From Magnolia sinica (taxonomy: Eukaryota; Streptophyta; Magnoliopsida; Magnoliales; Magnoliaceae): a DNA stretch of 64,000 nucleotides. Location: assembly GCF_029962835.1 (NCBI RefSeq), contig NC_080582.1:21894032-21958031 (forward strand). The letters are read 5' to 3'. Shown here piece by piece: positions 1 through 64,000 of this stretch. A model generated the notes under the pieces. It searched no databases. It was given only the letters and a program-made list of their open reading frames with translations, and was not told the origin of the DNA. A program made the translations under genes and the position numbers. The number at the start of each line of letters is the position of its first letter. Within the stretch, counting starts at the first letter, position 1.

Positions 1-363
1 TTTTATCCTCTTTTATCCTCTCATGGATGTTTTCATGAATCCTAACCCTAGATTATGTTTTCCCTAAGTTATTTGCCAATTTTCTTATCCTAGGGTTACC
101 CGAATTGGAATTTCTGAATCCCTTGGATTAGAGATTGATTACTATGCATGTGTGGATGATTATTTCTTATCTTTGAGTATCGTTTGATTCATAATTTTTA
201 TTGATCCAGCCCTATCATGTGTAGGCCTGGACCCGCAGAGATTCCCCTCATTGAATGTTTGGACTTTCATGTGGGATATGGAATTTGTGTAATTGTTTTT
301 GAATTAACGTGATCTTAAGCCTGAAATCTCGCATATCATATTTAATTTTCATATCCTGCATCA
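1..363 (+). repeat. 5' LTR, 3' part only
   Basis: Aligns without gaps to 6148-6510. It ends in CA at 363, four bases before the primer binding site. The upstream U3 and TATA portion, visible in the other LTR at 5446-6147, is outside the window. Confidence 0.92.
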
Positions 364-367
364 AATT

Positions 368-380
368 TGGTATCAAAGCC
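368..380 (+). other. Primer binding site, initiator tRNA-Met type
   Basis: TGGTATCAAAGCC lies just after the LTR end and matches the common plant primer site (TGGTATCAGAGC) complementary to the 3' end of initiator tRNA-Met, with one substitution. Confidence 0.85.
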
Positions 381-574
381 AAGTTTTCTTGTAGGGGAAT
401 TCACCACATATTTAGGGTTTAGTTTGTTTGAGTCCTTCGTGCATTCAGTCCATCATATATAGCTGAATTTTAGTAACAGTGTGTAGTCTCCTTCATATTG
501 AGTCTCGTAGGGTCATTTAGTTTTTAGAAGCATATAGTTGTTGTAGCAGGTCCTTAGGTTGAGCAAGTCAGTGT

Positions 575-1665
575 ATGCTTATACGTACAAGTCGTGGTTT
601 CGGTTTGCATCCCACACTAAACATGAAACAACTACAAGAAACAGTGACCAAGTTAGCCCAGCAAGTTGAGTCTTTGAATAAGCATTGGGAACAACGCATA
701 GATAAACGCCTCAAAGAAATAGAGGCCTCCTTCAGGGCAAACCCCACCACTGGGGAGGATGCCCAATCTCAGGCAGTTGGTCAGGAGGTTAGACCAAGGA
801 ATGGAGACGGCTACGGAGCTGGTCATGGGCGCGTACCTGTGCACCCATCCTGTGAGGGACATCATGATCAATATGACCCAGATGCACAACTCCTCAAGGG
901 AGTTAGGGTAGATGCCTCTACATTTGATGGCCACTTGGACCCTAAAGCCTTTCTAGATTGGTTGGCGGATATGGACCATTATTTTAAGTCGTATGATATG
1001 TCGGATGCTCGATGAGTCCGATTCGCCAAGATGAAGCTTGTGAGTCAAGCAAAGAGGTTTTGAGCGACGGTTGAGCGAAAGAAAGAAAGAGCGAGGGAAC
1101 TCCCATTAGTCCATTGGGGAGAAATGAAAGAAACTCTGAAAGAGAAGTACCTCCCTTTCTCTTATCACCTGCGGTTGGTTGAGGAGTGACAGTCTCTTCG
1201 ACAGGGTTCCATGAGTGTTGCTGACTATATTGAGAAATTCGAAGAGTACTTGACCCGCTGTGAGGTTGATGAGGACCCTGTACTCACCCTTGCTCGTTTT
1301 AAAACGGGCCTCCGTCCTTACATTAGGAGAGAATTGCTCGCCAAAGATATAGACACTATCGAACAGTTGTATCAAGTAGTGTTGGACGTCGAGCAATACC
1401 TCAAAGCGTCTGTGGGAAGGCAGTTTGATTTTCGCAATTCTAGTGCTAAGGCCAATCCCTCTGGGGCTAAACCTAACACTGGATATCAAAACAAACATTC
1501 CAACAATTTATAGCCTAAGTCCAAGGATGATAAGGGTAAAGAAATTGCCGGGTCTAATTCACAGGGAAGTGGAGCCACTAGGTGTTTTAGGTGTCAGGGG
1601 TTTTGTCATTTTGCTCACCAGTGCAGCACGAGAGAGGAAACCAAAGTATTCTTTATTGATGGGTA
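575..1665 (+). pseudogene. gag of the chromovirus (broken)
   Basis: Reads as a retrotransposon capsid polyprotein: an N-terminal coiled-coil-like stretch near 620-730, a capsid region with a motif like FDGHLDPKAFLDWL near 925-965, then a CCHC zinc knuckle at about 1582-1623 (Cys, two residues, Cys, four residues, His, four residues, Cys). The frame is interrupted by stops at 1013-1015, near 1062, near 1187 and near 1511, so no full Gag can be made. The ATG at 575 is the first suitable start after the PBS, but the true start is uncertain. The following protease is in a nearby frame, as expected for a gag-pol polyprotein. Confidence 0.85.
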
Positions 1666-1675
1666 GGTAGAAGTA

Positions 1676-2330
1676 GTGCCCCCAGAGAGTGATGGCGAAG
1701 AGGAAGAATATGAGCCCGTAGAGACCCCTAGTGATGAAGAAGAGGGAGCGCAAGAGTCTGTGACCCTCGCAATTATGTGCTGCGCTTTGGCTCAAGTCAC
1801 GAACACTGATGACTGGCGCCGCAACACGATCTTTTACACTTATGCCAAATGTGGAGAAAAGAGTTGTAAATTGATCATAAATAGTGGTGGTTGTGCCAAC
1901 GTGGCATTGACTAGCACTGTGAGCTGTTTGGGCTTGAAGCTGGAAGCTCATCATCAACCCTATAGAGTTTCCTGGGTTGACGAAACCTCCATTCCAATAT
2001 CACACCGCTGTCTTGTTCCTATTCAGTTTGGATCTTATAAAGACACGCTTTAGTGTGATGTTGTTCTCATGGACGTTGGCCATATTATTCTGGGCAGACC
2101 ATGGCTCTACGACAGGGATGTCACCATATTTGGTCGTTCAAATGTGTGTACATCCTGGTTTGAGGGCAAGAAGGTCAAGCTAAACCCTCTGCCACCTAAG
2201 GGTACGATTGGAAAGGAGTCCACCATACAGAGTGGTGTGAGTGGCTCGAAAGAAGCAAAGGAATCGAAGTCCAAGTCCAAATCGCTCCATATTCTGAATG
2301 CCAAAGACTTTGAGCGCAAGACGGAGGCGG
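1676..2330 (+). pseudogene. Aspartic protease region of chromovirus pol, active-site Asp lost
   Basis: The retropepsin motif should read [L/V]-[I/V]-D-S-G. Here the sequence at 1871-1894 gives LIINSG followed by GCANV, so the catalytic Asp is Asn (codon AAT at 1880-1882). The downstream flap and LGRPWL-type sequence (2085-2110) is recognisable. A stop at 2051-2053 separates the two halves. The protease would be inactive even without the stop. An acidic linker of Glu and Asp residues precedes it at 1690-1760. Confidence 0.8.
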
Positions 2331-2399
2331 ACGCGATGGTATATGCCCTCGTGGTTAGGGAGAGTGTACCAGAGGTTAGCGTAGAGTTACCTACTGAGG

Positions 2400-3340
2400 C
2401 CATTTTGGTAGTATATGAGTTTTGTGATGTTTTCCCTGATGATCTACCGAATGAGCTTCCCCCTATGAGGGATATACAGCACGCCATCGATTTAATCCCT
2501 GGGGCGACTGTACCAAACTTACCGCATTACAGAATGAACTCAAAGGAGCATTCTGAGTTAAAGAGGAAGATTGATGAGCTCCTACAGAAGGGTTTCATTC
2601 GAGAAAGCATGAGCCCATGTGTCGTGCCCGCCCTTCTTACACCTAAGAAGGATGGCACATGGAGGATGTGTGTTGATAGTAGGGTCATTAACAAAATCAC
2701 AGTCAAGTAGTGGTTTCCCATACCGCGTCTTGATGACATGCTAGATATGATGGCCAATGCTAATATCTTCTCAAAAATTGACCTCAAAAGTGGGTATCAC
2801 CAAATCCGTATACGCCCTGGTGATGAGTGGAAGACGGCCTTCAAGACGATGGATGGGCTATATAAGTGGTTAGTTATGCCTTTTGGGTTAACTAATGCCC
2901 CAAGCATTTTCATGCGTGTGATGACCCAAGTGTTGCGACCCTTCATGGGGAAGTTCCTGGTCGTATACTTTGATGATATCTTGATTTATAGCATGACTAA
3001 GGAGCCACACCTCAACCATTTGAGGTAGGTTTGTGGGATCTTTAGGGCTGAGAAGTTGTATGCTAACCTAAAGAAGTGCGCGTTCTTGTCTAGTAGTGTG
3101 ATCTTCTTAGGTTTTATTGTTTCAGCTGAGGGCGTATCAGCGGATCCCGAGAAGGTCAAGGCCATAATTAATTGGCCTGAACCCCGCAATATTCATGATG
3201 TGCGCAGCTTTCATGGCTTAGCCACTTTTTATAGGCGGTTTATTCGAGGCTTCAGTTCCATTGTGGCTCTCATCACGGACTGCATAAAAAAAGGGAGAGT
3301 TTCAATGGATAGGCCGCCTCGAAGGCCTTCAAGGAGATAA
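2400..3340 (+). pseudogene. Reverse transcriptase of chromovirus pol (broken)
   Basis: Clear Ty3/gypsy RT: the entry region with HAIDLIPG (about 2475), the [15 protein letters not shown] block (2610-2655), [12 protein letters not shown] (2775-2810), [12 protein letters not shown] (2878-2912) and the catalytic box YFDDIL at 2966-2983. An in-frame TAG at 2708-2710 cuts the domain in two, and another stop follows at 3026-3028. The thumb/connection region with FLGFIVS and [14 protein letters not shown] runs from 3110 to 3245. The family uses this enzyme to copy element RNA to cDNA. Confidence 0.92.
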
Positions 3341-3356
3341 AGATCAAGATGATCGA

Positions 3357-3800
3357 AGCTCCAGTCACGCGGCTTCCAGATTTTTCAAAAGCTTTTGAAG
3401 TCGCATGTGATGCGTTAGGAGTCGGCATAGGAGGAGTACTTAGCCAGGAAGGGCACCGTCGCCTTTTTTAGTGAGAAACTGAATGAGGTGAAGCAAAGAT
3501 ATTCCACCTATAACAAGGAATTCTACGCGGTAGTGCAATCACTACGCCATTGGCGACATTACCTGTTATCGTAAGAATTCGTCTTGTTCTCAGATCACGA
3601 GGCCTTGAGATACTTAAACTCTCAAAAGAAATTAAGCCTCAGGCATGCTAAGTGGGTTCAATTCCTTCAAGAGTACACTTTTGTGCTTAAGCACAAGGCT
3701 GATGTAGAGAATAATCCTGTCGACGCTTTGAGTCGTCGAGTCGCATTACTCAACTCCATGAGCGTTGAAATTACAGGCCTTGAGCGCATCGAAGAAGAGT
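3357..3800 (+). pseudogene. RNase H domain of chromovirus pol (broken)
   Basis: [18 protein letters not shown] (3395-3450) carries the first catalytic Asp context of Ty3/gypsy RNase H. It continues after a frameshift near 3465 with SEKLNEVKQRYSTYNKEFYAVV (3472-3537) and, after a stop near 3572, with FSDHEALRYLNSQ (3587-3625) and NNPVDALSRR (3710-3740). A frameshift and a stop therefore inactivate it. Confidence 0.88.
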
Positions 3801-3887
3801 ATTCTGAGTGTCCAGATTTTGGGATTGTGTATACATCTTTATTAGAGAGTCCATCATGAGTATTTGATTTTGGACGGATATTTGTTT

Positions 3888-4965
3888 AGGAGTGACTGCT
3901 TGTGCATACCACGCACCTCCCTTCATGATTTTCTTGTCTGGGAGTTACATTCAGGAGGGGTCGTGGGTCATTTCGGTCGCGACAAGACCATTGCCCTAGT
4001 GGAGGATAGATGACCAAGCCTCAAGCGGGACGTGGCCAAAATTATAGGACAATGCCGTACTTGTCAACTGGCAAAGCAGAGGAAACAGAATACAGGATTA
4101 TATACACTTTTGCCAGTCTCATTCATCCCTTGGCAGGACATCAGTATGGACTTCGTGCTTGGACTTCCCAAGACTATTCGAAAGCATGACTCTATATTTG
4201 TTGTCGTGAACCGTTTCTCTAAAATGGCCCACTTCATTCCTTGTTCTAAGACCTTCAACGCATCTCATGTTACCAAGCTATTTTTTAGTGAGGTCCTCCA
4301 ACTGCATGGGTTACCAAAAACAATAGTGTCTGACCATGACGTGAGATTCATGAGTTACTTTTGGAAGACACTATGGCATATGATGAATACTAGGCTCCAA
4401 TTTTCTTCTGCCTACCACCCTCAGACAGATGGCCAGACTGAGGTGGTTAATAGGAGCCTAGGGAGTTTACTTTGATGTTTAGTGGGGGAGCATACCGGGA
4501 CATGGGATGCCGTACTACCCATAGCCGAGTTTGCATCCAATAGTTCTGTCAATAGGTCCACATGTCTAAGTCCTTTTGAAGTCGTTACTGGTTACAAGCC
4601 TAGGAAGCCTATTGATCTTATCCCCATGTCATTGTCCTATAGGCCATTAGAGTCCGCAGAGTCTTTTGCGCATCACATACATTCATTGCATCAAGAAATC
4701 AGGCGAAAGATCACTACTAGTAATGAACATTATAAATTTTCCGCAGACTAACATAGATGTTTCAAAGAGTTCAATATTGGGGACTCTGTGATGGTCCGCA
4801 TCAGGCCCGAGCGGTACCTTCCAGGGGCCATTCGTAAGTTACACGCGCGTGGCGCTGGGCCCTTCAAAATTATAAAGCGAAACGGTCTCAATGCGTATGA
4901 GGTAGATCTTCCACCTTCCATGGGAATTAGTTCAACATTCAATGTGGAGGATCTAGTTGCTTTTT
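3888..4965 (+). pseudogene. Integrase of chromovirus pol (broken)
   Basis: The HHCC zinc-binding module is visible (LHSGG..GHFGRDKT at 3947-3990, and CRTC at 4052-4063). The DDE core follows: Asp in MDFVLGLPK (about 4147), Asp in SDHDVRF (about 4330) and Glu in GQTEVVN (about 4440). The C-terminal region carrying GPFKIIKRNG and AYEVDLP lies at 4857-4915. Stops at about 4010, 4473-4475 and 4748-4750 interrupt it, so it is a pseudogene though all three catalytic residues remain readable. Confidence 0.9.
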
Positions 4966-5084
4966 AGGGACCCACTGATACATTGTCCGGCCCTTCGCCC
5001 ACCCATCCTGATTCTCCAGACTTACCCTTTGATCCATGGCCTCTTCCCGACCTTTCATCCCAACCTGTCTCCCATACCTAGCCT

Positions 5085-5421
5085 TCACACACCCAGAGAG
5101 GAAATAGAGGATATCCTGGACCATGAGATAATTTTCACGTCGGATGGCGGGTTTCAGAAATACCTAGTTAAATGGAAGTCATGCCCAGCTTCAGACAGCA
5201 CGTGGCTCACTGAGGAGCTTCAGAAACTTGATCCCGACATCCTAGAGCGGTTCAGGAATTTTATTTCGCCAGTGGTGAAATCTTCGCAGCCGGGGAGAGT
5301 TGATGAGGACATCGTGCACATGCACGCCCGCACACCACCACCCCTACGCACGTATGTACGCAAGAGAACCCCACCATCGATCTGGCTCGATGATGACGTC
5401 CGGGGAGGGCCTCCTAGCTAG
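5085..5421 (+). pseudogene. Chromodomain at the C-terminus of chromovirus pol
   Basis: IEDILDHEI at 5104-5130 and KYLVKWKSCPASDSTWL at 5158-5208 match the chromodomain pattern (aromatic cage region and YLVKW..P....TW). In chromoviruses this tail is thought to steer integration to particular chromatin. A basic, proline-rich tail follows to the stop at 5419-5421. Confidence 0.87.
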
Positions 5422-5445
5422 AAGATAGGTTTTGGTTCAAAAAAG

Positions 5446-6510
5446 TGAGCCCAATAGTCAAGAAAAGTCCATCATGGGATCTCATGATCGTGGCCCACTC
5501 GTCAGATTGAGTTCATATTTTAGGTTTTGCTTATTGTTATTATTTAGAACATCGTGAATGCTTTAGATTTCTCTGTTTGGTTTTTATTTTAGTTTACTTC
5601 ATCGCCAAGTAATAGGTTGCGCACATTGTGCGAGTTTTTGGGATATAGGGTTTTCCTTATAAATAGGCACCCCTTGTAGTTCTTTTTCTCATTCAAGTTT
5701 AATAAAAAAATTCCTGCTTTATTTTTTTGCTCTTAGTGAGTTGTGGAAGAATTCAAAAGTGCGTGCAAAGCCCTCCCTTTTCGAAGGGTTAACTACTGTG
5801 GTGCGAAGCCACATCGATCCCTATTCACCCCCATCCTCCATCTCTTTTTTCATCTTCTACCACCATCAATACTTCGAATTCGTCCTTTGTTGCATCAGTT
5901 TTCTTCATTACAGTAGGTTTCCAAATTTCGGTACGCAGGAGGGCTGAAACTTCAGCGGAGCACCACGCATAAGCCGTAGCTCGGATAGATCCGAAACTTT
6001 GGGGTTTTGGAGCATACCTCTGGCCGACCAGGGCCAATGAGAGCTTTTCCGCCATCGACGCCCCCTCGCACGTGCGGCAGGATACCTGCACATGTGCGAG
6101 CGCTCCAGGCCTGCTGTCCACACGCGGGATCGTCTTTTAGCTCAGGTTTTTATCCTCTTTTATTCTCTCATAGCCGTTTTCATGAATCCTAACCCTAGAT
6201 TACGTTTTCCCTAAGTTATTTGCCAATTTTCTTACCCTAGGGTTACTCGAATTGGAATTTCTGAATCACTTGGAATAGGGACTGATTACTATGCATGTGT
6301 GGATGATTATTTCTTATCTTTGAGTATCGTTTGATTCATAATTTTTTTTGATCCAGCCCTATCATGTGTAGGCCTGGACCCGCATAAATTCCCCTTATTG
6401 AATGTTTGGACTTTCATGTGGGATATGGAATTTGTGTAATTGTTTATGAACTAATGTGATCTTAAGCCTGAAATCTCGTATATCATATTTAATTTTCATG
6501 TCCTGCATCA
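5446..6510 (+). repeat. 3' LTR of the chromovirus
   Basis: The right end is fixed at 6510 (TGCATCA) by alignment to the 5' LTR end at 363. The left end is inferred at TGAGCC (5446), which follows an A-rich purine tract and gives TGA..TCA terminal inverted bases, so it could be off by tens of bases. A TATA box lies at 5658-5665. Length about 1065 bp. Confidence 0.78.
5658..5665 (+). promoter_or_regulatory. TATA box of the 3' LTR
   Basis: TATAAATA sits inside the LTR about 210 bases from its inferred left end, in a fitting place for the U3 promoter. It is identified by sequence only. Confidence 0.6.
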
Positions 6511-6907
6511 CATTTCTTCAACCTGTTTTGGTTGCATACGTGCTCAATTGTTTAGTGGGTGATTCAATCAATGGTTGAGTTGCCTTAACATTACAGGCCT
6601 AAAAACAACCGTGAAAGATGGCACTTACCTGTAATTTCATAAACATCTTCAGTTCACCTAACTTTCTTGCCTTATTCTTTTAGAACATTGGCATACATAT
6701 AACTTTCGAGGTTTGGTTTTAGAGTGCTATCCGTTTTAAGATAATTCCTTTAAAATCTTTGAATTTTCCTTCCAAAGTTTTACATGTATAGTACCATTGT
6801 GATTTCTCATCCTTGAAATAAATTTTCAAAACTTTCTGGTGTTTTACATGGTTTCAACTCAAGATCATAGATGCATATGTTTAGAATTATATCTATGAAT
6901 GAGTGAA

Positions 6908-6958
<51 letters not shown>

Positions 6959-6966
6959 GGTTCAAA
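6511..6966. other. Non-coding stretch between gypsy LTR and CACTA transposase
   Basis: AT-rich sequence without a recognisable exon. It ends in a (CA)n run at about 6910-6954 immediately before the transposase start. It could be the 5' untranslated part of the CACTA element. No CACTA terminus is visible here, so the left end of that element may lie to the left of the gypsy insertion, outside the window. Confidence 0.5.
6910..6954. repeat. (CA)n microsatellite
   Basis: About 22 uninterrupted CA units. Confidence 0.97.
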
Positions 6967-8475
6967 ATGGACCCCTTAGTTAATCGAGATCCGACTGTAA
7001 TGGATAGGGAGTGGATGACACTAAGTTTCCCAGACCCATGTTTTATTTCTGGAATGGGAAGCTTTTCAAAGTTTGCACGAGAAAACCTTCCTGGTAGAAA
7101 AACCGTTCTTTGTCCATGCACCACTTGTAGATGTGCACGTTTTTCGGTTTCTTATGATGATTTAGAAATACATCTAATGGAAAATGGATTCGACCCAAGC
7201 TATAGGGTTTGGAACATGCATGGGGAGCATGTATCACCTAAGTGTACTGAACGTGAATCAAGTTCTCAACAGTACCACAGTGTCCCAAACTTAAATGAGG
7301 TTCACAACATGATCGTTCAAAAACTTGGTGGTAATAACCTAGATGAAGTTGTACAGGATGAGCCGAATGTGACCCCTATAGTCGAAGACATCTTTGGTGA
7401 AAATGAAACTAATGAGTTTGAAGCAAATCTACGAGACACAATGACTGAGCTATACCCTGGGGCTCAAGATTTCACCGTGCTAACTTTCATTGTACAGCTT
7501 TTCAAATTAAAGGTGAATCATGGATGGAGCGAAAAAAGCTTTACATAGCTCCTTCAACTACTAAAGAAGGTGTTACCTTCCAGTAACAAGGCCCTAACTA
7601 ATACCTACCAAGCGAAGAAGATCATTACAAAGTTGGGTCTTGATTATATGAAGATCCATGCTTGTACTAGAGAGAGAACGAGATGAAAACCATTTGTCCA
7701 AATTGTAAAACTTCTAGGTACAAGACTGAAATGGATTATGAGAGAAAACAATTTCAAGTACCTGCAAAGGTGTTAAGGTATTTTCCATTAACACCAGGGC
7801 TACAAAGAATGTTTAATGTACCATGGTTGGCAAAAGAAATGTCTTGGCACTCAACCAGGAAATTGCAACATGAAAAGATGGAGCATTCGGCTGATTCTAT
7901 TGCATGGAAGAATCTCGATGACAAGTATACGGATTTTTCAGCTGAGCTTCGCAATGTTTGATTAGGTCTGGCTACATGTAGGTTTAGCCCATTAGGCGCT
8001 TTCTGTATGTCGTATAGTTCATGGCCTGTTATGTGTATGACATACAACCTTCCACCAAAGCTTTGCATGAAACCTCAGTTTACTATGTTGACTTTGCTCA
8101 TTGAGGGACCGTAACAACCGGAAAAGGATATTGACGTTTATTTACAGTCATTGATTGATGAACTGCAAGACTTATGACGAAAAGGGGTTAACGACGTTCG
8201 ACGCATACCATGAAAACAAATTCAACATGCGTGTCGTTCTGCTCTGGACAATCCACGACTTTCTAGCATATGGTAACGTTTCTGGTTGTAGGATCAAGGG
8301 TAAGTATGGTTGTCCAGTATGTGGTCCCAACATAGATTCTTTGCGACTCCAATATGGAAAGAAACATATTTATATGAGCCACAAACGGTGGTTGCCAATG
8401 TTAGAACAGGCTAGGAAGGACACAAGTGTTGTCACGTTCAATAAGGTGGAGATCGACGTCAACCGATCCATCTGA
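6967..8475 (+). pseudogene. CACTA (En/Spm) TNP2-like transposase, N-terminal and central part (broken)
   Basis: The first 193 codons (6967-7545) hold the plant transposase-associated domain: MDREWM-like start near residue 8, a zinc-type block CPCTTCRC near residues 50-57, then HLMENGFDPSYRVWNMHGE (residues 70-88). After a stop at 7546-7548 the frame continues with the TNP2 hallmark of short interrupted blocks (AKKIITKLGLDYMKIHAC at 7611-7665, CPNCKTSRYK at 7695-7725, LRYFPLTPGLQRMF at 7774-7815, WLAKEMSWHS at 7826-7855, DFSAELRNV at 7936-7961, YGCPVCG at 8305-8325). Stops and at least one frameshift break it. The rest of the catalytic region seen in full-length TNP2 is missing after 8475. Such transposases move elements whose ends start with CACTA. 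Confidence 0.88.
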
Positions 8476-8608
8476 ATGGGATGAAAAAAGTTGTCCAATA
8501 TCCTGACCTTGTTGTAAGTACACCCCTCGTACCACTAACTAGTACCCTTATGAAAAGCCAATGTATAACTTTAAATTATTTTATATTCATTTGTATTTTT
8601 TCACAGGA

Positions 8609-9097
8609 AAAACTAGATGAGCTTTATAGTAGCAATCCTGCTTCTAGGATGACCGGCGTAGACGATGCCCTTACACAGGTATTAATAAAATTTAAAAATG
8701 ACTTAAGTTTTATGGTAATTATGAATGTCCTAATAACTTGGTTTACAATGTTTTACAGTTAGTTGGTTCTGACTATAGAGGGTGAATGCGGGGTCTAGGT
8801 TGCTCGATAAGCAAGATAGGATTGAAGAAGTCAGCCCCTGCTCGTTCAAATGTATAGATTGTGACAAAAGAAAAAGAGAGCCTAGCACAAGAGATATTTG
8901 AGATGAAGAAAACATTGGTTGATATAAAGGCCTGGGTGGATATGCAGAAAGAGGCACAGTCTACTCAAAATCCCTCATCACCACCAGTCGCTAGATCTAC
9001 TCAGGCTTCATCAGTTTCCAATTATAAATTTGCTATTGTATTGAGTTTACAATTATATTATAAACGTTAATGCCATTTTGTGTGTAAATGTAGCTGG

Positions 9098-9190
<93 letters not shown>

Positions 9191-9430
9191 AAGAGATGCG
9201 ACTTGCTTGGTTTTGAAAAACGTGGTGTAGTTGCTCTGGTCAAGTACACAAAGTTAATCCAAATGCAATTGTCCATTGCGAACCGTTGGTGGATGGAGCT
9301 TTTGTTGTTGTCCTTATTGAGGTTATACAACTTGGCACTCCTTTTTGGAAAGAAGATGGGTTCGCATCTACACTTGGAGAGGCCAGTCCGGGATCATTTG
9401 TGCAATGGAGGGAGAAGGGCTTTAGAATGA
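8609..9430 (+). pseudogene. CACTA second-protein remnant (Ptta/En/Spm type)
   Basis: An exon-like piece after an acceptor at 8606-8608 reads EKLDELYSS...TGVDDALTQV, then after a gap and a stop RGLGC near 8790. This resembles the conserved end of plant Ptta/En/Spm transposase proteins. A helical block follows (EKESLAQEIFEMKKTLVDIK, 8867-8926). After the (TA)n run, 9190-9420 in a second frame gives a block ending in TLGEASPGSFVQW, like the small C-terminal domain found in such proteins. Several stops and frame changes show it is dead. Its position right after the TNP2 remnant fits the usual two-gene CACTA layout. Confidence 0.65.
9103..9186. repeat. (TA)n microsatellite
   Basis: About 42 TA units, splitting the second CACTA protein remnant. 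Confidence 0.97.
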
Positions 9431-9519
9431 GATCATTAACTATGTGAGTTGTAATTGTAGTTCCCTGCTATTAGTTGCCCCATTTGTTATCCAAATTAAA
9501 TAAGAAATATGTGATGCAG

Positions 9520-9582
9520 GTACAGACGGAAGTTTCAAGGCTGGAGGAGCTGAAGGCAAGCAAGATGAAAGAGCTTGTATAA
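9520..9582 (+). pseudogene. MAP65-like exon fragment
   Basis: After an acceptor (ATGCAG, 9514-9519) the frame reads SRLEELKASKMKELV and ends at a TAA (9580-9582). This matches a strongly conserved helical segment of plant 65-kDa microtubule-associated proteins, which bundle microtubules as antiparallel coiled-coil dimers. Only about 20 codons are present; the next conserved residues of the family are missing and no neighbouring MAP65 exon is seen. It is the first of several unrelated exon scraps on the same strand downstream of the CACTA transposase, which suggests capture by a transposon. The short match leaves some doubt. Confidence 0.6.
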
Positions 9583-9986
9583 ATAACATGCAAATTGTGA
9601 TGCGGGGCGTCCAAATGAAGAAGGTCCGAATATCATCAGCTCCATATAGTTGTTATTCTTTTATCTACTTAAACTCATATAAATAACATGCAAATTTTAA
9701 TATTGCCTCTTGAGTCCCTTGGAAGTTGCATAGTACCAGTTGAAATAAATGTACCAAGTAATTTGGATGCTATGCATGCTGGGGAATTACATATTGGGAC
9801 TTTGCCCAATTACTTCGCTTCCAGTGAGCATACATGCAGGCCTTCAATCATGTGCACGTGTTGCGCAAGTTGAATTTGCTATTTATTTCCTTATACATTT
9901 GCCTCTATAGTTGTAGAACTTTCTGCCTGACAGTTGTGTTCATCCATGTTATTCAACATACTAATTTCTTTGGATATAATTTTTAG
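9583..9986. other. Unassigned sequence between captured exons
   Basis: Looks intronic. A frame at 9688-9873 is open but I do not recognise it. The acceptor of the next fragment is at 9985-9986. Confidence 0.4.
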
Positions 9987-10103
9987 GGTGCTGAACTAGC
10001 TGCTCAGGAAGGTAGAAGTGTAGCCACTTCAGCTGCTTGCAAAACATTGGCAGAGGAGCTCACCGAACAGCGGTTTCCTGCTCCCCGTATCGTGGCATTC
10101 AAA
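9987..10103 (+). pseudogene. SEC23-like exon fragment
   Basis: A 39-codon exon bounded by TTTTAG and GTTTGT reads GAELAAQEGRS...CKTLAEELTEQRFPAPRIVAFK. This resembles a segment close to the C-terminus of a divergent plant SEC23/SEC24-family transport protein, in which RFPAPRILAFKEG is followed by SSQARYF. SEC23 proteins form the inner COPII coat on ER exit sites. No flanking SEC23 exons are present, so it cannot encode a coat subunit. The family call rests on this one exon and should be treated as probable. Confidence 0.5.
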
Positions 10104-10369
10104 GTTTGTTTTCCTCCAATTATTCTTATGTTTCCTTTTAAAAACTGCCATGTTACTTATTTCCAGTCACTGGCTATGCTTTTCTTTCCAATCAAGATAT
10201 TGAGCTTTGTGACTTGGCCTGAGGATCAACCACCATTGGTTTTTGTCGAGTGTTTCTAGCATTGTATACAGATGCTATTCTCGACCACACTGTTTTCATA
10301 TAGTGAAACCAGGAAACTCAGAATTTATACACAAATTTATACTTTGTGACTTTGCTCTATGAACTGCAG
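10104..10369. other. Intron-like sequence between SEC23-like and RABH1 fragments
   Basis: AT-rich. It holds the donor of the SEC23-like exon and the acceptor (CTGCAG, 10364-10369) of the RABH1 fragment, so the join between two unrelated genes lies inside this stretch. Confidence 0.5.
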
Positions 10370-10413
10370 GCTACAATAGGCATTGTAGATCGGACAGTTC
10401 GTTTGCAGCTTTG
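10370..10413 (+). pseudogene. RABH1 (RAB6-type small GTPase) exon fragment with internal deletion
   Basis: Between an acceptor (CTGCAG) and a donor (GTAGGA) the sequence reads ATIGI, then V, then DRTVRLQL with a split Trp codon. In plant RABH1/RAB6 the switch I region ATIGIDFLSKT runs through a short loop into DRTVRLQLWDTAGQ. Here roughly ten codons between the two blocks are missing while both splice borders stay. RAB6-type GTPases act in Golgi traffic. With 44 bases and no other Rab exon it is a relic. Confidence 0.75.
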
Positions 10414-11220
10414 GTAGGATATCTTTCTTTCCTATAAGTCTGCAATTGTAGCCACATTTCCAAGCTCCCTCATTTAGTTTTCCCAGTTGAATGAAAAGCT
10501 ATTGTCTATGCTCCAAAACTCATGGGAAATGAGAGCTTTGGTGTATGGTAGAAATGAGAAGACAGTGATGCCAACAAAATGTGGGTCCAATGCTGCAAAA
10601 ATGTGGGAAATGCTTTTATCATATTTGTTGTTTGTGTTCATAGATTATGGTTCACCCAGTGAATAACTTCTAACCTGCTAAGTGCATGTGTTATGGTCTA
10701 CATACAATCTGTGAGCTATTTACTACATTTAAAAAAGGTGTTTTGAGCAGAGGTTTGTGGGGTATGTCCTAAATCTGGGTTTCTTAAGGGCTTTTTGGGG
10801 CAGAAATCTGTGGGGCATGTGCTAAACTTTTTTCTTTTGTTTTTTCTTTTGAAGGGTTCTGAGGGTGGTTTGGTGCTGAGATTGGCTGTTTTGTATTTGG
10901 GTTTTTGGGCTGAGAATATTGGGTTGGAAGTGGGTTTGTTCCATTTGGGGTGGTTGGAGTTGCCGAAATTCGCCAGGCAGCTTTTAAATTGAAATTTGTG
11001 GTTTTGGGCAGAAGCATTTGGGGTGGTTATAGAACTGGGTTTTGGAATTTGTAGTGATTTTACAGCTGAAATTTGTAGCTCTTGCTTTGAAATTGTAGGG
11101 AATATTTGAATTTGGAGGTCTCCTCTTGAGGGTGGATTCTTGGAGACTAGGTGTTGTTTTGGCTTCGGATTCTGTTTGAAAGCTTTCAATTTCTATTTTG
11201 GTTGTTGGATTTGTGGAAAA
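10414..11220. other. Intron and 5' UTR-like sequence ahead of the NPH3 fragment
   Basis: 10414-10720 looks intronic. 10720-11220 is rich in TTTGGG/GGGTTT words on the + strand and leads directly to an ATG, so it may be the captured leader of the NPH3-type gene. Long minus-strand frames here are by-products of this base composition. Confidence 0.45.
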
Positions 11221-11279
11221 ATGGCTTGTTTGAAGCTGGGATCGAAATCTGATGCATTCCAACGACAAGGGCAGGCATG
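11221..11279 (+). pseudogene. NPH3/RPT2-family (BTB-NPH3) first-exon fragment
   Basis: The ATG at 11221 opens MACLKLGSKSDAFQRQGQAW, the typical N-terminus of one NPH3/RPT2-like clade, and the exon ends in a split Trp codon at a GTATGG donor, where I expect the first intron in that clade. These proteins are thought to be adaptors for CUL3 ubiquitin ligases, some acting in phototropin signalling. The BTB and NPH3 domains that should follow are absent in the next kilobases, so only the first exon was kept. Confidence 0.7.
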
Positions 11280-12207
11280 GTATGGAGCATTCTCTCTTTT
11301 TTTCTTTTTGAATTAATGTGGAAACCAGTTTTAATTTTGTTGGTTTGCATTCTTCCCTGTTTTGAATTAGTTTCACATGTATTCAATTAGAAAAAGACGG
11401 TTTTAGATGCTTAGACATGGATCTAAGACGAGTGTGTGTACAAGGTAGCTCATGTCGTGCGCATGACCTGCCTTGCATGCAAATGTGTGTACAAGGTAGC
11501 TTATGTTTCTACAATGTAGCTCATGTGCATGCTAAGCCTACATGGATCTGAGATGGTTTTAATTGAGCTTTGCTAAGCCTACGTGTGTGTACAAGTTAGC
11601 TCATGTGCATGCATGCATTTGCCTGTGTGGGATGAGATCCAATCCATTCATTAGAGCACTACCGCTGTAGATGTTCTTGCCTAAGAATCAGGTTGGTCCT
11701 CCTGGTTGAAGCTTTTTTTACTATCCAACTGCTTTGAAAACTGTGGTCCACCTATTGATTGAACCAGCTTTGTTTTCATGCAGAAGCATCTACATGGTCA
11801 AACCCACTTGAGACGGTTTGGATATTGCACCTGTACACTCCTTTTGAGAGTCTTGAGATGTACAATGTCGTGTGCATGAGCTGCCTTGCATGCAAATGTG
11901 GGCTTTGCAAAGCTCCTTTCATTTTGTTAGCCTTTAGCCTGCATTTTGTGCCATGGGGCCTTGTTGATGTACATTATCATTGGAAATGAAAAGCCACAGC
12001 AACAATTTTCATTATTTAGTATCACTAGGATGAACACTGTTGCAGATGTCAGGGATTTATTGCAGGACCCTTTTAGACAAGGCCCTGCTCCTGTTCACAT
12101 TTCAGAATCCTTCTTCTTAGGTGTTCACATTTGCATATGTACTTGAGGATGAATGCTTCTTCTTTTTTTTGTTCATTTATTTTTTATTTTTTTACTTTTC
12201 AATGCAG
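11280..12207. other. Non-coding sequence between NPH3 and CDKG fragments
   Basis: Contains repeated words such as GTGTGTACAAGGTAGCT and CTCATGTGCATGC between 11436 and 11615. An exon-like stretch near 12030-12105 (frame reading NTVADVRDLLQDPF, ending ATTTCAG) is not recognised. The acceptor of the CDKG exon ends at 12207. Confidence 0.4.
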
Positions 12208-12408
12208 CGAATAACAACAAAAGCTGCTCTGAACCATGAGTGGTTTAGTGAGGTCTCTCTGCCCAAATCAAAAGATTTTATGCTGACATTTCGTGCTCAA
12301 CATGCCCAAAACAGGCATTTGGATGTACAACTGGATTTTCAACATAAATTGCTTCAAATGATTGATTTCTTGTGCCTCCTTTCTCAATACAAATATAGAA
12401 AATTATGA
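12208..12408 (+). pseudogene. CDKG-type (PITSLRE) kinase C-terminal exon fragment
   Basis: After an acceptor ending AATGCAG, the frame reads RITTKAALNHEWFSEVSLPK then SKDFMLTF and AQHAQNRHLD. This is the last part of the kinase domain and start of the tail in plant cyclin-dependent kinase G, where RITTEAALNHEWF is characteristic. These kinases act with L-type cyclins in transcription and splicing. After about codon 39 the match ends and the frame runs on to a stop at 12406-12408. No catalytic loop or ATP site is present nearby. Confidence 0.8.
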
Positions 12409-13016
12409 TTTCAATGGGGAATCTGGTGTTATTTTTTAATTAGTGAATTGGATTTTTGTCAGATGCCACTTATTTTCATTTGGGTTTGTTTTATTTGAAT
12501 TTCTATAGAAAATGTTCATTTTTTTAATGATTTTTAATGCAGAATTCCATGTTTTCATTGATGATTTGATTTAATTGAAGTTGGGTTTATTTGGACATTG
12601 GTTTGGGATTTGTTTGATAGTATTTCGATGTTTGTTGAGTTGAATTCTTGATAAAGGATGGAGGTTTTGCGTTGGGCTGATCTATATATTGGTTTTTTTC
12701 TGTATATGATCATCTGTTTTTTTTCTCTCTTGATTTTCCATATGTTATACAGGGTGCCACGTTGGTGTCAATCAAGCCATCGGGACCTGCATGCTTAAAA
12801 TTTGACTGAGGATGCTTCAAGGATCCCCAAGATTGTAAGATCCCATCATCCAAACAATGGTCAATGGGAAGAGGAAAAAAAAACCAAATTATATTTGTTG
12901 TGCATGCAATGGTTTCTTTTATTATTGAATCTGGAATTTTCATATGAATTGATCTATCAGGGCACGTACCAGCAATGGTAAGAGACGCCATTATTACTTA
13001 TTTTTTTTAAAAATAG
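12409..13016. other. Intron-like sequence, no gene recognised
   Basis: AT-rich. A possible exon follows the acceptor at 12748-12752 (GTTATACAG) and ends near a GTAAGA at 12836, but its frame is not recognised. Confidence 0.35.
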
Positions 13017-13226
13017 AATATAGCTACGGATTTTAACCGTAGCTGTTCTGATATAAACTTTGGCCTCTAGCTACAAAGATCATCTGTAGTTTAGTCATTT
13101 CCTACAGAAATTAAAGCTGCAGATTATATGTGTAGCCATTACATCTATGGCGATAGATTTCAGACATATAGCTACGGTCATGCTACAAGGGATAACCGTA
13201 GCCATGACTATTTAGCTATGGCTTTT
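13017..13226. repeat. Subterminal repeats of the outer CACTA element
   Basis: Repeated GCTACGG/CCGTAGC words in both orientations (13022, 13036, 13163, 13186, 13201) recur at 24291-24298, next to a TAGTG end at 24318-24322. Palindromic subterminal repeats of this sort are where CACTA transposases bind. The inner element at 13227-24286 separates this block from the terminus. Confidence 0.6.
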
Positions 13227-14058
13227 CACTACAAAATCCTAATTTAGGAACTGCTCTATCCTTGGTTTAGAAACAGCCTCAGCCATTCCATATTTGGAAT
13301 AGTTTAAAACGATCAGATCTAATAGCTTATTTGTCTCTCTCTCAGCTGCCACTCCTCTCTTTTGTGCTAAGGATGCCTCTAGAGGTCAGGATCTCTTCTC
13401 CATTGTCGTGATTCCAGTACTGGTACTGTAACCCCCTCTCTCTACAAGAAAGATCCAAGAAGGAGCTTCAAGGAGCCAGAAGAACCACCGAGCTCTATCT
13501 CATGTCTACTATCTTCAGATAAAAATCCCTTCTCCTTCAAAGCTCCGTTTCTCCAACGAAGAAAAACGAATCCATCTCTGTAGAAATCCAAAAATTCCAA
13601 TCATGTCCTGTGCCATTGAAGTTGCAAGCTCTCCTGCTTTCTCTCCTTCTAGAATCTCCCTCTTCTGCAATAACGCTTCTTCTCTAGAAACCTTAACCCT
13701 AATTGGATATCCTTCTTCTTCGTCTTCTTCATGTTCCTCTCCTTCATCTTCTTCTTCTTCTTTTCAGCTCCGATGTATTCAGAAACAAGCAAGCGGTTTT
13801 AGGGTTTCCAGGAAAGATGCCGCTACTGTCGTCGAATCCGCTCCTTCTTCGCCGGCTTCGGTTCTGAAGTGAAAGAGGCCTGCGCGGATCGATATCCCTT
13901 CCCTGCCTTCTTTGAGCTTTCTACCACCTTCAGAGGGAGGTTTGAAAGAGATCAAGATGGAGACCGAGCGGTATTCGTTTTTCTATAAGAAAGGGCGGAG
14001 GGAAGTGGTGGAAGATTGCCATGCTGCCATCATCGATCTTGATGGAGATCCCTAACGG

Positions 14059-14859
14059 GTATTTGTGATTTTGATTCTTCTTCTTTCTTTCTTTTTTTTC
14101 TTTTCGATTTTTTATTAGAAGTTTTGTTATCTGATTTTGTGGTGGCGATCTGTCACTTGGAAGGTAAATTGTCCAGAAATTAAGGTGATTTGGTGGATCG
14201 TCACCTGAGGATCGACGAATCCATGTGTCTGAGGTTTTTAGGTGTGGTAGAATTGTTAGATAGTCCTAGTAACTTTGATTGTTAGATTTGGTGGGCCATC
14301 ACACAGATCTGTGGTATGTAGTCTGGCCATCCTATTACCTCTGACTGTTGGATTATCCAACCAAATCCACAGATTTGGTGGGCCATCACATGGACAGGTG
14401 ATATTTAGTCCGATTATTTTTGGGGTTTGATTATCTGAAAATATCCACAGATTTGGTTGTCCATCACATGGATGGGCAATAGGTGGTCTAGAGATTTAAG
14501 GCAATAGGAGCCACACATTTGAATGGTTAGGATTTTGCATAATCAAAGGGCCTGAGTAATTGTTGGCAGATGACCAATTCAATGGGCAGAATTGCAGTGG
14601 TTGAACAGCTAGAATTGTCCAGTCATGCAAGTTTTGGGCTATGGCCCACCCGATCAATGATCCACATCGCATACTTGTCGGGGAGTGCAGTTTATGGAAT
14701 TCCATGAAGCTCACATCATGGTGGAATTTCTCATAGTAGAACAGGAAAATTATGGGATTGAAGAAATGACGAGCAAATAATGTTAAAAAAAGGGTATAGA
14801 TATGATAGGAATTTAAGAGAATTTTTAATCCTTTATTTGACCTTCTATTTTTTTGGCAG
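14059..14859 (+). other. Intron 1 of the PP2C pseudogene
   Basis: Starts GTATTT and ends TTGGCAG. It holds several GGTGGGCCATCACA words at 14288, 14371 and 14455 that look like an embedded short repeat. Confidence 0.7.
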
Positions 14860-15198
14860 GCCTTTTTCGGTGTTTTTGATGGGCATGGAGGCACAAGAGC
14901 TGCTGAGTTTGCAGCGGTGAATTTGGATAAGAATATTATGGATGAAGTGATGAAAAGAGGAAGTGATGGGATGGAGGATTCTGTTAAAAGTGGTTATGTG
15001 ACAACGGATGCGGAGTTTCTGAAGGAGGATGTTCGAGGTGGGACTTGCTGCGCGACTGCACTGATTGGGAACTCTGATCTTGTTGTATCCAATGCTGGGG
15101 ACTGTCGTGTTGTTATGAGTCAAGGAGGGGTGGCTGAGGCCCTCACGGTTGATCACCGGCCTTCAAGGGAAGATGAGAGAGACAGAATTGAGGCCCTG

Positions 15199-16345
15199 GT
15201 AAGTTCTTTTTTACTTTTCTTCTTCTTTCAGTCTGTAGTATATGGACTTCATTGATTGCCATGTTTTGCTTTGATACGGTAGAAGCTGATGATAAATAGA
15301 TACCCGAGTTGATCTCTGATCATGCCTCTTCTAGGTTGGGTTGTGGCACAAAAATACTCCAATTGGATGATTCTAACAGTATAATGGCTTGATGGATTGT
15401 TCAAAAAGGAGCAGTAGTCCACATCCAACTGGCCAGAATCCATTGATTGGACTGCTATTATCATCTTCTTGGTGTTGTTGGGTATGACCCATCTAATTTA
15501 AACCCACATTCAGGCTTGGATTTTATGGACTTTGGAGATTGCCTGAGTATTAACTGTCATAGTTGGAGTGGAGATGATATTTCTTCATTTCTGCCTTCTA
15601 AATTGGAAGTGTTCTCGAGAAATACCATGTATACTCTCTTATGTTAGGAGCCCTGTTCTACGTGCTTGTTCATTCTCTGGCATGGCAGAGTTTAATTTCT
15701 ATGATTCATTATGGCCTAGTATATGCACTTTCTTGTATGTTCCAACTTCTACCATTGTTTGGATGAGTTTATTTAGAGCAGGATGAAATCCTTCTGTTGG
15801 TCACATACCCATCTGTACATGTTACAAGCTGGGTCAATGGTATTTCTCCCAGATTATGGAGATGGGGATGTTGAAGTAGAGGTATTAAAGTTTTGCAAAT
15901 ACCATTTGGGTGTTCATTTCGCACAAGTGGTGCAAGTGGAACACCCAATGTCCAAAGATTCTAACAGTTGACATCATAGGCACCTCTGTGGGCCGGCCAC
16001 AAACCAAATATTTTCCAATAGGCTATCAAGAAACAGACGGTTAAGAGAGAAAGTACAACACTTGTTCACATTCTATCAAGAAAAAGTCAGAATATTTTAC
16101 AAAAAGGATCTTCCAATCTGAGTGATTTTTGGTCCATAAACCATCCAAGATGAGGTCCATAATATTGATGGGCCCATTTGTGCAAAATGAACAGTCTTTT
16201 CCTTATTTTTCTTGGACAAGTTGTTTCCATATTTCTACCTTTTGTACTATTAGCATTTTGGGATTGGAACTAATGGATTTCTATTGTCAGCATTGCAATT
16301 TTTTTGGGATTGAAACTAATGGATCTGAGAAACATTTTCTTTCAG
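15199..16345 (+). other. Intron 2 of the PP2C pseudogene
   Basis: Starts GTAAGT and ends TTTCAG. Nothing coding is recognised inside. Confidence 0.7.
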
Positions 16346-16502
16346 GGGGGCTATGTCGATTGCAGCCATGGTGTTTGGAGATTACAAGGGTCGTTAGCTG
16401 TATCTAGAGGGATTGGTGATTCACATCTTAAGAAATGGGTAATTGCAGAGCCCGAAACAAAGATTCTTAGAATCAAGCATGACTGTGAATTCCTAATTGC
16501 AG

Positions 16503-17286
16503 AAAACTTTCAGGGAAAAAACACTTACTGTTGTATTCTGCTCTTTGGAATTGTATGCCTCCAATCCCTATCTCAAATGGTACAGCATTTGGCTGCAGTT
16601 TTGAGAGAAAAAAATTCAAGCCTTGTGTCAAAGGCTCAAACCTTTTTCCCTTGCAACACAATATTAGCAACTTTGTCATAGCACTTGGAAAATACCAATT
16701 CAGATCAAACTCTAAGGACCTGTTTGGGTTTCTTGAAATATAAATTGATGAAATGTCATATCCATGAAAATGGCATTTTTTTTTTTTTTGTTTGTTTTTG
16801 TAAATTTCTTGAAAATGTCATTTCCACTTTTAGCAGTGGGCACAAAGCACCTTGCTCCCATCTTAATTGAGATAAGAACTAGTAAGAGGTTTTTTTTTTA
16901 TCCCAATTGCAATTTGGAGCAGGGAAATGGAGTCTCACTTAAATGACGTTCCCATTTTCTATACTGCAAACACAAAGTTTGTGTTCAGTTGAAATTGCAG
17001 AACTGATCCCAAATTCATGGTGCTTCCAAACTGGCTCTAGCCTGATCTTTTGGTTTTTAAGGAACCTTGAATTCTGTTTGCCACAGTCCATAATTTGTTT
17101 GCCATATGCGTGTGCCGTAGTAGAAACTTGGTAGCCTCATTCTTGTGACAATCAATAGTAATTGTTTCCTTTCATCGCTATAATTGGGTTCAGGCAGAAC
17201 ATCAAGGATCAATTAGAAAGAGCTGGCCTGCTTTTTTTCAATTTGTGATGCCATCTCACGTCCCTTGTACATTGTTTCATAATTAC
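16503..17286. other. Sequence after the PP2C break
   Basis: Non-coding by appearance. Short open frames here show no family motif. Confidence 0.4.
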
Positions 17287-17338
17287 AGACATATGAAGAA
17301 TACCTCCGGGCCCATGGCAAAAGCAATGCGGCATCTAC
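17287..17338 (+). pseudogene. Unassigned exon-like fragment
   Basis: Between an ACAG acceptor and a GTTAGC donor the frame reads TYEEYLRAHGKSNAASTHP. It looks like a genuine exon by border sequence and composition, but I do not recognise the gene. It may belong with the exon-like piece at 17813-17875. Confidence 0.35.
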
Positions 17339-17812
17339 CCATCCGGTTAGCTTCTTAAATGATTTCCACATGACCTGGATTGGATAAATTCAGAAGCATA
17401 CATTCCATAGGATTTCTAATCCTACTCTCCACACGTGTCCATGTTTTATGTTGGGCAATTCAGGGTCGTTCATAGTTGGGCCCAATTGTGCATACCATGT
17501 GCCCCTCGATCAGGCGAGTTATGTAACCAGGTGGGCCACCCATGTATAAAACAAGTGGATGGTTAAGAGGAATTGACCAATCTTCCACATTTGACCTGTG
17601 GCTCACAAGGTGATGGCACCAGACTGATTATCAGGCCGTGGCACATACACAGGGAGCCTACCTGATGAACGGTCAGATAATACATGCACATACCAATATT
17701 GCAATTGGGGGGAGTGTGGGATTCGAGATCCTACTAGTAGGCCTTAGCAGGTTCAATGGGTCGTTTCTGTTTCGCTTACATTTCGATGATGGCAATTGAA
17801 CCTCTTACAGGC

Positions 17813-17875
17813 AACAACCGGACCATCATGTTCAATGCAGAGACCATCAATGGCTACAGAGAATGATGACGATGG
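17813..17875 (+). pseudogene. Unassigned exon-like fragment
   Basis: Starts after a TTACAG acceptor and ends at a GGTAAG donor, with an acidic end (ENDDDG). Not recognised. Possibly the next exon of the gene that gave 17287-17338. Confidence 0.3.
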
Positions 17876-18177
17876 GTAAGTCTTGAATGATCTTAGCTTA
17901 AAAGGAACTATGCTAACATATAGAACCCATGTTTTGGTGGTCCAATCCATCAACCTGATGGGCCTCACTGGGGATGGGGATGTTATGGAAACCTTGCAGA
18001 TTGACATATCCAAAGCTTATGAGACAGTAATCCACATGTAGATGGCTAAGAAAGGAAAGTTTGGCAACAGTCCAAATTCAAGGGAAATTGCCAAAATTCT
18101 GAATGGTTGGTTTCTCAGATTCTAGATGTTTCCTGGGCATATGCAAGAATCTGCAGGTTTAGCATACAAAAAAGTTA

Positions 18178-18423
18178 ATGTTGAAAGTCTCAAAAACTGG
18201 TGAACTGCTAATGAGGATTTTGAGATGTTCAAAAGAAGGGATACGTTGTAAGTGCAATTTGGAAAGAACAGATATGAGGAAGAGACCAGGAATGATAACA
18301 AGATGTGAATGCCTGAAAAAGATTGTGATCAATAAAAAGAAGAGTGTAGATACATGGGCTCTAATCAAGTTTGTAGAAAAACATAGTCACAAGTTACTAA
18401 CTCCAACAAATCTCATTGTCTAA
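18178..18423 (+). pseudogene. FAR1-type DNA-binding domain fragment
   Basis: The frame reads LRCSKEGIRCKCNLERTDMR, then TRCECLKKIVI, then WALIKFVEKHSHKLLTP. Spacing and residues follow the FAR1/FRS DNA-binding domain (F.CSREG...R....TRC.C.A.......W.V.KF...HNHEL..P), a WRKY-GCM1 type zinc finger in which the second Cys and the HxH pair bind zinc. Here the first of the HNH pair is kept as HSH. The domain is shared by FHY3/FAR1 transcription regulators and by MULE transposases, and either could be the source. Upstream and downstream parts of such proteins are missing. Confidence 0.7.
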
Positions 18424-19260
18424 GATTTCTTTATTTGGCTGTTTCCATTTATTTATTTTTTTATTTTAAATTGTCTTCCAGTTTCTCATGTTGGACTTGA
18501 AGCTTCCTTTTCTTTTCCCATTCCAAGGCCCTTTTTGGGATTAGGTAAGTGAACCGCAAATTCGGTAAACCTATGAGCTAGGCAGATTCATGGATTTGCA
18601 TTGGATTTCTTTGTTCGGCAAATCCCAAAGCCCACTGTTTGGGAATCAAGATATACACATCTTTCGATTTGATAACATCTATGGAGATCTCTGGCCATTA
18701 TTGCAAAGAAATAACTTTTATTGCAGCAAGTCTTTCATCTATGGAGATCGCCGCTTCACAGATGCAAATGGCACAATCTCACCAGCTACAACAGAAACAA
18801 TCCTACTATCTTAACTTATCACCTTGTTTGGATTTTAGTTCAATTTCTTCTTCTTTGCCTTCACCATCTCTTCTTCAAGACCGGCAATTTTGCGCTTCGA
18901 CAGCTTCTTTACTCAGGGATCATGGACTACTTCAGGACATCGTCCCGTCTGATATGAGGAAAGAGGATTAGAAGGTGATTAGGTATGTGTTCCTTCTCTT
19001 TTTACTGACCTGTGGATAGTCTCATTAGTGAAGAACCCACGTCATATATATATGGGAATTTGGAGGTCTTAGGCTTAGCTAAAGTTCATAGCACATCAAT
19101 TGAGGTTAGAAATTCCAAACTTCTGGAAAAACAGAAATGCTAATTACTTGTTTGAATGGAATATTTTCTCTATCCTTTCTTTCTCTCAAAATTCAGCCTC
19201 TAATTTATTTGTATCTAAGTGGTTGCTTACATTGAAATATGAGACATATAAATTACAGAA
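18424..19260. other. Unassigned sequence
   Basis: A frame open from 18639 to 18971 is Ser- and Gln-rich and has no recognised motif. The rest is AT-rich and probably non-coding. Confidence 0.35.
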
Positions 19261-19368
19261 TATGCGATGGGTGGTAAAGCATCTACACAAGGAGATGTTT
19301 ACAGCTATGGAATCCTTCTATTGGAAACGATAACCGGAAAGAGGCCAACCGATGACATGTTTAAAGAC
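19261..19368 (+). pseudogene. LRR receptor kinase (subfamily XII-like) kinase-domain fragment
   Basis: The frame [20 protein letters not shown] followed by [14 protein letters not shown] is the activation-segment end and subdomain IX of plant LRR-XII receptor kinases (the EFR/Xa21 group), where [20 protein letters not shown] is almost invariant. The invariant Asp of subdomain IX is kept. No N-lobe, catalytic loop or LRRs are nearby. The piece sits in the CACTA-type element, on the same strand as the other fragments. Confidence 0.82.
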
Positions 19369-21192
19369 GATCATTGGCAAAATGAAGGTGGGAAATCTAA
19401 AAATCTGCATGCTCCACCTGAAAAGTATTCTTGATGGGACAATCCTATCTGACCAATCTGTCTTTTTTCCATCAAACTTCGATTGTTGTTTCAGCTTTTT
19501 CTTAACCGTCTGTTTGCAAACCATCAGTTAAGAAAACAGTTGGTTAAGAAAAAGATGCAAGAACAGTCAATGATTTGGTGAGCTAGGCTATTGATCCGAG
19601 CCAGCTACAGATGTGCAGCTGCAAACAGATCATTAAGAAAATGCTGCAACAATATTAAATCTCCCATTTATTAAAGAAAGATCGAGTAATCTATTTTTTT
19701 CTGTTAGTTTTGTCTAGAAATTGATCGATTTCACTTTTAGCACAATATTGAACTTGATATGTAATTATGAATCCTGATGTATGTCAAAGCAACATGACTT
19801 GTCGGCCTTGGTTCTTGGATGTTCTCTAGGTTAAATGAGTTCAAGTCATGAGACAAATTCATTCATGTGCAACACTTGTTTTCTTTGTTCGGGCTAGTAT
19901 ATATCGGGAGGAGAAGAATCTCATAGACTTGTATATTATCCTTCTCAGATTTTCAATGTAAAGAAAGTATCATTATGGGAGTTCTGCTTGCCTTTTCCTT
20001 GTTTTTATTGTCACTTTCTCATTGTTATGGAGTATTGCTTTTTGAATATTCTTCTTTTTGTAAATTTTGTAAGAATCATATATTTTACAGCTCAATTGAA
20101 TGGAGCCTTGCTGCTACCTTGAGGTTGTGGGTTCAATTTGAGAATCTTCCCAATTTACTACCCACAATCCCATTCATTCAATTGCTCTCTAAATGTCAGT
20201 GATTTCCTTCGTCTAATTGTTGACCAATCAGTGATTATGCTGTCTGAATCCGATTGCTGAGCTTTGTAATATATTCATTCCTCTACAGTTCATCTCTAAC
20301 TTATTATTTCACTGAAATCATTGTTCTCCAGAGGACATCAATTCTGTGATTTCATCCTTTAAAATTGCTGCCTACAGCTGTTCATGTTTTTTTGCTCATT
20401 CTTCAGGATCATTGCTACCAGATCAAACATGAGACCAGTGTCTTTCCAAGAATGTGAGATGCAACAGATGGTGTTGTAGCCAAGAGAGTAGATTTGTCCT
20501 TATTCCAGATGCAGAAGTCCCCTTGTTCCTTGAGCTAGCAGCTGCCCTGTCTAGAAGTCACTTAGAATTGTCATGCTATGAATTTAAAGGAATGGTTCTT
20601 TAATGTAAACTTTCCAACCCACAAATAGTTATTTTGAATAGAAGGAACATGCAGAAAATGTCTTAAAGCTAAGGCACCAGATGTCACTGGGTGAGTAGCA
20701 TCACAAACATTGGTAATCAAAGGCCGAGTGCAATTAACAGCCATAGTACAATTAAATCCATGTTAGGGAATGGGGTGAGACAAAATACCTACATCTCCAG
20801 TCAATGCGATGTGTGGCTTGTGTTTGGCTACCAATTTGGATCAGCTAGGGAATCAAGGGTCATGGTCTTGTGGAACGCACTCAACCAGAGAATTGAAGGG
20901 TCATGGTTGTAATGCTTTCTGTTTTGAAACACAAACCTGAGGTAGGAAACCATATGCTTTTTTTCCCTTTTATGTTACACAAATGAGAAATTATACAAAT
21001 TCTATTAAGTTAACCCATGAATAGTGTCCCAACGAGTAATTGAATTCCTGAGTAGTACTCTTGATATGAATACTAAGATAATTGCAATTGGGCCATGTAA
21101 ACTAATTGTTTCAGTTCAATGTAATAGGCATTGAATCATAGCCTTTGATGGGTTTCTAGAGCACACAACTAACCACAAAGTATTTTTCACAG
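19369..21192. other. Unassigned sequence between LRR-RLK and CUL1 fragments
   Basis: AT-rich and non-coding by appearance. No motif recognised in its short open frames. Confidence 0.4.
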
Positions 21193-21333
21193 GCGGAGAA
21201 TAAAGACACCATCGAATCACAAGATCAGGTTTTCATAAGAGACCTTATTGCACTTCACAACAGGTACATGGGCTACATGAAAAACAATTTTATGAACCAT
21301 GCTCTCTTCCACAGTCAATTTTTGGGCTTTCAG

Positions 21334-21380
<47 letters not shown>

Positions 21381-21960
21381 CTTTTTCTGTTTACTTAAAT
21401 ATTGGGTCATTTTGAAGGCACCCAAAGAATCTTTTGAAGTCTTCTCCAATAAGGATGTTGCAGGCAACCCAGCTCCGAAGGCAATTTGGGGGCTAATCTC
21501 TTGTTTTGAGTGGATTGGGGCTCATTCCATGTAGTTCATTTCACTGAAAATGATTTGAGATATTTCAATTCATTTTATTTAAGCAACCAAACAAACCATA
21601 ACGATGGGGTTGTCACTTATCAAATTTGCTTGTCTATAAATAATTCCTATCAAACTAGATGATCATGATGGTTTCATTGCAGGAAAAAGCTTGCTTGTAA
21701 GCTGTTGTTTGACAAGAGCACGAATGTTGACCATGAACGAAGCCTTTTAAATAAGCTCAAGCAACAATGGGGTGGCCAACCTACTTTGTAGATGGAAGGA
21801 ATGGTCTGTCATATACTTGCCCGAGCTAGTTGCATGCATGCATGTGTTTTCTTCTTCTTTCTCAAAGGGATTTCTTGGTGTTGTTCTTTGATGTTTTTCT
21901 GGCAATGCAGGTTACTGATTTTCCATTAGCAAGGGAGAATCAACAGAATGTTTTGAAGCT
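21193..21960 (+). pseudogene. CUL1 (cullin-1) pseudogene fragment, three exons
   Basis: Exon at 21193-about 21520 reads SQDQVFIRDLIALHNRYMGY, NHALFH and ESFEVFSNKDVAG, matching the central CUL1 helical repeat region, but is interrupted by a TC microsatellite (21336-21373). Exon at 21683-about 21803 reads [20 protein letters not shown] then [11 protein letters not shown], with a TAG at 21789-21791 just before MEGM. Exon at 21911-about 21960 reads VTDFPLARENQ. Cullin-1 is the scaffold of SCF ubiquitin ligases. The N-terminal SKP1-binding part and the C-terminal neddylation domain are missing. The stop and the inserted repeat make it non-functional. Confidence 0.85.
21336..21373. repeat. (TC)n microsatellite inside the CUL1 exon
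   Basis: About 19 CT units plus a T-rich tail replace part of the exon. Confidence 0.95.
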
Positions 21961-22738
21961 CCATGCCCATTTCCATCTTTATATTGCCAACAGAATTTTA
22001 TTCAGGATGATGGTTTTCATATCTTTTCTTTTCTTTTTCAGACTATTCAACGTCTATGTTTGTAGCTTGCTCAGCTCCAAGATACATACATGTTGCAAGG
22101 TACCCATATGGTAACCATTCCTTTTTGTTGAGTCGAAGAAATGAAAAGTTAATCTTGGAATTGTTTCAAAATGCTTGATCTTTTGATGTTATAGGTGATT
22201 ATGGCTGTTCATTCCAGTTTCACATAAATAAAATTCAGGTGGAATGATTCCACCTTTCCTTGAAAAAAAAAGAAAAAAGAAAAAAAGAAGACCATCAGCC
22301 ATCTATTTATTTCAAAAAAAAAAGAAAAAAAAAGTGATTATGGTTTGAAGGTTGTGTCTGGAATATTATATTGGATTGATGCTGAGGGTCTTATAAGAAT
22401 TTGTCTGTTCTCAAAATTGTTGTGCAAGATTTGGCAACTGTGGTCCCAGATCTTGAACCAGCAGAAATATTATATATGGAAAACAGTGAGAGAGGATATG
22501 ATGTCTCTTCTGTGGCATAACTTCAAGGTTTGATTGGTTTGTTGGACCACTATCTCTGAAATATTAACCCAATGTTCACTTTCCATTGCAGCTGACATGA
22601 ACAAAGTCGGGTTAAAAGTTGTTTTATGTGGCAGGTTTTGATAGGATATGGTGCCACTGGCTACAATTCCTGTGGTGGTAGATAAATCTATTGTGGGCCC
22701 TTAAATTAATACTTTTGTGATGCCATTGTCATTGCCAG
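21961..22738. other. Unassigned sequence
   Basis: Includes an A-rich tract at 22260-22335. No gene recognised. Confidence 0.4.
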
Positions 22739-23197
22739 GAATCTAGGCGCTGCCCTCGTTATTCCGATCTTGCAAGTGAATGTGATTTGGAGAGATGAAA
22801 GGTAAGACATGAACAACAGTGGAATTTCTTTCCGGAGTTTTGAACTTTATGTTTTTCCTTTCTTGGGAAATTTCTGCATTTGAATTGATATATTGAATTG
22901 GATTGAAAAAAGTAAATAATATTGGAGTGATAATAGGTTTCAAATTTTTCGAAGGGAAGGAATTTCCCTGCAATTTACAAATTTTCTGCGTTTCAATTCT
23001 TCACTGATTATGATCTTCTGAAAAGATTTCGAGGATGATCAGTTATTTCCTTCCTTCAGAAGTATCTGATTATTGCAAATGATGTGCACATAGTTTCTTC
23101 TCTTCCTTCGACACATCTGATGTCGAGACCAGTTGAGGAGAAGCGGACCCCTCTCCATGTTTCTCCCCGATGGATACGTTCAAGGTACTTGAAGCGG
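22739..23197 (+). pseudogene. O-fucosyltransferase-family fragment, two exons
   Basis: Exon 22739-22801 (after TTGCCAG, before GTAAGA) reads RNLGAALVIPILQVNVIWRD, matching the conserved region of plant GT106/O-FUT-type proteins around the LGATLV.P.......W.D block. Exon 23060-23197 (after CTTCAG, before GTAAGC) reads NDVHIVSSLPSTHLMSRPVE then EKRTPLHVSPRWIRSRYLKR, the segment that follows in one clade. These are Golgi type II membrane glycosyltransferases. Signal anchor and C-terminal catalytic motifs are missing, and between the exons the expected FADIFD-like residues are absent. Confidence 0.65.
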
Positions 23198-24125
23198 GTA
23201 AGCTTCCAAAATTCCTTTATCAACGTATACCTGCATTCAGCTCGTTCATGCCCCAATCTCATTTGCAGCTCTCTAAGTTCATTTCCATTGAAAAACGATA
23301 ATGATATCTCAGCTTTCATATATAAAACAATTCGACTTAAAAAGTCTTGGGTGGTAAATGATAATGTTGCAATCTAGTCTTCTAGGCAAATAAACTTCAA
23401 TGCACTGTTAAAAACCCATTGCTCTTCCTCTGTAGGTATATGGTTTGGAGGCATATTTTATTTTAAAACAAAGTCCCAAGTTTCTTTCGTTATGTATTTG
23501 TATTTTTAGCTGCAAAATTCCCAGTTTTTAACAAAGCACTACCTAAAAAATCAACATTAGTTATCTTTGCACATTCTTTCTTTTTAAAGAAGTTTAGGTC
23601 AAATTATTCAAACTTTCCTATTTTTATTGATTTGTTAAAAACATCCCCAACTCTAAATACATTCCTTCTTTGAAAGAATAAAGCCTTTCCATCTGCCATG
23701 CTATTGGCTGTAACTCTAGATCCATATTTGCGAAGATGCTGAATGAAATTACTGAGCTGCCCTCAATATAAATATAGTACAAGAACAATGTAAACCTGGA
23801 TAATCCATTATAATGCATTAAGTACATGCAAGCACATATGTAAATATGTTAGGTGGACTACATTTTGTAGATCCTCTGGACCAAAAATTAGGTCGTAGAC
23901 ATTTCTGCAGTTCATCTGCTCTTAAAAAAGATGGACCAACTTCTTTACTGTGTGCATTTTGGTGAATCTTTACTATTGATGCAGGCTTTTCTCATATGCA
24001 TAAAATTGTATAATGTGCTGCTACAATTTTATTCGCTTTTGCTCGTAGCTGCATGGTTTTTTGGTTTAAAATTGTTTCGAAATAAGAAAAAATACTGTTC
24101 ACAAAAACTTAATAGAAATTGAAAA
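23198..24125. other. Unassigned sequence before the inner element's right end
   Basis: AT-rich, no exon recognised. Confidence 0.4.
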
Positions 24126-24286
24126 TTTGCGACGGTTTTCAACAGTCTCTAATTTGTTGCGACGCCCTGTTTCAGGAACGGTTTTCAGCCGTCCTTATTT
24201 TTTGTAACGCCATCTTTAGCCACCCCTTAAAACCGTTCCTAAACTATTTAGGAACGGTTTTAAACAAAGGAGGATTTTGGTGTAGT
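24126..24286. repeat. Right subterminal repeats and terminus of inner element
   Basis: Several GGAACGGTTTT and AAAACCGTTCC copies in both orientations end in GGTGTAGTG at 24278-24286. Confidence 0.75.
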
Positions 24287-24322
24287 GCTTATCCGTAGCC
24301 TTTGCCCCTTTTTCTAGTAGTG

Positions 24323-24811
24323 TTGCCTATATGCAGTGTTTTGAGTATCGACAATATCGACCAATATATCACACGATATATCTTGTACCTATGCGATACG
24401 AAACGCACTAGTAGTGGGATATATCCCATGTGTTCGATTTGGTGAGCATTTTCAATTTTCGATCCTTTTTTCTCTAAATCATGTTAAATCAGTGCTAAAT
24501 TATTACGAATCAATGATTTTTCTTGTTTTGCATGAAAAATCATGGATTAGGACATTCGATTTCGAGATTTAGAGGAGACGGGTCAAGTTGAGAAAAATTG
24601 AAAAAAAAATTAAAAGTTTTCAATTTCTCACAAATGGGTTGCAATCTGTCCAAACATAAAATCAAACATAACTTGATCTAGTGATTCTTCTTTTGCTTGA
24701 ATATATTACTTGTGTTTTCACACATCTTACATTTATAAATTATATAAATAGACTTTGAATATACTTGTTACAATTTAGTTAGACAACACACGGATCAGCA
24801 CCCCATAGGAA
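24323..24811. other. Sequence between CACTA-type termini
   Basis: Contains a run of ATATCGA/CGATAT words at 24345-24405 and a CACTAGTAGTG palindrome near 24407. No gene seen. Confidence 0.4.
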
Positions 24812-24990
24812 AACTACACCAAAATTATCATTTAGGAACGGTTTAAAACCGTTCCTAAATGAGGCGTGGCAAATAAAAGGAACGATTCTGAACCATTTTA
24901 GGCATCGTTTTTAGCATTAGGAACAGAATATTAGGAACGGTTTTAAACCGTTCCGGTGCCGACGGTCAAATTTTATGAACAGCAATTTAA
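24812..24990. repeat. Left terminus of a third CACTA-type element
   Basis: AACTACACCAAAAT (first C changed to A) followed by GGAACGG..CCGTTCC inverted subterminal repeats at 24834-24955, the same family as the right end of the inner element. The matching right end is not visible to me in the window. Confidence 0.6.
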
Positions 24991-25795
24991 GAAACAGTCA
25001 AATTTTCGAAATGGTATTTTTCCTTATTTAGGAATTGCCAATAAAGTTTTACAACTACTGGTTTTTGCCAATAATGTTTTTTTCAATTGAAAGTTACATT
25101 TGTTTTTATTTTTAAAATCCAAAGAATATTAGATACAATTAAAAATTAATATTAAACAAATATTGAAGAACTTTATAATAAAAATTATATATATTTACAA
25201 CAATAAATTTACAATGGTCTGAATACATGATAAACAAATAAATAATCCTCCATGCTCCACTCCTTGTGAAGCATGCATGATGCATGGCCCAGACCACAGA
25301 GCATGTCATCATGCATGACCAAGCAGCAAAACTGGGATCTCTGGCTTGTTGAGAGAGGCGAGGCATTTTGTAAGTTCAAAGTTTCTTTGTTTGAATTACT
25401 TTGAGAGAGTCCACTCATCTGCTCCAGATAAAGTGAACAAAATAAAATCTCATTATTTCAGTACCAAATAAACCTAGGTAGCCAACTAAAATGCACAAAT
25501 CACATTTTGCAGTATGAAATTTTAAATTACAACAGTCAAGCATACCTGCAAAATCCATGAAGCAGTTTACAAGTAGAAGTCCAACAGATTCTCGGATTTC
25601 TTGGACTTGCACAAACATGTTGTTGGGCTAGGCTAGGCGCATTGAGTTAAAGAAGTTGGTCTCAACTGTCAGAACATGTTGGGCTTGAATCGAGCCCAAG
25701 CCTATTACTCTTCTATTGTTCCTTAATCAGGCCCAGGTCCGATGCACCAGTATCTATTTTAGCCCACACCCAAACAAAAATGTAAAAATACTCAC
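24991..25795. other. Unassigned sequence
   Basis: AT-rich. A minus-strand frame near 25554-25618 is followed on that strand by a GTATGC donor and may be an exon, but is not recognised. Confidence 0.35.
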
Positions 25796-25867
25796 CTCTT
25801 CATCAAAATCGCTGTCAAACTCATCAGCAACCTCCATTTCTTCTTCGTAATTGGTATCATTCTCGTC
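25796..25867 (-). pseudogene. SWC2/YL1 (VPS72) exon fragment
   Basis: On the minus strand a 24-codon exon between a TTTTCAG acceptor and a GTGAGT donor reads DENDTNYEEEMEVADEFDSD then FDEE. This acidic stretch with ADEFDSDFDE is the hallmark of the histone-binding N-terminal region of SWC2/YL1, the subunit of the SWR1 complex that holds H2A.Z-H2B. No other exon of that gene lies nearby; the next exons on this strand come from other genes. The borders are intact, so the exon was captured with intron sequence. Confidence 0.78.
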
Positions 25868-26059
25868 CTGAAAACGTATTTCCATATGCCAAAAAGATCA
25901 AGATCAAATTCAATATTTGGTATTGATACTGACATGATAATGTTAAAATGAACTGAAGGACATGGCAGTTCGCCCTCATGGAACAGTTAAATCCACTTCA
26001 ATTAGAGTGGGTTCATCTGCTGCATTGTTACCTTCTCTAACATAGAAGCCTTACTCATG

Positions 26060-26140
26060 GGTAAGCTGGGATTGAACCTGTGACCTCAAGGTTGAAGCTT
26101 ACAGCACCATCCAATTGAGCAATGAGCTCAACTCCAACAT
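26060..26140 (-). repeat. tRNA-derived SINE head or tRNA-like relic
   Basis: On the minus strand TTGCTCAATTGG (A-box-like, 26111-26122) and GGTTCAATCCC (B-box-like, 26068-26078) are spaced as in a tRNA gene and sit in a tRNA-like sequence. The stem pairing is poor, so a SINE head is more likely than a functional tRNA. Confidence 0.45.
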
Positions 26141-26529
26141 AGAACTATGGAAGAGGGTCAATGCAATGATAGTCAGGTCATGCAACAAAACGTGGTCTAT
26201 TATGCTAATCTGATGCATAAATCCAAAATAATGTGTAAGGTCTGCTTAATATTTATTTGCCAACCTACAAGGTCGTGTACATGACATCTTCAATGGATCT
26301 ATTAGAGAAGCGAGTAAATTCCATGGGTCATTGGAAAAGGAAACATGTCAGCATCAACCAGATACAAATAAAGAATGGACTTCGAAGGAGATGCATCAGT
26401 ATGACTAAAGGATAATTTGTCTCCAATGGGTCTCCAGTCCTAGATTTCTGAAATATGAAAAGAAAGAAAAGGATGCATTAGGGAATACCTATGAAAGAAC
26501 AAATCATCAAGTTAAACAAATAAACTAAC

Positions 26530-26588
26530 CTTTGCCCACAGAAGTTCATCATCTGCACAACCTCTTGGAAATCCATTGTAGCCGATTC
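26530..26588 (-). pseudogene. dCMP deaminase exon fragment
   Basis: On the minus strand, between a TAG acceptor and a GTTAGT donor, the exon reads IGYNGFPRGCADDELLWAK. GIGYNGFPRGCSDD..PWAK is conserved in deoxycytidylate deaminases just before the zinc-binding HAE motif. The HAE and PCxxC exons are not found on either side. The neighbouring exons come from SWC2 and an aldo/keto reductase, so this is a chimeric set of captured pieces and not a gene. Confidence 0.8.
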
Positions 26589-26992
26589 CTAGCTACGCGA
26601 AAACTAGAATGAGAACCATAAACACCAAAGAGGGAATTCATTTGGAAAGTACTGTCACCATCATCAACCCCCCATATTTAGGAAGAGAATTTTTATTATA
26701 CATGACCAGCATTTTGAACAGTGTACCCTAATTTTCAATGCTGGCAATGGCTGTAATTGTCCATATTTCAAGCCACCAATCAGATGGCTGTGATCATGGG
26801 CTTAGCCCATCTCATGATGGGCCCCTTCAGATGAAGGACTTAGGTTACCGATAGGTGTGATCCATCAAACAAAAGGAGACACATTCTCTATCAAACATTT
26901 TCTTGTAAGTCCATCACAAGAGCTAATTCAAATTTATAATTGGGAAGGAATGAATGATGTGATATTTGAATGAGTGGTCAAGATGAAATTAC

Positions 26993-27112
26993 CTGATCTA
27001 GTATGTATTTCACAGCAACAGTAGGGATAGAGACACCATGCTTAGAAGCTATTCTCTTCAGCGTTTGAAGCAAAGCTTGGAAGAGACTCCATCCTCCCCA
27101 CGCATCAACCAT
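26993..27112 (-). pseudogene. Aldo/keto reductase exon fragment
   Basis: A 40-codon minus-strand exon between a TTTCAG acceptor and a GTAATT donor reads WGGWSLFQALLQTLKRIASK then HGVSIPTVAVKYILDQ. This matches the C-terminal third of a plant aldo/keto reductase clade, in which VAVKYILDQPAVAG continues toward the cofactor-binding end. The catalytic tetrad exons are absent. It is first of three captured exons read on the minus strand (then dCMP deaminase, SWC2). Confidence 0.75.
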
Positions 27113-27847
27113 CTGAAACATTTAGTCCATGTTTGGAAACCATGGATTCCATGCCAAACAGCGAAAGGAAAAGGGTTTTCCATTGATGTGATGGTTCATG
27201 TTGTTTCAATAGAAAAGAAATGGGTGGATTCCACCAAGAGATCATTGCACTTCTCCATAATTTGGATTCTTGGCACAAGAAAGTAGGTGAGCATTGTGAG
27301 AGGAATATGAGATTTCCACTTGCTACCGAAATAAGAACTTGAAATTGGAATTCATGTTTCAATACTTCTCATGGAAATCATCATTGGAAAATTATCATTT
27401 TTTCCTTTCCTTTGGCTTCAATTCTACATATCCAAACACGCCCTTAGGTAAAAATCTCATAACATTACAAAGAAAATCTCTGTTTCGCTATACATAACCG
27501 AGCTCTGCAAAGCCCACGAGCACCTCCAACTCAATTGAGATCATGCATGCATACGTACATACTTATGGATACATGCATACATATGTACAAATGTGCAATC
27601 TCAATATGGATATTTATGTGCGTACGTACATGCGTACATACATACATACATAGAGGACTGATCACCTACAGCTAGTGTGAGTGTCACATGCAACCTTGCT
27701 CAAAGTCAAGATGAAACATGTGCAGTGCAGGACATAGAACACACATAAGATGCAAACATGGCCAGAAGTCCTAACAATAATATATAGATTGTGCAACCAT
27801 CTGTAGATGATCAGTCCTCACACACATATGAGTGAGGGAGAGATTTA

Positions 27848-27904
<57 letters not shown>

Positions 27905-28327
27905 GTTATGAGTTTAACTCTTATAAGTTGACAAAGTTCTGCCATTCTTCACTGAGGATGCATATCTACAATAGAATGATGCACCTAACACAGCACCATC
28001 CTAGTTTGGTAAGTGCATGAACACCTCATATCTAAAGCATCATGAACAAAGGTGTTTTTGATACACTGGCTCATTGAATTGCAAAATCACAATAAAGAGG
28101 AAGTAATCATATTATAGTTTCTTAGCACAAATTGCAATTACATTACTTTCAAATTCGACTTGAAAGGAACAAGACTGCAAGTTGAGTTTGAGTAAAACTG
28201 AATATTCACAATTCAATACATCCAAACATAGCCTAAATCTTAGAGAAACTGAAAGTGTTTCCATTAGCTGATTGCTAACAATTAGAATCCCATTTTCAAG
28301 GATTATCTATAGCCTTTTGGTATTGAA
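27113..28327. other. Unassigned sequence with simple repeats
   Basis: Contains CATACGTACATA-type tracts at 27543-27655 and an (AG)n run. No gene recognised. Confidence 0.45.
27854..27902. repeat. (AG)n microsatellite
   Basis: About 24 GA units. Confidence 0.97.
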
Positions 28328-28990
28328 GTTTGTCAAAGCCAGAGCTGAATGTTGATGGCTCTACCCGGGGAAACCCTGGTACGTCAGGAGGTGGTGTTGT
28401 CGCTAGGGATTGCGCTAGCTCGCTCCTCTATGCTTTCGCCTCATGGTACGGTTTTGGGACAAACTCTAGGGTGGAAATCAGGGTGATTTGGGAGGGTTTG
28501 TCGCTTTGCGAGGAGCGACGTTTCTCCAAAGTGGAAGTGGAGAGTGATTCCAAGGCGGTGGTGGATATGCTCAATGGCTCATCCTCCCCAGCATAGAATA
28601 TGTTCTATTGGTGGGCTAGGATTAAGAGCCTCATGGCCCGATATGAGATATCCATCACTCACTGCCCAAGAGAAGCGAATGTGGTAGCCGACGACCTGGC
28701 GCGTAGGGGTAGTGATGGCCAAGCCCATTCCATTTTTCTTTCCACTTTGAACGTCCCTCATGTTACAAGAGGTCTGTTATTTCTTGACCGTGTGGGCCTG
28801 GGTAATCTGCGGGAAGCTAATTGATTGTGTTTGGGTATGGAGTGGGGCTGCTCTTTTGTTTTTTGTTTTTTTTCTTCTCTCACGATAGGCAGGCCTTTCC
28901 CCTTTTTGTTGTGGGGCCTGCCCGAAGTACCTTTGTATAGCCCTCTTATGGAATGAAAAGGCAGCAGCCTGTTTTTGAAAAAAAAAAAAG
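28328..28990 (+). mobile_element. 5'-truncated LINE with RNase H domain
   Basis: Reads LNVDGSTRGNPGTSGGGVVA (first catalytic Asp), SRVEIRVIWEGL, KVEVESDSKAVVDML (catalytic Asp region) and HCPREANVVADDLARRG, the RNase H tail of plant L1-type LINEs. A TAG at 28594-28596 breaks the frame. It ends in a poly(A) run at 28978-28989 after TTTTTG. I found no clear target-site duplication. Confidence 0.85.
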
Positions 28991-29661
28991 ATATAGACTC
29001 AATACCAGTGACTAGAAATATAGAGATCCATGTTTCTAGCCTCTAGTTTGAACCTGGGCCGTGAAATTCGGGATAGAACACCTTTTTAGAAGAGCCATTT
29101 TTTTATACACTAAGCAACTAACCAACGAAATAGTATTTTCATGGCATAGATGTCCCAAAAACTACACCATCAAATTGTTATGAACGTGTTTCAACTGTTG
29201 GTTCCAAACATTTTACAAATAACAAATGTTATATACCATTCAATTCTTTTTATTTTGGTGATTTACATTATTTACAACTGTCAAATTTTTTTTGACATTT
29301 CTCACATCGAACTAATTTTCATCATCTTTAATAGCTAATTAGAACTTCTAAGAAATTCCGATCATTTTGTTAAGGCATAGATGCGACTCATTCACAATGT
29401 CTTTCTGCATTTCTCTTTACCCATGCTTCAAATCCTTCAAGAGAAGATAAAACAACTGTGTACGTTATCAGCAGCCATTGTCCAAACAGATGTTTCATTT
29501 CAGCAAACCATTTTCTTACCATGAACAAAAAGCAAGGCCAGATCCAATATCCTAGCTTGAAAATACTGACCGGGCAGCTTGTTGTAGGAACAGACATTTG
29601 AAGCCCATTATCCAACAATTCAAGATTATTTTCAAATAAAAGGAGCATTGTTTTTGCTAAG
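28991..29661. other. Unassigned sequence
   Basis: AT-rich. No feature recognised. Confidence 0.4.
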
Positions 29662-29753
29662 AGTGTCACATTTTCTTTCTTTTCTTCTTCTTCTTTTTAT
29701 TTTTTATTTTTTATTTTTATTTTTATTTTTTGAAATGCAAGTGTCACATTTTC
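29662..29753 (-). mobile_element. Tiny retroposed poly(A) tail with 14 bp target duplication
   Basis: AGTGTCACATTTTC occurs at 29662-29675 and again at 29740-29753. Between them lies a 64 bp T-rich tract ending GAAATGCA, which on the minus strand is a few transcript bases plus an A-rich tail. This is the structure of a LINE-mobilised RNA truncated almost to its tail. Confidence 0.7.
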
Positions 29754-31023
29754 CAGATCGTTCGTGTTGTGAAATCCTTTGAAATGTACAAGAAAAAAAA
29801 AAACTCGATGTGAATGTTTTACCACGTGGCTCGTCTAAGAAGACTTTCAAGATGAATGGTCTGGATCACCATGTGATGGCCTAAGAAGCCTTAAAATTTT
29901 TTATTTTTTATTTTAAAAAAAAACAGAACAGAACAGAACTTTTATTCACAAGGAAGGCTGATTACATTCAGGCAACTGCTCGAGTCAAAAATCCCGACGA
30001 CAGCCTATCATATGACCCTATTCAAGAGGAAGAAGAGAAAAAAAAAGGAACTAGAAGCCAATTGAGAGATGATTAATTTGTTGGCTACTACGAGCATTCT
30101 ACCAAACTACACCACATGCTAGCCTACTCAAAATACTTGACTCCGCTCAATGACAACATCCCAGAGATGAGATCCATGCAGCCAGAGAAAAAGAAAAGAC
30201 AAGACCCGAATCTACATTGAACCACGACCGAGATCCTCAGGCACTGACAATACACTGCTAGGAGGGCTAGCAACATTCAGCTCCTAGATCGCTAGAGAGA
30301 CAGACCCAAACATACAGGCCCTTGATGGTAGAAAACTAAGAACAAGAAATCAGCAGGCGAGCACCATTGCAAACCAGAGCCAAACAAACTGAGCCACACC
30401 CGCAGAGAAGAGAAGCCACGTCGCTTCAAAACCAGGAAGGTGCAAAATCTCAGAACTCCCACCAAAATGCTAAATACCCAGATCCTAGTTAGCCTGAAGC
30501 TGAGCCGGGCCTGATAGTCCCCAGGCTCACCATATCAAGGAAAAAGGCTTCCTCTAACGTGGTGAAGGAGAGAAATCTAAAGAAACAGAGAGGGAGATTG
30601 AGATTCGCTACCCAATCTTGCCATTCCATCAGCAGGCTCATTGCCTTCTCTGAGGATATGGATGAATCTAAGTTGCCCAAGAGTGTTGAATCTCTTAATT
30701 CTGGCAAACTAATAGGCCCATTTCCAACCCGAGCAAATGCTCCTGTTCAAAAAATCCATCACAAGCTTAGAGTCGGATTCGACCACAATTATAGAAAATC
30801 CCAAACTGAAGCAAAATGCAAGACCATCATGCACTGCATGGAGCTCTGCGTAGATTTTGGAGGCGATCCCATAACCTACCGAGAAAGCAAAAAAGAACTC
30901 CCCTTTATCACCTCTGCATACTCCACCACCACCTGAAAGACCCAGGTTGCCTCTAGCTGATCCGTCTACATTTAACTTGGCCTAGCCCATCTGAGGCTCG
31001 GCCCATTTAACAAACTTTAAAGG

Positions 31024-31739
31024 TGTTGGGGGCCTTGCACAAAACCTTAGAATCTAGCCCTCCAGAACAAACCATAATTATGGGATAATAAAAGCAATGA
31101 AATAAATCAAAGCATCAACCACACACCACACAAGAGATTTTTACGCGGAAAACCCTCAAAGAAGGTAAAAACCACCGGACCTCGTCCAGATCAACAATCC
31201 ACTATGAAGTAGAATGTTACAACCGATCACAAGCATACCTTGCTATGAACAAACCTTCATCACTCACGCAGGAGTGGATAAACAGTAAGAGAAACAAAGA
31301 AAATGAGAGATCTCACCGATTACGAGGACGTAGAAGCACTGAGATATGGTAGATCACCTCCACGAGCATAACCTCCCTTCTACAAGCTTCCTCTCTCTCT
31401 CTCTCACCCCTTTGATAACCCTCTTGTGTTTTTCCTTCACACATCATACCCTAGAAAAACCCTAGAGACCCCTTTTTATAGTTTTAGGAAACTCCCTTCT
31501 GCATCCCGGTTGCGAAAGGACTTACGACACGAAATCCGCGTAAAATCACGGAACAAATCTGCGTAACTACGACTGATCGTGTGCCACCCACGACTGGTCG
31601 AGCGCCACCTACGACCGGTCGAGCACCCCGGAGAAAAATAGTCCGAACTCGATGGGCTTTGAGCCGAGTCACGACTCGACTCCACGACTGGTCGAACACC
31701 AGCCCAAGACCGGTCGAGCACGAGACAAAAATCCTATCA
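31024..31739 (-). repeat. 3' LTR of the copia element
   Basis: On the + strand begins TGTTGGGGG and ends CCTATCA. Carries three copies of a 21 bp unit like ACGACTGGTCGAGCGCCACCT (31567-31626) and a short CT run. Confidence 0.9.
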
Positions 31740-31760
31740 AATTTCCCCCTTTTTGACTCG
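31740..31760 (-). other. Polypurine tract of the copia element
   Basis: On the minus strand, AAAAAGGGGGAAATT lies directly upstream of the 3' LTR start, where plus-strand DNA priming is expected. Confidence 0.8.
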
Positions 31761-33058
31761 GGAGGAATTCACCTTCTTCAAGCTAGCCTGGTTTCTACAA
31801 ACCTCAAACTTGCCCTTGAGCAAAGCCTTAGTCATCATGTCTGACCCATTGTTGTCCGTGTGGACCTTCTCAAGCTGTAACATCTTCTGTTCCAAAGTAT
31901 CCTTGATCCAGTGATACCGAATCTCTATGTGCTTTGACTTGGAATGCTGACTTAGATTCTTTCTCAAGTGTATAGCACTCTAACTATCGCAATAGACCAC
32001 GTGCTCCTCCTGCTTCAAGTTAAGTTCCTGTAGGAACCTCTTCATCCAAAGCATCTCTTTACATGCTTCTGTGACTGCAATGTACTCGGCCTCTGTCGTC
32101 GACAATTCTACGACCCTCTATAGCTTACTTTGCCAAGAAACTGCTCCCCCTACAAATGTGAACATGAACCTCGATGTAGACTTCCTGGAGTCTATGTCAC
32201 CTGCTATATCTGCATCTGTGTAGCCTTCTAACACAGGTTTACCGTCACCATAGCATAGGCTCAACCTGGATGAGGCTCTTAGATACCATAGTATCTATTT
32301 CACCGCTGCCCAATGCTCTTTGCCAGGATTGGCAAGATACCGGCTGACAACACCAACCGCATATACTATGTCTGGGCGTGTACACACCATAACATACATC
32401 AAACTTCTTACAGCTGACGCGTAGGGTATCTTCTGTATCTCTTCCACCTCTGCCTTCGTTTTGGGACACTGCCTGTCGCTCAATCTGAAGTGACCATCCA
32501 GTGGAGTACTGACCGGCTCCGCTCTAGGACTTTCTCAATATACCGCTCTTGTGACAGCCAAAGCTTCCTGCTGCTTCTATCACGGGTTATCTCCATTCCT
32601 AGGATTTGTTTAGCCGGGCCCAAGTCTTTCATCGCAAAAGACTTGCCCAACTCCTATTTCAGCCTGTCGATCTTCTTGATGTCTTTTCCCATGATGAGCA
32701 TGTCATCAACGTATAACAGCAGAACTAAAAAATCATCATCTGAGAACTTGCGTTGAACACACAGTGGTCCGATTCCGTTCTATCATACCTATGCTGTAAC
32801 ATGAACGAATTGAACTTCTTGTACCATTGTCGTGGAGCTTGTTTAAGCCCATACAAGCTCTTCCTCAACCTACACACCATATGTTCATTGCCTTTGACTT
32901 CGAACCCCTCTGGTTGGTGCATGTAGATCTCTTCTTCCAGGTCACCATGGAGAAAGACAGTTTTAACATCTAACTGCTTTATCCTCAGATCTATGCTAGT
33001 CGCCAACCTAAGCAACACCTGTATGGATGTCATCTTCACCACTGGTGAGAATATCTCC
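31745..33058 (-). pseudogene. Copia reverse transcriptase and RNase H
   Basis: Minus strand. RT starts mid-domain with EIFSPVVKMTSI (about 33055), then QLDVKTVFLHGDLEEEIYM, SLYGLKQAPRQWYKKF and the catalytic YVDDMLIM block near 32695, followed by LGMEITRDR and YASAVRSLMYVMVCTRPDI (32410-32360). RNase H follows with TEAEYIAVTEACKEMLW near 32080 and SKHIEIRYHWI near 31930, ending near 31750. Stops near 32655, 32115 and 31980 and a lost base near 33050 disable it. The upstream RT fingers are missing because of the deletion described under the protease entry. Confidence 0.9.
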
Positions 33059-33061
33059 TCA

Positions 33062-33597
33062 AGTCTATGCCTTTCCCGTCGACATCAAGTTGAGGCGAAG
33101 GTTTAGGATATGCCTCACATCCCTAAGAACCAATGTGCAGCCCACATCAATTTTCATATAAATATCACCGACCCCTACGATCTTCGATACGCCAGAATTT
33201 TCTATCTTCACGGTCCCATAGTCACCTGACTTGTAGCTTGTGAAGAAGTCCCTGCGTGGAGTCGCATGAAAAGAGGCTCCCGAGTCTATCACCCAGTCGG
33301 TGTCCTGACTCGTAGCCGTGAGACATACATCATGATCTGAAGAAAGAATAACTACAACATCGCCATCTGAAGTGACCGTAGTGGAATCTGATTTATCTTC
33401 CTTCTCCTTTCCTTTTCCTTTCTTGTCGTTCTTAGCCTTATGACATTCATGCTTGTAGTGGCCCTTCTTACCACAATTCCGCATTCAACATCTTTTCTGT
33501 TACTCGACTTGCCTCTTGATTTATCTCAGGCCTTCCCGCCCTTTCTGTTCTTTCCTCTCCCCCGTTCCTGTGTCACAAGGGCCTCTTGTTGAGTAGA
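33062..33597 (-). pseudogene. Copia gag zinc knuckle and protease; integrase deleted
   Basis: Minus strand. A basic linker (ERGRGKNRKG near 33565) leads to a zinc knuckle (CGKKGHYKHEC near 33475-33445), then WVIDSGASFHAT (about 33300) with the catalytic Asp intact, and a complete protease up to LNLMSTGK (33070). The next readable residues belong to RT (EIFSPVV), so the whole integrase and the start of RT are missing. A short shared word around GAAAGGC at the join suggests a microhomology deletion, or template switching during reverse transcription. Confidence 0.88.
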
Positions 33598-36500
33598 TGT
33601 AACGTCCCAAAAAAATCTGTACAAAAACCCGAGTACCACCTTAGGCAGAAATCACCAAGGAACAAATCCTTTAGAAATTAGACGAAGAGTAATTAAGTGC
33701 TTAACTAAATCACTACTCGTATTAGCTTGAACCACTTTAAATAAGAACTGTAAGACCAAAAACATGCAGAATCATTGACACTACTTTACCCTGAAATCTA
33801 GAATCAATCTCTAATCCCGGTTGCTCTCGGGAGCACATCGAAACTCTGTATCGGACTTAGATCGCACGTTGAAAGTCCGATGACCGTGAAACTATACGAA
33901 TATGACCGCCTTACTAGACTTGACAACCACCTCGGAAATCAAGTCCTAATAGTACCCAGAAATGTACAACTTGAGCCCAAAGCAGAGTGTGTGAGAAACA
34001 CGAATATCTTTAGAAACTGAACCCAAACTTGAGTGAATTGAGTCGTTCGCTTGCAGGCCAAATGTAAGGATTCAAACCGTTAGAATCTGACCCAATTACA
34101 CCCTCGGATCAGGGAAAATTTCAAACATATGTTAGTGTACTTGTGGCCCTGATCGAATACCGGTGACCGTTGAACTGAAACTGGTCCTCCGCGGTCGATC
34201 TGTTAATCCAATCGGACCGAAAACTTAACTCGGCCTAGATCCATGGCCAGGGAGCTTAAGTCTGACCACATTCAGCAAAGGGGCCTCCAGAAGTGCTCCG
34301 TTGGACCGAAACAGTCCGTCTTTGGCTATAACCCAAGTATACCATGGCCCTGGGGCCATTCCCATCACTTTTGGGCCTATATAAGGGCCTTAAACCCTCT
34401 CTCTCCGTTGCCATACGAATTCCTAAACCCTAAAGAGAGGAAAGAGAAGAAAGAGAAGGAAAGAGAGAGAAAGTGTGAGAGAGAGTTGGAGTTACTCCTG
34501 GGATTCGATCCCTGCCGCTCCACGTGCTTAACCACCACGTTTGTATCGCTATACCGGCGATTCCGGTTCCATACTTGGGTAAGAAATCTTAACCCTAATT
34601 GGTTTTAGGGATTTGAGTAGAGTAAAGGATGAAATAACTAACCTATTTCGTGCTGCATGTTGTCCTTTTGCCGTAAACAAAGACATCGTGTTCAAACTAA
34701 GCATGTTACGAGTCTATCGGCGAAAGGTGCAGACTATAAATGTTTAGGTTATTGTTTTCAAGGCTTTCAATGTCAGTTAATGATTTATGACTGAATTGAT
34801 TGCTTAGATATGATGTCTTCCTTATATTACATATATATGTAAAACTATGTTGTTTTCAATGCATTCCAAGTGTTTGTTGAAATGTTTGAATGAATGTGGA
34901 GTTATGATTTGTGCATGCCATGACTATTGATTGCAAATACATGATTTTTGTATACGTGGCATCTCCTTTGTGAAAGGATTTGCTATAATATGTGTTTTAA
35001 CTAAGTTATTACCTGTATGTAATATGTGTGGTCTAAGTGTTTGATAAAATGCCTCAATGAGGAAATACTTGTTGAAATGCATGTAATGAGGGTGTTGAGA
35101 TAGGATTCTCAATTCCTTTAACTATGGCTATAGTTTCCTTTATGTAACCTATATTACTACAACGTGCTGTATGGTTGAAATGCCTAAGTATGCTAACATG
35201 TACCCTATGTGTTTGTTGAAATGCTCATATGAGATTTGTATTTGATTTCAGTTGCCACATGCTGTTTTGGCTTACTATATGTGAATGTTATTGTTAGGAA
35301 TGTGAGTGGGGCTACGACGAAGTCCAGGCAATCGGTAATAATTCCTGTTGGAGTAGTTGAGCTAGTCTCACTACAAGTGATACGTTCAGTGAATCCGAGT
35401 CGTACGATGATTGTCGACAGTGGTTAGCACTCCATGTCGAATAATTCAGCGTATGCTTGTACCAATCGAACTTACCAAGTAACCCGATTTGTCTAACGTA
35501 TGCACATCATATATAGACGCTACTGCTTGAATCTAAGGTACTAAACTCACCAGTGAAAACTCCTTTAACCTTGGTACCTCGATCTGCTAAGATTCATGAG
35601 CCAGGCATGGAGGTATGGGACACCGTAGTCAAGCTGTCGACCTACGCTTGGTTGACGAGCCTCCCCATAGTGACCAGTGAGTAACCCAAACTCGCGAGCC
35701 GAATACGGCTGTATGGGACACTGTATTCGAGCTGTCGGCCTACCCTTGCGCAGCCTAGCTGTGGTCGCCAGTCGGGTTGATGACAAGCCTTCGAAAATAG
35801 ACTGCCAGTTGGTAGAGTGTAGGTGGTAGTGACCTCGAGTGTACTCTTAGACTGTGTTGAGGCGACGAGTCTTTCCGTAGCAACCAGAGTACAAACTAAG
35901 CCTACACTGATCAGGTGACGAGCCCTTTGTAGTGACCTAGAACCGCAACATCGTATGAGAGTTGCTAGGACTAACGACCCTAGAATGGATCATTGTTTGA
36001 GAATTGATATAAGGGAGGTACCTTAGCTTCCCAATCCTGTTGTATGAATAAACCTAAGTAAGAACCTGGCTAATCACGTGCATGCACCACATTACGTGTG
36101 TGTTTGGCGTAGCAGGTCAAGCACTGAGGAAGGGTTGCATGCCGCGATCGTGAGATGAAGTCGCTGAGGGAGAGTAGGCGAGGGCATGCATCATTATTTC
36201 ATATCATTCTTGTATTAATAAGAGTACTTAGGACCTGATTGTTGTATTACGTTATCATTACTGCTTGACTGAATTGATAACATGTTAACCTTTACTTTAT
36301 TGTTCCATTGAGTTGATCACTCACTCCCACGTTACGGGACGGTGTTTTAAACACCCACCAGACGCTGTTTTAGTTTCAGATGATGGCGATGCGTATGAGG
36401 CGGAGCCGGACTTTTATGATGATGAGGAGGGTTTCTCCTATATGCAGCTATCAGGCGGGTCTATGTAGACCATGTTCTGATCGACGGGTTACAGGGATGC

Positions 36501-36838
36501 TGATTAGATGCCATTACACTTGTTATTTTGCACCTTTGGAACACCCATGTATCTTCATTTTGTTCATTTTTGGAGTATACATGTATATATTTTACCTGAA
36601 ATCATGTTCACACTCTGGAGACTTACAATAGTTTATATATTTTATATATTTATCACAGTCTTCCGCTTGCGAAAGTTAACTATCTCTGGAGTATGATATG
36701 TTGTTTTGGTATAATCTCACTCATGTTTAATGCACTAATATGAACAACATTCAATCATCATTATCTATGTTGCATAAGTGATGCGTTGGAACTCGGGAGC
36801 TGAGCTTCTACTCGACCCCCGATTTTCAGAGCGTTACA
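33598..36838 (+). mobile_element. Probable 3.2 kb solo LTR (gypsy, Tekay-like) inside the copia element
   Basis: Begins TGTAACG and ends CGTTACA, a 7 bp terminal inverted repeat, and is flanked by perfect 5 bp repeats GTAGA (33593-33597 and 36839-36843). No coding domain inside. A TATA box at 34378-34385 is followed by a transcript-like CT/AG-rich leader, so the LTR reads on the + strand. Internal degenerate repeats with GGGACACCGTA/GGGACACTGTA words lie at 35590-35940. TGTAAC ends and great length resemble Tekay/Del LTRs. Confidence 0.78.
34378..34385 (+). promoter_or_regulatory. TATA box of the solo LTR
   Basis: TATATAAG in GGCC-rich surroundings, upstream of a CT-rich stretch fitting a start region. 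Confidence 0.55.
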
Positions 36839-36843
36839 GTAGA

Positions 36844-37416
36844 CCCCTAAGACTTCCTCCTTGTCTCCTCATTGAAGAAACAACTAGTCACCTGTTCCAT
36901 GGATATCTTTCCGTCTCGCGCGGAGTTACTTAGAGACACCACCAATGTCTCTCAACTGCCAGGCAATGAACTAAGCAATAGTAAAGCATGCAATTCATCA
37001 TCCAGGACCATCTTCATAGCGGAGAGCTGGTTCACTATATTACTGACCTCATTCATGTGCTCGCCCACAGAACCACCATCCTTGAACTTGAGATTCATAA
37101 ATTGCCTTATCAGAAAATTTTTATCACCGGCTGTCTTCCTCTCATACAGCCCTTCTAGTTTTAGCCATAGGCTAGCGGCTAAGGTTTCCGTAAACACATG
37201 GTGGAATACGGAATCGTACAACCATTGTCTAATAAACCCCACCGCCTTTCGGTCTATCTTCTTCCAATCATCATCATACATATCCTTGGATTTTGCTGAT
37301 ATACCTAAAATTGGAGAATATAGGTCCTTGTAATAAAGCAAGTCCTCCATCTTAGTCATCCATATGGTCCAGTTAGAACCATTGAGGTTGATCATCCTTG
37401 ATGAGCCACCTTCCAT
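36844..37416 (-). pseudogene. Copia gag
   Basis: Minus-strand frame starting ATG at 37416, about 40 bases after the PBS: MEGGSSRMINLNGSNWTIWM, then DRKAVGFIRQWLYDSV, WLKLEGLYERKTAGDKNFLI and HMNEVSNIVNQL, the UBN2-type capsid region of Ty1/copia elements. It remains open to 36952 and then continues with SMEQVTSCFFNEE near 36900. The solo LTR interrupts the frame before the zinc knuckle. Confidence 0.88.
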
Positions 37417-37453
37417 AATTCCAAACCGATCCTATCCGTTCAATGAACTTAGC

Positions 37454-37466
37454 TTTGATACCACTT
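37454..37466 (-). other. Copia primer binding site
   Basis: On the minus strand TGGTATCAAAGCT follows the 5' LTR end directly, complementary to initiator tRNA-Met. Confidence 0.85.
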
Positions 37467-37831
37467 TGTTGGGGGCCTTGCACAAAACCTTAGGATCTAG
37501 CCCTCCAGAACAAACCAGAATTATGGGATAATAAAAGCAATGAAATAAATCAAAGCATCAACTACACACCACACAAGAGATTTTTACTTGGAAAACCCTC
37601 AAAGAAGGTAAAAACCACGGGACCTCGTCCATATCAACAATCCACTATGAAGTAGAACGTTACAACTGATCACAAGCACACCTTGCTATGATCAAACCTT
37701 CATCACTTATGCAGGAGTGGATAAATAGTAAGAGAAACAAAGAAAACTGAGAGATCTCACCTATTACGAGGACATAGAAGCGTTGAGATATGGTAGATCA
37801 CCTCCACGAACATAACCTCCCTTCGACAAGC

Positions 37832-37875
<44 letters not shown>

Positions 37876-38247
37876 CTTTGATAACCCTCTTGTGTTTTTC
37901 CTTCACACATCATACCCTAGAAAAACCCTAGAGACCCCTTTTTATAGTTTTAGGAAACTCCCTTCCGCATCCCGGTTGCGAAAGGACTTACGACACGAAA
38001 TCCAAGTAAAATCGCGAAACGAATCTGCGTAACTACGACTGGTCGTGCGCCACCCACGACCAGTTGAGCGCCACTTACGACTGGTCGAGCGCCACCTACG
38101 ACCAGTCGAGCACCCCGAAGAAAAATAGTCCGAACTCGCTGGACTTTGAGTCGAGTCACGACTCGACTCCACGACTAGTCGAACACCAGCCCATGACCGG
38201 TCGAGCAGGGCTCATGACCGGTCGAGCACGGGACAAAAATCCCATCA
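37467..38247 (-). repeat. 5' LTR of the copia element
   Basis: Copy of 31024-31739, longer because of a CT run at 37835-37871, four instead of three 21 bp units (38035-38110) and an extra ATGACCGGTCGAGCA-type unit near 38195-38228. Confidence 0.9.
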
Positions 38248-38615
38248 AGAGGTTTCCTGAGTTGAGAAGAAACGGAGATCCCCAGTTCCGCTGCAATTTC
38301 TCTACTCGGCGGGGGGAAAAAAGGGACCAGAGAGTGTTTGGCAAGGAGAGAAAGCCACCATTTCACCTCAGATATGACCTCCACCGCCGAAATAGGCTTC
38401 CCGGCTCGAGCTCCGTGCAGTGCATCAAACATTTTCTCATAATCAAAGCTAACAAATTTTTCTTAAAGAAGAAAGCCATGTAATATGCCTCCCAAAAGGT
38501 AACAAAAGCGTGCAGTGATTTCTTGAGCCAGAGGGAGATTAGCTCTTGAGTGCGAAGGCAAAAGGAAGCTTGATTGCAAGACCCACCTGTTGGCAGGGAT
38601 GAAAGTAAGCCTCAG

Positions 38616-39088
38616 TGATCTAACAGTGACAAGTGGAATGACTCTTAATCAATGGATAAAATTTAGTCAAGAGATAATAGGCTAATATTTCCAAAAACAT
38701 GTTTACTCAAATACATCTGCATATTGCATTATGATAGATACATTGGGACTTGAGCCTTTAAACGCCAGCCATCTTTCAATGATCCAAACTGTTTACATGA
38801 CAAGTCTCACTTCGTACCGTGGAAAGATAACAAATAGAAACTAGAGATTTGATTACTTCAACCCTTTAAGAATTTGCCTCTTCTGCTTAGATGTTTGAAC
38901 ATGAATGGTCACTATCACTTTTATATTAATAATGGATTAAAATTTTCAATCTGAGAGTTGTTATGGGCACCAAGGCATTTAAGAGAGTCTTATCAAATAA
39001 ACAATCTGGATCATTGAAAAAGGCTCAAATCTAACAACTATAGTCCTCACATATCTTAATTTAGTAAGTTGAGATGTCTTGGAGCGAA
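38616..39088. other. Unassigned sequence
   Basis: AT-rich, no feature recognised. Confidence 0.4.
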
Positions 39089-39180
39089 CACTACAACAAG
39101 ACGGGGTATTACCAACGCATTTTTAATGTGTTTTTTCCTGCGCCCAAAACATAGCATCGGCAAAAGGCGCTAATATAAAA
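39089..39180 (+). repeat. CACTA-like terminus
   Basis: CACTACAACAAGACGGGG opens a tract with GGTATTACCAACGC..TTTAATGTG..GCGCCC words, typical of CACTA ends and subterminal repeats. A similar tract in the same orientation is at 42466-42520. Confidence 0.5.
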
Positions 39181-39424
39181 TGAAAAACCCTACTCACAGT
39201 CCCTTTATATTCTCTCTTCCTCCCTCTTGTGTCTGATCCTTTCCCTCTCCCTCTCGGCCCCCTATCCTTCTCTCTGTCTCTCTCTGGTTTGCATTGCTGG
39301 TAGCACAAGCCACCCGCTCTTGCCCCGCTCTCTCACTCTCTCTCGTCTTCTCCTTTCTTTGAGATGCAACAATGGCTTCCTTGATTAGAGAAGGCTGGGT
39401 TCTTTTATGAAATCCTAACCAAAA

Positions 39425-39479
<55 letters not shown>

Positions 39480-42400
39480 TGCTATGCCTGAACTGAATCT
39501 CCTAAAACCTTATTCACATTCCAACTCTGCATGCCTGAATTGAAGAGACTGCTCAGGTATTTTTCCTGTCTCTTTTAATCTTTAATGGCTTTGTTTGTTT
39601 ACTTGATTGGATTTGGAATTTTACAGGCCACTTATTTCTACACAAAGCATGCTTGTATAGAATCTGAGCTACTTATCTGGTGGGTCGCACCATTGTACTA
39701 GTTCAAATGTGTTTGATGAAATTAATGTCAGCAACAAGCATTTCATGTGTTTGATGAAATTCTTGAAACAAATGTGTGTAATTTTTAGGCCACCTGGTTC
39801 AAATAGTGGAGCACACCTGAGTTCTGGGGGATGACTCCAACAAAAGCAAAGTGAGGAATGATGTTTTGGTTGGTGTCTTGGATGGGGTAATGAGTCTTTT
39901 AGAGACTTCCAGTGAATCATTGCAGTCTTTACTTGGCCACCTCTCACGTCATGCTCTTCCATGATAAAAAAATTTGTTCATAGTTTATCCATCACACTTT
40001 CCCATTTATTGTTGTCGTTCTTCTTCGGATAACTCAGAATTCTATTTGAGCCAGCTCATTCACATTTTACAACAGTTTGGCATGAATGCTGCCCATGCCT
40101 GCTAGTCCATGGGGTTGTTAGCTCACTGAAATTGCTAATTGTAAACCTACATGGCACTCCTGTCCTTACCTCTATGAAAATATATTCATTTTCTTTCCTT
40201 TTTCTTTTTCCTTTTTTCCCCTTTTTTCCCTGAGTTGATTCATGTTTGTTTTTTTTTTTTGGCATTTTTAAACTCTTCATTTTTTCAGAATATATTTTAA
40301 GATGCCCTTTATGGATTGCCTCAGTAACTTATATTCAGGAAAGGCTGCCCATTAGCATTAACTAGTACGCAGGATGGAAACCGTGTCTTTAGGGTTTCCT
40401 TTTTTCCTTTTATTTAACAGGTCCAAAGTATGGCAGTGACATCATTTGCTTATGACACGGTATGACATTTATAACCTTGATTTTGTTCCCCATCTTGATT
40501 TATACTGGAAGTTGTCTAGAACTTTTTATCCCTATTTTAAAACATCTTTATAAGTTCAATGAATTTCTTCATCTGGTTTGGTTCAAGGTTCATGTTGATC
40601 CAAAGAAAGTTTATATTGTTGCCTACCAGTGATATTAAAAGAAGATTTGTTCATTATTGTTTTCGGTCACAAATTGTCGGAATGAAAACATTGCAACTTT
40701 TTTTTTTGTTGATTAGCACATTGCAATGAACTTTGGCTTCCTATAAGTATAAATGTCTTTATTTCAAAATGTGAGAACCAGTAGAATGAAACATAAGTTG
40801 ACTGTCATTACCCTTATATTGCCTCACAATAATAAATAGGATAGACAATATTATTCTTTCTTTGGATTCTTCAGTATGTCGACTGGTAGAGTCCTATGAT
40901 CGGAGCACTGGATGACCAATATCCACTTGGAGGGAGCTGGACCAATAGGAACATTTTAATTGTTGGTTGAGCTTTCTGCATCAACTAGTTGCTGAAATTC
41001 AAACCCAATCCTTGTACCTAAGTGTTTGTTTTGGGCATTCAACTATGAGAAATAGATTATCTATATAATAACTTTCGTGGTGGAAGGAACTCTTTTGGGC
41101 CGTCAGGCAACATGGATTTGGATTTTGAATTAAGAAGCCAAATCCTAGATTTTCAAACCCTGATTTTTCATTCTTTCAGTCTTGTTTGATAGCCTGGATT
41201 TTCAATCCTGTGGAATCTAGAAATTTTGTTTGGCATCCAGGATTTTGGGCCTTAAAGAGGAGGAGAGAGCAGTTATGACAGATATGATTAAAAATCCCGG
41301 ATTTTGCACCCCACCTTTTCTCTTGAATTTAAAAAGGTGCCCTTTTGAAAATCCAAGTTGTATTTGAAATCCAGGATTTTGGGGGGTGCTAAAAATGATT
41401 TAGATCGAAAATCTTAGATTCCAATTCCTAAGTGCCAAATTCCATGCTAGCAAATGATAGCACCATGATAGTTTCTGTTTCTTTTCAATAACTTCAACCG
41501 AGAACAACTCCATGTTACACAATATTTTCTCAACATCACTGTCTTGAATTGGAAGTAGATGAACAATTTTTCATGAAAGCTTTCATCATCATCATCTAAG
41601 CCTGCTAATTGGGTCAGCTACATGAATCCTATTCCGCCATTCCACACTATCAAGGGCCATGACTTTAGAAGACCTTTGCTAATTTTAAATAATTTTGATT
41701 TGAATGATTACTTTTTGTGGACAGTTTGATCCATATGATTACATAATATATCCGAACTTGATGCCCATTAATGCAGGACCATGGACATTATAAAGGTGTT
41801 AGACTGGCATCAGTTGAGATCTATTTGGCCCATCAGCTAATCGTGGATCCATCTTTTACAGTTTGACCACTAGTCTTCCAGTAGCTTAGATTTGCAGCGT
41901 GGGAGTTATGAAAGTTCAAATACGAGATGTGTTAGACAAGGTTCAAAAGTCACTAGGGGAGTATGTAACACATGCAATTCCATACAGCAAGATTTTTCTA
42001 ACCTGAAGGTGGTTTTTCCTCCTAGATGTAAGTTCTGCTCCTACCTCTACTAGTCTATTTGTCCAAAACATACAGCTACAGTCCATGCCACTTGGATTTT
42101 TGCTTCTTTTACCAATACATTTTCTTTTGGCAACATGTATCCAATCACCAGTGTAGTATGTAACGTGCATGTGAATTTTTGGCTGGAAAATTCTCTTCCT
42201 GCAGCTTTGCATGCTGAGTAATTGACCTCAGTCTGAGCTCTCCAGTTAGGCAGCAATGTAGCAGTTTGTCGTCCATGCTTGTTAGTTTTACCACTCTTTG
42301 CATTCATAGATAAAATGAGCATTCCTAAAACTACACTCCCACAGTATGGCTGGAAAGTTGAGTTTGATCCACTTCTTTGTAGGGAACACAAGCGTCATGA

Positions 42401-44071
42401 TCCACACAACCAATGGGCCCAGCACGCCAACTAGGAAGATGTACATCATCGAGCACTTCAACAATATAGGTTATTGGCGATGCTTTTTAAACGTGTTTTT
42501 GCCGGCGCCCAGAACAATACATTGATTTTATGTGGCATCTTAGTTTCCTTCTTTTATTAGCCTTTATATAGATAGTTATTTGGTTTATGTAATGTTCTCT
42601 CTGGTTTATTTTAGAGAAACATTCACATTGTAAACATTCAATGGAACCTTATGCCTTCTTAGTGTTTAATTTTTTATTTTTTATTTTGGAGTTGCATAAG
42701 CTCTCTGGAGCAAACATGAATATCTTCTTTTATAAAAGCTTAATCATTATCATCATCAAACTTGATCTTTTAATGATTAAAACTGCATACCACATGACAT
42801 CTCTACTGTATATGATGCAAGAAGCGTTTGGCCAATTTTTCTAGTCCACTTTGAAAATTCCATAATGCAAAAGCTAGCACAAAAGCCTAAATGTCAAAGT
42901 TGATAGTTTTGAACTGCCGATGCTAAGTAGAAGAGACAGTTTCTTTTGTTCTTGCAAAAGGAGAAAAGAAAAAAGAAAAAGAAAGTTCCTAGTCTGGAAT
43001 GCAGAACTGATAGAACTACCTATGCTTGTAAAAGTAACTCATCAGCAATATTCCTTGGGACTGCCTGTTCTTCATTCAGATGCGATTCCATACGAATGTT
43101 TGTCCTCCCATTGCAGTGTTATGAGTGAACAACGGTCAAATGGGAATCCCTTGATTCCAGTGCTGCAGAAAGCTGTTGTCTTAAGGAAGCAACTGTCTTC
43201 TGCAATCCTTCACACTCACAGATATGATTTACCAAAATGGAAGCCACGTGTTACTATTTGATTCCCTCCATCAATTTAGCTTTAGATGCATTTGCAATAA
43301 CAATAATAGTTCTTCTATTTTACCTTTTGATGCAGCTGCTCTTGGATTACTCTGTAATCTGCAGTTTTGACTTAAAATAAATGAAATGACAATTCTAGTT
43401 GTGCCCTGACTAAGGTGAGGTTGGCTGATCTTAAAAAATAAAACCTTTTTTCCTGTTGTAATAAGTGTCTTTAGACCCTTCTGCATGGCTTGTTCTCTCT
43501 GTTTATAAAGCCTATACGGTAGTATGGAGTTCAAACTTAATTAGGACTTTTCTATTTTGGTAACAAAAGGAAAGAAATTAATTGCCAACTGCTGTCAAAA
43601 TAAGTAAGAATTGAAGTAGGAAAAGGACTCAACTATTCAATGCATTAAACTATATGGACTGTACAAGCCCTGCAGTTTGGACTGGGATTAGATCCGCACA
43701 GTGGGACAACACATGGTTCCCACATAATGACGTAAATGCATCTTGTGCTATCCAGTTGTAATGGGTCAAAAATGTGATTGAAACTATTGATCAGGCCCCT
43801 GGATAGATTTGATGGCCTGATTTGTCAATCCTTTAGGATGTGCTCTTGAATCAGTGAAACACCATCGTCTATACATACCATTTTCTTCTAGGAAATTTGG
43901 AGATGTTTCCTTAACTATTAACATGACTTGGTGTTCTTGTTATCTCATCATATTTGCCCACTTTCAAGTTTTGCTTCTGTACTCAAAAGCTTTAACTGAG
44001 GTGATTAATTGTCTTCACACTGTTTACACCTTCTATGATTACTGGTATTGATCATGTTCCTTTGGCTCTAG
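39181..44071. other. Mostly non-coding interior of a CACTA-like region
   Basis: Holds a promoter/leader-like CT-rich stretch (39205-39350), an (AG)n run and long AT-rich sequence. Frames at 42050-42391 (minus) and 42920-43261 (plus) are open but I recognise no family. Probably captured intron and leader sequence. Confidence 0.4.
39427..39476. repeat. (AG)n microsatellite
   Basis: About 25 GA units. Confidence 0.97.
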
Positions 44072-44275
44072 GTAATTGATTCCAAAACTCAGCAAAGCAG
44101 GCTCTTCCCATTTCTGGCTTCGGCCTGTGCTTTCAGGTTTGTTGGTGAGTGATTGAAATGGCTGTACACGGATGTGAAAGAGATTGCAAGCGATTGATTT
44201 CTCAACATTGCCTGAGGCTCATGCATGCACTGCTAGTTTTGAAGTCTTTGACAAACACTGCGACTATTGTATGTA
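44072..44275 (+). pseudogene. Peroxisomal acyl-CoA oxidase exon fragment
   Basis: After a CTCTAG acceptor the frame reads VIDSKTQQSRLFPFLASACA then FRFVGE, a stop (TGA at 44150-44152 where the family has Trp), LKWLYTDVKE, and after a one-base shift DFSTLPEAHACTA. This is the C-terminal helical region of plant acyl-CoA oxidases, which catalyse the first step of peroxisomal beta-oxidation. The stop and frameshift, and the absence of other ACX exons, make it a relic. It lies between CACTA-like ends at 39089 and 45289. Confidence 0.82.
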
Positions 44276-45288
44276 ACTGAGTCCCCTTGAAGTATGCAAT
44301 TAGTTTAAAAGTATGGTTGGTTTAAATCACTATTTGTTTACTGCTACTGTTTTCTACTTTACTGTATGCATTATCTGTGAGTACTTCCTCTACTTTGGGT
44401 TTCATCATGGTATGGAATATCTTGAAACTTTTAGAGGCTCCTTCATGTTTTGTTTCTTATGTTTTGGAAGAGAGCTTTATGTTTCACACTCTTGTTCCCT
44501 CTTCATGATTAACTTCCTTTGCAGATTCTTCATGTGCATATTCCTCTATTCACTATCTTCTACAAAGTATTTGTATCCAAGGATAAATTAGTACATCTAC
44601 TTTTTTGAATGGGGTTAGTATATGCTTGAAATTAAGTTTGTGCAGAAAAAAGTTGATTTAGAAATATGATCACGAGTAATGATACCTGTGTGCAGACAGG
44701 TAAAGCATTGAAGAAGACTTTGGATAGATTTAATGCTAATGGTAGCTAACAACAAAAAAGAAACCTAGTGGAAACAAAAAAGAAACCTAGTGGAAACAAA
44801 ATAGAAACCTACTGGAAGCTAATAGTTGTCTTGCAGTAGGCATAAGAATTTTCATTAATTCAGCATCTTTTGGTTTCAGCAAGATAAGGCTGTTGGTTGA
44901 AGAGGAACAAAACTTTTTATTATTCTATTTTATCTGATTTTATGAAACTGACTAACCTAAATCAAGTGATGAGTAGATTTAAATTTCTCCATCTATTTTT
45001 GCTACTAACTGCTAGGATTAGATTTCAGAATGTGATTTAAAAACTTGGTATTAAGATTAGAAATTTATGGCGTGAGTGCCTTGCTTTTGCTTTTGCTGAA
45101 CTTGATAGATGAGGAACTTGTTAATTTTGTTGGACTGATGGAACCGCTTCATGGCTATGGTCTCTTCGGGGGTTATGACTGAAGGGTTTGGAATCTTGAT
45201 AGATTGTGCTGCTTTTTGGTTAAGTTGATCTAATTTTCTATTTCCACTGCTCCCCTATCTACATTGGATCTCATTCATTGCATATAAG
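44276..45288. other. Unassigned sequence
   Basis: AT-rich. A threefold repeat of AAACCTAGTGGAAACAAAA-type units occurs at 44758-44815. No gene. Confidence 0.4.
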
Positions 45289-45312
45289 CACTACAAGAAA
45301 TAACTGAAATGT
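45289..45312 (+). repeat. CACTA-like terminus
   Basis: CACTACAAGAAATAACTG is a classical CACTA left-end sequence. No partner end recognised. Confidence 0.45.
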
Positions 45313-46445
45313 ATGTGTCCTGTCTTAGCAGCCTTCATTGCGCTTTGGAGGAGCATTGCCATAACACCTCCTTGACGCAGGGATGAACCTGATGAGGTCG
45401 ATCACCGTCTTCTTCAAAGATAACTACTCCAAATCCATGGAGCTTCTTTGGACTCCTCACAAAGACTTCTCGAATCCACAAGGAAAGAATGCAAGAAATT
45501 AGATATAAATTCTAATAAATTCCAAATTTGATTGATTGATGAAATAAACAAGTTCACAACCCTTTAAATAGGGATACCATGCAATGGGAGAGAAATTAGA
45601 AGCAAACTATAACTAAAACTCCTAGAATTCATAACTTACTATAAATAGTAAACTTACTATTTATAGACAGTTGTGATGTCTACTAGTGCGCAAGGTTTTT
45701 GGCAGAAAATAGTGTGCTATTTGGCTTCACCAAGCTGTTCTCCTAATTATTCTAAGCTCTTTTCACGTTGGGCGCAACTCCTAAAGCCCAACGGATGAAG
45801 AGTTATAATCAAACTAAAACTTACTATTTATAGTAAAACCGGAATTAAAATAGGGAAACGACCGTCGATCCGGGGGTATTTCGCAAATCCGGCTTGCGTA
45901 ACCTGGCGTAGTGGGGTTGGGTGGCTAAAGTAGCCCATTCTACTCCCAAATCATATATTTTACGTCCGATAACTCATTCCAGATTGGGAGATACGCCCGA
46001 TCTAAGGTCTGATGGTTTGGATCACTTCTATCGTCAGCCAGGCCTTTTTTGATCCATCTTGTCCATGAAACTGTCCGCGACCCGCTCTACATCACTCCTC
46101 AAGTAAGATAATGCACATTATAATTATGTTAATAGTTTAAATGAATGAGGTTTTCTTCAATCTGTGATTTGTCATATGATGGTCTCTCTTTGTGGACAAC
46201 CTGTTAAATTGTTTAAGTCTGCTATGAAATTTTTATTCCCTTTTTTGTAAACTATTTTCCTCGATCTCACTTACAGCAATGGTTTTGAGTTCCCAACTTC
46301 TTTATCAAATGATAAGAAGATCATGCATGGCCTGTATTTCTTTTAAATATTAAAGCTGCTATTAATCTTGCTACAAATTCTTTTATTGATACAGAGGAAG
46401 AGTCTTGCATGTAAGAGACACTTCATCATTATCATAGTCATAGTC
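45313..46445. other. Repeat-like sequence, possibly an LTR remnant
   Basis: 45340-46110 has the look of an LTR or non-autonomous retroelement (CTTACTATTTATAG words repeated around 45640-45835), but I find no matched ends. 46110-46445 is AT-rich. Confidence 0.3.
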
Positions 46446-46700
46446 TCAGCTACATGGAGTTAGCTTTGTATTGTTTACTAGTGCCTGTCCTTCGCTAAAA
46501 ATGTATTGATTTGGCCAAGGATAGGATTTGTACCGTTCTTGTGTTTTTTTTTCAAGAGAATAGGAAGGACCGCACTTCAGTGCCTGTAAATAAATTTTGG
46601 AGAGAAAATCATCGACTACCTCGTTATAGTATTCACTGGCCGGGATGAACTCGAAGACAATGACGAGACCCTGATGGATATTTTGGCTCTTGATTGCCAA
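46446..46700 (-). other. Unrecognised 84-codon open frame
   Basis: An open minus-strand frame with protein-like composition (SQNIHQGLVIVFEFIPASEY near its start). I do not recognise a family and no splice partner is evident. It may be another exon scrap or chance. Confidence 0.25.
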
Positions 46701-46749
46701 CCGTTCACAGATTAGTTGTAGGTGATGACCAGTTCACCGCTTTAGATTT

Positions 46750-47185
46750 CATAGGATGTCCCAAATGGAGGATTGTCCACATTGAAGGTGGGGCTCACAC
46801 GGTGGACGGTCCACATAAAAGGTGGGGCCCAGATGATGGATGAACCCATGCATATTAATGTGGGCCCACATATGGATGGCCCACATCAATGCTCAGCCCA
46901 TAATGATAGAAAGCCCGCATCCAAAGTGCGCTGATGGATGAACCGCTTCAAAGGTGGGCCTTGAATGACGGATGGTCCATGTTAAAGGTGTGCTCCACAT
47001 GATGGGCAATGGACATTGAAGCTGGCCCCCACATGATTGATGGCCCATATTGAGGTGGCTCCAAATGATGGACAGTCCATATCAAAGGTCGGCCTCTATT
47101 GATGAATGACCTACATCCAAGGCGAGCCCTGCATGATGGGCAACCCACCTTGAAGGTGGGACCCACATGATGGACAATCCGTACC
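46750..47185. repeat. Degenerate minisatellite
   Basis: About ten to twelve diverged copies of a unit of roughly 38 bp, of the form GATGGCCCACATTGAAGGTG plus GGGCCCACAT. A minus-strand frame across it is a by-product. Confidence 0.8.
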
Positions 47186-47564
47186 ACCACTCCATTTAAC
47201 TAGCTAGAACCTGACTTAAAAGTGTATTAGGTCAGTCGACCCACTAGCTAACTTGATCCCTCGCCTACCCTACCCACATAAAAGAAACAAAAAGCTTTTG
47301 TTTAAGATTTCTTACCTCTTAACTAGTTGAGACACCAAATTAATTTATGACTTATTTCAGATGTTTTATCTATGGTTGTGATCATGTTGACTTATGTGTA
47401 TTGTGGTTTTGTTTCCACCTTGCAATTAATGGCTTATTTTTTAAATTCATTTATTCTATCTTCATGGAATGCTACTTTTTTGACTTTTTCTCCTTATGTG
47501 TGTAGGATTGGATCAATTGCACGTAAATTTAGGCCCACAAGCACGGAAGTCTTTTGACGCCCGC
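47186..47564. other. Unassigned sequence left of the fold-back element
   Basis: AT-rich, no feature recognised. Confidence 0.4.
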
Positions 47565-47852
47565 GTACAGTCCTGGAGCGAATAAGAAGTTACCTTTTGT
47601 TTCAACCCCCGAGAAAGTGATAGATTGGCTACTCCCCCTGCCACCGGCTAATGGCTAGTTCTTGGTGCTCCGTGGGCCCCACCATGATGTATATCCATGC
47701 CGTCCATATATTTTTCCAGATCATTTTATGGTATGAGATAAAAAAATGAGGTATATCCCAATATCAAGTCAACCACATTACAAGGAAACAGTGTTGAATG
47801 AGTGTATACCATTAAAAACTTTTTGGGGGCCATAAAAGTTTTGGATCAAGCT

Positions 47853-47854
<2 letters not shown>

Positions 47855-47894
<40 letters not shown>
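47855..47894. repeat. (TC)n microsatellite
   Basis: About 20 units in the left arm; the right arm has an A-rich run instead. Confidence 0.95.
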
Positions 47895-47897
<3 letters not shown>

Positions 47898-48489
47898 TGT
47901 GTCTGTATGACGTAATCAACAGATTGGATGTCAAAGAGGAAGTGAACACGTGAATACCACAATCCAAACAACATAACAACCATGACTCATATGCAAACAA
48001 CGATCCATATGGGCCTACATTGATATATGTGTATAATTCATGTCGCCTATCCTTTTTATCATGTCATTTTATGGGTAGGGCCCAAATATTAGCCTGATAC
48101 GGTGCTCGTGTAGGCCACAAAAAAGAAAATAATGGTAACTATAGAAACTTTTCAGGCTCACTGTGATGCTTGTTAGAAGTGGATACTGCCCAAGTCAGGA
48201 CTTTTTGGGCCCACGGCGAGCTGGCCGACAAGATGGATGGATTGGATCACCCAATTGTGGGGCCTTAAGCTATGGTACCAATGGTTTGGTATAAAATGAA
48301 GTGAACACGTTGCAAACCACGATCTATGCAACATGACAACCACGACCCATATAACATGGCAACTACGACCTACGCAAACCACGACCCATATGGGCCCACA
48401 TTGATGTATGTGTATAATCCATGCTGCCCACATTGATGTATATGTATAATCCATGGGCCCACTGTGATGTTTGTTAGAAGTGGATACTG

Positions 48490-48970
48490 CCCAAGTTATA
48501 TGGGTCGTGGTTGTCATGTTATATAGGTCGTGGTTGTCATGTTATATAGGTCCTGGTTGTCATGTTATATGGGTCGTGGTTGATATAGGTCATGGTTATC
48601 ATCCGAGTCATGGTTATCATGTTATATGGATCGCGGTTGTCATGTTATGTGGGTCGTGGTTGATATAGGTCGTGGTTGTCATCCGGGTTGTGGTTATCAT
48701 GTTATATGGGTCGTAGTTGATATAGGTGGTTGTCAATTGTCATGTTATATGGGTCGTAGTTGTATGAGTCGTGGTTGTCATCCGGGTCGTGGTTATCATG
48801 TCATATGGGTCGTGGTTGTCATGTTATGTGGGTCGTGGTTGATATAGATCGTGGTTGTCACGGATCGTAGTTATCATGGATTGAGGTTGTTACGTGACGT
48901 GTGCAGTTCGTGGTTGTAACGTAATAAGGGTCGATGTTGTCGTGTTATAAGGATCGTGGATCGTGTCATG
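48490..48970. repeat. 23 bp minisatellite, left arm
   Basis: Units like GGTCGTGGTTGTCATGTTAT plus ATG, some shortened to GGTCGTGGTTGATATA. Confidence 0.85.
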
Positions 48971-49199
48971 ATTTATGTGTCGAATCCAATCAGTCCATTG
49001 GATTTAGAATTTAATTTAACATCATGAGGCCAAAAACTGAATTACATCAAAAAAATGTATGCCCTAAAAGGTTTTCAATGGTAGGTTTTCAATTTCATTG
49101 CTTTCTATGGTGTGGTCCACATAAGCCTTTGATATGCCTCATTTTTTGGCTCATTCCTTAAAATGATCTTTCAAAATGAATGGATGACGCAGAAAGATT

Positions 49200-49680
49200 G
49201 GATTCATACACGACCCATATAACATGACAACCACGATCCAAAAAACATGATAACCACAATCAATATAACATGATAACCGCAGCCCACGTCAACCACGACC
49301 CATATAATAGGATAACTGCGACCCATATAACAGGACAACTGCGATCTATACAACCGCGACCCATATAACAGGACAACTACGACCCATATAACATGAAAAC
49401 TGCGATCCATATAACTGTGACCCATATAACAGGACAACTGCTACCCATCTAACATGACAACTACAACCCATATAATAGGACAATTGTGATTCATATAACA
49501 GGAAAACTGCGACCCATATAACATGACAACTGCGACTCATACAACTGAGACCCATATAACAGGACAACTAAGACCCATATAACATGACAACTACGATCCA
49601 TACAACTGCAGCCCATTTGGGTCGTGGTTTGCATGGGTCGTAGTTGCCATGTTGTATGGATCGTGGTTGTCATGTGCACC
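49200..49680. repeat. 23 bp minisatellite, right arm (inverted)
   Basis: Units like CGACCCATATAACATGACAA plus CTA, the reverse complement of the left arm unit. Open frames here follow from a repeat unit without stops. Confidence 0.85.
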
Positions 49681-50737
49681 ACCAGATGAAAACAATAGTG
49701 ATTAGATATCCACCATTAAAATCCTCTTAAGGCCCACTGTACTGTTTATTTGACATCCAATTTGTCGATTAGGTCATACAGACACAGATGAAGGTAAAAA
49801 AAAAAAAGAGATCATCTTGATCCAAAACTTTTATGGCCCCCAAAAAGTTTTTAATGGTCTATGCTCATTCAACACTGTTTCCTGTAATGTGGTTGACCTG
49901 ATATTGGGATATACCTCATTTTTTGGTCTCATACCATAAAATGATCCGGAAAAATATATGGACGGCACGGATGAAACACATACATCAAGGTTGGGCCCAC
50001 AGCGGACCGAGCACCAGCCATTGGCCGGTGGCAGGGGGAGTAGCCAATCCATCACTTTCTCAGGGGTTGAAACAAAAGGTAACTTCTTATTCACTTCAGG
50101 ACCGTACAACTTCTGATCCAAGGACATGGACATTTTCCTCCAAAACAATATCCAAAGCTTGTTAGAAGGCCACTCTTAGGATATATGGAACGTCGTAGCT
50201 TTCTAGGTAAGTTGCCCAAACTTCGAGGTCAGTACGGTCAAAATCCCTTAAGTTTATGAAATGGTGGGGCCACGCTCGCCATCCCACGATTGGGCTGCAT
50301 ATGAGGAAGAACGCTAGCAAGAACCGGAACTAAGGTGCTGTTACTATCCTGATGCACATTACTAAATTGGCATTATTAATCAAACTAATTTGGTGCAACA
50401 TATCCCAAAATTTCATAATATTTGGTGCAACTAGGCACAACTTCAGTTAAAAAAATCTACAAGTAGTCTGTACCTTACACTGCAACCATGTAGCGACACC
50501 ACATACTTCCAACGTGGTGAACATTGCGCCACACGTCTATTTAAAACATTGATCCAAACATACAAACATTTTCTGAATCAGGTGGTAAATAATGTTGGAA
50601 AACATAATCATTATAGTAATCCAAGTCCACACCATGAATTCCTTGTAAAAGCCCTCATCCTAGTAAGACTAATAATTTTCTAATGCATAGATACATATCT
50701 AAGAAGGAAGCGAGAAATACCAAACAAGAAAATGTGC

Positions 50738-50740
<3 letters not shown>

Positions 50741-50804
<64 letters not shown>
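50741..50804. repeat. Compound (TG)n(AG)n microsatellite
   Basis: 16 TG units followed by about 16 AG units. Confidence 0.97.
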
Positions 50805-50805
<1 letters not shown>

Positions 50806-51194
50806 CACACAGTTTCTCATTTTAAGCTTTGGGATCACTTGAGAACTAATCGCACCATTTTGATTCCTTGAGTCATGAGAAGGAGGTGAAGTTTATATAA
50901 AATGGTGGGCTCATTGGCACCATCCCACGACTAGGCTGCATAAGAAGAAGAACGCTAGTAGGAATAAAGCATGAGTTGCTGACACATGTCAATGGAGCGG
51001 CATTATTAATCAAAATAGTTCAGTGCAAAATATTATAAAATTTTGTAATATTTAGTACAATCAAGCACAACCTTAATTAAAAATATAACATATATACTTA
51101 AGAGGGGATGAACGCTATATTGCACACTATTCACCATTTAAAGAGTTGATCCAAACATAACACTATTTTCGAAATCCACCAATGAATAGTGCCA

Positions 51195-51300
51195 GAAAAC
51201 ATAATCATTATACTTAACCATGTTTATATCATGGATTCTTGGTATCCGAAAACATAATCATTATACTTAACCATGTTTATATCATGGATTCTTGGTATCC
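51195..51300. repeat. Perfect 53 bp tandem duplication
   Basis: 51195-51247 and 51248-51300 are identical, base by base. Confidence 0.97.
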
Positions 51301-51422
51301 GAAAGATCCCTAACAATAGGAAGATTGATATTTTTGAAAAATTTACAAAAGAAAAACTACTTAATTAATATGAAATTTGCATTCTAATACCCTTTTGAAA
51401 AATTATTTAAAAAAGCTACCTC

Positions 51423-51444
51423 ATATATATATATATATATATAT

Positions 51445-51490
<46 letters not shown>
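51423..51490. repeat. (TA)n microsatellite
   Basis: About 33 units with one interruption. A shorter TA run is at 51634-51656. Confidence 0.96.
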
Positions 51491-51493
<3 letters not shown>

Positions 51494-51535
51494 TTCCACT
51501 ACCTTCCTTAATGATAGTTGTGAAAGAAAACAGAT

Positions 51536-52900
51536 TGTAACGCCCTGAATTTTCACGGCTCGAGTTTACACTCATGCCCAAGAATTTCAGGTGTTAATAA
51601 TATAATAATTGAAAACTTCAAAATTTCACCTTGTTATATATATATATATATATATCACATTTATGAAGGTAAATCATTTACGAGAATAAAACTAATCATA
51701 CTAAAATTCGTATTCCCTTTAAACATAAAAGTACAACTAATCATTAATTTATTGCTCACTCAGGTGAAAGCTTATTACAAATATCTAAATTTATAGCATG
51801 AAACGTAAATAAAGTTGAATTAAAATAAAAACATTAACAACATAATCCCCTGTCACTCGTAGTCCTTCGTAGGGAAACCATGCATTGCCCATATCTTCAA
51901 CTTGTGCATCACCTGCATCATCTATATAGTTGGAGTTGATCAATGCTCGACTTGTAGTGATGGTTATCTTTCAAGATTAATAAATTTTTAAGTAGTTTCT
52001 CAAAGTAAGACAATATAAGAGTTCCAATACTTTTCCTACTCCACCACTACGAATAGTATCGATATGTACAAGCAATCTACATGAATGCATGTTTAGCATA
52101 GTGTGTGTGGCTCATCATACATAGTGATCATCACATTGTGGAATATAATTCATAAAAATCTGGCTCGCTCCATATCCCATAATTACAGAGATTCATCGGC
52201 ATGTCTAAAACTACTGTGGATTTACGTGAACACCTTGAGACAGCACGACTCATGCATTTGATGAATTACATAACACGATTTATTCATAGAGTAACTAATT
52301 GCGATATCGAATCCTAAAAAGGTGATGTAACATGCATTACAGATTACGTACATCGATGTGTGCACCACTACTCAAATCCAAGAATTTACACGTTAACTAA
52401 AAGGGTTACTACCAGAGTTTATTACGTCTACAATAAATACATATAAGTCATTAGTTGTGAGTCCTTCAATATATCATCTACATTAATAGAGAACTAAATC
52501 AAACCATGAGAGTTTTGGAATTCCATAACACATGCCCAATCCATAAAATAAGGGAGGTAGTATAAAACTAACATAATAAAAGAAAAAAGTACCAATAATC
52601 TAACTCAATAAAAGAGAAGAGTAGCAAATATGTTAACTAAACAAAATAAGAGAGATGGGCAAAAGTCAACTTAATACAGAGTGAAAAACACGCATCGCTC
52701 GAATTCGTAAAAAATCCAACAGCATTTTCATGGACTAATTAATATAAATTATAATAAAATAAACCATTTACGGTAGAAAATAATCCATATACTTCAAAGT
52801 GAATCTATAGGCACGACAGTGCGATATCGAGTCAGACGGGTTACCTGATAAGTCCAAATTATTCCAAAAGTGAGTCCCGCTGCTCTAAGGTTTAAAATAT
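51536..52900 (-). repeat. 3' part of a gypsy LTR, same type as the solo LTR
   Basis: On the minus strand the sequence ends CTCGAGCCGTGAAAATTCAG plus GGCGTTACA, comparable to the end of the 33598-36838 element (CTCGACCCCCGATTTTCAGA plus GCGTTACA), and also shares a GATGATGCAGGTGATGCA-like block at 51895-51925. The upstream boundary is not visible, so the extent is a guess. Confidence 0.45.
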
Positions 52901-55900
52901 GAATTTTAGGTCAAATTAATGTCAGTAAAATCGTAAGATTTTTTGGCATAATTATCTGGTCCATTGGATGCCCAAACTATACACAGTTCGGGACCCAAAC
53001 ACGTGTAGTCTCTCGATTTAAGGCATAATTTTGTAATCCAACCGGCAAAATATGTTCAACATGATTAAAATCATATCTCAAACATATTTTCAACACGGAT
53101 AAATAATTCATAATTATCCAACAACTTATTAACATAGAAATCCAAAAAATTAAGATGGCTTGTGATTCATGTGATGGATATACTTTTTTGGACAAAGACT
53201 TAAATGTTTGTGTGGAATCTAGTGATTGGATTGGATTTCATCTGATTATCAAGGTGGATCCTTAAAAATCAAGAGTGGATGTCCGTCTCCAAATTGTTTA
53301 CTTTGGTGTGCCTCACTAGAATCACAGATTAACTTGAATTTTTACCTTTGGGCCTCATATGGTACTTAATATCTAATAATTAGAGTAGATTTTATATAAA
53401 CATCATGGTGAGCCTCATCAAAATTAAGAGCAAAGTCCTATGCAAGTCTTTATTATTATTATTTTTTTCTTAATAATCTCTTTTCAGTTACATAAGTGTG
53501 CACGGGACTTTGATTTTTGGCAGGGCCTACCATAATGTTTATGTAAAATCTACTCCGACCATTAGATGTGCATTCCTATTTTAGACCTAAATCCAAAAAA
53601 TTAAGATGGCTTATGATTCATGTGAGCCACACCAAAGAAAAAAGTTGGGAGAGAGATGTCCACCCTTGTTTTTTATTAGGCCCACCATGAAGATGATATG
53701 AAATAACTCTAGCCATTATATGCGGGCCTAAAAGTCAAGCCTATCCATGATTCAGGTGGGTTATACCAAAGGAAATAATTTAGAGAGTGGTCATTGACCT
53801 ATACTTTGTTTCAATCATATGGTCAACCTAAACCACATATGGCGGTAATTAATGAAGTGTTTGAATTTTTTATTTTTTATTTAAGTATGGAATATAAATT
53901 TCATATTAATTAGTTATAGTTCTTTTCAAAATTCTTTAATGCATGGACATATCAAAGAAGAGTGCAAGAAAGAACAAACCAGAAGGTGTGTTTGGGGGAG
54001 TAGGTGCGGTCCGACCTCACCCAAGTGCAGCCTTTACTGTGGGCCCCACCTTGATGCATGCTATTTTACTTCCATGCCTTCCATCTATTTTTCTAGATCA
54101 TCTTAGGGTATGATCCCAAAAATGAAGCAGATCCAAATCTCAGGTGGGCCATGCCATAGGAAACAATGGTGAATGAACATTAATAAGTCATAATCAGACA
54201 CAAAATTTTTGAATCAAACTGATATATATTTTTTTTTTCCCTTAATCCAGATTTACAGGGCCTTATCTGTAGGTCGGATGGCAAATATACATTACAATGG
54301 GTCTTAGGAAATTTTAAATAGTGGAATGTTCGATCACCACTGTTTCCTATAGTATGGTCCAAGTGAGACTTTGAATATGCTTATTTTCAGGCTCATGTTC
54401 TAAAATTATCTTTAAAAAAAAAAAAGATGGACAAAGTAGAATATATAGAGAAAGAAAGAGGAATGCTCACACACAACTGGTAGGAACTAAGTGCTAATGA
54501 CTGTTAATAAATGACTCTCTTTAAATATTAATTCAAACAAACAAAGGATTAGCTAGCTTCGAATACCCCACCGTCATGTTTATATAAAATCCACCCTAAC
54601 CATTAGATGAGTCACCCCTTGTTAGATCCGGGGCTGAAAATCAGCCCCATCGGTGGTTAAGGAAGACCACGTGATTGAAAACATTGTACAAGGAAAACTC
54701 ACCCTCCAAACTGTTTCCCTTGGTATGGGCTACTTGAATTATGTATGGGCTGGCATTTTAGGCATCATATTTAGATTTTGGTGCAGCATATACCGGTTAG
54801 AGTGGATTTCATGTGCTCATCATGGTGAACCCTTAGCAATCGAGGGTGGACGTCTCTCCCAATTGTTTCCATGGGAATGGCCCACTTGAATCACACATCA
54901 CTCTGATTTTTTGGCTCTAGCTAGGCTCAACAAAGGATTATACATCCAATGATTAGAGTAGATCTCATGTACACATCACGGTGGACTTTGAAAAAAAAAA
55001 AGAAGCGTGGGCGTGGGCGTCCATCAAGAACATTAGCCCCAAGAAATGTGCATGTTTCCGAGAAGAGGGGAGAGTGGATAGGTATTACCCGGATAAGAAT
55101 GGAACGGGTGCTTCAGTGACCATCAGACCCATCTTATGTATGTGTTGTATATCCACGCCGTCCATCAGTTTTTACCAAACATTTTAATATTGGCTACCAA
55201 AAAATGAAGCATATCCAAATCCCTAGTGGACTAATTAAACAACAATAGAACAGGAAATAGTGAAAACTGAACGTCCACAGTTAAAAACTTCCTACGTCTC
55301 CTTATAATATTCATTTGCCATCAACCAGTTGATAAGGTGAAACCGACATGGATAAAGGGAAAACACAGATATCAGCTTGATCCAAAAGTACTTAATTTAT
55401 GCCCCTGTGAAGTTTTTAATGGTCAATCACCATGGTTTCTTGTGATGTGGTCCACTGGATATATGGATGTACTTCATTTTTTTGGGGCCATGCCCTAAAT
55501 TAACATGAAAAAATATTGATGGACATCAAGGATATATAACACATACATGAAGGTGGGCTGATGGACATCGTAGATATATAACACATGCATGAAGGTGGGC
55601 CTCATGGCTAGGTAAACACCCACAGTGGTGTTGCCGTGTAACCCGACTTGGAATGCGTAGGGACAAGGCCGGTACCGTTTGATGTGGCAAATTCCTATGG
55701 CCCCAACATGATGTAAGTGATATATGATCTCAATTGCTAGATTATCTCAAGGCACGAATCCAAAAATGGTGAGGCAGATCCAAGTCTCAAGTGTACCACA
55801 CCCGAGAAAGCAGTTAGGGCAATGACTAATCTACTGTTAAAACCTTCCTCGGGCCCACCATGATGTTTATTTTACATTTTACCTGTTCAACACTACTGTT

Positions 55901-57074
55901 TTATTTCTGTGTTATCCATTTGATCTTTGGATCTACCTCATTTTTGGGCTCATACTCTAAATTGATATGAAAAGATGGATGAACAGTGTGGATATAACAC
56001 ATGCATCGTGATGGGGCTGTGAAATTTTGCCACATAAAATGGTACCTAGGTGCTAGGCAATCATGGTCTTTTATGGGAACCAACAAGAAAGATGCGTCCG
56101 ACCCTTTATGTTTTTTTATAGGGCCTAACTTGACCTGTACCTAAGATCTACTCTATCCTTTAGATGTGTAATCCCATGTCAAGGCAGACAAGAAAAAAAA
56201 AAAGAATTACGTGACTTATGGGAGCCATACCAATAGAAACAATTGAAAGAGAGACGTCCGCTCTTAATTTTTAAATAAATCACGATGATAAGCATTTGAA
56301 ATTCACCCAAACAATTAGATGCCGTATCAAAAGTTAGGCTTCAGGGCTAAAAATCATGCCTATATTTGATTCAAGCGCGTTATACCAAGGGAAATAGTTT
56401 GGATGATAACCTTTTGATGTATATAGTTTCCAATCGTGTGGTCCACCTGAATGATGGATGGGGTCGATTTTAGGATGCTAACTCTAACATTAGGTGACTC
56501 ACCTGATGCACGGATTAGATTTGACATTAGCACCATGGTGGGACCACCCTAACCGTCGAGGCATTTTCATTTTTTAAATAACTTTTCATCTAAAACTATT
56601 ATTAACATTAATTAATATTTAAAGAAGGTCACTAGTTGGGCCCACGTATGATAAGGGCCGTCCCTAATCTGCTTCAGTGTTTGGGGAGTACCCCTCCAAG
56701 ACGTAATTAGAGACGATGATCATGGAAGGGGCCTGTGGGTTCACCATAACATGTGTTTTATCAAGCTGTCCATTCATCCAGATGCAGATGGAATGCTCAA
56801 GTTTTGGATCAAGCTAATATTTAAGTTTTCCTTCATCCAGATGCGCCGAGGAAGGATTCAACGGTGGGCATCATTGTCACCACTGCTTGCTGTGGTATGG
56901 TCCACTTGATCCTTCGATCTGCATTCTTTTCCGATGATGGCATAAAATGATCTGTCAAAATTGATGGACGGCGTGGATAAAAACACATACATTACGGTGG
57001 GCCCGACAGATCCCTGTAACGACTGTCCGTCTCTAGTCAGAGGGGTTAGTACTCAATCCGCGTCCCCGCGTGTC

Positions 57075-57108
<34 letters not shown>

Positions 57109-57159
57109 ACATACAATTTCTCATTTGAAGTTGGATCGCATGATGATTGATCCCGTGAG
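52901..57159. repeat. Dispersed-repeat-rich non-coding stretch
   Basis: Several diverged copies, in both orientations, of a block containing GTGGGCCCCACC(A/T)TGATG, CCATGCCGTCCATC, TAGATCAT and AATGAGGCAGATCCAA words (54035-54175, 55110-55260, 55430-55600, 55680-55960, 56640-57010). The fold-back arms carry the same block. No gene recognised. Confidence 0.6.
57078..57106. repeat. (AG)n microsatellite
   Basis: About 14 units, just beyond the NLR stop codon side. Confidence 0.95.
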
Positions 57160-59007
57160 TCATGACAGCTCATCCTCGACCAATTTCCCATCATCATCGT
57201 GATAACGGATGATATTGGGGATGTGCTGGACCTTGAAGTGGTCCTCTCCACCCTTCTTTACCCTGTCCATGAATTCTTCGCCCATGTCCTCCAAGGCTAG
57301 TTGTTGAAGAGCGGCAAGATGCTGAAATCCGTCCGGGAGCTTCTTTAAATTTGGACATTTAGAAATGTGGAGATAGTCAAGGCATGGCATGGTACCCTCA
57401 TCTATGCTGCTCCACTCCTCCAATGCTTCCATTTCTTGTAATGACAAAGTTCTGAGCTTAGGAAATCCTCCGACCGTACAACCAATCCGCTTCCCCATAT
57501 AAGCATTCAGTAGAAGAAGGTACACCAGATTGGGTAAATGTCCTAGAGCTGTGAGTGGGTCACTTGTTAATTGGGTGTCAACAAAGAAGATCACCCGCAC
57601 ACAGTTGAGAGAGCCGACCCAAACCGGCAACTCCTTCATCACGCCTCCCACTCTTAGTTTCTCAAGATACTGCGGAGGCCTCGACACTGTTTGTAACTGG
57701 AGCCGCTCATTCTCATCAAAAGCATATATTTTGAGGGAACGCAGGTGTTGCAACTGACTAATGGAATTGCATAGTTCTGCACAGCATTCTTCTTTAACCT
57801 CAACATTTAATTTCCTAAGTTGGGTTAACTCACCCAATTCTCTCGATAATCTATCATCAACAAACGCACCTGATAATGTTTGGAGGTTACGTAAATTGAT
57901 TGCTCCGCTTGGCATCTTAAGGTATTCAACAAAGAGAAGATGCCTCAATTGCAGCAGCATCTCTGTTCCAGCAGGCAAGCATTCCAAATTGGAATCCCTG
58001 ACATCCAATGTCTGTAAGTTATGCAATCTTCCTATTGAAGTCGGCAGGTTCTTGATCTGTGTCCTCCTCAAGCTTAAATACCGTAAGTGAATTAGGCCAC
58101 CCACTTCGTCCGGTAGATTCTTGACTTGAATGCCATCGAGATCTAGTATTCTCAGCAGCTTAAAATCTAATAATGTTCTGCGTAATGAGGAAGGAAAGTC
58201 ATTTACATTATTTACAAAGAGTGACCGAGGATTCAAATTGACCATACTAGATAGAATGCCAATTTCACAGTTTTGAATTGCTAAATGGCGTTGCTTTCCA
58301 TCCACCTTGGTGTCTCGGTTTGTTATGATTGTCCCAAACCCTTCCTTCTTAAACATATAGATAGCGATGTCACGCATGAGGTCATGCACTTGACACGCTA
58401 TCAACTCCCCTGTAAAGTCTTCAAAGATAGGCTGGAGGAGGCTTCTGTTAATGAGCTGAACAAAGTAATCACTTGAGACCTCCTCCAGCGTCTTCCCTGG
58501 ACTCTCCTCAACGAAGCCTTCAGCCACCCATATGCGGATCAGCTTCTTTCTCTTGATTACATGATCCTCAGGGAACATACCACAACACAAGAAACAGTAC
58601 TCGAGGTGAGGAGGTAAATAACGGTAGCTCATGAGCAGGGCTTCGTTCAATCTTGCAAGATCTTCGTTGTGGCTCAATTCCCAGTCCGGATTTTTTAATA
58701 CATTATTCCATTCAAAAGCATCCATGCTCTTCTTCGACATGAGGCCGCCTATAGCCGCGATTGCAAGTGGTAAGCCTTTGCATCTTCTGACCAGGGCTTC
58801 TCCCACTCCGACCAAGTGCTGTGGGCAAGTCCCTTTGGGGTCTTTATCCCAAAAGGCCTTTCTGCAGAAGAGCTCCCAACCCAAATCATCAGATAATGGC
58901 TCGAGTTCATGTATGTTACATCTCTCGCCCACGGGAGAAGCTACATTTTGCATGCGGGTGGTGAAGATGATCTTGCCTCTGCCCTCACGAGGCAGAGCAT
59001 GCTTCAT
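57160..59007 (-). CDS. CC-NBS-LRR (RPM1/RPP13-like) resistance protein, 5'-truncated and fused to an LTR
   Basis: 615 codons from the ATG at 59007 without a stop. Residues 6-18 hold the RNBS-B motif (GRGKIIFTTR), 76-91 the GLPL motif (CKGLPLAIAAIGGL), about 136-166 RNBS-D (YCFLCCGMFPED, then WVAEGFV) and 207-209 VHD in the MHD position. LRRs run from about residue 280 to 600. The spelling is that of CC-type NLRs, intracellular immune receptors. The coiled coil, P-loop and kinase-2 are missing: the sequence starts just after where kinase-2 would be, exactly at the end of a Tat LTR. The ATG spans the junction. Without nucleotide-binding motifs it should not switch like a full NLR. The remaining frame has no obvious damage, which fits a recent insertion or continued use. 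Possible readings: dead allele, or LTR-driven truncated product. Confidence 0.85.
   Translation of the reverse strand: MKHALPREGRGKIIFTTRMQNVASPVGERCNIHELEPLSDDLGWELFCRKAFWDKDPKGTCPQHLVGVGEALVRRCKGLPLAIAAIGGLMSKKSMDAFEWNNVLKNPDWELSHNEDLARLNEALLMSYRYLPPHLEYCFLCCGMFPEDHVIKRKKLIRIWVAEGFVEESPGKTLEEVSSDYFVQLINRSLLQPIFEDFTGELIACQVHDLMRDIAIYMFKKEGFGTIITNRDTKVDGKQRHLAIQNCEIGILSSMVNLNPRSLFVNNVNDFPSSLRRTLLDFKLLRILDLDGIQVKNLPDEVGGLIHLRYLSLRRTQIKNLPTSIGRLHNLQTLDVRDSNLECLPAGTEMLLQLRHLLFVEYLKMPSGAINLRNLQTLSGAFVDDRLSRELGELTQLRKLNVEVKEECCAELCNSISQLQHLRSLKIYAFDENERLQLQTVSRPPQYLEKLRVGGVMKELPVWVGSLNCVRVIFFVDTQLTSDPLTALGHLPNLVYLLLLNAYMGKRIGCTVGGFPKLRTLSLQEMEALEEWSSIDEGTMPCLDYLHISKCPNLKKLPDGFQHLAALQQLALEDMGEEFMDRVKKGGEDHFKVQHIPNIIRYHDDDGKLVEDELS
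59002..59006. other. Predicted 5 bp target-site duplication of the Tat element (one side)
   Basis: CTTCA adjoins the TGTTG end of the LTR at 59007. The other copy should lie beyond the 5' LTR, outside the window. Confidence 0.5.
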
Positions 59008-59551
59008 GTTGATGCAAATGTCCGATTCCTCCTCTTGGACCTTCGTGTACCTGCACAAAAGAAAAAGGGACAAAGGAGACCCTGGCTTGAGCAGGGGACC
59101 CTCCGATGCCAAAGTCAGGCTTGGATTCTAGGTCTAAGAGTATTGAGGAGCTTTTTAGAGAGGATTTTTTCCGTACCTCTCAAGGTGACAGGGGTCCTTC
59201 TTTTATAGCTACTGGGGCGTATGTCGCACGAGGATTCTCTTCCCGATATTGAGCGCGGGATCTTCTCCTGGGATCACGGGGATAGGATCGTGCCCATCTT
59301 GAGCCTTCATCCGATCCCATGAGCTTCGGGGTCGGAGATCTTATCCCAAGATATTCGGGATGAGGCTCGTCCTAGTGATGGTCGGTCTGGCAGGGTGGTC
59401 CGCCCGACGCATGCCCGGGACGCTGATGAGTCGTCCGAACCGACTCAACCTTTGTCTCGGTTTAGCGCACCATGCCTCGGACTTGACACATCCTTTTGTG
59501 ATCCGAGGCATTAAGTCCGAGTCTGCGGACTTGTATTTTTTATCCCCAACA
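59007..59551 (-). repeat. 3' LTR of the Tat element
   Basis: On the minus strand begins TGTTGGGGATAAA after the purine tract and ends GCATCAACA, giving TGTTG..CAACA ends, 545 bp. The right border is secured by the purine tract and the left border by the resumption of NLR coding sequence. The second LTR is outside the window, so the ends are not confirmed by alignment. Confidence 0.8.
59201..59209 (-). promoter_or_regulatory. TATA box of the Tat 3' LTR, facing the NLR fragment
   Basis: CTATAAAAG on the minus strand. A start 25-35 bases downstream (about 59170) would give a leader of about 165 nt whose first ATG is the junction codon at 59007. Confidence 0.6.
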
Positions 59552-59568
59552 GTAAGCCCCCCCTACTC
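59552..59568 (-). other. Polypurine tract of the Tat element
   Basis: GAGTAGGGGGGGCTTAC on the minus strand, directly before the LTR's TG. Confidence 0.85.
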
Positions 59569-59858
59569 CGTGTGTTTCATATGACACTTAGGAGTAGCGA
59601 GTTTTGAGTCGGTTCATAACCCAGTCCGAGACAGTAGGTGGTCATTTAATGCGTTCCATGTCGCCTTTGACGGGAGGCGGTTCGGTTCCTGACATCGCAT
59701 GCGCCGTCAGCCGTCAAGTCGCTCATCCCGCCAATGAGGGTTGGACACGTAGCAAGGGCATTATTGTCGTCAGTCGACGAGCGCCACGTGTCGAGTGGGG
59801 GAATCGATGCAGGCGTCGAATCATTTCCTCATTAATTACTCCCGCCGTATGGCGATCT

Positions 59859-59865
59859 TATAAAT
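59859..59865 (+). promoter_or_regulatory. TATA box for the antisense ORF of the Tat element
   Basis: TATAAAT about 180 bases upstream of the ATG at 60043, followed by a CT-rich leader with TTCTTCC words. It faces away from the LTR and suits independent expression of the + strand ORF. Confidence 0.5.
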
Positions 59866-60042
59866 TGGTGGGGGTCCGCATTTTGAACTTCTATTGTCAT
59901 TCCTACTTTTCATTCCCTTTGGAGCCTTCTCAGTCTTTCATCTTCTTCCTTTCCTCTCTCTTAACCGTCAGCGCTTCCTTCCGCCATTTCCGTTTTCGTT
60001 TCTCCCTCCGGTGAGTTTCTTCTCCCTCTCTATTAGATAATA

Positions 60043-62335
60043 ATGGCGGATAGGGGTTCTCGAAGTCCCCAGGGGGGAGCTTCCGGAGACGAAGGCGAAG
60101 CGCAACGTTTTTGGAATGTTGCGGAATCGCCTTCCTTACTGACGGAGATAGCAGTGGATGCCAACGCTGCTTTTCTATCTGAGAGAGTCGCTGAAGCTCC
60201 GGCGGAGCGCCCTGCTTCTGTTGTTCCTTCTCGTGGTGGGTCGTCTTTATTAACCCGCCCGGGAAGGCCTAACTTCCCAAGGGGCATGGAGGAAGATGAG
60301 GAGGAAGAAGATGAAATGTTGATTGCCGAGGGAACCTCCGACCCAGTTCCCGTTGACGAACCGGCGCATGCCGAGTCTGAAGGAGAAGGATCGGGGGAAG
60401 ATTTAAGCGGTCCAGTTCCCTCAGTTTTAACTGAGGCGGACTTAGACAGAATCCGGATCGGGTATCACATCCCTGAATCGGTCATCACCTATCTCCCCCG
60501 TCCAAATGATTTGCCGGATCACCCTCCTGCTGGGGCGGTCGCCATTTACCAAGTGTCAATGCAATGCGGCTTGCGTCTGCCCCTTTAGGCCATCGTCCGG
60601 GGAGTATTGTCTCGCATTCAGATTGCCCCGGGGCAGATAGTCCCGAATGGGTGGAGAAATTTATTCGGGTGTGCGGTGTTGTGGGCCGAGATGGAACAGC
60701 CACCGCTCACAGTCGACGAATTTCTCCACCTGTACCAAGTGCGGATGAATCCGAACTACCCTGGCTTCTACGTCTTCGCTGCTTGGCGAGGCGGAGGCGG
60801 TTCCTTGATAACTGACCCTCCCACTTCCAACAAACATTGAAGAGAGCGTTGGTTTTGGGCATGTGGTCGTTGGGAGACTGATGACTCCGGGTTTTACGAG
60901 GCTCGTGTTCCTCGGACATTCCAGAGGGCAGGTGACTTGGGTTCTCTCTCTCTCGTCCTTTTTCATTTTTTGTAATATTCTGAGTCTAAACTTGTGTCCA
61001 GCAGATATCCCGAAGAAGCGGGCGAAGCGGCTTCAGTGCCTCGGCTCGGATCAAAGAGTTGAGGACGTTGGATCCGTCAAGTCTTGGAAGGTGCTTCTAC
61101 AGGAACGCCTTCATCTTGCAGTTCTGGACGGAAGTCACGGGTAATTGAAAATGTGTCTTCTGAGTTTCTGAATTTTTCCCGACTTACTTCGTTTTTTTTT
61201 TTTTTTTTTTTTTTTTACGATCTTATGAACAGGTCCCAATCTCAGGATTATTCACGAGCCGGCTCCCTCAGAAATGACTGGAGCTCGTCCTCCCCTTAGG
61301 GCAGTCACGAAGTTGAAGGCTCCTCCGCGGTCAGTTCTTTTGTCGGAGCCTCGGCCGCCTAAGAGGCAAAAGGTGGTGCGGAAGGAGAAAGAGCCAGCGA
61401 GTTCTTCTGCCCCTCCCGTCGTCGTAATTCCCGACCCAGAAGAAAGGGCTGAAGAGACGGCGGTTGCTGCCTCGGAACCTCAGGCGGCACCCGACTCGGC
61501 AAACGTTAAGACGGACGTTCCGAGACGGGAGGAAGAGACCAGGGCCGCGTCTTCCAGAGGGGAAGGTGAGACGAGGACCGCATCCTCCAGAGGGGAGGAG
61601 ACGAACCAGGAAGGGCCGTCTGTCCTGCAGCAAGTGGTATCGGGGATGGTTCCCTGGGCCTTAGCCCACGGGGGCGAAAGAGAGTTCGTGAGGCTCTATA
61701 ACGCCCCGTCATCGCAAACCGTCAGCCATGCAGCGAGGATGCTTTTCGAACTCGCTCCCTGCTTGATTAAGGCCAGCAAGGAGCTATCCTCAACTCATCG
61801 GCTGCAGACCCTTCTGTCAGAAGCTGAAGGGCGGCGCGAGGAGGCCGAAATCCGGGTCGGCATCCTGACAGGCGAGGCGGCTCTTGCCCGAAAGGCTGCC
61901 AAAGATGCGGGAGCAGAGGCGGCTTCCTCCAGAAGAGCCTTGGATGAAGCGAGAGCGGAGGTCGCTCGGGTACTGGCTCTGCTCTCCGAGGCTGAAGAAG
62001 AGAACCGGCGAATTCTCGCAGTTCATGCTTCGTGCGCAGATGACTTAGCTCAGGCTAAGCTTAAGGCGGCGGAGCGTATTCGACAGGCCGACGAGAAGGC
62101 TCGGGAGGCTGAGAAGGCCAGGGACCAAGCCGTCCAAGCTTTCCTTGAGTCGGCAGAGTTCGAGGACGAGAGGGACCGCTTGTTCCAAAGCGGATATCTG
62201 GAATGCGTCAAGGATATAAAGGAATCTTTTCCTGACCTTGACCTTTCGGAAATCAAGGGTGGAGCAGCCCCGGAACCCGAGAACCCGGACGCCGCTGCCG
62301 AAGACACTGCTGCTGGGGGCGAGGCCGGTGCATGA
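60043..62335 (+). pseudogene. Antisense extra ORF of the Tat element (plant putative gypsy-type transposon protein)
   Basis: Three apparent exons: 60043-60931, 61005-61140 and 61233-62335, with GT..AG introns (the second has a long T run). Exon 1 holds an acidic N-terminus, then the conserved core (RIRIGYHIPESV, CGLRLPL, APGQIVPNGWRNLFGC, FYVFAAW). Exon 2 carries RIKELRTLDPSSLG and FWTEVTG. Exon 3 encodes a charged region with two AASSRGEGE-type repeats and a long Ala/Glu/Arg coiled coil ending in an acidic tail. The function of this family is unknown. In-frame stops at 60586-60588 and 60838-60840 and a phase mismatch between exons 1 and 2 indicate decay, while exon 3 is open for 353 codons from 61274. 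It runs tail-to-tail with pol. Confidence 0.75.
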
Positions 62336-62494
62336 GGACAGTTACCAGGGCCCTTTGATTTTTTTTTCACTTTGATGTAGTCACACATTGTATTTGTACG
62401 TGCTTTGATGAATGAAAGAAAAATACTTAGCTTTATTCATTTGATTTGGCTTTAACCTTTCTTAGTTCAGAGTCTTTAAACATTGAGTACCGAG
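62336..62494. other. Gap between convergent antisense ORF and pol
   Basis: AT-rich 3' ends of both units, with AATGAAAGAAAAATA near 62409 as a possible poly(A) region for the + strand ORF. Confidence 0.5.
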
Positions 62495-64000
62495 CTAGGG
62501 ATAGTAGACCTTGAGGTGTTCAGCGTTCCAAGGGTGAGGCAATGGTTGTCCGTTTAGGTCTTCTAGCCGATACGTTCCTGGTCGTATGGTGCCCGAGACG
62601 ATATAGGGTCCTTCCCAATTGGGTCCCAGCGTACCCGATCCAAATTCCTTGGTGTTGGAGAAAACTTTCCGGAGAACCATATCTCCCATTCGAAACCTTC
62701 TAACCTTAACTCGGGTATTGTAGAACCGAGCCACTTGTCGTTGCCGCGCCTCCGTGCGCAGCCGCGCCACTTCCCTTTGTTCGTCCAAAAGGTCGAGTCC
62801 GAGTGCAAGGAGTTCTTCATTCTCTTCTGCATTGAATGAGGTGATTCGAGCCGAAGGTAATCCGACTTCAACGGGAGTGACGGCTTCCGAGCCATAAGCT
62901 AGTGAAAACGGAGTCTCTCCTGTGGCTGTTCGAGCTGTAGTTCGGTAAGCCCAAAGAATCTTCGGGAGCTCTTCGGCCCATGCTCCTTTGGCCCGGCCAA
63001 GCTTGGTCCGAAGATGTTGCTTGATAATCTTGTTAACCGCCTCAACCTGTCCGTTGGTTTGAGGGTGATGAGGTGAAGAATAAACGTTTCTGATTCCGAG
63101 GTTGTCGCACATCTCGCGAAAGCTCCTATTATCAAATTGCCTTCCATTGTCTGTGACAATGGTACGGGGCACTCCGAATCGGCAGATAATGTTTTTCCAC
63201 ACAAACTCGGTGATCTTCTGCTCGGTTATTTTAGCTAATGGCTCCGCCTCGGCCCACTTCGTGAAATAGTCCACTGCTACCACGGCAAACTTGGTCTGAC
63301 CTTTTCCCATAGGGAGCGGGCCTATGATGTCGACACCCCATTGTGCGAAGGGCCAGGGACCAGTCATCGGCGTCAGTGCCTCGGGGGCTTGCCTCGAAAT
63401 TGCTGCGAATCGTTGACATTTGTCGCATTTTTGGACGAGCTGGCGAGCGTCGTGTTGGATAGTGGGCCAGTAATATCCCTGTCGTAGGACCTTATGGGCG
63501 AGAGATCGCCCTCCAGAGTGGTTTCCGCAGATTCCTTCATGGATTTCCCGTAATACATAGTCTGCCTCGCTGGGTTTGAGGCACCGCAGCAACGGGGCGT
63601 AGTAACCTTTCTTATAGAGGGTTCCGTTGAGTATGGTGTAACGGGAGGCTCGGATCTTAATTCGTCGAGCCTCGGCGCGATCCTCGGGCAACTTCCCTTC
63701 GTCAAGGTATTGGCGGATTGGATCGATCCAGGATGGTTCCGAGTTGATTGTATTGACGGCCTCGCTAATTGGTTCATCTATACTCGGCTTATCGACGTAT
63801 TCGACAGGGACGGACCTGGGTATTTCATCTTCATCGGCTGAGGCGAGCTTTGCTAGTAAATCGGCTTTGCTGTTTTCCGTGCGAGGGATCCGAGTGACAC
63901 GACAGAGTTGAAATCCGTTGATAAGTTCTTTCGCTTTCTGCATGTACGCCCTTAACTGGTCTTTTCGTGTCTGGTATACACCGGTAACTTGATTAACAAC
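62495..64000 (-). CDS. Tat pol: end of RNase H and integrase (5' partial)
   Basis: An uninterrupted minus-strand frame that runs off the window edge at 64000. It opens with the last part of RNase H (VVNQVTGVYQTRKDQLRAYM, then VTRIPRTENSKADLLAKLAS). Integrase follows: the HHCC module (HEGICGNHSGG, then CDKCQRFA), the core with Asp in WGVDIIGPLP, Asp in IVTDNGRQF and Glu in NGQVEAVNK, and a C-terminal region (RVKVRRFRMGDMVLRK, NWEGPYIVSG). All catalytic residues are present and there is no stop for over 500 codons, so this pol end looks young. Integrase inserts the element cDNA into nuclear DNA. There is no chromodomain, as expected for Tat. Confidence 0.93.
   Translation of the reverse strand, partial: VVNQVTGVYQTRKDQLRAYMQKAKELINGFQLCRVTRIPRTENSKADLLAKLASADEDEIPRSVPVEYVDKPSIDEPISEAVNTINSEPSWIDPIRQYLDEGKLPEDRAEARRIKIRASRYTILNGTLYKKGYYAPLLRCLKPSEADYVLREIHEGICGNHSGGRSLAHKVLRQGYYWPTIQHDARQLVQKCDKCQRFAAISRQAPEALTPMTGPWPFAQWGVDIIGPLPMGKGQTKFAVVAVDYFTKWAEAEPLAKITEQKITEFVWKNIICRFGVPRTIVTDNGRQFDNRSFREMCDNLGIRNVYSSPHHPQTNGQVEAVNKIIKQHLRTKLGRAKGAWAEELPKILWAYRTTARTATGETPFSLAYGSEAVTPVEVGLPSARITSFNAEENEELLALGLDLLDEQREVARLRTEARQRQVARFYNTRVKVRRFRMGDMVLRKVFSNTKEFGSGTLGPNWEGPYIVSGTIRPGTYRLEDLNGQPLPHPWNAEHLKVYYP

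Follow-up and report, generated by a model that had tools for sequence, protein, structure and literature searches.

Probable disruption of an NLR gene copy of Magnolia sinica by a young retrotransposon whose LTR border forms a start codon

In the window (the whole stretch of 64,000 nucleotides of Magnolia sinica analyzed here, C10:21894032-21958031), a 9.6-kb Ty3-type retrotransposon sits, in the orientation of the gene, within a GTG codon of an RPM1-like CNL gene. We consider it quite probable (roughly 0.8) that this is an insertional disruption, by a young element, of an NLR copy that was probably already failing, and that the start codon now present at the border is fortuitous. The gene is split with a duplication of TGAAG: a broken front part lies upstream of the 5' LTR, an open rear part lies downstream of the 3' LTR, and the border reads ATG, with A as the final base of the LTR and TG as the first two bases of the target. 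Should the 3' LTR be transcribed at all, its leader, which lacks ATG, would leave the junction AUG as the first start codon, and the possible product would be a 615-aa protein of NB-ARC end and LRR, most likely without a selected function.

The LTR border and the junction start codon

The 3' LTR of the Ty3/gypsy-type element (545 bp, TG...CA) occupies positions 59007..59551 of the minus strand, as delimited by matches elsewhere in the genome and by a partner LTR identical at 540 of 545 sites. The genome searched comprises 1,838,573,281 bases, 40 of the 2870 first-look candidates were scored, and the following counts refer to the matches listed: 34 of 39 non-self matches end exactly at 59007, four extend 1-6 bases past it and one ends short. 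The sequence ...GATGATGTGAAG lies immediately before the 5' LTR, and TGAAGCATGC... immediately after the 3' LTR, which gives a target duplication of 5 bp; its second copy, TGAAG, lies at 59002..59006 (minus strand), and the same five bases precede the 5' LTR. Because TGAAG is duplicated at both outer LTR edges, the junction ATG (59005..59007, minus strand) consists of the final A of the LTR and the TG of the target. The sequence-only reading had proposed that the last LTR base and two target bases form ATG at 59007-59005 of the minus strand, a proposal that depended on where the LTR ends, and it is borne out by both the border and the TGAAG copies on the two sides. An LTR border elsewhere was rejected on the same evidence, namely the ends of the family matches and the target duplication. 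The codon in the focal front flank, as in the paralogues L011, L012 and L013, is GTG (Val), by which a native ATG at this position was likewise rejected; the A of the LTR has evidently replaced the G of the native codon.

Upstream of the junction, the motif TATAAAA (59201..59207, minus strand) is likely to be the TATA box of the LTR promoter. It lies on the strand of the NLR frame, 194 bases before the junction, as part of a putative promoter in gene orientation. The stretch between this motif and the junction (59008..59200, minus strand), presumably the R-U5 leader, contains no ATG, nor do the 206 bases counted from just above the TATA box. It had been claimed that no other ATG occurs between the TATA box and the junction codon; this part stands, while the box itself needs to be placed at 59207-59201 and not at 59201-59209. 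The 5' LTR and six other copies have TATAAAA at the same position, and a leader without ATG was found in the 5' LTR and in all six other copies checked. The ATG-free leader is therefore a family property of the LTR.

The junction ATG has A at -3 and A at +4, and a purine at -3 favours initiation. The next ATG downstream, at 59000, is out of frame and opens only 19 codons, and the first in-frame ATG after the junction, at 58953, opens 597 codons. The junction codon thus adds just 18 residues to the protein that would start at 58953 (597 aa), and precedes one out-of-frame ATG.

Flanks were read for 18 of the 19 other listed matches of the 3' LTR type, whose alignments begin at query base 1, the truncated match at C10:5484574 being omitted. 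All 18 of these copies end in AACA, and in none of the 18 is the LTR end followed by TG. Since the LTR ends in AACA in all copies read, the expected frequency of a junction ATG is about 1 in 16, at which 0 of 18 has a probability of 0.31 and is unremarkable. In the downstream NLR frame, NTG codons account for 62 of 614, so an in-frame junction ATG would arise from 62 of 1842 insertion points in the rear part of the gene (about 3.4%). It seems that the start codon arose incidentally from the landing site.

The retrotransposon and the age of its insertion

The whole element spans C10:21953038-21962620 (9583 bp), in the same orientation as the NLR gene, with the partner 5' LTR at C10:21962076-21962620, beyond the window. 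Its internal region, with a polypurine tract, two antisense ORFs and pol, runs from 59552 past the window end (59552..64000, minus strand) and includes a pol ORF with Pfam matches to integrase (rve, H2C2) at 62495..64000 (minus strand), open to the window end. Assignment to Ty3/gypsy agrees with the near-identical LTR pair, the TG...CA ends and the 5-bp target duplication. In the gene order of this group, integrase comes last in pol, ahead of the 3' LTR; here, no minus-strand ORF of at least 150 aa lies between the pol ORF at 62495-64000 and the LTR. Between integrase and the 3' LTR lie two antisense ORFs (181 and 353 aa; 60043-60588 and 61274-62335, plus strand) with no Pfam match; antisense ORFs at this position are typical of Tat-lineage elements.

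Between the two LTRs, 5 of 545 sites are different (0.92%), and their alignment has no gaps. Using the mutation rate of 1.2e-7 per generation and the generation time of 30 years given in the available part of PMC10999834, the insertion age is about 1.15 Myr (95% interval 0.37-2.7), and the insertion thus appears to be young. The same partial source gives the heterozygosity of the Magnolia sinica genome as 1.21%. As the LTR divergence is lower than this value, the insertion may well still segregate, in which case empty and filled alleles would be directly comparable; no near-identical empty site was present among 31 genome matches of the NLR rear part. Many of the listed LTR copies are 95-99% identical, which suggests that the family has been active recently and hence that its promoter probably worked in some cells.

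All five differences between the LTRs are of the C>T type and apparently derived in the 3' LTR, since all six other copies share the 5' LTR state at four of the sites, and five of the six do so at the fifth. Their contexts are CG (two), CHG (two) and CHH (one), and the 5:0 split toward the 3' LTR has a two-sided p of 0.06. Several differences in other LTR copies are likewise of the C>T type. This pattern suggests, although it does not prove, that the 3' LTR, the would-be promoter, is methylated.

We also considered whether the lesions described below or the junction itself could have been misassembled. The assembly is Nanopore-based and represents a repeat-rich, heterozygous tree (PMC10999834, in part), but the target duplication is perfect and the LTR ends on both sides are consistent with the family, and such an artefact seems very improbable to us.

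The split NLR gene

The front part of the NLR gene was found beyond the 5' LTR, outside the window, as 872 nt (L009 722-1593) running from the ATG to GATGATGTGAAG. When front and rear are joined without the element and without one target copy, they match the Magnolia RPM1-like protein P0002 at about 70% in two stretches. The element splits the gene in the GTG (Val) codon, between kinase-2 and RNBS-B, which we take to be the motifs flanking the split site. The sequence-only reading had described an N-terminally cut receptor; this description has to be given up, as the gene is split by the element, and loss of the N-terminus by deletion was accordingly rejected.

In the front part, codon 116 is a TAA stop, 1 nt has been deleted about 15 codons downstream of the P-loop, and the P-loop itself reads ISIEEMGG where the paralogues have ISIVGMGG (VG>EE). 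None of these three changes is present in L011, L012 or L013. With the gene split and its front part broken, the focal copy does not hold an intact CC and P-loop in one frame. The least probable of the explanations that we weighed bears on this point: the native NLR promoter might read through the element, which would be spliced out as a whole to restore the receptor. The LTR does have an acceptor-like site (a pyrimidine tract followed by CAG), and intronization of ONSEN is known (PMC12112155, in part), but because of the stop and the frameshift in the front part, removal of the element by splicing would yield no full receptor, and this form of rescue was rejected.

The probability that all front lesions arose after the insertion is about 2e-4 to 5e-3, an estimate for which we used the LTR-derived rate, assumed the indel ratio and set the P-loop span once the change had been seen. 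The copy was therefore probably damaged before the insertion, which fits a target that was already losing function when the young element arrived. Both frame-breaking lesions fall in the front third, with a probability of about 0.10 if lesions are placed randomly by length, or 0.03 if the P-loop change is counted. As assembly features, these small changes in the front part deserve less trust than the junction.

The 3' part of the gene occupies 57160..59006 (minus strand), covers the NB-ARC end from RNBS-B, the winged helix and the LRR, and is open to its stop. From the junction ATG, the frame runs for 615 codons to a stop at 57160. That it does so without interruption had been noted from the letters, and Pfam confirms the domain content, with the C-terminal part of NB-ARC (profile positions 121-246 of 248), WH_DRP and LRR. 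The 615-aa frame is 72% identical to P0002, and NB-ARC, winged helix and LRR are those of an RPM1-like CC-NB-LRR protein. The late start of the NB-ARC match, at profile position 121 of 248, and the retained LRR are also features of a truncated regulator. A public protein cluster of three members, on a contig with the length of C10 (88,541,654 bases), appears to hold the same 615-aa protein, identical over the full query length, and a gene predictor, possibly with RNA evidence, would thus have chosen the junction start.

The chance that no new stop arose in the rear part since the insertion is 0.44-0.76, and the chance of neither a stop nor an indel is 0.015-0.32, depending on the assumed indel ratio. 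Since the insertion is young and absence of a new stop is so readily expected, the open frame argues only weakly for function, and the 615 open codons were rejected as a sign of selection. It seems that the open rear frame was mostly inherited from a functional past.

Two paralogues with open frames lie on the same contig: L011 (C10:21649462-21651311, 94%, 906 aa), about 300 kb from the focal copy, and L012 (C10:21821880-21823733, 92%, 905 aa), about 128 kb from it. The full-length frame of a third, L013 on C9 (83%), is also open. L011 and L012 are absent as separate entries among the best 120 of 1756 homologues and may be unannotated or hidden within clusters. Many more distant paralogues (about 70-76% DNA identity) are clustered at C10:5.69-6.16 Mb.

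In an alignment of 901 codons, from which gapped codons had been dropped, dN/dS between the focal copy and L011 is 0.49 in the rear part and 0.50 in the front part, and the remaining ten pair values range from 0.39 to 0.56. Counted over codons that are alike in the other three copies, the focal rear part has 6 synonymous and 8 nonsynonymous private changes; 8 of 14 against an assumed neutral share of 0.72-0.76 gives 0.09-0.17, which is not significant. dN/dS is without power for the period after the insertion, and neither dN/dS nor the private-change counts contain a copy-specific signal of selection in either direction. The comparison with intact paralogues proposed in the sequence-only reading thus yields a rear value of 0.49 against L011, but nothing specific to the focal copy. 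At sites where the other three copies agree, private changes in the rear part number 24 in the focal copy, 24 in L011 and 65 in L012, and those in the front part number 33, 7 and 7, respectively. Between the focal copy and L011, dS is 0.091 in the rear versus 0.168 in the front, and divergence is lower at about nt 600-2375 than before that stretch. Gene conversion or constraint could account for the lower rear divergence. The points that we count against disruption of a failing copy are the public 615-aa protein, the restriction of the lesions to the front, the 0.015-0.32 chance of an intact rear, and the lower rear dS.

Possible expression and comparison with known systems

It had further been suggested that the LTR supplies promoter, leader and start codon to the receptor remnant. 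The ATG-free leader and the near-identical LTR copies fit this suggestion; the split gene, its broken front, the weak evidence from the frame and the C>T-type changes speak against it. Transcription from the LTR may extend into the rear part of the NLR gene and yield some protein as functionless noise, which is compatible with the disruption that we favour. New ONSEN insertions gave alternative start and termination sites and short, frame-disrupted transcripts (PMC12112155, available part), and the existence of near-identical copies in the family points to a promoter that is active in some cells, but silencing is likely, and we regard such noise as possible though doubtful.

Another explanation is that the 3' LTR drives a chimeric mRNA whose product, an NLR without CC and P-loop, acts as a decoy or inhibitor of the intact neighbours, as NRG1C does for NRG1A/B. 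The leader without ATG, the junction ATG as first start, the gene orientation of the 3' LTR with its TATA motif kept, the public 615-aa protein and the presence of two intact paralogues at distances of about 128 and 300 kb are all consistent with it. There is also precedent for truncated regulatory NLRs (PMC12315475, in part) and for shortened NLR isoforms started by transposable elements, as in human NAIP (PMC2685007, in part). However, every change in the 3' LTR is of the C>T type, selection could not yet be visible in the sequence of so young an insertion, and NRG1C is conserved in Brassicaceae (PMC12315475) whereas a single young insertion is involved here. We consider a decoy of this kind unlikely. 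Still less likely, in our judgement, is a new gene made in one step, in which LTR promoter, leader and junction start would express a 615-aa, CC-less and P-loop-less NLR that damps or decoys the two intact neighbours and is probably still polymorphic. If this were true, the locus would show a plant immune regulator no more than about a million years after its origin. If the remnant is unexpressed, it is an ordinary pseudogene and illustrates how readers and gene predictors can be misled by an open frame. The locus offers a clean and datable example of a retrotransposon that breaks an immune receptor and at once places a possible promoter and a start codon before the remainder.

Control of NLR genes by transposable elements is well known, as illustrated, in the parts of the sources available, by Renovator at Pit, COPIA-R7 at RPP7 and a solo LTR at RPP4. 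The LTR retrotransposon Renovator upstream of rice Pit gives high transcript levels (PMC7529245, PMC5056178, both in part). An LTR retrotransposon supplies a promoter to an NLR gene at Pit and may do so in Magnolia; Renovator lies upstream of Pit, whereas the Magnolia element splits the coding sequence. In Arabidopsis, an LTR element in or beside an NLR gene likewise shapes its transcripts at RPP7 (COPIA-R7) and at RPP4 (COPIA4), a solo LTR lying upstream of RPP4. In the available part of that source (PMC7529245), the 5' LTR supplies polyadenylation sites and no start codon. LTR elements also interrupt resistance-type genes in Solanum aethiopicum, where such disruption is genome-wide and amplification dates to about 1.25 Myr ago (PMC6771550, in part); that work is a genome-wide count in another plant, and its available parts do not describe a junction start codon.

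Human NAIP resembles the Magnolia locus in that Alu- or LTR-started transcripts encode shortened NLR proteins, but there the transcripts and proteins have been demonstrated, and SINE promoters act within an animal gene (PMC2685007, available part). NRG1C of Arabidopsis differs in that it belongs to the NRG1 family of helper NLRs, is conserved in Brassicaceae and has been tested as a regulator (PMC12315475, available part), whereas the Magnolia copy is of the CC type. A start codon formed at an LTR junction in a plant NLR gene was not found in the titles and abstracts of the literature searched, most subscription journals lying outside that search.

Several further features were observed elsewhere in the window. 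A transposase-associated-domain ORF lies at 6967-7548 (plus strand), and a copia-type gag ORF lies at 36952-37416 (minus strand). A match to bacterial-type LSU rRNA (Rfam RF02541, E 3.4e-16) at 38487-38653 (plus strand) is probably a fragment of organelle DNA in the nuclear genome. In addition, a large inverted repeat at 47565-50107, with arms of 128, 95 and 77 nt at 89-95%, surrounds repeat arrays that are often spaced 23 nt.
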